This document shows positions 1-32,358 of a stretch of DNA of 32,358 nt, piece after piece; position 1 is the stretch's first letter, and every line of letters starts with the position of its first letter. Both the position numbers and the translations under genes were made by a program. The notes below the pieces were generated by a model, which searched no databases, had not been told where the DNA came from, and saw nothing but the letters and a program-made list of their open reading frames with translations. The stretch spans positions 1 to 32,358 of the forward strand of contig CABWKN010000024.1 of NCBI GenBank assembly GCA_902505605.1, in the 5' to 3' direction. This DNA is from Candidatus Guanabacterium sedimentis. GTDB lineage: Bacteria; Acidobacteriota; B3-B38; Guanabaribacteriales; B3-B38.

Positions 1-86
1 TCTCTCTACTATATTATACCAGATAGAGATTTCATTAATTGACTTCCAGCTTTTCTTGCTCCTGAAAGGGCATTTTTTGTATTATA

Positions 87-2099
87 TCACACATCCTGGA
101 ATAAATGAACTGCTATCAGACACCAGTCGCCATTTCTCGTGTCATTGTGATTATCATCACCATCTCTTGTTAATTTAACACCCACAATATCCGAAGGATG
201 CTCCAGATTAGCTCTGGATATGCTCAATTCATCGAAATGTTCGTATTCTTTCGCATTATCGCTTACTGTTATGTTCTTAGTCATTTCAGCAGTTGGTCCC
301 GGGTTGAGAACTTTATCTCTTTTTACGATGCAATAGTTAATATCGACCTTCAGTTGTCTACCATGATCTGCTTGCCATCGGTCCATCATACAATAAACCA
401 GCCTGATCCTTATGTCTTTTGACATATCAAACATATACAGAGGGAACGATAAATGCACCGTCTCTTCATGGTTATCGTCAAAGTTTCTTGTCGGGCAATA
501 ACCTATCTTCCCGAGATTTGGCTTAGTTCCAGCGGGGCTCATATCCGTTGCATAGAAAGAAAGTATTGGCTTAAGCTGGTATCCTTTAACAAATAGCCTT
601 ACTCCGGTACTTGCAGATTCGGCTGCACCCATCACGAACTTACCATCAGCGTAAAGGTGAGCACAAAGCTCTCTAATGGAAGACCTGCTGCGCCCGGTTA
701 TCAGCCTTCTCGGTGTATAGCTATCCCATTCAATATTTTGGGATTGACCCGAGCCATCTGTCCAACTCCAAACCTCTGTATATTCTGCAACTCCTGGAGG
801 GGCTCCATCTTCATCATGACAGACATAGGCAAACATTCTGCCCCAATCTTTAACATAATGGAGCTTGAGAACGCAGCAACTTGTGTCAACCCAGAATGCT
901 GGAGGTGTTCCGGGGCGTCTATATTTTTTAGCTTCACTATAATCACCATAGTTTCCAATTTTATCTCTATCAACACGATATAAATAACCATCAGGTGCGG
1001 TGCCAAAATACCACCTTTCAGTATCGGAGTCGTAAGCAACGGCATGAACCGTATTTTGGTTTATCCTTGCAGGGTCTCCACTTCCATCGGTCTTATATCC
1101 TTCATTGATGGTTTTGCCACCGTCAGTGCTATAATAAAAACCAGGATTGGTTGCACCTATGGCTCCCATTCCTATCACATCATGCTCCCTATCATAGTCT
1201 ACGGCGAAAATCTGATGAGTGCCCGTCAACTGGCTCAGCTTTGACCAGCTTATCCCCTGGTCAGTGCTCTTGAAAATTTTGTAAGCAGCCCCTCCGGTAA
1301 AAGCCAGAATGGTTCCATCATTTAATTCTAAAAGTTCATTAATCCTGAATGTCTTAGTGGTTCCAACACCTAAAGTTGATAAGTCTGCCCGCTTGGTAAA
1401 TTCTGATTCACAAAAGTCATCGGAGGTCCATATCTCAGGCTTTCCATTAGTTCCCCCAACTCTCTTTGCCAAACCCATCACCACACGCTGTGTTGATTCA
1501 ATATAAATCATCGCTTTTACCTGTTCGGTATTGGAAAAGCTTCTGGCAATGGTGAAGGTTTCGAGGTTATCAGTGTATATAACTTTCGCTGTATCGGCGT
1601 GACCACATCCAAACACCCAGCGATGCTTTTCGGGAATGTAGCAACCGCATAGGAAGGACGCAATATCTGTTCTACTACAAACCTCTTTCCATTGCTTTCC
1701 GAGCATCAACGAATGGTTAGCCTCCTCGGAAGCCACAGGGTTCCCTGGGTTTTTTGCAGAAGCACCGCCACTTCCCTTATCCCCTAATACATCGGGCACC
1801 TGGGGATTATTTATTTCCAAATTGTGAGACTGAGCCTCTAAACCTGGGGCTGAATTCTGTGTGTGTGTTTTTGATACTGCGTCTTTAAGCTTGGAGGTTA
1901 CTGCGGTAAAGGCTCCTGCAATTTCCGAAAAAAGCACCCAGGTAACTGAACCATTAATAGTAATCCCTACATATAATTTCTCTGTATCGGTTTCATACCA
2001 TATATCGCCATTGAGAGGATTAACCGATACTCTCTCCGTAGAAGTGCCTTCCCAGAAGGTTGGATTTACATTTTCTCCCCCTAATCTTTGATGCTTCAT
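87..2099 (-). CDS. BNR-repeat (sialidase-like propeller) protein with phage-structural-like N-terminus
   Basis: A 670-residue protein of unknown function. Residues 30-56 contain NGDIWYETDTEKLYVGI followed by a TW motif. This short module is typical of phage tail or other virion structural proteins and of related extracellular proteins. Residues 80-125 are a low-complexity linker. From about residue 140 there are repeated beta-propeller blades with Asp-box (BNR) motifs such as STDQGISW and STDGGKT, as in sialidase-like or photosystem-assembly-like propellers. The C-terminal 150 residues look like a beta-rich domain I do not recognise. No signal peptide is evident. The start is supported by an AAGGAGGTGA Shine-Dalgarno sequence about 6 bases upstream. 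The gene is visibly more AT-rich than the genes from 3.5 kb onward and stands alone with its own promoter, which suggests acquired DNA, perhaps a prophage remnant or cargo gene. No other phage gene is visible, so the phage link is only an inference. Confidence 0.7.
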   Translation of the reverse strand: MKHQRLGGENVNPTFWEGTSTERVSVNPLNGDIWYETDTEKLYVGITINGSVTWVLFSEIAGAFTAVTSKLKDAVSKTHTQNSAPGLEAQSHNLEINNPQVPDVLGDKGSGGASAKNPGNPVASEEANHSLMLGKQWKEVCSRTDIASFLCGCYIPEKHRWVFGCGHADTAKVIYTDNLETFTIARSFSNTEQVKAMIYIESTQRVVMGLAKRVGGTNGKPEIWTSDDFCESEFTKRADLSTLGVGTTKTFRINELLELNDGTILAFTGGAAYKIFKSTDQGISWSKLSQLTGTHQIFAVDYDREHDVIGMGAIGATNPGFYYSTDGGKTINEGYKTDGSGDPARINQNTVHAVAYDSDTERWYFGTAPDGYLYRVDRDKIGNYGDYSEAKKYRRPGTPPAFWVDTSCCVLKLHYVKDWGRMFAYVCHDEDGAPPGVAEYTEVWSWTDGSGQSQNIEWDSYTPRRLITGRSRSSIRELCAHLYADGKFVMGAAESASTGVRLFVKGYQLKPILSFYATDMSPAGTKPNLGKIGYCPTRNFDDNHEETVHLSFPLYMFDMSKDIRIRLVYCMMDRWQADHGRQLKVDINYCIVKRDKVLNPGPTAEMTKNITVSDNAKEYEHFDELSISRANLEHPSDIVGVKLTRDGDDNHNDTRNGDWCLIAVHLFQDV

Positions 2100-2193
2100 G
2101 ATGTCACCTCCTTTTTAAAATAGGTCGAAAACCTCTTTCCCCAGCACAATGATTGTCTGGCAGAGCTCAGAAGTAAAAACATTTTGAAAATTT

Positions 2194-2207
2194 TTGATTT
2201 ATATCAT
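2194..2207. promoter_or_regulatory. FNR/CRP-type inverted repeat in the 2100-2478 gap
   Basis: TTGATttatATCAt matches the FNR half-site layout TTGAT-N4-ATCAA at 9 of 10 positions. It lies in the 379-base AT-rich gap between the divergent BNR and selenoprotein genes, downstream of the putative minus-strand BNR promoter. An anaerobic regulator site is possible, but AT-rich DNA produces such matches by chance. The remainder of the gap shows only the two promoter candidates listed separately. Confidence 0.25.
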
Positions 2208-2245
2208 TGATTCTGCTCCCTTTTATAATCTATTAATACGAAAGT

Positions 2246-2275
2246 AAAATATCATTAAAATGCTAATAATGTCAA
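2246..2275 (-). promoter_or_regulatory. sigma-70-type promoter for the BNR gene
   Basis: On the minus strand TTGACA (2270-2275) is followed after 18 bases by TATTTT (2246-2251). It would give a long leader of about 140 bases before the BNR gene. The -35 is perfect and the -10 and spacing are suboptimal. Confidence 0.4.
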
Positions 2276-2425
2276 TTAAAAAATTAACTGCCAAAAAATA
2301 AAGCCTTAAAATGGGGATTAAGTCTTTTCTTAGATTTCTTATTATTGTTCAGGGGTAAAGGTGGCAGGACGGAAAAAACCTGACATAGGTAAAAATTATC
2401 GGATTTGGCAATAGAAATCACTTCA

Positions 2426-2453
2426 TTGCCTTTGGGTTTTGCCGCAATATATG
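2426..2453 (+). promoter_or_regulatory. possible promoter for the selenoprotein gene
   Basis: TTGCCT (2426-2431), a 16-base spacer and TATATG (2448-2453) lie 25 bases upstream of the ATG at 2479. An alternative -10 (TATGCT) gives an 18-base spacer. The match is moderate. Confidence 0.3.
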
Positions 2454-2478
2454 CTATCATTATGGACGGAGGAGAGCG

Positions 2479-3501
2479 ATGTGTACCAGATGGGCATCCT
2501 TAATAGTTCTGTTGCTCCTGGTGGCAGGGCTAATGGCATCCTTCGCCTGGGCAATTCATGAAAAGCCTCGGGGCGATAAAGAGAAAACACCCGACCTTAT
2601 CATCTTATACACCGGCAATGTCTCCGGTTACATAGAGCCCTGCGGGTGAAAAATTCCCAAGGGAGGGTTAGCCCGGCGGGCTAATTATATAAAGCAGGTA
2701 GCCAGCCAATTCCCTGATGTGCCGCGGCTGTTAGTCGATGCCGGCAACTTCAGCTGGCTGAACAGCGAAATGAGCAGGATAAAGACCCGCTACCTGATTC
2801 AGGGGATGAACTATATGCAGGTGGAGGTCGCCAACCTGGGATGGAACGAGCTGGGGCGCGACATCGCATATTTCCGCGAGATGCAGCAGGAAGTCCAATT
2901 CCCCTTTATCAGCGCCAACATCCTAACCAGCGACTCCTCCGCCCCCCTGGTGAGCCCCTCCATTATTAAGGAGCTTTCCTTGCCATCTCACGAAAACGCC
3001 CCCGGCAGAGAGATAAAAGTGGGCATCATGGGCTTGTGTGCCGATACGGAACGATTTCATCTCCCCCCCACTCTCTTACCCCAGGCCGAAATCCTCCCCC
3101 CAGAGAAGGCTATCTCCCAAGCTCTGGGCGAACTCAAGAAAAACTGCCATCTGATAATACTCTTAGCCGCCCTCTCTCTGGAAGAAGCCCGCGTGCTCTG
3201 CCGTGACCACCAGCAGATTGACATTGTGCTGGGAGCCTTCGCGGGCGCTTCCACCCCGTCCCCTTGGAGGGAAGGTAACACCATCATCTGCTATGGCGGT
3301 AAAGATGGCGAGGATATCGGCGAGTTGAGGCTGTTTTTAGACGAAGAGCTGAAAATCAACAGCTACAACTCCCGCCTGGTCCCCTTACTGGAAAATGTAG
3401 GTGAAGACAAGCAGATGAAGCAACTGATGGAGGATGCCAACAAGGAGATCTCCGAACACATCAAAAAAGCCGTTAATCCACCAAAAAAGAAGATAAAATA
3501 A
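2479..3501 (+). CDS. secreted selenoprotein, 5'-nucleotidase/metallophosphatase-like fold with CG-Sec motif (UGA at 2647-2649)
   Basis: Read straight through, the frame from ATG 2479 (GGAGG just upstream) to TAA 3501 encodes 340 residues with one internal TGA at codon 57. A conventional caller would start at 2719 and lose 80 residues, including the signal peptide (residues 1-25, ending AWA). The TGA sits in EPCG-U-KIPKGGLARR. This matches the EPCGC...GGLARR motif of secreted UshA/5'-nucleotidase-like proteins, with Sec replacing the second Cys. A GC-rich hairpin follows the UGA, and selB is in the same window. The fold resembles the 5'-nucleotidase N-domain, but the metal ligands look lost: TND-x-H is TGN-V-S (45-49), the D of DAGD is N, GNHE is GWNE, and no GHxH is seen. 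A periplasmic thiol/selenol redox role through C55-G-U57 is an inference. The gene is convergent with tatC. Confidence 0.85.
2668..2684 (+). promoter_or_regulatory. candidate bacterial SECIS hairpin
   Basis: TTAGCCC (2668-2674) pairs perfectly with GGGCTAA (2678-2684) around a GGC loop. Two further G-U pairs can extend the stem at the base. The loop begins 25 bases after the UGA (2647-2649), within the spacing usual for bacterial SECIS elements, and it starts with G residues, which SelB-type recognition prefers. The hairpin lies entirely inside the coding sequence. Confidence 0.6.
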
Positions 3502-3516
3502 AGCCCCCTCCCCTTA

Positions 3517-4302
3517 TTATTCCTCAGAACTCTCTTCCTCGTCCTCTTCCTCCTCTTCTGCTTCCCGCTTCTTGCCGAAGACTATGGCGATAAGAATCCC
3601 CAGGCAATAAAGCCCAATCATGGGCACGGCAAAGGTGCTCTGGGTAACCACATCCGGGGTGGGGGTGATAATCGCCGAGATGATGAAGCATATTAACACC
3701 GCATACTTCAAATTCTTGATTAAAAATCGCGGCGTAACCAGCCCCAGCCGGGCGAGGAAGAAGATGAGAATAGGGAGCTCAAACACCAGCCCGAGCCCAA
3801 GAAGGATTTTGGAAGCCATGGAGAGATATTCCCTGATGGTGATGATGGGACGGAATGGCTCTCCCCAGCCCAGCAGAAATCGGCACACCATAGGGAAAGC
3901 TACATAGTAGCCGAACACACCTCCGCCAATGAAGAAGAGGGAGGCGAAGATGATGAAAGGGAAGGCGTATTTTTTCTCCTTTTTGTAGAGTCCGGGCGAT
4001 ATAAACAGCCACAACTGACCAATCACCACCGGCGCCGCCAGAAAGATTCCCGCCAGAAAAGCGACTTTCATATAGAGGAAGAAGGGGTCAATCAAGGAGG
4101 TAAAAGCTAACTTCTTATCCTCGGGAGGGAGGTATTCTATTACCGGGCGGGCTAAAAAAAGGTAAATATCTTTGGAAAAGAACCAGCAGATGAGGAATCC
4201 AACCAGGATGGCAATAATGGATATGAACAACCGCTTCCGCAATTCATCCAGATGCTCGAGAAACGACATCTTTCTGAACGCGGCTTCATTCTTCTTCATC
4301 AA
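3517..4302 (-). CDS. tatC: Sec-independent translocase subunit TatC
   Basis: A 261-residue integral membrane protein that forms the receptor core of the twin-arginine translocase. It opens with the TatC signature [14 protein letters not shown] (residues 13-26). Six hydrophobic segments follow, and the protein ends in an acidic Glu/Asp-rich cytoplasmic tail. Length and motif order are normal for the family. Its start overlaps the stop of the upstream tatB-like gene by four bases (ATGA), so the two are almost certainly translationally coupled and transcribed from the promoter at 4588-4616. It converges on the selenoprotein gene with only about 15 bases between the stops, and no obvious terminator is seen there. 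Confidence 0.97.
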
Positions 4303-4535
4303 CCTTTTAGCTCGTGATGGGGCTTCTCTTTCTCCTTTTTGACTTCCGGCTTGGTCTCCTCTGTTTCAATCTCCTCTTCAAGAGTGCTCTTAAGGTCGGA
4401 AGATGCCCTCTTAAACTCCGCCAGGGTTCTTCCTATTGACTTGCCAATCTTGGGTAGCTTTCGCGGTCCGAATATGAGCAGGGCGATAATAAAGATAATA
4501 ATTAACTCCGGCACCCCGATGGAGCCGAACATCAT
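4299..4535 (-). CDS. tatB: TatA/TatB-family protein, TatB-like
   Basis: A 78-residue protein with a single N-terminal membrane helix ([18 protein letters not shown]), the hinge [15 protein letters not shown], an amphipathic helix [18 protein letters not shown] and a charged tail. The FGP hinge and the EFKRAS...LEEEI helix resemble TatB more than TatA. The second family member at 15709-15903 (FGAKRLPEIGRGLGKGIQNF) is the classical TatA, so the window probably supplies a complete TatABC set split over two loci. AGGAGG lies about 3 bases before the ATG. It is the first gene of the tatB-tatC pair. Family membership is certain; the TatB rather than TatA role is an inference. Confidence 0.88.
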
Positions 4536-4587
4536 ATCCTCCTAAGCTTAAATAATCCTTATTGCCCTTCTCATTTTATCAAATAGC

Positions 4588-4616
4588 ATAATAATAGATG
4601 CCAGGCTAAAAGTCAA
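4588..4616 (-). promoter_or_regulatory. sigma-70-type promoter for tatB-tatC
   Basis: On the minus strand TTGACT (4611-4616), a 17-base spacer and TATTAT (4588-4593) lie about 50 bases upstream of the tatB-like start codon. Confidence 0.65.
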
Positions 4617-4670
4617 GCCATAAAGTATCGGCGCTGCGGGAAGCGTCACAAAAAGGCAGGAATATGAGGA

Positions 4671-5948
4671 TTAATTGAAGCAGGAAGGGTATACCCTCTT
4701 TTTCTTCTTTCGGCGTTGATAGCTTTTGGCTAATTCCATGAATATCCCCATATCGCGGTCGAGGTTGGATTGGGTACCGTCAAAATAGAAGATGCGAATG
4801 GGGATACCATCGTGGTCGCGGCTGAGGTTGGGATAGATGGCTTCACAGGTTATCCCGTTCATGCAAGTGAAAGGTGAGATATCCACTATTCCATCAGCCC
4901 CCTTCTCATACACATAGATAGCCTTACCGGCGCTGAGCACCATCTCCCCCAGGGAGCCCCGGGGCGGGAGATAGCGCTCGCTGTAATTCAAAACCACCTC
5001 GATGTGCTCGGGCTCCTCGTAGCCCCGCAAATCCTCGTGGAAGGGCTCCAGCAGGGCGTGCTCGTCCTGCTTCTGGATGTAGTTCTTCAGCCTGGCTCCC
5101 AGCATCTCCAGGGAGACCTTTTTCCCCTTGCGGATGATGTTCTTTACCTGGTCCCAGTTGGTGTACCATATCCACTCCGATACATCGGAGAGCCACGCCT
5201 CTCCACCCTGCTCCTCAATGATTCTTATCAACTCGTCGTTGCTGAAGCGGTTGAGGCGGCAGAATATCTCCCCCACCACCCCGATGAGCGGACGGCTCTT
5301 GTCGTAGCGGGCGGGTATGCTACGGAATTTTCCACGAGCTTCGGTCATGGCATCCACCAACTGAGCCAGCCTCTCCTTGTGCTTGACTCCCTTTCTCTCC
5401 AGCACCCGGCAAATGGAATTAAGCGACTCCTCATAGACCTGGTCGGTATCCCCCTTGTGGAGCTCATAGGGGCGGGTTCTCAGCAGCATCTTCCTCAGAA
5501 TGTCGGCACACACCAGCGCCCTCCAGCCGGTGCGCATCAGCTCGGCACCCGCCTCCTTTCCCACCTCATCATAGCTGTTATCACTGGTAGGGGAGACGAC
5601 AATCGCCTCCTGGTAGCCAAAGTCCCTCAGCAGCCGCTTCATATAGGTGGCATACTGACCAAATCGGCAGGGACCACCGGCGGTGGGCATGAAGAAGGCG
5701 GTCTTCCCGGGGACGAAATCCTTGCTCCTCATCACATGCAAGAACTCTCCCAGGGTAACCTGCTGGGGATAGCACTCGTCCCCCGAGGTATAATGCTTGG
5801 CCAGCTCCAGAGTGCGCTTGCTCGACTCGGGTGACAGCTGCCCGTTTATCCCCACCGAGCGCGTTGCGGCGGCGAAGGCCTTGGCTCCCCCGTAAGTCAT
5901 CCGCGGAATATAGAGTGTTCTCCCTTTCAGTTCGGGCGCTACTCCCAT
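4671..5948 (-). CDS. acyl-CoA dehydratase activase-related protein (DUF2229/HgdB-like)
   Basis: About 425 residues related to the C-terminal part of the large 2-hydroxyacyl-CoA dehydratase activase-like proteins. Visible features are LKGRTLYIPRMTYGGAKAF near the N-terminus, then Cys-containing motifs typical of iron-sulfur HgdB-like folds: SGDECYPQQVTLGEF, TAGGPCRFGQ and FTCMNGITCEAI. The protein ends in a Lys/Arg-rich segment. I chose ATG 5948 because GGAGGG precedes it by five bases; an upstream in-frame ATG at 5963 is possible. The gene overlaps the stop of the 1020-residue activase, so the two are translationally coupled. In many anaerobes these parts occur as one polypeptide of roughly 1,400 residues; here they are separate genes. 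The exact substrate is unknown. A role in ATP-driven low-potential electron transfer to an acyl-CoA dehydratase or reductase is inferred from the family. Confidence 0.85.
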   Translation of the reverse strand: MGVAPELKGRTLYIPRMTYGGAKAFAAATRSVGINGQLSPESSKRTLELAKHYTSGDECYPQQVTLGEFLHVMRSKDFVPGKTAFFMPTAGGPCRFGQYATYMKRLLRDFGYQEAIVVSPTSDNSYDEVGKEAGAELMRTGWRALVCADILRKMLLRTRPYELHKGDTDQVYEESLNSICRVLERKGVKHKERLAQLVDAMTEARGKFRSIPARYDKSRPLIGVVGEIFCRLNRFSNDELIRIIEEQGGEAWLSDVSEWIWYTNWDQVKNIIRKGKKVSLEMLGARLKNYIQKQDEHALLEPFHEDLRGYEEPEHIEVVLNYSERYLPPRGSLGEMVLSAGKAIYVYEKGADGIVDISPFTCMNGITCEAIYPNLSRDHDGIPIRIFYFDGTQSNLDRDMGIFMELAKSYQRRKKKKRVYPSCFN

Positions 5949-8900
5949 TTTTCCCTCCACCATCTTAAAATACCCTTGCTGTCCAGATAGGCTTCGCAGC
6001 GTGTAAGAATGCCGGCATCGTTGCTGTGGCAGTCAAACTGCAGGCAGAGGAAGGGGCGCTGCGAGGCATCCACCACATAGTGTTTCACATAGGAGTCAGG
6101 ACCGCACTTGAAGTTGGTGATATAGATGATATGCAGGTAGGGAAGGTCACGGATGAACTTGGCGGTAGCCAGTATCTTGCGACCATAACTCCAGTACATA
6201 TTGTCATTAATGTCGTCAATGTCTATTTCCTCTATGGGAAGGAAGTCCATGGGGATGACATTGACCCCATAATAGTCCCTCAGCTTTCCGCCGACATCCA
6301 GGTTGAGTCCCTTATCATTAATGTTATAAGGTCTGCCGACCAGCACAATCCCTTTCCTCCCCTCCGATTCCAGCTTAGCCAGCGCCTCCTTCCCCATCTC
6401 CAGCAACCTATGAGCAAAGATGTGTTGAGCCTCATACGCTTTATTCAGGGCGGCTTTCACCGCTGAGCTTCTTAGCTTAAACCGCTTCATCCACTGGAAC
6501 ATCTCTTGAAAGATATACTTCCTCCCCTCCCGGAAGCGGAGGGTGGGTATGATGAACTTTTCCCTGTATGGCTCAAAGGCTGGGGCATTGATTATCACAA
6601 AAGGCAGGGTCTGACCCCAATTGCAGACATACGACTCCACCCCCTTATCGCTGCATTCGGCGTTTATCTGATTGGGGAGGAATATATAATCGACCCCTGC
6701 CTCCAGAAGATTCTTCACATGCCCGTGAGTCACCTGAACCGGGAAGCACGGCTCGGCTACGATGGTGTCCAGCCCATCGTTGACTGCTTTGCGGGTGGTG
6801 ACCTCGGAGAGATGGACCCTGAAGCCAAGCTCCTGGAAGAAGGTGTTCCAGAAGGGGAAGTGCTCGTAGAAATACATGCCTCGGGGAATCCCTATGCGGG
6901 GTCCATCCCCTGTATCAGGGTCGTATCCCTCGAACAGGAGCTGGTCCCTGAGAGAGAGGAGGTCGGGGATAACCGGCTTGGTCTCCACCACCGCCCGCTT
7001 GCGGAACATCTCGGAGCACTTATCACCCCAGTAGGTTCGCTCACCCTCCACCTTGAACATCTGGATGTTGCAGTAGTTGGTGCATGCCTTGCAGGTGAAC
7101 TCCTTCAGCTGGTAGTCTATCTGATGGAGGTCATAGCCCCGGAATTTGGTCTTCTCCCCGGTCAGGGACATCTTCTCCTTCACCAGCAGGGCTACCCCTA
7201 TGGCTCCCAGTATCCCATTGTAAGGAGGGACGATGATCTTCTTGTCCAGCACCTTGGAAAAGGCAGCCGCCACCGAATCGTTGTAAGCAGTCCCTCCCTG
7301 GAAGAAAATCACATTCCCTATCTTCCTCTCGCGCACAACCCGATTGAGGTAGTTATAGACCACCGAGTAAGCTAAGCCGGCGATCAGGTCGTCCGTGGCG
7401 GCTCCCCTCTGCTGGTAGGAGGTGACATCCATTTCCATAAACACCGTGCACCGTTCTCCCAGCTTGATAGGCGCAGGGGAACCGAGGGCTCGCCTGGCGA
7501 ACTCGCCAATAATGTTCACCTCAAGCTCTTCCGAACGTTCCTCAAGGAAGGAGCCGGTCCCCGCGGCACAGGCTTCGTTCATGGTGAAATCGACTACTAT
7601 TTCATCCTCCAGACTGATGAACTTGGAGTCCTGCCCCCCGACCTCAAAAATGGTATCCACCTGCAGGTCGAGCATCTTCTTACCGATGAAGCTGGCTCCG
7701 GTCTTATGCGCGGTTATCTCGTCGTTGATGGTGTCTGCCCCCACCAGCTTGCCGATAAGCTCCCGCCCCGAGCCGGTAGTGCTCACCCCACAGATCTCTA
7801 TCTTATCTCCTATCTCCTTCTGTATCCGCTGCAGCTCGCGATGTACTACCTCGATGGGACGAGCTTCGGTCTTGACATAGATATCCTTGATGACCTCGCC
7901 TTCCTCATCAATGACCGCCAGATTGGTGCTTACAGAGCCCACATCAATCCCCAGATAAGCCTTAACAGGAAGTTGCTTGCCGGCAAAACTGAAAGGCTTC
8001 ACCCTATCCCTTAGCAGTATCACCTTCTCCATAGAGAGGGGCTCACTGGTGGGGAAACTCATCTCCGGACTCTCCACCCCTTTGTGCAGACGGAATTGCT
8101 TACCCTTTTGCTGCACCTCCCTCTTTTCCAGCAGCGCCGCACCGATAGCCCCTAACCAGGCGTAATAAGGTGGTATAAAAAGACTCTCTTTTTCCATCCC
8201 CAGTAGCTCTTCCATGGCCGCCACCACCCCGGTGTTTGCAGCTACTCCACCTACAAAGGCAACCGGGGGAACCACTTTTTTGTTCTTCACCACCGCGCTT
8301 CTGAAATTGCGAGCCACCGCCTCACACAAACCCCTGAGCACTTCGGGAGGGGTGTAGCCCTTCTGCTGGGCGTGAATCATATCTGACTTGGCAAAAACAG
8401 AGCAGCGACCCGCTATCTTCGCCGCCTTCTCGGCAGTCTTGACAATATCGCCTACCTCTTCAATCTTATAGAGCAACCTTGATGCCTGCTGGTCTATGAA
8501 GGAGCCGGTTCCTGCTGCACAGTCCCCGTTGGTCTCATAATCTACAATCTCCAGCGCCCCTGTATCCTCATTGGGCTCCAGCCTGATATACTTGGAGCAG
8601 ACTCCGCCCATCTCAAAGATGGTGCGCACCTCCGGATAGAGAAAGCCAGTTCCCAAGGCGATGGCTTTGAACTCGTTCTCCACTCTCCCTTTCAGGATCT
8701 CGGCTATCACTCTCCCGCCAGAGCCGGTGATACGCAGACCCTCAATCTTCTCCTGGGGAATGAACTGCAGAATTTCTTTTAACAGCTCCCGAGCCGCATG
8801 AATCGGCTGACCCTTTATCCTCCGATACCTGGAAACCAGCAATGGTTGAGAATCTCCCCCGGGTCTGTGACCATCACCAAAAGCGATAAAGTTCCCTCCT

Positions 8901-9001
8901 CGCCTGGCAAAATCACGCAACAGAGACGCATCGGAGGGGTCGCCCAGAGCAGATAACTTAATGCTTACCGAACCGATGTCCAGACCTAAAGCAACTCCCA
9001 T
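5939..9001 (-). CDS. double-domain 2-hydroxyacyl-CoA dehydratase/benzoyl-CoA reductase activase (BadF/HgdC family)
   Basis: A 1020-residue protein with two tandem ASKHA ATPase domains (about 1-295 and 345-605), followed by a DUF2229-type region. Each ATPase copy carries the phosphate loop (GLDIGSVS, residues 6-13; GIDVGSVS, 351-358). Each also has both conserved Cys that in HgdC hold a 4Fe-4S cluster at the dimer interface: CAAGTGSF at 161 and 478, and GRC/ERC at 200 and 518. The duplication would build an internal pseudo-dimer. A further Cys group (637, 640, 644, 662) begins the C-terminal region, suggesting a second cluster. The family uses ATP hydrolysis to fire low-potential electrons into 2-hydroxyacyl-CoA dehydratases or aryl-CoA reductases; no such partner is in the window. 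The start is supported by AAGAGG before ATG 9001, and a sigma-54 promoter lies immediately upstream. Confidence 0.93.
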   Translation of the reverse strand: MGVALGLDIGSVSIKLSALGDPSDASLLRDFARRGGNFIAFGDGHRPGGDSQPLLVSRYRRIKGQPIHAARELLKEILQFIPQEKIEGLRITGSGGRVIAEILKGRVENEFKAIALGTGFLYPEVRTIFEMGGVCSKYIRLEPNEDTGALEIVDYETNGDCAAGTGSFIDQQASRLLYKIEEVGDIVKTAEKAAKIAGRCSVFAKSDMIHAQQKGYTPPEVLRGLCEAVARNFRSAVVKNKKVVPPVAFVGGVAANTGVVAAMEELLGMEKESLFIPPYYAWLGAIGAALLEKREVQQKGKQFRLHKGVESPEMSFPTSEPLSMEKVILLRDRVKPFSFAGKQLPVKAYLGIDVGSVSTNLAVIDEEGEVIKDIYVKTEARPIEVVHRELQRIQKEIGDKIEICGVSTTGSGRELIGKLVGADTINDEITAHKTGASFIGKKMLDLQVDTIFEVGGQDSKFISLEDEIVVDFTMNEACAAGTGSFLEERSEELEVNIIGEFARRALGSPAPIKLGERCTVFMEMDVTSYQQRGAATDDLIAGLAYSVVYNYLNRVVRERKIGNVIFFQGGTAYNDSVAAAFSKVLDKKIIVPPYNGILGAIGVALLVKEKMSLTGEKTKFRGYDLHQIDYQLKEFTCKACTNYCNIQMFKVEGERTYWGDKCSEMFRKRAVVETKPVIPDLLSLRDQLLFEGYDPDTGDGPRIGIPRGMYFYEHFPFWNTFFQELGFRVHLSEVTTRKAVNDGLDTIVAEPCFPVQVTHGHVKNLLEAGVDYIFLPNQINAECSDKGVESYVCNWGQTLPFVIINAPAFEPYREKFIIPTLRFREGRKYIFQEMFQWMKRFKLRSSAVKAALNKAYEAQHIFAHRLLEMGKEALAKLESEGRKGIVLVGRPYNINDKGLNLDVGGKLRDYYGVNVIPMDFLPIEEIDIDDINDNMYWSYGRKILATAKFIRDLPYLHIIYITNFKCGPDSYVKHYVVDASQRPFLCLQFDCHSNDAGILTRCEAYLDSKGILRWWREKWE

Positions 9002-9027
9002 AATTGCCTCTTAATTGTTGTGAATAA

Positions 9028-9043
9028 TGCAAGAACGGTTCCA
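9028..9043 (-). promoter_or_regulatory. sigma-54 (-24/-12) promoter of the activase operon
   Basis: On the minus strand the sequence is TGGAACCGTTCTTGCA. GG and GC are separated by exactly 10 bases, as required for RpoN, with the TTGCA form of the -12 element. Transcription would start near 9017, leaving a leader of about 15 bases with the AAGAGG ribosome site before ATG 9001. The divergent neighbour is a sigma-54 activator, which strengthens the call. Confidence 0.75.
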
Positions 9044-9159
9044 CCCTACAGGATGATGCTCACATACACTTCTCCCGCTGTAATTTATTGAAAAACAAGG
9101 AAATAGCCACCTGGGTGCGCTAAGAGCCCGATGGAAAGGGCTCCGACAATTCCGCTTTT

Positions 9160-9215
9160 GTGTCATTATGTCCCAGTTATTATGAAAAAAGGAGGAATAT
9201 GTGGCATTAAGTCCC
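9160..9215. repeat. pair of direct repeats, candidate activator-binding sites
   Basis: GTGtCATTAtGTCCC (9160-9174) and GTGgCATTAaGTCCC (9201-9215) match at 13 of 15 positions and start 41 bases apart, close to four helical turns. They lie about 115-190 bases upstream of the sigma-54 promoter, a normal enhancer distance. Binding by the neighbouring regulator is an inference. Confidence 0.45.
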
Positions 9216-9237
9216 GAAATGTAAGCTATGATAAAAT

Positions 9238-9260
9238 TATTGTATCAAACTGACACAATA
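9238..9260. promoter_or_regulatory. imperfect palindrome, candidate operator/enhancer
   Basis: The arms TATTGTATCA (9238-9247) and TGACACAATA (9251-9260) are complementary at 9 of 10 positions around AAC. A further half-site TTGTGTCA occurs at 9158-9165. The palindrome ends five bases before the -35 box of the regulator gene, so it could serve both as an enhancer for the divergent sigma-54 promoter and for autoregulation. Confidence 0.5.
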
Positions 9261-9264
9261 CCCC

Positions 9265-9293
9265 TTGACACCCCCCTCTTCTTCTGCTATTAT
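9265..9293 (+). promoter_or_regulatory. sigma-70 promoter of the sigma-54 activator gene
   Basis: TTGACA (9265-9270), a 17-base spacer and TATTAT (9288-9293) are followed by AAGGAG (9310-9315) and ATG 9323. Together with the sigma-54 promoter and the repeats, this accounts for the 321-base gap between the divergent genes. Confidence 0.75.
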
Positions 9294-9322
9294 TTTAACA
9301 CTGACTTACAAGGAGTAAGCTT

Positions 9323-11377
9323 ATGAAGATTGATACTCTTTCGCTGGAAAGACAGCTTAAGATGCATCAGGCTAAGGAGGCCATTGTCAACCAGATCAGC
9401 CCCGAGATATGCGATGTGATTGACCTGGACAAGTTCCTGCAGGCTACGGCAAACGAGGTGGGGAAGATGATGGAGGTCAGCCGCTGTCATCTCATCCTCT
9501 GCACGCCTGGACGGACCCCGAGAGTGAACTATGAGTATCTGGGAGAGAAGGGGATACCCAGCTCCCTGGGGAGAGCCATACGGCTGGACAGTCTCTTCCT
9601 GAAGGGGGGACAGCTGAGGAATCGTTCCCCTGTGGCCATAGATGACATCGCCCATGCTGCGCTGGAGCCAGTGCTCCACAGCGAGTTGGAGGGACTGAAG
9701 AGCCGCTCCATCCTCATGGTCCCCATAATCTTTCAGGAGAATCTTCTGGGGGTCATCGGTCTCCACTTCTCCTCGCAACCGCATCAATGGACCCCTTACG
9801 AGGTCAGCATCATAAAATCGTTAGTCCAGCAGATGGCTATCGGCTTTCAATACACCAAAATCTACACTGAGAAGGAGAGGGAGGCGGAGAATCTCAAAAT
9901 AATGCTGGAGATAGCCAACGGCATAAATTCCAAGGTAGATTTTGATGAGATATCGACCTTTGTCATTGACAAGTCTATTGCGCTGCTGAAGGCGGGCATT
10001 GGCTGCATGGGGGTGCTCGACTCCTCGGAGAGGTATCTACATTTTCACTCCTTCCGCTCCCCCCGCCCCGAATATCTGGAAGGGATTGACCGCACAGGAA
10101 CCATCTCCACCACCAATCCCCTGGTCCACCAGCTCATCCACAGCCGCCGCTCCATCTCCCTGGCCAACCCCGAGGAGGACGAGTATGCCAGCTACTACCT
10201 GGGGAAGCTCTTCCGGGGGAAGTCGGCGCTCATTTCTCCCATCTTTATCGGAGAGAAGTTCTTCGGCACCATCAACCTCATCTGGCTCAAGCGTCGACCC
10301 CCTTTCAGCCCCAATGAGGTGGAACTCATCGAAGGGATTGCCAATCAGGCAGCCACGGCATTGGAGAGGGACTGGCTGTCGGCAGAGGTGCTGAGACTAC
10401 AGAGGGAGCTCAAGGGAGTGAGGGCCAGCGAGATGATTATCGGCAACAGCCCCCGGCTGAAGCGGTGCGTGGAACTGGCGCTGCAGGTGGCAGAGAGCTC
10501 CGCCACGGTGCTTATTGACGGAGAGAGCGGTACCGGCAAGGAGCTTATTGCCGACCTCATTCAGCAGCACAGCCCCCGCCATCATAAACCCTACATAAAA
10601 ATCAACTGCGGTGCCATACCGGAGACCCTGCTGGAGACCGAGCTGTTCGGCTACGAGAAGGGGGCATTCACCGACGCCAGGAGCCGCAAGATAGGAAAGT
10701 TTGAGGAGGCTAACGGAGGGACTGTCTTCCTTGATGAGGTGAGCGAGTTGAGCCCTGCAGCCCAGGTCAAGCTGCTGCGGGTGCTCCAGTCGGGAGAGTT
10801 TACCCGGGTCGGGGGAAACCAGAAGATAGTTACCGATGTGAGGGTGATTGCCGCCACCAATACCCCTCTGGAAAAGGCCATAGAGAAGGGCTTTTTCCGG
10901 AGAGACCTCTTTTATCGCCTCAATGTCTTCCCCATCAAGCTCTCGCCGCTAAGGGAGCAAAAAGAAGACATCCCCCTGCTGGTGAGCCACTTCCTGAACC
11001 TCTATAAAAAGAAAGCCAATAAATATCTGATGGGAATATCCGAGAAAGCCCTCCGGCTGCTGAAATCTTACGCCTGGCCGGGGAATGTCCGCGAGCTGGA
11101 GAATGTGGTCGAGCGGGCGGTCATCATGGCCACCAAGAAGGTGGTCACCGTGGAAGACCTCCCGGAGCATTTTCTGAGCGCAGCGGAGGAGAGCCGCGAG
11201 AGAACCCTGGAGGTGGACATCGGAACCACCGTTGAGGAAACAGAGAGGAGGCTTATCCTGGAAACCCTCCATTATACCGGAGGGGATAAGAACCAGACCG
11301 CCAGAATCCTGGGAATCAGCAGAAAGACCCTCTATCGGAAGCTGAATAAATATGGCTATTTGAACTCCATCCAATGA
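9323..11377 (+). CDS. sigma-54-dependent transcriptional activator, GAF-GAF-AAA+-Fis
   Basis: A 684-residue bacterial enhancer-binding protein. Two GAF-like sensor domains (about 20-175 and 190-350) precede a central AAA+ domain. Walker A is GESGTGKE at 400-407, the sigma-54-contact loop is GAFTDA at 447-452, and Walker B is VFLDEV at 468-473. A C-terminal Fis-type helix-turn-helix ends with NQTARILGISRKTLYRKL. The contact loop is normally GAFTGA; the Asp at the fifth position is unusual. The layout resembles FhlA/NorR-type regulators that sense small molecules directly, without a phosphorylated receiver. It is divergent from the activase operon, which has a matching sigma-54 promoter, so that operon is the likely target. 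The ligand is not deducible. AAGGAG eight bases upstream supports the start. Confidence 0.95.
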   Translation: MKIDTLSLERQLKMHQAKEAIVNQISPEICDVIDLDKFLQATANEVGKMMEVSRCHLILCTPGRTPRVNYEYLGEKGIPSSLGRAIRLDSLFLKGGQLRNRSPVAIDDIAHAALEPVLHSELEGLKSRSILMVPIIFQENLLGVIGLHFSSQPHQWTPYEVSIIKSLVQQMAIGFQYTKIYTEKEREAENLKIMLEIANGINSKVDFDEISTFVIDKSIALLKAGIGCMGVLDSSERYLHFHSFRSPRPEYLEGIDRTGTISTTNPLVHQLIHSRRSISLANPEEDEYASYYLGKLFRGKSALISPIFIGEKFFGTINLIWLKRRPPFSPNEVELIEGIANQAATALERDWLSAEVLRLQRELKGVRASEMIIGNSPRLKRCVELALQVAESSATVLIDGESGTGKELIADLIQQHSPRHHKPYIKINCGAIPETLLETELFGYEKGAFTDARSRKIGKFEEANGGTVFLDEVSELSPAAQVKLLRVLQSGEFTRVGGNQKIVTDVRVIAATNTPLEKAIEKGFFRRDLFYRLNVFPIKLSPLREQKEDIPLLVSHFLNLYKKKANKYLMGISEKALRLLKSYAWPGNVRELENVVERAVIMATKKVVTVEDLPEHFLSAAEESRERTLEVDIGTTVEETERRLILETLHYTGGDKNQTARILGISRKTLYRKLNKYGYLNSIQ

Positions 11378-11422
11378 TTTCAGCTGGAAGCGAAAGACCG
11401 CCTTTGAGAAGGAGGATATGCC

Positions 11423-12334
11423 ATGAGTTTGAAAGAACGAGTCGTAAATAGTGCCCCTGACTTCATCGTCAAGTTTTGTGCCGCCCCCTATGTAGCCGGG
11501 GACACCAAGGAAGCAGCTATTAAAGAAGCCGATTGTTTGTGGCAGAGTCGTCGGATTCTCTCCACCCTTGATATCCTGGGAGAAGAGCTCACCTCCAGGG
11601 ACGAGGTGGAGAAGGTGGTCGCCTCTTATTTAGCCATCCTGGATGGCTTGAAGGGTCGGGATTATGCCACCATCTCGCTGAAGCCCACCCAGTTGGGAAT
11701 CTACCAGAGCTTCGATTATTGCTATGATAACACAGCAAAGATTTTAGATAAAGCAGCCGAGTATAAGAACTTTGTCACCATTGATATGGAGGACTCGAGT
11801 TTCACCGATGTTACCCTCGAGCTTTACAAGAAGCTGAGGCAGAAGTACGAGAATGTGGGCACCGTGCTCCAGAGCCGGCTCTTCCGCACCGAGAAGGATA
11901 TTGAAGGGCTGGATGGCTTCCAGGCTCATATCCGCCTCTGCATCGGAATCTACCGCGAGCCACCGGAGGTCGCCTTACAGGATAAAAAGGATATGAAGGA
12001 GAAACTCCTCATCTACATGGAAAGGCTACTGGAGAAAGGACACTTTGTTGCCATTGGCACTCACGATGAGAAGCTGATTCATCGCTGTACTGAGCTTCTC
12101 CAGAATAATAAGGTCCCTGCTGAGCAGTATGAGTTCCAGATGCTCGCCGGCGTGCCCCGCGAGAAGATTCAGGACGAACTGATCCAAAAGAATTATACCA
12201 TGCGCCTGTATATCCCCTTCGCCGAGGATTGGAAGGACGCCATCGCTTATTGCAAAAGAAGGCTTATTGCCAATCCTAATATGGGATTCTATATCGCGCA
12301 GAACTGGTGCAAAAGGCTTCTGAGCAAAAGGTAA
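11423..12334 (+). CDS. proline dehydrogenase-like flavoenzyme
   Basis: A 303-residue TIM-barrel protein of the monofunctional PutB/PRODH family, which oxidises L-proline to pyrroline-5-carboxylate with FAD. Family motifs are ATISLKPTQLGI, VTIDMEDSSFTD, the FAD-site region RLCIGIYREPPEVA (usually VKGAY-E), VAIGTHDEKLI, EFQMLAGVPRE, RLYIPFAEDW and CKRRLIANPN. The last motif corresponds to YxxRRLxEN but lacks the Glu, and the usual Lys of VKGAY is Ile. Substrate preference could therefore differ from proline. AAGGAGG precedes ATG 11423. It lies 45 bases after the sigma-54 activator with no terminator visible, so cotranscription is likely. No pyrroline-5-carboxylate dehydrogenase is present nearby. 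Confidence 0.85.
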   Translation: MSLKERVVNSAPDFIVKFCAAPYVAGDTKEAAIKEADCLWQSRRILSTLDILGEELTSRDEVEKVVASYLAILDGLKGRDYATISLKPTQLGIYQSFDYCYDNTAKILDKAAEYKNFVTIDMEDSSFTDVTLELYKKLRQKYENVGTVLQSRLFRTEKDIEGLDGFQAHIRLCIGIYREPPEVALQDKKDMKEKLLIYMERLLEKGHFVAIGTHDEKLIHRCTELLQNNKVPAEQYEFQMLAGVPREKIQDELIQKNYTMRLYIPFAEDWKDAIAYCKRRLIANPNMGFYIAQNWCKRLLSKR

Positions 12335-12392
12335 GCCATGAAAGGGAGTTGATTCGGAGGGCAATTGGCTGGCTTATTTAGTCCCAAAAATG

Positions 12393-12433
12393 AAAAAAGC
12401 GTGCTTTTCCTTATAAGCCTCGCATATGAGGCT
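12393..12433 (-). terminator. possible terminator of the rmuC-smpB operon
   Basis: Reading the minus strand after the stop at 12442, a perfect 6-bp hairpin AGCCTC/GAGGCT (12416-12433, 6-base loop) is followed by a short AAAAGC/GCTTTT stem running into six T residues (12393-12408). The stems are short, so the call is moderate. It also separates the convergent proline dehydrogenase gene. Confidence 0.4.
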
Positions 12434-12441
12434 GAGGGACA

Positions 12442-12711
12442 TTACTCCTCTCCCAATATCTTATCGCTTTCCGACTTGCCGTAAACCTCCCACAGGATTC
12501 TCTCGAACCGAGGGCGATAGATGAGGTCGTAGGTCTCCTCCTTATCGGGAAAGAGCTTTAAGGCGGCGTTTTTGGTGCTGGCTAACAGCTCCAGCGCCTC
12601 CTGGTAGCTGAGGTTCCCCTGATAGAGGATGCTTCTGGTGAGGTCGACCAGCATCCGCAAATAGCGAATCTTGCGCCGCTCCTCCTCTATCTCCTCGTCG
12701 GTGGGTTTCAA
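12442..12711 (-). CDS. conserved small protein of unknown function
   Basis: An 89-residue, highly charged, largely helical soluble protein with no membrane segment and no recognised catalytic motif. It starts with TTG, preceded by AAGGAA. Notable conserved-looking stretches are RYLRMLVDLTRSILYQ, SYQEALELL and TYDLIYRPRFERILWEVYG. The pattern reminds me of a small conserved hypothetical family from anaerobic diderm bacteria, but I cannot assign a function. It is the last gene after rmuC and smpB on the same strand, with a gap of about 80 bases after smpB, and is probably in the same transcript. Confidence 0.7.
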   Translation of the reverse strand: MKPTDEEIEEERRKIRYLRMLVDLTRSILYQGNLSYQEALELLASTKNAALKLFPDKEETYDLIYRPRFERILWEVYGKSESDKILGEE

Positions 12712-12792
12712 TTGTGTTCCTTTTTTTTTAATAAGGGAATTTACCGACTCCCAAGGATGTCGGCTTCCTCCTAAGCGAAGCAGAGAGTCTCT

Positions 12793-13251
12793 CTATCTAT
12801 ACTTTTCTTTAAGGGCTGCCTGAACATCACGCTCGATGGCTTTCTCCTTGAGCTCCTTTCGCTTATCATAGAGCTTCTTTCCTTTGACCAGCCCCAGCTC
12901 CACCTTGACTATCTGTCCCTTGAAGTAGATGCGCAGGGGAACCAGGGTGAAGCCCCGCTGCTCGGTCTTGCCGATGAGCCTCTTTATCTCCCGGTGATGG
13001 AGCAGGAGTTTGCGCTCGCGGGTGGGGTCGTGATTGTTGATGTTGCCATGACGATAGGGGCTGATATGGCAGTTGAAAAGGACCACTTCCCCATCTTTGA
13101 GCTGGGCGTAGCTGTCCTTGAGGTTGGCTCGCCCCTCCCGCAGCGACTTTACCTCGGTCCCCACCAGCACAATCCCTGCCTCCAGCTTCTCTAAGATAAA
13201 GTAATCGTGAAACGCTTTCTTATTGGTGGCAATGACTCTAATGTTTCCCAT
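12793..13251 (-). CDS. smpB: SsrA-binding protein SmpB
   Basis: A 152-residue protein of normal family length. It has the SmpB core NKKAFHDYFILEKLEAGIVL, GTEVKSLREGRANLKDSYA, the HISPY...HDPTRERKLLLH segment and LVKGKKLYDKRKELKEK, ending in a basic tail. SmpB binds tmRNA and loads it on stalled ribosomes for trans-translation. Its start lies 15 bases downstream of the rmuC stop, so the two share a transcript. The tmRNA gene itself, which is often nearby, is not seen in this window. Confidence 0.98.
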   Translation of the reverse strand: MGNIRVIATNKKAFHDYFILEKLEAGIVLVGTEVKSLREGRANLKDSYAQLKDGEVVLFNCHISPYRHGNINNHDPTRERKLLLHHREIKRLIGKTEQRGFTLVPLRIYFKGQIVKVELGLVKGKKLYDKRKELKEKAIERDVQAALKEKYR

Positions 13252-13266
13252 AAGTGCTGTCTCGCT

Positions 13267-14280
13267 TTAATCTTCCTTGGATAGAGAGATTTCGGACTCT
13301 GACTCCGAAGGAAGAGCCTTAGTGGAACTCTCCTCTATGTGGTGAATTCGATCCTCCAGGCGACCGAGGCTCTTCTGGGCGTCGTCGTATTTCTGTCTTG
13401 AGTGGGTGAGGTGGGTGCCTAGAACATCGAAGTGCTCACGGAACCTGCCGAAATCCCCCTTGAGGCTGGACAGGTATTTGATTATCTCCTCGGCGCGCTT
13501 CTCCACCTCCAGCCCCTGCAGTCCCAGAACTATCACCATCAGATAGGCGTAGAGGCTGTTGGGGCTGACCGGAATAACCTTTCTCGCCACGGCATATGAG
13601 GAGAGGCTCTCCCCGGCATCGGTGCTGGCATCCTTGATAATGGTCTCATAATAGACATTCTCGGCGGGGACATACATCAGGGCGAACTCATAGGTTCCCT
13701 CGTCGGGGAGGATGTACTTACGGGCGATATCATCCACATGCTTTTTGACATCGCGGACGAAAGCCCGGCGAGTCTCCCGCTGCTTGCCCTCCTCCTGGCT
13801 GGCCATCAGTCGGCGGAAGTTCTCCAGCGGGAACTTGCTGTCAATCGGTACCAGGCGCTCCCCCACCCGCACCACGGCATCGACTATCTCCCCGCTCTTG
13901 AATTTATAGGGCAGCTGATAGTATTTCTGGGGGAGTATCTGCCGCAGCAGCTCCTCCAGCATAAGCTCGCCCAGCCCTCCCCTCAGCTTGGGTGCCCGCA
14001 GGATGTCTTGCAGGGCGGAGACCCCTTTGCCCACCTCCATTATCTGCTCTGCCGACTTGGAGAGCTCCCCCAGCGCCTGCCGCACATCGCCCAACTGCTT
14101 GTAGGAATCGCGCACCTGCTGGTCGACCTTGTCAAGCCCCTCCTTCAATTGAGTGGAGCTCTGGTTCATACTCTCTCTCATCTGCTGGCGGAAGGATTCG
14201 CCCTGCTTCCAGAAAAGGATCACAATAGCAATGGCGAAAATGGCAATTATCAAAACCAGAAGCGCCGGCGAAATAGTCAT
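13267..14280 (-). CDS. rmuC: RmuC family DNA recombination protein
   Basis: A 337-residue protein with an N-terminal membrane anchor (about residues 5-24), a coiled-coil region and the RmuC nuclease-like core. Core motifs include LRAPKLRGGLGELMLEELLRQILP, DSKFPLENF, YAFALMY-type EFALMYVPAENVYY, and VIPVSPNSLYAYLMVI. RmuC limits DNA inversions at short repeats, and the fold is related to restriction-type nucleases. I set the start at ATG 14280 (AAGGA upstream). The longer frame beginning at 14334 starts inside the -10 box of a strong promoter and so cannot be the expressed start. It heads the rmuC-smpB-small gene run. Confidence 0.95.
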   Translation of the reverse strand: MTISPALLVLIIAIFAIAIVILFWKQGESFRQQMRESMNQSSTQLKEGLDKVDQQVRDSYKQLGDVRQALGELSKSAEQIMEVGKGVSALQDILRAPKLRGGLGELMLEELLRQILPQKYYQLPYKFKSGEIVDAVVRVGERLVPIDSKFPLENFRRLMASQEEGKQRETRRAFVRDVKKHVDDIARKYILPDEGTYEFALMYVPAENVYYETIIKDASTDAGESLSSYAVARKVIPVSPNSLYAYLMVIVLGLQGLEVEKRAEEIIKYLSSLKGDFGRFREHFDVLGTHLTHSRQKYDDAQKSLGRLEDRIHHIEESSTKALPSESESEISLSKED

Positions 14281-14333
14281 CTTCTTTTCCTTATTCAGAG
14301 AGAACTTATAAATAAATACCCCAATTGGCAACA

Positions 14334-14362
14334 ATTATAGTTGAAAAAGGAGTGGAGGTCAA
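14334..14362 (-). promoter_or_regulatory. sigma-70 promoter of rmuC-smpB
   Basis: On the minus strand TTGACC (14357-14362), a 17-base spacer and a perfect TATAAT (14334-14339) give a transcript starting near 14327, about 47 bases before the rmuC ATG at 14280. Confidence 0.75.
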
Positions 14363-14395
14363 GCTCATCTTTCATTAACCGGGTCTACCTATAGC

Positions 14396-14424
14396 TTGAC
14401 ATCTCCCCGCCCATCTGGTATAAG
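14396..14424 (+). promoter_or_regulatory. sigma-70 promoter of folK
   Basis: TTGACA (14396-14401), a 17-base spacer and TATAAG (14419-14424). It is divergent from the rmuC promoter, with the two -35 boxes about 33 bases apart. The TTG of the -35 is also an in-frame potential start codon, but it cannot be the real start of a transcript made here. Confidence 0.75.
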
Positions 14425-14449
14425 AGCATTGTTCTGGAAAGGAATACCT

Positions 14450-14977
14450 TTGAAATCCCTTACTGGCTCACATCACCGCCGAAAGCTTACCCACCGGGCT
14501 TTTTTGGGGCTGGGGAGCAATATCGGCGACCGCAAGGCAAACCTGAGAACCTCCCTATCTCTTCTTGAGGGCGCCGAGCTCAGAGTTACAAAGTCTTCCT
14601 CCCTGTACCATACCGAACCGATGGGCGAGGTTGAGCAGCCCTGGTTTATGAACGCTGTGGCAGAGGTAGAGACCATCCTCTCCCCTGAGGAGCTTCTGCA
14701 TCGCTGCCAACAAATAGAGGAAGAGATGGGGCGACAGCACATTATCCCTCAGGGACCGAGGGTAATCGACCTTGATATTCTGCTGTACGACCAGCTGACC
14801 TTAAACACCGCAGAGCTAAGTATTCCTCATCCCCGGATGCATCGTCGGAGGTTTGTCCTCATCCCCCTGCTGGAGATAGCACCCGACGCCGTTCATCCAC
14901 TTCTTAAAAAAAGTATCCGGGAGCTGTTGAAGGATATATCTGACTTTTCGGTAGTTAAACGGGTCAATAGCGCATGA
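14450..14977 (+). CDS. folK: 2-amino-4-hydroxy-6-hydroxymethyldihydropteridine pyrophosphokinase
   Basis: About 175 residues. It transfers pyrophosphate from ATP to 6-hydroxymethyl-7,8-dihydropterin in folate synthesis. HPPK motifs are AFLGLGSNIGDRKANL, SSLYHTEPMG, QPWFMNAVAEVET, the GPRVIDLDILLYD signature and IPHPRMHRRRFVLIPLLEIAPD. The start is placed at TTG 14450, which follows GGAAAGGA and leaves about 15 residues before the conserved AFLGLGSN. The longer frame from TTG 14396 begins inside the promoter. It is monocistronic; no other folate gene is adjacent. A 7-bp hairpin (AGCTTCT 14990-14996, AGAAGCT 15004-15010) follows the stop but lacks a clear T-tract. Confidence 0.96.
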   Translation: MKSLTGSHHRRKLTHRAFLGLGSNIGDRKANLRTSLSLLEGAELRVTKSSSLYHTEPMGEVEQPWFMNAVAEVETILSPEELLHRCQQIEEEMGRQHIIPQGPRVIDLDILLYDQLTLNTAELSIPHPRMHRRRFVLIPLLEIAPDAVHPLLKKSIRELLKDISDFSVVKRVNSA

Positions 14978-15061
14978 TGAGAAAGGAAGAGCTTCTGACC
15001 TCGAGAAGCTGTCAAAACGCAAAAAGAGTATATCTTCTCGGAGAGATAGAATAACGAACGC

Positions 15062-15088
15062 GTGTCCTCCCCGCTGTGAGGAGGGCAC
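15062..15088 (-). terminator. hairpin downstream of the beta-barrel gene
   Basis: GTGTCCTCC (15062-15070) pairs with GGAGGGCAC (15080-15088) over nine positions, one of them G-U, six bases past the stop of the minus-strand gene. There is no T-run, so it may be an RNA-end stabiliser rather than an intrinsic terminator. Confidence 0.3.
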
Positions 15089-15093
15089 TGTGG

Positions 15094-15609
15094 TTAGAAG
15101 GTTATTCCAGCCATGAAGTGAATGGCGGTTATTCCGTCGAGGTCCTTAGGAAGCTGGAGCTGGGCTTCCAATACCAGGCCGAGCGCCCCGGGCGGACCAA
15201 TGGCCACTCCACCCACGAACTGGTACCCCACATTCTTGGTGAAGGTGGTATCCTCGAAGTCCCCCGTCCATTCAGTGGCCGTCTGCAGCCCGATGCCTCC
15301 CCCCACATAAGGTCTGACAGAACCTCCATAGCCGTAAACTTTGGCATTAATGTAGAGGTTTAGCCAGTTGAAGCTTTCCTCCTCCACTTTCTTGTGGGAA
15401 TACTGGACTTCAAAGCCTAAGCTGAGATAGGGGATGAGCTTGTAATCCGACCCACCAGATACAATCCAGGTACAAAAATCACAATCATATTCCCCACGAA
15501 ACTTCTTGTAGCCACCCTTGAGGAAGGCATCTCCGGCCATGGTGGCAGAGGCATTGAGAATAACCAGCCCCACAGCTAATAAGCCTATTACCGATAGCTT
15601 TCTCATCAT
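15094..15609 (-). CDS. outer-membrane beta-barrel protein
   Basis: A 171-residue secreted protein. Residues 1-25 form a signal peptide (MMRKLSVIGLLAVGLVILNA...TMAG). The mature part is rich in alternating hydrophobic/aromatic strands (LSLGFEVQYSH, WLNLYINAKVYGYGG, VRPYVGGGIGLQT, VGYQFVGGVAIG, LGLVLEAQLQL) and ends in a terminal Phe (HFMAGITF), the usual outer-membrane assembly signal. It resembles eight-stranded OmpA/OmpX-like barrels. A CDFC motif near residue 42-45 could form a disulfide. GGAGGG is placed seven bases before the ATG. It follows tatA by about 100 bases on the same strand. The function is unknown; its main value is as evidence for an outer membrane. Confidence 0.85.
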   Translation of the reverse strand: MMRKLSVIGLLAVGLVILNASATMAGDAFLKGGYKKFRGEYDCDFCTWIVSGGSDYKLIPYLSLGFEVQYSHKKVEEESFNWLNLYINAKVYGYGGSVRPYVGGGIGLQTATEWTGDFEDTTFTKNVGYQFVGGVAIGPPGALGLVLEAQLQLPKDLDGITAIHFMAGITF

Positions 15610-15708
15610 GTTAACTCCCTCCTAAGGTTTGCCAAGCCAAATTTTGTTAACAACTACACCCCCCTAAAAAACAAGCTCCCAGGCAGCAAATGACTTTCGG
15701 AAAGGATA

Positions 15709-15903
15709 CTACGCTTCCTCTTCTTTTTCCTCTGTCTTGCTGGTGCTCTCTATCTCGTCGGGCTTTCCCTTCAAAGCTTTCTTAAAGTTTTGTATCCCCT
15801 TGCCCAATCCCCTGCCGATCTCCGGGAGCCTCTTGGCACCAAAGATCAAAATGACGATGAGCACCAGAAGTAGTATCTCTGGTAACCCTAAAGAGCCAAA
15901 CAT
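15709..15903 (-). CDS. tatA: twin-arginine translocase subunit TatA
   Basis: A 64-residue protein with one N-terminal membrane helix (LPEILLLVLIVILIFGAKRL), the FGAKRLPEIGRGLGKGIQNFKKAL amphipathic helix typical of TatA, and a short acidic tail. TatA oligomers form the Tat pore with TatC and TatB. It lies 11 kb away from the tatB-like/tatC pair and has its own promoter (15994-16022), so pore subunit supply is controlled separately. AGGAGGG lies directly upstream of the ATG. Confidence 0.95.
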   Translation of the reverse strand: MFGSLGLPEILLLVLIVILIFGAKRLPEIGRGLGKGIQNFKKALKGKPDEIESTSKTEEKEEEA

Positions 15904-15993
15904 ATATCCCTCCTCTTAAAGATGGACTCCCCTTTGCGGGCTAAACCCCACAACTTCTTTTCGTCTCATATTTAACATAACCTTTATTTTGAA

Positions 15994-16022
15994 ATTTTAT
16001 CCTAAATTAAAGCTACAGTCAA
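15994..16022 (-). promoter_or_regulatory. sigma-70-type promoter of tatA
   Basis: On the minus strand TTGACT (16017-16022), a 17-base spacer and TAAAAT (15994-15999). It lies about 90 bases upstream of tatA, in the AT-rich gap after selB. Confidence 0.6.
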
Positions 16023-16086
16023 CTTAAATTATGGAAGCAACGAGCAGCTCATAATCTGCGGGCACAGGAGGTTTTCCTTTTGCGGC

Positions 16087-18024
16087 TTACTCCTTTCGGA
16101 TAATATCCCGTTCATCGCCCACCCTTCGAGTGACCTGCTCCCGGTCGAGATATTCCAGCAAAGGGATACCGTATTTCCTGGTGATTTTGAACCACTCTTT
16201 AAACTCCCCCACGGAAAATCTGGCATGGCTGGTGCCCTTCTGGCAGACGACCTTTTTAAGCTCATCGAGGGACTGGTGGTGAAAGATTAACTCTTCGGTC
16301 AACCTGACCAGAGTTCCCTCCTCTAACAGGAGGTGAAGGATTTTGCTTTTCAGGTTGGGGGTACCGGAAAGCTTCTGAGAAGCCTCCTCCCATAAGGGCG
16401 GTGTCAGACCGGCTTTTCGGTAGAAGCTTTCCATCTCCTCCTTCATCCTGTTTTCCCTGGGGGATAGGGTTATCTGATGCTCTGGAAGGTAGACTACCTC
16501 TTTCTCCGACATCACCCTCTGATCAGCCAGCAGATTATCCATCACCCACTTGAAGACGGAAAATGGAGCACGGCGGAGAAGCTTCTCCTGAAACTCCTTG
16601 TGAGGCATACCCTTTCTCAGAGGGTAGCTTTTGTGAAAGTCCTTGAGGAGTGAGATAATCGATTCCGACAACTCCTGTGCTACCTCAGCAGAAATTATCA
16701 GCAGCGGCTCCCTGGAGAGAGTGTGGATGAGCCCTTGTTTCTCTATTTCCTCAATAATGCCTTTTACCCTGTCAGGCTTCAGACCGGTCCGAGAGACAAT
16801 TTCCTTTACTCCTATCCCAGCCCCTCCCTTCTCGGTGGCGAAAACCGGTATGGACCGGCGGGGGTCAAGCTCTGTGAGGATTCTCAAAGCCCCCAGAACC
16901 TTCTCCGAATCCCTCTTTTTATGCTTGAGGGGGAGGATGTCTATTATCAGACCGCCGCCGATGGTGGTGATGGGGGAGTAGCTGCGAATGATGAATCGGT
17001 CGCCGGGAAGGGCGAAGGTCGGCTTCTCTAATCGGAGCTGAACCAGGGCTTCCTCCCCCGGAAGCAGCCTCTTTCCTTCCAGCAGATGAACCCGACACAT
17101 GATTTCTGCCGTGCCCAGATGAAACCTGACCCGGGCAAGGTGAAGAAGAGGTCTGGGGAAGGTGGGCAGCAGAGTCAATTGGGCATCAAACATGTGACCC
17201 GGGAGAAAGAGGTCTGGCAGGGTAAGGATGTCGCCTCTTTGCACCTCGAAGGTGCTTATCCCCTGGAGGTTGATGGCGGTTCTCTGCCCGGCAAAGGCCC
17301 GCTTTACCGGCTTATTAAAAACCTGCAGCCCCCGTATTCGCGCTCTCAACTTCGAAGGAAGGATTTCCACTGTTTCCTCCACACCGATCTCACCCGAGAA
17401 GAGGCTGCCGGTGACCACGGTGCCAAAGCCTCTCATTACAAATGACCTGTCCACCGGGAGACGGAAGATTCCGCTGGTATCTTTGGCTTCCACCTCTACG
17501 GCTACGCTCCGCAGCTCGGCAACCAGCTCCTCCAGCCCCTCGCCAGTTTTGGAGCTCACGGTGACAATGGGGGCATCCTCCATAAAGCTCCCTTTCAGCA
17601 GCTCGGCAACCTCCAGCCTCACCAGCTCCCTGAGTTCCTCCTCCACCAGGTCGCTCTTGGTTATGGCTACCAGACCTTTTTTCACGCGGAGGAGGCGGCA
17701 GATGTCAAAATGCTCACGCGTCTGGGGCATGACCGATTCGTTGGCGGCGACTACCAGGAGCACCAGGTCAATCCCCGCGGCACCGGCTAACATATTTTTC
17801 ACAAACCTCTCGTGTCCCGGGACATCCACAAATCCAACCCTCAAACCCTTGTCCAGCTCCAAGCTGGCGAAGCCGATATCAATAGTGATGCCCCGTTCCT
17901 TCTCCTCCTTCAGGCGGTCGGTATCCACTCCGGTGAGAGCCTTTATAAGCACGGTCTTGCCGTGGTCGATATGCCCGGCAGTGCCTACGATGATGTATTT
18001 GCCAGAAAGCTCCTCTTCAGCCAT
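16087..18024 (-). CDS. selB: selenocysteine-specific translation elongation factor SelB
   Basis: A 645-residue protein, normal for the family. The N-terminus is an EF-Tu-like GTPase: GHIDHGKT at 17-24, [23 protein letters not shown], and the guanine motif TKSD. Beta domains II-III follow, then four C-terminal winged-helix modules (about 380-645), the part that binds the SECIS hairpin. SelB delivers Sec-tRNA to UGA. The SelB-specific GFA...[14 protein letters not shown] region and the winged-helix extension separate it from ordinary EF-Tu. It starts 18 bases after the pgi stop and is probably the last gene of the deacetylase-pgi-selB run. selA, selC and selD are not in the window. Its presence supports reading the UGA at 2647 as selenocysteine. 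Confidence 0.97.
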
Positions 18025-18042
18025 GGCTGTGTTACCTGACCC

Positions 18043-19500
18043 TCAAATTATATGCCTCTTGGGAGGCATCTTCTTTTCAATCTCTTTCTGTTTCTCCCCA
18101 TACCCGCGGCGACCCAGCAGGGCATAAGCCGTGCGTTTTCCCTCCTCTACTCCAGGTTGGTCGTAGGGATTTATCTGATAAAGCTCACCCGCATAGGCTG
18201 TCTGCAGCTCAAAGAGATAGATAAGCTCCCCCAGGGTGAAGGGGCTTATTTCCGGCAGGATAAAAGTGGTATTGGGTCGGGCATTGGAGGTGAGTGATAG
18301 CTCGGTGGCTCTGCGCTCCGCCAGCAGAACCTCCTGAAGGGACTTGCCCTTGAGGTAGTCGGTCATCTCGTGAGGAGAGGGTTCCTCCTCAATGGCGAGC
18401 TGGTCGGGGAGGTGGCTTACCTCAAGAAAGGTGATGGACTTGTTATTAGGTCCCTCGCCAAAGAGCTGTAATAGAGAATGCTGGTCTGTAGTCCCTATGC
18501 TCACCAGCGGGGTCTGCCCGCAGAAGACCTCTTCGCCGTTCCGGTTCAGCCTCTTGCCCAGACTCTCCGCCCAGAGCTGCTGATACCAGCGAGCCAACCC
18601 TCGCAGCAGACTGCTGTAAGCGAAGAAGACCTGTATGCCTTTCCCCTTTCGAATATCCAGCAGGTACTGGATAACCGCGGAAAGGAAGGAAATGTTTTTC
18701 ATTGAGGGACGGCTGTGGCACAGCTCCTTCATATACTGCGCCCCTGCTAACAGCTCCATGAGGTCTATCCCGATAAGACCCGCCGGCAGGAGACCGACCG
18801 GGGAGAAGACGCTGAACCTTCCGCCGACATTGAGCGGGATGCCGAAGAGCTGATAGCCCTCCTTCTGGGCGAGCTCGAAGAGATATCCCTCTCCCAGGGT
18901 GGTGGTGACCACAATATGCCGGGAGTGCTTCTGGTAGCCGACCGCTTCAATCAGAGCTGAGCGAAAGACCAAAAAGTTAGCTAAGGTCTCCAGGGTGGCG
19001 CCCGATTTGCTGATGACATTTATCAGAGTCCTGTTGAGGTCAATGCGGTTGAGAACCGAGCTGACCAGGGAAGGGTCGACATTGTCCACCACATAGAGGG
19101 CGGGGAAGACCCCCCCGGCTGGGGGTGTACTGGGCGATGTCGCCTCCGGCTTCAGCGCCTCCTGCAGCGCAACCAGCCCCAGGGCGGAGCCGCCAATCCC
19201 CAGCACCACCAGATAATCAAACTTCCCCTTTGCTTTCAGCAGAAAGCGGCTTACCTCCTCGCGATATTCCACGGTGGAGGGGAGCTGGGTGAAGCCGATT
19301 TCCCCTTTCTCCTCTCTTTTATGGAACTCTTCGAGGATATGCTGGTTGTCCTTAGCAAACCTTTCCAGCTCCTCATAGGGCACCCCGTGCTTCTCACCCA
19401 CCATAGCAGCCAGGGAGTTGGTGTAGTCGTAGCCAACCCTCCTTCGCTCCATCCACGAGGATGAGAGAAAATCTTCTGCATCAGAGGCAGAGCCAGGCAT
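18043..19500 (-). CDS. pgi: glucose-6-phosphate isomerase
   Basis: About 485 residues. It interconverts glucose-6-phosphate and fructose-6-phosphate in glycolysis/gluconeogenesis. The SIS-fold motifs are [19 protein letters not shown] (more often SKSGTT), the family signature [17 protein letters not shown], the catalytic-Glu segment WAESLGK, the His segment [11 protein letters not shown], and the Lys segment [10 protein letters not shown] near the C-terminus. The protein is of the shorter (about 450-480 residue) bacterial type. I place the start at ATG 19500, which has AGGAGG nine bases upstream. A GTG at 19521 that overlaps the stop of the deacetylase gene is the alternative. It is tightly packed between the deacetylase gene and selB, so probably one transcript. 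Confidence 0.95.
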
Positions 19501-19517
19501 AGGGGTTTCCCTCCTTT

Positions 19518-21050
19518 TCACGGCATCTCCTGCTCGGCTAACAGAGCTGGCTTCAGGGTCCAGCTCTGCAGCTTTGCCAGTTCGACCAGCTCCGGGGCAT
19601 CAAAATTCTCAGGGAAGACCGACCAGCCCCACAGACCGGTTTCCCCTACATAGCGCGAGACCACGAAGTTGCCCCTGCTTATGGCAATACGAGCAGGTAT
19701 CTCTTCCTCTGCCAGAGCTAACTCTGTCACCCGACCGAGGGTAGCCAGGAAATCCTCAGGGGCTATATCCATCCCGCCGGCTTCTATGCGGTAAGGGAGC
19801 TGATGTGCGGCTTGAAAATAATCAACCAGCCATCGGCAGGCGTTGATAAGCTCCTCCCATAAAAGGGTGGCATCGGGAGGGGTGGTTACCGGCTTAACCG
19901 CGGGTCCAAAGTAAACCTCCATAATCTTAGCTTCTGTTGGGAGCTCTCCCTCATCGGCGTAATCTACCAGCCACGAAGCCAGCAACGAGAGGCTCTCAGC
20001 AGGGGAGAGCGAAGCACCGTTGACCACCTGGAAACTTATCCCTCCCTGAACCGCCCGGGCTAATTGGCGTATCTCCGGTAGGGTAAAGGCTTTCCCTCGG
20101 GCTGTATCCCTGTAAAGGGCGAGGAGTTCATCGGCGGTGATAAACTCTACATCCTGATGGGAGCGGATAAACTCTACATACTCGGCGAAATTGTGGAAAA
20201 TCTCCTCTATTTCCCTTTGAGGACGAAGGCGGGGGATAACCCACTGGTCGGGGTCGGTATTCTTTCCATCCCGATAGTTAAGCTTGTCCCAGGAGTCCCG
20301 GCACACAAACTCGCAGGGATGAGAGTAGGTGCTCACCACCCCGCCGCCGCTCTTCCTCAGGCGATTATATATTCGGGTGAATCGCTCCTTATCCTTCTGA
20401 AGCTCGTCTTTATCGGGCGAGGGATAAATGCGTATCAGGTTGCTTCTCATCTTATATATATGGAGCAGACCGCAATACCAGAACGGCTGATTATCCACGC
20501 CCACATGATTCCCTTCGTCCAAATAGACCCGTATTCCCCATCGGTTAAAGGCGATATAGGTCTGGGGAGCCCAGGCAGAGCCGGGCTGCCCGTAGCACGA
20601 AGGGGTAATGCCGAAGACCTCCTTTATAAGGTCAACCCCTCCGCTTTCCCGGCGCTCAAACTCCTCTCCACCCGAACTCCATCCCATCCTCTTGAGGTAC
20701 TCGGCAATGGTAGGGTGAACACTGTGGTCATAGCTGTGGTAACCGACAGAGTGCCGGGAGAGAGCGTCAATGATATCTTTCCGCCCGGCATGGAGCAGGT
20801 CATCCAGTTTCTTGCCCACAATTTTGAAGGTTGCCCTTATTCCGTAATCACTCAACAGCTCGGCGATCCGCAAGGCGGCATCGTCGCTGCGGGGCTGGAT
20901 GTAATCTTCGTAGTCGAACCACAATACCACATAGACCTTTCCATTCTGCGAGGAAATAGCAACAGGAGAAGAGGAAACCCCGATGAAGACTCCCCGGGCG
21001 AGCAATGCTACGACCACCACCGCAACTATAACAAATACTCTTCTTGCCAT
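19518..21050 (-). CDS. exported/membrane-anchored polysaccharide deacetylase (NodB family) with C-terminal repeats
   Basis: A 510-residue protein with an N-terminal hydrophobic signal/anchor (residues 5-24). A NodB-type deacetylase domain spans about 38-330. The first acidic motif is FDYED (45-49), then ATFKIVG, and the metal-binding His motif YHSYDHSVHP (H105, H109, H112). Residues 335-510 hold two similar helical units, each with a pattern (S/A)PxxxLxxL...LPxxAxI, reminiscent of pseudomurein-binding-like wall-attachment repeats. The substrate is probably a cell-surface N-acetylated glycan, but this is inferred from the family only. GGAG precedes the ATG. The promoter at 21135-21163 lies just upstream, making this the first gene of the deacetylase-pgi-selB run. 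The coupling of a surface-glycan enzyme to pgi is plausible; to selB it is unexplained. Confidence 0.85.
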   Translation of the reverse strand: MARRVFVIVAVVVVALLARGVFIGVSSSPVAISSQNGKVYVVLWFDYEDYIQPRSDDAALRIAELLSDYGIRATFKIVGKKLDDLLHAGRKDIIDALSRHSVGYHSYDHSVHPTIAEYLKRMGWSSGGEEFERRESGGVDLIKEVFGITPSCYGQPGSAWAPQTYIAFNRWGIRVYLDEGNHVGVDNQPFWYCGLLHIYKMRSNLIRIYPSPDKDELQKDKERFTRIYNRLRKSGGGVVSTYSHPCEFVCRDSWDKLNYRDGKNTDPDQWVIPRLRPQREIEEIFHNFAEYVEFIRSHQDVEFITADELLALYRDTARGKAFTLPEIRQLARAVQGGISFQVVNGASLSPAESLSLLASWLVDYADEGELPTEAKIMEVYFGPAVKPVTTPPDATLLWEELINACRWLVDYFQAAHQLPYRIEAGGMDIAPEDFLATLGRVTELALAEEEIPARIAISRGNFVVSRYVGETGLWGWSVFPENFDAPELVELAKLQSWTLKPALLAEQEMP

Positions 21051-21134
21051 TCCTCAATTCTCCTGTTCACTGAGTAGTTGGCAGTTTTTCTCCTGGAAAT
21101 CACCGTTTTCTTTTGCTGAGCAAAACTTTTCCTA

Positions 21135-21163
21135 ATAATATCTCACCCGGGGGTCGATTTCAA
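21135..21163 (-). promoter_or_regulatory. sigma-70 promoter of the deacetylase-pgi-selB operon
   Basis: On the minus strand TTGAAA (21158-21163), a 17-base spacer and TATTAT (21135-21140), about 85 bases upstream of the deacetylase ATG. Confidence 0.65.
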
Positions 21164-21202
21164 GAGTAAAGGGGAGCAGAGACCCGAAAGCCTCTTCTAT
21201 TA

Positions 21203-21230
21203 TTGACATTTGGGGTCAAGCTGATATAAT
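21203..21230 (+). promoter_or_regulatory. sigma-70 promoter of the thiolase-hbd run
   Basis: TTGACA (21203-21208) and TATAAT (21225-21230), both perfect consensus boxes, are separated by 16 bases. AGGAAGGAG and ATG 21289 follow. It is divergent from the deacetylase promoter, with the -35 boxes about 40 bases apart. Confidence 0.75.
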
Positions 21231-21288
21231 GTTTCATTAATAATAGAATGAAAGATTTAAATTGCCGTATTCATAGGAAGGAGCACTC

Positions 21289-22471
21289 ATGAGAGAGGCG
21301 GTTATTCTGAGTGCGGTACGGACTCCTGTGGGCAAATTCCTGGGGGGATTGAGCGCGGTTCCGGCTACCAAGCTGGGAGCCCAAGTGGTAAGGGAAGCGG
21401 TCAACAGAGCAGCGGTCAGCCCTGAACAGGTGGATGAGGTAATCATGGGCAATGTCGTCTCCGCAGGATTGGGACAAAACCCTGCCCGCCAGGCTGCACT
21501 CAATGGGGGGTTACCGCCATCGGTAGCGGCGCTCACCATCAATAAGGTCTGCGGCTCAGGGCTGAAGGCGGTGGTCCTTGCCGCCCAGGCAATCGCCCTG
21601 GGTGATATGGAAATAGTGATTGCCGGGGGGGATGGAGAGCATGAGCAATGCCCCTTATCTCCTCCGCAAAGCCCGCCAGGGATATCGTATGGGTGACGGT
21701 GAACTGGTGGATTCCATGATATACGATGGGTTATGGTGTGCTTTTAATGACTTTCATATGGGCTATACCGGAGAGATAATTGCCGAAAAATACGGAATCA
21801 GCAGAGAGGAGCAAGACCGCTTCGCCCTCTCAAGCCATCACAAAGCAATCGCCGCTATCGATGCGAAAAAGTTTGAGCGGGAGATACTCCCTGTTGAGAT
21901 ACCGCAGAGAAAGGCGGAGCCCATCCTGTTTACCACCGATGAAGCCCCCCGGCGGGATACCTCGCTGGAAGCCATGGCTAATCTCCGCCCTGTATTCAAA
22001 GAAGGGGGAACCGTCACCGCGGGCAACGCCCCCGGAGTGAACGACGCAGCAGCCGCGGTAGTGATAACCTCGCAGGAGAAGGCTGAAGCCCTGGGAGTGA
22101 AGCCCCTGGCTCGGATTGTGGGCTATACGGTCAGTGGAATTGAGCCAGAGCTGGTGATGATGGCACCGGTCGAAGCGGTGGAGAAGCTCTTCCAGCGAAC
22201 GGGCTGGAGCAAGGAGGAAGTGGAGCTTTTCGAATTAAACGAGGCCTTCTCCGTTCAGGCAATCGCCGTCATCAGGGAGCTGGGGCTTGATGCGGCAAAG
22301 GTAAACATCCACGGGGGAGCGGTCGCCTTAGGGCACCCCATAGGGGCTACCGGAGCCCGAATACTCATTACTCTCATCTATGCCATGGAAGAGAGAAAGG
22401 CTACCAGGGGGGTAGCTGCCCTCTGTCTCGGAGGAGGTAATGCGGTGGCCATGGCAGTGGAAAGGCTTTAA
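21289..22471 (+). pseudogene. acetyl-CoA acetyltransferase (thiolase), +1 frameshift in a G7 tract
   Basis: The two reading frames together encode a normal-length thiolase of about 394 residues that condenses or cleaves acetoacetyl-CoA. The first frame (from 21289) contains [18 protein letters not shown] and the nucleophile segment [11 protein letters not shown]. It runs out of phase at seven consecutive G bases (21625-21631). The second frame continues at once with [13 protein letters not shown] and carries NEAFS, the catalytic [10 protein letters not shown] His segment and the second catalytic Cys [10 protein letters not shown], ending at 22471. Removing one G restores the family sequence AGGMESMSN exactly. 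All catalytic residues are intact, so this is either a sequencing/assembly indel, a slippage-prone phase-variable tract or a very recent mutation. It is followed at 60 bases by hbd and has a near-perfect promoter. Confidence 0.88.
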
Positions 22472-22531
22472 ATAAATTATTTTTGAACCTTTTAGGGAAG
22501 TGCAAGCGTCTTAATATAGAGGAGGCCAAAG

Positions 22532-23380
22532 ATGGAGATAAAGAAAATTGGAGTAGTAGGAGCAGGAACCATGGGCAACGGCATAGCCCATGTTGCCGCC
22601 TTTTCAGGATATCAGGTTATTATGAGGGATGTTGCCGATGAACTTTTGCAGCGAGCTACCAAGACCATAGACAAAAACCTCCAGCGGGGAGTTGATAAGG
22701 GCAAGATTACCGAGGAGCAGAAAAAAGAGGCGCTGAGCCGCATAACCCCCACTACCGACCTCTCCCTGATGAAAGGAGCCGACTTCGTCATCGAGGCGGT
22801 GAACGAGGACCTCAACATCAAGCGTGAAGTATTTAGCCAGTTAGACAGCCTGTGCCCGCCCCAGGTGATACTGGCAAGCAACACCTCTTCCATCTCCCTA
22901 ACTAAAATAGGAGCCACCACCCATCGCCCCGACAAGGTCATCGGGATGCACTTTATGAACCCGGTGCCCATAATGAAGCTGGTAGAAATAATCCGCGGGA
23001 TGGATACCTCGGAGGAGACCTTCTCGCTCACCAAAAATCTGGCTGCCGCCATGGGAAAGACCCCGGTGGAGGTCAATGACTTCCCCGGATTCATATCCAA
23101 CCGGATATTGATACCCATGATTAACGAAGCCATATACGCACTAATGGAGGGGGTGGGCAGCGCCGAGGCTATCGATGCGGTGATGACTCTGGGGATGAAC
23201 CATCCCATGGGACCCCTCACCCTGGCAGATTTCATTGGGCTGGATGTCTGCCTGGCCATTATGGAAGTTCTCTATGAGGGCTTCGGCGACTCCAAGTATC
23301 GTCCCTGCCCCCTGTTGCGCAAGATGGTCGCTGCCGGGCATCTGGGGAGAAAGACGGGACAAGGGTTTTATAAATATTAA
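22532..23380 (+). CDS. hbd: 3-hydroxybutyryl-CoA dehydrogenase
   Basis: A 282-residue protein, the usual length of the single-domain bacterial enzyme. It reduces acetoacetyl-CoA to 3-hydroxybutyryl-CoA (or the reverse) with NAD(P). It has the N-terminal Rossmann motif [20 protein letters not shown]-like ASNTSSIS, and the catalytic His in [19 protein letters not shown], where the Glu of VEII completes the dyad. The C-terminal domain contains [18 protein letters not shown] and [24 protein letters not shown] precedes ATG 22532. Placement directly after thiolase indicates a two-step C4 acyl-CoA module for fermentation, beta-oxidation or polyhydroxybutyrate-type metabolism. Confidence 0.97.
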
Positions 23381-23465
23381 TTCCCATATAAGAGGTGGGG
23401 GTCCATCCTCAGCGGGGTGGTCAATTTCACTAATAGGAGTTCAGGCGGTCTGCCGGCACGGGGCG

Positions 23466-24644
23466 ATGGTTCTCTTCATAAAACGGATTTGTGTATTCCT
23501 ACTCCTTCTTACCCTTCTGCCCGCATTGTTGATTGGACAGGAAAATGATTTTCAGCGTATAGAAGAAGAGAAGAAAAAGCTGGAGGAACTGAGAAAAAGA
23601 ATTAGAGAGATCAAGACAAAGATAAGCCGTTATGAGCGGGAGGAGAAGGGGATTCTCAAGGAGCTGGAGGAGATGGACCTCCAGCTCAAGCTGAAGAATT
23701 TAGAAGTCCAGGAGCTCACTTCTGAGCAGCAGATTAAGGAAAAAGAGATTGAAAAAACCACCCACAGGATAGAGGCTCTGGAGAAAGAAATTGACTCCCT
23801 GAGAGCCTATATTTCGCAGATGTTAGTAAACTTATATAAATTGGGAAGATTAAGCTACCTGAGGGTCCTGCTCACCCTCCAGTCTTCAGCCGACTTTCTC
23901 AGGGGGTACAAATATATCGCCATCCTCTCGGAGAGGGACCGGCAGAAGCTCCACCAGTTCAAAATGAATGTTCTCGAGCTACAGAATAGCCGCCATAAGC
24001 TGGAGGAGGACACTCTCCGGGTAAAGGAACTAAAAAAGGCGGCAGAAAACAAGCGAGCGGAGATAAAAGCTACCAGGAGGAGAAAGGAGCAGCTTTTGAC
24101 TAACATCCGTCAGCAAAGGGAGCTGGAATTAGCCACCCTGAAAGAACTTCAGGAATCCTCCGTCAGGCTGGAGCGTCTCATTACGGAGCTGGTCCGAGAG
24201 AGAGGAGGGGCGCTCTCCCCGGGAGCAGGGTTAAGCCTCAACCTTCTCAGAGGGCGGCTTGACTGGCCGGTGGCCAGTGAAGTAACGGTGCCCTTTGGCT
24301 CCATTAAGCATCCCCGATTCCATACCTACACCCCCCATAACGGGGTAGATTTTGCTGCCCCGGAGGGCGTGCCCGTCACCGCAATTTACGATGGAGTGGT
24401 GATCTATGCCGACTGGTTCCGTGGCTACGGTAACCTGTTAATCATTGACCATGGATATAGATACTGGTCGCTTTACGCTCATCTCTCACAGTTTACCGTC
24501 AAAGTCAGGGAATGGGTAAGGAAGGGCGATGTGATAGGAATGGTGGGCGAGACAGGCTCGCTGAAGGGTCCTTACCTATACTTTGAACTAAGACATAAAG
24601 GAAAGCCTCTTGACCCCTTAAAATGGCTGAAAAATAAGCCTTAA
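23466..24644 (+). CDS. EnvC-like murein hydrolase activator (degenerate LytM/M23)
   Basis: About 392 residues with a signal peptide (residues 1-23), a long charged coiled coil (about 27-245) and a C-terminal LytM domain (about 265-392). The first zinc-site motif HNGVDF (H291, D295) is present, and SLYAHLS (H339) remains. The usual HxH near the end is YLY (Y370, Y372) in GPYLYFELRHKGKPLDP. E. coli EnvC has an equivalent degenerate LYFE site and works as an activator of periplasmic amidases rather than as a peptidase; the same role is inferred here. I start at ATG 23466, directly before the signal peptide. The longer frame overlapping hbd is not convincing. It is followed after 14 bases by the S41 gene. 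Confidence 0.88.
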   Translation: MVLFIKRICVFLLLLTLLPALLIGQENDFQRIEEEKKKLEELRKRIREIKTKISRYEREEKGILKELEEMDLQLKLKNLEVQELTSEQQIKEKEIEKTTHRIEALEKEIDSLRAYISQMLVNLYKLGRLSYLRVLLTLQSSADFLRGYKYIAILSERDRQKLHQFKMNVLELQNSRHKLEEDTLRVKELKKAAENKRAEIKATRRRKEQLLTNIRQQRELELATLKELQESSVRLERLITELVRERGGALSPGAGLSLNLLRGRLDWPVASEVTVPFGSIKHPRFHTYTPHNGVDFAAPEGVPVTAIYDGVVIYADWFRGYGNLLIIDHGYRYWSLYAHLSQFTVKVREWVRKGDVIGMVGETGSLKGPYLYFELRHKGKPLDPLKWLKNKP

Positions 24645-24658
24645 TCCTGGAGAAAAAC

Positions 24659-25834
24659 ATGCTAAAAAAGTATAAAATCTACTTCATCATCGCCTCTGTC
24701 TGCTTGATTACCTTTACTCTGCTGGGAATGATAGCGGGCAGGGTGCTGCTGAACGAGCAAACTTACAAAAACCTGGCTATTTTGACCGAGGTTCTGGAAC
24801 TGGTGGAGAAAAACTATGTGGAGCCGGTCGACCTCCGAAAGCTCTACCGCGGCGCGCTAAACGGACTGATGGAGAGCCTGGACCCCGAGTGCACCTACCT
24901 GACGCCGGAAGAATATCAGACGCTCCTCAGTTCCCCCGAGGAAGCGCCCGGGAATATTGGGGTGGAGATCAATAAAAAATCGGGCTTTGATTACGCCCGT
25001 ATCATCAGAGTACTGCCGAACTCCCCGGCCGAGAGAGAGGGGCTGCAACCAGGCGACTGGCTGAGGGCAGTCGACCGCCTCTCCACCCAGAAGCTCTCCC
25101 TGTGGAGCATAAGGAGGAAGCTGCGGGGACCCATCGACTCATCCGTTATTCTGTCCATAACGAAAAAGGAGAAGAGGGAGGTAGAGAAGGTCATCCTGAA
25201 AAGAGAGAAAGTTTCCCCGGAAAGGGTCTCCTATCGGGTATTTGAGGAAGGGATTGGTTACCTCAGAATACCGAACTTCCTCCCCGGAGTGTCCGACTCG
25301 GTCGCTCAAGAGCTCCAGAGCTTGCAGGAAAGCGGGGTTGCCTCTCTGTTAATAGACCTGCGGGGAGACATCCGTGGCCAGTTAGACGAGGTAATTGCCA
25401 TAGCCGATATGCTTCTGGACCGGGGGGAGATAACCTCTCTCAAGATGCCCGGGGGGACAGAACGGAGCTACCCGGCAAAGGAGGAGACTACCCTTTATCG
25501 GGGAAAACTCTTCCTGCTGGTGAATGGCGATACCTGCAACTGGGGCGAGATATTGGCTGCCGCTATCAAGGACAATAAGCGTGGGGAGCTCATCGGCGAG
25601 AAGACCTTCGGTCGGGGCTCCTTACAGAAGATAATCCCCCTGGAAGACGGCTCTGCGCTGAGGCTCTCGGTGGGGATGTTCCTTACTCCCGAAAAAGCCC
25701 CCATTGAGGGGAAGGGGGTAACACCCGACCTTTCCCTCACCCAGAGAAAGTTAAAGGAGATAGCGGAGAGGAGGTTTGTCCCCGACGACCCTCAACTCAA
25801 TAAGGTTCTCTCCTATATAGCCACCGGACAATAA
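24659..25834 (+). CDS. CtpA-like S41 protein lacking catalytic Ser and Lys (probable pseudo-protease)
   Basis: A 391-residue protein with an N-terminal membrane anchor (about 8-30), a helical cap, a PDZ domain (about 99-185) and an S41 core (about 190-375). The core sequence LFLLVNGDTCNWGEILAAAIKDNKRGELIGEKTFGRGS aligns plainly with the CtpA active site LVN-G-SASASEI...GEKTFGKGS, but the nucleophile Ser is Asn294 and the general-base Lys is Arg319. Their spacing of 25 residues is the same as Ser-Lys in E. coli Tsp. The NPGG segment is also altered (GDIRG). The rest of the protein is intact and full length, so this looks like a retained non-catalytic relative, perhaps a scaffold or amidase regulator with its EnvC-like neighbour. 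That role is inferred. GGAG is upstream of the ATG. Confidence 0.88.
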   Translation: MLKKYKIYFIIASVCLITFTLLGMIAGRVLLNEQTYKNLAILTEVLELVEKNYVEPVDLRKLYRGALNGLMESLDPECTYLTPEEYQTLLSSPEEAPGNIGVEINKKSGFDYARIIRVLPNSPAEREGLQPGDWLRAVDRLSTQKLSLWSIRRKLRGPIDSSVILSITKKEKREVEKVILKREKVSPERVSYRVFEEGIGYLRIPNFLPGVSDSVAQELQSLQESGVASLLIDLRGDIRGQLDEVIAIADMLLDRGEITSLKMPGGTERSYPAKEETTLYRGKLFLLVNGDTCNWGEILAAAIKDNKRGELIGEKTFGRGSLQKIIPLEDGSALRLSVGMFLTPEKAPIEGKGVTPDLSLTQRKLKEIAERRFVPDDPQLNKVLSYIATGQ

Positions 25835-25869
25835 AAAGCTGAAATAGGGCTGCTATAGGAATTAATCAC

Positions 25870-27054
25870 ATGGTTAAAAAGCCTACCAGGTCCAGCAGAA
25901 AGGTTAGTCAAAGGAAGGTTCTAAAGAGAAAGAACCCCTTTAACAATTGGGTTCTGCTGGTCTATCTCATCGGTCTGCTGGGGGTGGGAGTCTTTCTGCT
26001 GCACTCCTTTAAGCCAGCTAATAAGGATACCGCAGTCGAAGGCACACTCCCCTCATCTGCTGCTCTCACTGAAGATACCCCTCATAGCTCTCTCCCCTCT
26101 CCTCTTCAGGAAGAGCTCTCCCTCGTGGGGATAAGAGAGAATGACATTGAACTCAGCAGTGGAACAGAGGAGGGAGAAGCCCCTATCCCCTGCAACATAG
26201 CGGTGGATGAAAAAGCTGACCTTAACCTCCTTTATCAGAGGCTGAAGCGGAGGGCTGACATGGAGGGTTGGGAGCTAAGGGGTAAAACCTTCCATAGAGA
26301 AGAAAAGAGCTTAACCCTCTCTCTGGAGGCCTGGCTCAACTCTGGGCTCGGCTACCATCTCCACTTCCGAAAACCCATCAGCAAAGCAGCACCGGCAAGG
26401 GTGGCTATCATTATTGACGATATAGGCTCCAGCATCACCCTGCTCCAATCACTGCTTACGGTGGAGCAGCCCCTGACATTATCTATCATTCCCAATCTCC
26501 CTTACTCTGCCGAGGCAGCCAGGCTGGGCCACCGTAAGGGATGGGATATTATGCTGCATCTGCCTATGGAGCCCGACGATTATCCTTACACCAACCCGGG
26601 TCAAGGAGCCATCCTCTCCTCCATGAGCCAATCCGAGGTGGAACAGATTATTGAGGATGATGTTTACTCTATCCCCTATGTGAAGGGGATGAACAACCAT
26701 ATGGGCTCTCGCATCACCCGCGACCGCGAAGCCATTTCCAGAGTGCTGGCATGCGTCCGCAAGCATCGGCTATTCTTTATCGACAGCCGCACCAGCGAAG
26801 ACTCTATCGCCTATGAGGTTGCCCACAATATGAATATCCCCGCTGCCGCCCGCACCATCTTCATTGACGAGGTAGCCGACCTCAACCACAGCAAGCAACA
26901 GCTGTTAAAATCAGGTGAGCTGGCTCAATTAAACGGCTATGCCGTATGTATCGGGCACATATATCCCTCCACCATCGAAGCCTTGAAAATAACTCTTCCC
27001 ATTTTACAGAAGAAGGGGGTGAAGCTGGTATTTGCCTCTGAGGTCGTCCAGTGA
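25870..27054 (+). CDS. divergent polysaccharide deacetylase family protein (YibQ/DUF610)
   Basis: A 394-residue protein with a basic N-terminus and a membrane anchor (about 27-47), a Ser/Pro/Glu-rich linker and a small wing-like region (110-165). The divergent NodB domain then runs from about 175 to the end. Domain motifs are VAIIIDDIGSS (D183-D184), MLHLPMEP, MNNHMGSRIT, FFIDSRTSE and CIGHIYPSTI. In many bacteria this family directly follows envC and ctpA, as here, which supports a shared role in peptidoglycan remodelling or division. Its substrate is unknown. It starts 36 bases after the S41 gene. Confidence 0.92.
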   Translation: MVKKPTRSSRKVSQRKVLKRKNPFNNWVLLVYLIGLLGVGVFLLHSFKPANKDTAVEGTLPSSAALTEDTPHSSLPSPLQEELSLVGIRENDIELSSGTEEGEAPIPCNIAVDEKADLNLLYQRLKRRADMEGWELRGKTFHREEKSLTLSLEAWLNSGLGYHLHFRKPISKAAPARVAIIIDDIGSSITLLQSLLTVEQPLTLSIIPNLPYSAEAARLGHRKGWDIMLHLPMEPDDYPYTNPGQGAILSSMSQSEVEQIIEDDVYSIPYVKGMNNHMGSRITRDREAISRVLACVRKHRLFFIDSRTSEDSIAYEVAHNMNIPAAARTIFIDEVADLNHSKQQLLKSGELAQLNGYAVCIGHIYPSTIEALKITLPILQKKGVKLVFASEVVQ

Positions 27055-27095
27055 GGTAGCTTAAATGCAATTAACCTCCTCCACGGAAAAGAGCG

Positions 27096-27536
27096 ATGCC
27101 CATTAAAATCAAACTCTCCTTCTTCAGATATCGCCGCAAAACGACTTTAATAGTGGGGATTGCTCTTATCGTGGCGGGGATTACTACTTATCTTCTTCTG
27201 CCAGCCTCTGCTCCAGCCCCCACCGAGGGAGCTCCTGATGAGCAGGAGGAGTCGGGTCCTCCTTCACGAATCCGCTCCCTCGGAAGGGCTATAAAAGCCT
27301 GGTTCCAGCGCATCAGCGATAGCATAAAAAACTCCTTTTCCTATCTGGGCGATTTCATAGCCAATGTGCTTATGCCTCGCCTCTCTCCGCAGCAGAGGGA
27401 AAGGCTGTATAGCGTTATGCAAACTGCCAGCAGGATAAAGGAGTTTCTCAGTTCTAATTTCTATCTCATACTTACCATGATGGTTGTGGGAGTGGTAGCC
27501 TATATCGGCATTAAAAGATATAAAAGAAAAGCGTAG
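27096..27536 (+). CDS. small two-helix membrane protein, unknown function
   Basis: A 146-residue protein not recognised. A basic N-terminus precedes a first membrane helix (about 17-36, TTLIVGIALIVAGITTYLLL). A Pro/Glu-rich linker (APAPTEGAPDEQEES), an amphipathic middle (about 55-115) and a second helix (about 120-139, FYLILTMMVVGVVAYIGI) follow, with a very basic C-terminal tail. It lies 41 bases after the yibQ-like gene on the same strand, within the envelope cluster. A weak GGAAAAGAG precedes the ATG. Confidence 0.65.
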   Translation: MPIKIKLSFFRYRRKTTLIVGIALIVAGITTYLLLPASAPAPTEGAPDEQEESGPPSRIRSLGRAIKAWFQRISDSIKNSFSYLGDFIANVLMPRLSPQQRERLYSVMQTASRIKEFLSSNFYLILTMMVVGVVAYIGIKRYKRKA

Positions 27537-27587
27537 CTTCCTGGTGCAAATAAACAACAAAGTGCCCATTAGAGGGAAAAACCACCT

Positions 27588-27776
27588 ATGCAAGCCTTTG
27601 GAGTAAGGGTAGTCTGGCTTTCGCTGGGAATCATCCTCTGCTATCTCCTGCTCCATCTTCTCCTATCAATAAGCCACAAAGAGGAAAACCAGCTGCGGAA
27701 GCTCATTGACTCCCGGATTGAGCGAATAAGGGAGCTCCGCCGAAAGATTATCCTCAAAAAGAGGCACAGATGCTGA
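27588..27776 (+). CDS. small single-helix membrane protein, unknown function
   Basis: A 62-residue protein with one N-terminal membrane helix (about 8-29, VVWLSLGIILCYLLLHLLL) and a strongly basic, helical C-terminus (IERIRELRRKIILKKRHRC) ending in Cys. GAGGG lies upstream of ATG 27588. Its stop overlaps the start of the next gene by seven bases, so the two are coupled. I do not recognise a family. Confidence 0.55.
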   Translation: MQAFGVRVVWLSLGIILCYLLLHLLLSISHKEENQLRKLIDSRIERIRELRRKIILKKRHRC

Positions 27777-28129
27777 GAAGAGCTCTGCTGAGGATTTTGA
27801 TAAACTCTCTGGCTCTCTATTTAGCCGCTCGCTGGGTCAGCGGGATTGGCTTTGATGGTGAGTGGTGGGAGCTGCTGCTGGCAGGTCTGGTGCTTTCGGT
27901 CTTTAATCTGATACTGCGACCCATTCTCCTCCTGGTCACCTTTCCTCTGCTCATAATCACACTGGGACTATTTTACTTTGTAGTAAACGGGATTATCCTT
28001 TACCTCCTCCCATTTTTTATTCCTGGCTTCTGGGTGGAAGGCATAGTGCCCGCCATCATCGGCGCCCTGGCAATCAGTCTGGTCAACCTCATTCTCAACT
28101 GGCTTATAAAACCAAAGAAGCAGCCTTGA
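27770..28129 (+). CDS. four-helix membrane protein, mycobacterial phage holin-like family (PF04020-type)
   Basis: A 119-residue protein almost wholly made of four membrane helices. The conserved features of this family are the N-terminal ILINSLALYLAARWVSGI, the motif SVFNLILRPILLLVTFPL, the LYFVVNG-like LFYFVVNGIILYLLPFFIPGF and the final helix SLVNLILNWL. The family is widespread in bacterial chromosomes. The name holin reflects a database label rather than shown lysis function. It overlaps the preceding small gene and is the last of the plus-strand envelope run. Confidence 0.88.
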   Translation: MLRRALLRILINSLALYLAARWVSGIGFDGEWWELLLAGLVLSVFNLILRPILLLVTFPLLIITLGLFYFVVNGIILYLLPFFIPGFWVEGIVPAIIGALAISLVNLILNWLIKPKKQP

Positions 28130-28143
28130 GGGTTTATTCTACC

Positions 28144-28172
28144 TTTACTTTTTCCCTCACCTGTGGTATAAA
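28144..28172 (+). promoter_or_regulatory. possible promoter of the helicase gene
   Basis: TTTACT (28144-28149), a 17-base spacer and TATAAA (28167-28172), about 80 bases upstream of ATG 28255. No clear Shine-Dalgarno sequence is present before that ATG. Confidence 0.45.
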
Positions 28173-28254
28173 AATCTCAGCCGGAGGATTGACAGCCGCT
28201 CTTCTTTAGACCAGTAGCCGGGAAACAAAATTTATACCATTTAATGTAAACAAC

Positions 28255-31200
28255 ATGGCTAAGCTAAGCTCTACCAGGTGGGAGACGGATTTCAGCACTC
28301 TCGATGAGGTGCAGAGACGGGCAATCATTGAATTTGACGGACCCCAGATGGTCATAGGGGGACCGGGGACGGGCAAGACGCGCACTCTCTCTCTGATGGT
28401 TTCTTATCTGCTCACCCAGAAGCAAGTCCCTCGTAGAAACATTTTGGGTCTAACCTTCTCCTCAAGGATGGCTGAGCAGTGGCGGGAGAAGGTGAATGAG
28501 TACATAACAGAGAGCTACGATGAGCTGTGGATTTATACTTTTCACGGCTTTTGCCAGAGGCTCCTCAGAGATAACAGCCTTGCAGCGGGGATTCCCGCTC
28601 ACCCCCCCATCCTCGGTGACTTCGAAGAATGGCTTTTCATCCATCAGTTTCTCAAGAGAGAGCTTCCCGCTATCGGGCTGACCAGCTATCTGCAAGGGGT
28701 AGTGGAGAAGGCGGGCTTTGCCATCAAGCTGCGGGAGTTTATCCGTCTACTCAAGCAGAACCTTATAGACCCCGCCGATTTTCAGCAAATGGTGAGCGGC
28801 TTCTCTCCCTCCACTCCCCCGGAAGAATCGCTGAAGCGCAAGCTCACCGACCTCGCCCGCCTTTACTCAGCCCTTCAGAAGGAGATGGAGAGATGCCGCT
28901 ACCTCGACTTTCCGGACCTGGTGCGGAGAACCGTGAGGCTGCTGGAAGAACAACCCCGGGTCCGACGGGACTATCAGGAGAGGTTTGGCTATATCATCGT
29001 CGATGAGTTTCAGGAGGTTGACCCCTCTCAGTTCCGTCTGCTCACCCTGCTGACCCGGGAAAACGAGAACCCTCGCATATGCGTGGCAGGGGACCCGGAG
29101 CAAGCCATCTTCAAATTCAGAGGAGGCGACCCTTCTCACATCGTCTCCGTCAATGGGGAAAAGCCCCGCTTCCTCAAGCGCTATACCCGGGCCAGGGTCA
29201 TAACCTTATCCCGCTCCTACCGCTGTCCCCCCGAGCTCCTCCATATAGTGGAGCGTCTGGAGAAAAGGGCGAGCCCCGGAGCGCATGAGGCTCCGCCGGG
29301 GGATGCGGTTGTTATGGCTGCCGAGCCGACCCCCATTGACGAAGCCTTCTTCATCGCCCGTCAGATAAAAAAGCATCTCCTCGAGGCGCACGACCGGCAG
29401 GGGGAAGCTGGGTTACGCTACAGCGACTTTGCCGTCCTGCTTCGCCGCCTCTCCCCCCTGGCAAAGCCGCTGGAGGAAGCCCTCGGCTATCATCATATCC
29501 CCTATCAGATAATCGGGGGCAGCACCTTTCATAAGGACAAAGGGGTGAGTTTCATCATCTCCTACCTCAAAGCCTTAGACTCTCCCGATGAGGGAGAACA
29601 TTTCAGACACCTCCTCCACTCCCCGGCGTCAGCGCTCCATCCTCAGATGCTCCACCGGCTGGAAGCCTCCCGGGGGAGGGATGGAGCGAGTCTGTTCCGC
29701 TACCTTCAAGGGTTGACCTGGTGGCTGAACACCGATTACCCCGACCTGTTTCCCCTTAAAAAGGACTACATAAGCCAGACCCCTCCTGTCCCTCGCCCCC
29801 CGATATTAAATCGCCTGGAGGAGGATGAATCCTATGGGGAATTCTTCCGTCAGTTGTTCCACTTTATGCGCTCCTTTCTTATGCTGGAAAGGGAGAAAGA
29901 CATCCTGCCACTGCCCACCCTGATACACCGCATCCTGAACCGCAGCGGGCTGCTGGCCTACCTGGTGAGCTCCACCGACCGGGAGGAGTCTCATTCCACC
30001 ACTGCCCGGGATTCCCTGCGGCATGTGCGTCAGTTCACCACCATGGTGCAGGAGTTTACCGAGGTGTTAGCCGCCCTCCAGCGGAAGCCCCCGACATTCA
30101 AGGAGTTCGTCTACCAGATTGACGAGCTGGTAAGCCACTTCGCCACCGAAGCCTCCGGTGACCGCCCCGAAAAAGAGGAGGAAGCGGTGAGGGTGATGAC
30201 CATCCACCAGACGAAGGGGAGGCAGTTCCCCATCATCTTCATCCCGGGACTGATGGAGGAGAGTTTCCCCCTCCGCCTCCGCGGGGATGAGCTGCTCACC
30301 GCCGACGAGCTGGAGAGGCTAAAAGAGCTCTATCCCGCTTTCTACCACCCTTATCCTTGCAGCGATGAGGAACACTACCGGGAAGAGCGCCGACTTCTGC
30401 GGGCGGGAATGACCAAATCTCAACAGAGGGTCTATCTTACCTACTCTCAGAAGAGCACCCTGTTTCCCCTTCTCCCCTCTCGCTTCCTGCACCTGCTGAA
30501 TAACAACCTCCCCCTTGACGAGGAGAGCTGCCACAAGTCGGGGCTCCGTTTTCTGCAGAACACCGCCATCAGCCAGACAAGGGAGGTCGCTGGCATCGGT
30601 GAAATACTCTCCTCAGCGGACTTAGGACGCTACCTCCTCTCCCGAAAGACGCCGTTCAAACGAGAGGCAGTGGATGAGCTCGCTCGGTTGGCGAAGAAGT
30701 TGGAACCTCCTCAAAGGGATGGGCTCAGGGTGGTGTCGGTTTCCGGCATAGCTGAGCTCTTATCGGATGTCCGCCCTCTTTCTATCCCCCCGGAAGAGGC
30801 GCCACTTCCCCTGCAGCAGGAGGAGCTCACCTTCACCACCTGGATGCTGGAGAGCTACCTCACCTGCCCCCGCAAAGCCCTCTACTCCGCCATCCTGAAC
30901 ATTCCCTCCCCGCCAGATTCGCAACACGCCTGGCATCGCTTGGTCAGGGAGGTGATAAACCTCCTTAACATCCCCTATATGAGGGAGTCTCTGCAAAAAG
31001 CTCCCGACATTCAGAGGACGGAGAGGCTCGGCTCCCTTATAGATGAGCTGTGGCGTCAGGCATTGGAAGAGCGCTCCCTCCCCCTGCCCGACCCGATGAC
31101 ATATACCGAAGCCGAGATAAGGGAGATTATCAATTCCTATGTGGAGGAGGTCTTTCTCCCCCATCTTCACCTTCCTTGCCTGGCATCACGGGATACCTTC

Positions 31201-31728
31201 TCCTTCAAGTACCAGGGCTATCCTTTCAGGGTGAGGGTGGACGGGGTGATGATGGACGACAACGGGAAGGTGGTAATCCTGAACCACGCTCTGCGCAGGC
31301 GCCTGACAAAATCTACCGAAGCCAGAGGGTTGGCCCGGGGGATGCTGGGCTCGGTCACCTCCAGCGGCAGAGAGCAACCTCCGCTCCGCCTCCACCCGGT
31401 TTTAGCCCGGCTGGCTGTGCGGGAGGGAGTAACCGCAGGAGGGTTGAAGCTCGACCGGCAGGCGGGCTACTATATCCAATACTTCTCCCAGGATACAGAG
31501 GGAAGAATAAAATGGTCTGCAGCGGTGCTCTGCTTTCCCGGCTTCTCCACCGATGAGGAAGACTACTATTGCCTCTCAGGGGATGAGCTTCAGCAGGTGG
31601 AAGCCACCATCCTGGAATGCTGTTCTCTCATCAAACAGGGCTCCTTCCCCGCCAGCCCCTCGCCAGCAGCCCAGGATACCTGCCAGGGATACTGGGGCTG
31701 CCCCTATGAAGCTATGTGCCGCAGTTAA
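28255..31728 (+). CDS. UvrD/PcrA-type superfamily 1 helicase with C-terminal RecB-like/4Fe-4S domain
   Basis: A 1157-residue protein. It has helicase motifs in order: LDEVQRRAI (Q motif), Walker A GGPGTGKT (35-42), TFHGFCQRLLR, DEFQE (250-254), GDPEQAIFKFRGGD, LSRSYRCP, VMTIHQTKGRQFPIIFIPGL (from about 647) and RRLLRAGMTKSQQRVYLTYS. A RecB-like nuclease region follows from about 860. It has the four-Cys iron-sulfur set of AddB-type nucleases (C871, C1143, C1149, C1155). The nuclease site looks degraded: the RVDGVM Asp (996) remains, but the D-x-K position reads I-L-N (1008-1010). It is therefore probably an ATP-driven 3'-5' translocase with a structural, non-cutting iron-sulfur domain. DNA repair or recombination is the inferred role. 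No AddA/AddB partner is adjacent. Confidence 0.92.
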   Translation: MAKLSSTRWETDFSTLDEVQRRAIIEFDGPQMVIGGPGTGKTRTLSLMVSYLLTQKQVPRRNILGLTFSSRMAEQWREKVNEYITESYDELWIYTFHGFCQRLLRDNSLAAGIPAHPPILGDFEEWLFIHQFLKRELPAIGLTSYLQGVVEKAGFAIKLREFIRLLKQNLIDPADFQQMVSGFSPSTPPEESLKRKLTDLARLYSALQKEMERCRYLDFPDLVRRTVRLLEEQPRVRRDYQERFGYIIVDEFQEVDPSQFRLLTLLTRENENPRICVAGDPEQAIFKFRGGDPSHIVSVNGEKPRFLKRYTRARVITLSRSYRCPPELLHIVERLEKRASPGAHEAPPGDAVVMAAEPTPIDEAFFIARQIKKHLLEAHDRQGEAGLRYSDFAVLLRRLSPLAKPLEEALGYHHIPYQIIGGSTFHKDKGVSFIISYLKALDSPDEGEHFRHLLHSPASALHPQMLHRLEASRGRDGASLFRYLQGLTWWLNTDYPDLFPLKKDYISQTPPVPRPPILNRLEEDESYGEFFRQLFHFMRSFLMLEREKDILPLPTLIHRILNRSGLLAYLVSSTDREESHSTTARDSLRHVRQFTTMVQEFTEVLAALQRKPPTFKEFVYQIDELVSHFATEASGDRPEKEEEAVRVMTIHQTKGRQFPIIFIPGLMEESFPLRLRGDELLTADELERLKELYPAFYHPYPCSDEEHYREERRLLRAGMTKSQQRVYLTYSQKSTLFPLLPSRFLHLLNNNLPLDEESCHKSGLRFLQNTAISQTREVAGIGEILSSADLGRYLLSRKTPFKREAVDELARLAKKLEPPQRDGLRVVSVSGIAELLSDVRPLSIPPEEAPLPLQQEELTFTTWMLESYLTCPRKALYSAILNIPSPPDSQHAWHRLVREVINLLNIPYMRESLQKAPDIQRTERLGSLIDELWRQALEERSLPLPDPMTYTEAEIREIINSYVEEVFLPHLHLPCLASRDTFSFKYQGYPFRVRVDGVMMDDNGKVVILNHALRRRLTKSTEARGLARGMLGSVTSSGREQPPLRLHPVLARLAVREGVTAGGLKLDRQAGYYIQYFSQDTEGRIKWSAAVLCFPGFSTDEEDYYCLSGDELQQVEATILECCSLIKQGSFPASPSPAAQDTCQGYWGCPYEAMCRS

Positions 31729-31793
31729 ATGAACTCAACCATTCACCAAGAGAAGATATGAGGATGCAAGCATATTCATCGAACGACCTCACT

Positions 31794-32112
31794 TTTAAGA
31801 GGTATTTTAAGGTTACTGGTGTTGACATTACTAAAGATATACTCAATCTGTTAAAAAACTCGATCCCGATGCAATATATCATAAAGGAGATATGCGTACC
31901 ATACGTATGAATCAACATTTATTTATGTGATCCGGTGCAGAGGCGAACTCGATATTCATACCGACCATCACCTATGCGGTATTTTTAAGATGAAGACCTG
32001 GCACGACCTTTTGAAAGAAGTAGGATTTGAAGTAAAACAAATGAAGTTGGAACATTCCATCTTTGCCAAGGGTGAATACCTTCCCCTGCTGGTTTGTATT
32101 AAACCGTTATGA
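31794..32112 (+). pseudogene. deleted and frameshifted class I SAM-dependent methyltransferase remnant
   Basis: Three short pieces in different frames spell methyltransferase parts. RYFKVTGVDITKDILNLLK (from about 31801) is the strand-2 acidic loop. In another frame, DPDAIYHKGDMRTIRM (about 31860-31908) is the following GDMR motif; a single extra A in the A6 tract near 31855 would join them. In a third frame, TFIYVIRCRGELDIHTDHH...GIFKMKTWHDLLKEVGFEV, ending at 32112, is the C-terminus. The glycine-rich motif I and about 100 internal residues are missing. The region is AT-richer than the helicase gene before it. It is best read as genomic decay of a former methyltransferase gene. Confidence 0.6.
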
Positions 32113-32198
32113 ATATATTATTGTACTTCAGACAATACGGGTTTTGCAGCTCACCGCATTTGACCAATTGCTTTCGTCCTTCGTAAAGCCTGGAGCCA

Positions 32199-32358
32199 AT
32201 AGATGAATGAGGTAAAAAGAATGGAGTATAGAAAAAAGAGCTTCACCCCGGACCGCGACCAACTGCGGGCTATCAATGCCGGGATAGACCAGCCGCTGGC
32301 CATAGCCGCCGGTCCGGGCACCGGGAAGACTGTTTAGCTGTCATAGTATAGATGAATG
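32199..32358. repeat. 11-bp direct repeat ending at the window edge
   Basis: ATAGATGAATG occurs at 32199-32209 and again at 32348-32358, bracketing the helicase stub. It may be chance, a short-repeat rearrangement scar or an assembly edge effect. Confidence 0.3.
32221..32337 (+). pseudogene. N-terminal stub of a second UvrD-like helicase
   Basis: ATG 32221 follows GAGG at a good spacing and opens a frame of 38 residues. It reads FTPDRDQLRAINAG, then PLAIAAGPGTGKT, the Q motif and Walker A of a UvrD/RecB-like helicase, then Val and a TAG at 32335-32337. The bases after the stop do not continue the helicase in any frame within the 21 bases left. It is therefore a truncated gene or a junction artefact at the end of the sequence. 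Confidence 0.6.

Follow-up and report, generated by a model that had tools for sequence, protein, structure and literature searches.

A predicted UshA-like CxU selenoprotein gene whose candidate SECIS hairpin overlaps a conserved peptide motif in Acidobacteriota

The window that we analyzed, a 32,358-nucleotide stretch of DNA from Candidatus Guanabacterium sedimentis (Acidobacteriota), almost certainly carries, judging from sequence comparisons, a true bacterial gene for a selenoprotein of the UshA-like (COG0737) CxU kind. The open frame encodes 340 residues and a final stop, and its single interruption is a TGA that forms codon 57 (Table 1). In the translated protein this codon lies in the context EPCG-U-KIPKGGLARR or, in a fuller form, LYTGNVSGYIEPCG-U-KIPKGGLARRANY. 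A preliminary description of this DNA had reported a single TGA in an otherwise open frame at exactly this motif, and translation of the frame confirmed it. The "341-codon frame" of that description is accurate as a codon count that includes the stop, whereas the protein itself has 340 residues.

The next in-frame start after ATG 2479 is GTG 2719 (codon 81), and inspection of the sequence revealed no good Shine-Dalgarno element before it. Because this is the next available start, the open reading frame in a mechanical list begins at GTG 2719 and omits 80 residues, the signal peptide among them, as had been anticipated for standard gene calling. Standard annotation removes the catalytic motif together with the signal peptide and would leave the gene listed as a truncated fragment of a nucleotidase.

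Table 1. Features of the selenoprotein locus and of selB in the window
Feature	Coordinates	Strand	Basis or remarks
UshA-like selenoprotein gene (predicted)	2479..3501	+	340 residues, Sec57, TAA stop 3499-3501
Shine-Dalgarno region (GGAGGAG), strong, 5' of ATG 2479	2466..2478	+	Sequence
Predicted N-terminal signal peptide (MCTRWASLIVLLLLVAGLMASFAWA)	2479..2553	+	Basic N-terminus, hydrophobic core, AWA end
CxU redox motif (putative): Cys55 (TGC), Gly56, Sec57 (TGA)	2641..2649	+	Sequence and homologue alignment
TGA codon, predicted to be read as selenocysteine	2647..2649	+	Homologues
Shortened ORF expected from ordinary calling, 260 aa, GTG start	2719..3501	+	Mechanical ORF list
Bacterial SECIS hairpin, 9-bp stem GGTTAGCCC/GGGCTAATT, two G-U pairs at base	2666..2686	+	Folding, covariation, model criteria
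selB, selenocysteine-specific elongation factor	16087..18024	-	TIGR00475, 364.7 bits (cut-off 242.25); Pfam SelB-wing domains

Homologues were sought in 297 genomes of the phylum, 99 of which gave a match, and 84 genes were extracted. At the column corresponding to codon 57, these genes carry TGA (52 genes), Cys (26 genes) or something else (6 genes), the last being either ordinary nucleotidases that lack the CG motif or genes disrupted or altered at the motif (L077, L091). We defined the family as the 77 members with a CG[U/C] motif, which requires a Cys two residues before column 57, and this set comprises 52 Sec (TGA) forms and 25 Cys forms. The in-frame UGA of the window is therefore aligned with Cys or Sec in its homologues, the pattern sought in a selenoprotein gene, and the suggestion that the TGA falls on a conserved Cys position was borne out by this alignment. 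On a protein tree inferred with column 57 left out, parsimony requires at least 13 exchanges between Sec and Cys, and well-supported branches force 6 of these. Several genomes (G258, G050, G062, G131, and G009 with L065, L069 and L081) hold multiple paralogues with Sec and Cys forms together, and their presence side by side in one genome suggests a division of labor.

The closest comparison comes from a sister metagenome-assembled genome, B3_B38 of candidate division B38 (L016/L018), which has the identical TGA and a protein that is 85% identical over all 340 residues. Within codons 39 to 56, directly 5' of the TGA, the two sequences show three synonymous and no non-synonymous differences, and there are no differences at all within codons 63 to 71, which contain the whole hairpin. 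Judged by these substitutions, the codons before the TGA are under purifying selection and, on the same comparative basis, the TGA is neither a chance occurrence nor an assembly error.

These comparisons bear on two simpler readings. The first holds that the TGA is a true stop, such that the locus is a pseudogene or yields only the 260-residue product from GTG 2719. Although the standard code does read TGA as a stop and the shorter frame does exist in the mechanical list, this reading is very unlikely, since 52 homologues across the phylum keep the TGA with Cys as the alternative, the codons upstream are under the selection just described, and the conserved core starts before the TGA while GTG 2719 lacks a good ribosome-binding site. 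The second holds that a Cys codon (TGC or TGT) was altered by a sequencing or assembly error. Base errors may exist in this window, where a frameshift splits a thiolase gene, but the TGA recurs in the separate sister genome and in 50 further homologues, each in a genome with SelA or SelB. An error at this codon is thus highly improbable and is refuted in practice.

Furthermore, the machinery for selenocysteine insertion is present. The selB gene lies 12.6 kb from the selenoprotein gene, in agreement with the 13 kb given in the preliminary description, and the window's own genome (80.8% complete) also encodes selA (581.7 bits), a tRNA-Sec with anticodon TCA (selC; 71.9 bits) and selD (205.8 bits, truncated where its contig ends). 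All four genes expected alongside a selenoprotein gene, selA, selB, selC and selD, therefore occur in one genome, with the reservation that selD is incomplete. The preliminary description had named three findings that would count against it, namely reads with a Cys codon at this position, a genome without selA, selC and selD, and homologues with neither Cys nor Sec at the site; none of these was found.

The same association extends across the phylum. Each of the 51 genomes that hold a TGA form encodes selA or selB, and selB is found in 49 of these 51 compared with 146 of the 246 other genomes (Fisher p 3e-8, for genomes that are phylogenetically non-independent). The two TGA-form genomes without selB have selA, and one without selA (G103) has selB; for another TGA-form genome, G130, the test covered selB alone, which is present. 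Both selA and selB are absent from G006, a 100% complete genome that represents the nearest lineage outside the genus, an order-level relative, and carries the Cys form. Its Cys-form gene adjoins tatC, as does the window gene (tatC at 3517-4302), and because of this shared neighbor the G006 gene is probably the positional ortholog of the window gene.

A search of the window's genome for a formate dehydrogenase as a second selenoprotein gave weak matches only, none with a TGA; the presence of the machinery nevertheless suggests that Sec may be used elsewhere in this genome. Genome-wide reassignment of UGA, for example to Trp or Gly, has nothing in its favor beyond the open frame and can be regarded as vanishingly improbable. 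The aligned residue in motif-bearing family members is Cys rather than Trp or Gly, the Sec machinery is complete in kind, and TGA terminates 5 of the 18 genes inspected in the window. TGA hence serves as a normal stop at other places in the window, which argues for site-specific recoding and against a variant genetic code.

Recoding in bacteria relies on a hairpin downstream of the UGA, for which a published model of bacterial SECIS elements specifies a loop of 3-9 nt, a stem of 4-16 bp, a spacing of 16-37 nt, a G at the first or second loop position and an energy of -7.5 kcal/mol or lower (PMC13188914). The hairpin in the window has a GGC loop at 2675-2677, 25 nt downstream of the TGA, and predicted energies of -10.3 kcal/mol for the hairpin alone and -14.5 kcal/mol for the region. 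It accordingly falls within the limits given there for loop size, stem, loop G, spacing and energy, and the SECIS check that the preliminary description had proposed came out in its favor. An Rfam search around the TGA returned a chance match only, with no family matched for this SECIS.

Conservation provides the stronger evidence. When a strict shape was counted (at least seven consecutive pairs and a 3-base loop starting with G), 46 of the 52 Sec forms had the hairpin and 6 did not, compared with 1 of the 25 Cys forms (p 2e-13). Synonymous shuffles of the Sec forms led us to expect a mean of 4.9 hairpins, with a maximum of 13, against the 46 observed. Likewise, the covariation score in Sec forms was 0.492 versus 0.208 for shuffled sequences (0 of 500 shuffles), and the same columns in Cys forms paired no better than shuffles. 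The most telling pair, between the third bases of the Ala codon and of the second Arg codon in the group with GGLARR, involves a synonymous third position on either side, and the combinations are C-G (22 genes), A-U (4), G-C (3), U-A (3), U-G (1) and unpaired (3). Taken by itself, the hairpin has a modest z-score for whole-fold energy (-1.3 to -1.4), and its weight as evidence comes from its conservation instead.

The hairpin overlaps the coding sequence of a peptide motif that is itself conserved. GGLARR is nearly fixed among the Sec forms closest to the window protein, whereas the Cys forms have drifted to variants such as GGLDKR, GGLGRR and GGVDRR. In a clade of nine Sec forms (L055, L056, L058, L059, L061, L062, L064, L068, L074), the peptide QLGGLYKK takes its place, and these genes keep the CUCGG(C/A)GGG core of the hairpin, with a GGC or GGA loop 21 nt after the UGA, from different codons (CAG CTC GGC GGG CTG). 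Because the same core hairpin is built from other codons in this clade, part of the conservation of GGLARR reflects constraint on the RNA. One Cys form with a TGC codon (L084) retains a perfect 9-bp SECIS-like hairpin at the position seen in Sec forms, and this is probably a fossil of a recent change from Sec to Cys.

We then considered what the protein might do. The mature part, modeled with AlphaFold2 (pLDDT 89.5, pTM 0.90), matches 5'-nucleotidases and SoxB (3ivd, E 8e-22; SoxB 2wdc, E 1e-21), with TM-scores of 0.71-0.80 on the query against 5'-nucleotidase and SoxB structures. On the strength of this model, we assign the predicted fold with high confidence to the metallophosphatase domain of 5'-nucleotidases and SoxB. 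The metal ligands of the enzyme CD73 (D36, H38, D85, N117, H220 and H243) align with N47, S49, N90, W122, A231 and F254 of the window protein, so that none of the six is kept and the two-metal set (D, H, D, N, H, H) of a 5'-nucleotidase or metallophosphatase enzyme is missing. Ordinary nucleotidases of the same genome set keep nearly all six ligands in the same alignment; members of the CG[U/C] family keep at most four, and the NHE motif occurs in none of them. With the ligands replaced, phosphatase activity or any two-metal catalysis is unlikely. The earlier label "5'-nucleotidase-like" is consequently apt for the fold, as the structure matches indicate, and probably wrong for the activity.

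From the complete loss of the six ligands we infer instead a periplasmic selenol/thiol redox protein, and we think it fairly probable that Cys55 and Sec57 have a redox role of this kind. A Sec-containing but active nucleotidase, phosphodiesterase or SoxB-like hydrolase, in which Sec acts as a metal ligand or structural residue, would fit the fold match to 5'-nucleotidases and SoxB and the 66-bit similarity to the SoxB profile. We regard such an enzyme as unlikely given the absence of all six ligands in the window protein, the ceiling of four in any family member, and the tetraheme domain carried by long relatives.

That domain is a recurrent feature of the family. At least 41 of the 77 members (31 Sec, 10 Cys) contain a minimum of three CxxCH heme motifs, in a set where some loci end early, and a C-terminal Cytochrome_C554 domain was present in all three long forms scanned. 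The window protein has no CxxCH, and no Cytochrome_C554 domain was found in the window's 81%-complete genome. The gene neighbors that recur near relatives are mostly housekeeping genes and yielded no redox partner.

The neighborhoods themselves can be described briefly. Glycine cleavage P-protein, Maf, RuvX and YceG recur near L106, L107, L108, L109 and L111, and TatC is the neighbor in G006 as in the window. The window also encodes a 1020-residue protein of the 2-hydroxyacyl-CoA dehydratase activase type (BcrAD_BadFG plus DUF2229) at 5939-9001 (-), followed by another DUF2229-like gene at 4671-5963. The split thiolase (acetyl-CoA acetyltransferase) gene lies at 21289-22471 (+) in two frames, with 21289-21696 matching Thiolase_N positions 2-111 and 21620-22471 continuing from position 110; the frameshift is either real or derived from the assembly.

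In the explanation that we favor, SelB and tRNA-Sec would insert selenocysteine at UGA codon 57 under the direction of a SECIS hairpin, which the next codons form while they also encode the conserved GGLARRAN peptide. The predicted signal peptide would probably lead to export of the protein. The Cys55-Gly-Sec57 motif could then form a selenol/thiol pair of the selenenylsulfide-dithiol type near the former metal cleft, a location judged from sequence order, and carry out redox chemistry in the cell envelope. In long relatives, electrons would move to or from the hemes of the fused tetraheme cytochrome c, and since the window protein is missing this domain, a separate partner would have to take on the task there. 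We give even chances to a broader proposal, in which a large and widespread metal-less branch of the 5'-nucleotidase/SoxB proteins was rebuilt around Cys-Gly-Sec, often with a tetraheme fusion, producing a selenium-dependent envelope oxidoreductase from a dead hydrolase while the SECIS shaped a highly conserved peptide motif.

For the UshA-like family, the comparison yields a function that can be tested, namely redox chemistry in place of phosphatase activity. The window gene (Sec) and its G006 counterpart (Cys) make a clean ortholog pair from neighboring lineages for measuring the contribution of selenium. In addition, the RNA signal and the peptide motif are separable in this family because one clade keeps the hairpin with different amino acids.

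UshA-like COG0737 selenoproteins with a CxU motif were reported from Global Ocean Sampling data and have been catalogued since 2008 (PMC2398784), and the family is listed in reviews (PMC9312934, PMC13188914). The window protein resembles these catalogued proteins in its COG0737-like character, in its Cys-x-Sec motif and in the coexistence of Sec and Cys versions (PMC2398784, PMC13188914). The passages on the family in these two sources give the family and the motif, and they do not discuss a lost metal site, heme fusion or an overlap of hairpin and peptide. In a limited literature search, neither the dead metal site nor the hairpin/peptide overlap turned up in any earlier text, and the same holds for the heme fusion and for the repeated exchange of Sec and Cys.

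Profile matches, fold and motif agree in giving the window protein a COG0737-type domain with a CxU motif (C55-G-U57). Its best profile match is NCBIfam NF041198, UshA_like_PCGU (156.5 bits over residues 20-289), with which it has the PCGU motif in common. The model spans 519 positions and includes a C-terminal heme part (approximately 354-517) that the window protein lacks; full-length tetraheme relatives score 263-279 bits, and because the window protein falls short of the curated cut-off of 275 bits we do not file it in NF041198 as curated. It also weakly matches NF049981, UshA-like (seleno)protein family 2, in the N-terminal part with 49.2 bits, below the cut-off of 140, and differs from that family in having CxU rather than the CxxU given for it in PMC13188914. 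The SoxB thiosulfohydrolase model TIGR04486 scores 66 bits against a cut-off of 550. Compared with the 5'-nucleotidases (UshA, CD73, 3ivd) and SoxB, the window protein has the same metallophosphatase fold but lacks the metal ligands and the C-terminal substrate domain and has gained CxU. The preliminary description called the gene an unannotated selenoprotein, which holds for standard gene calling but not for the kind, given the 2008 catalogue and the NCBIfam models. It is a sound new member of an already catalogued selenoprotein family and not a new kind.
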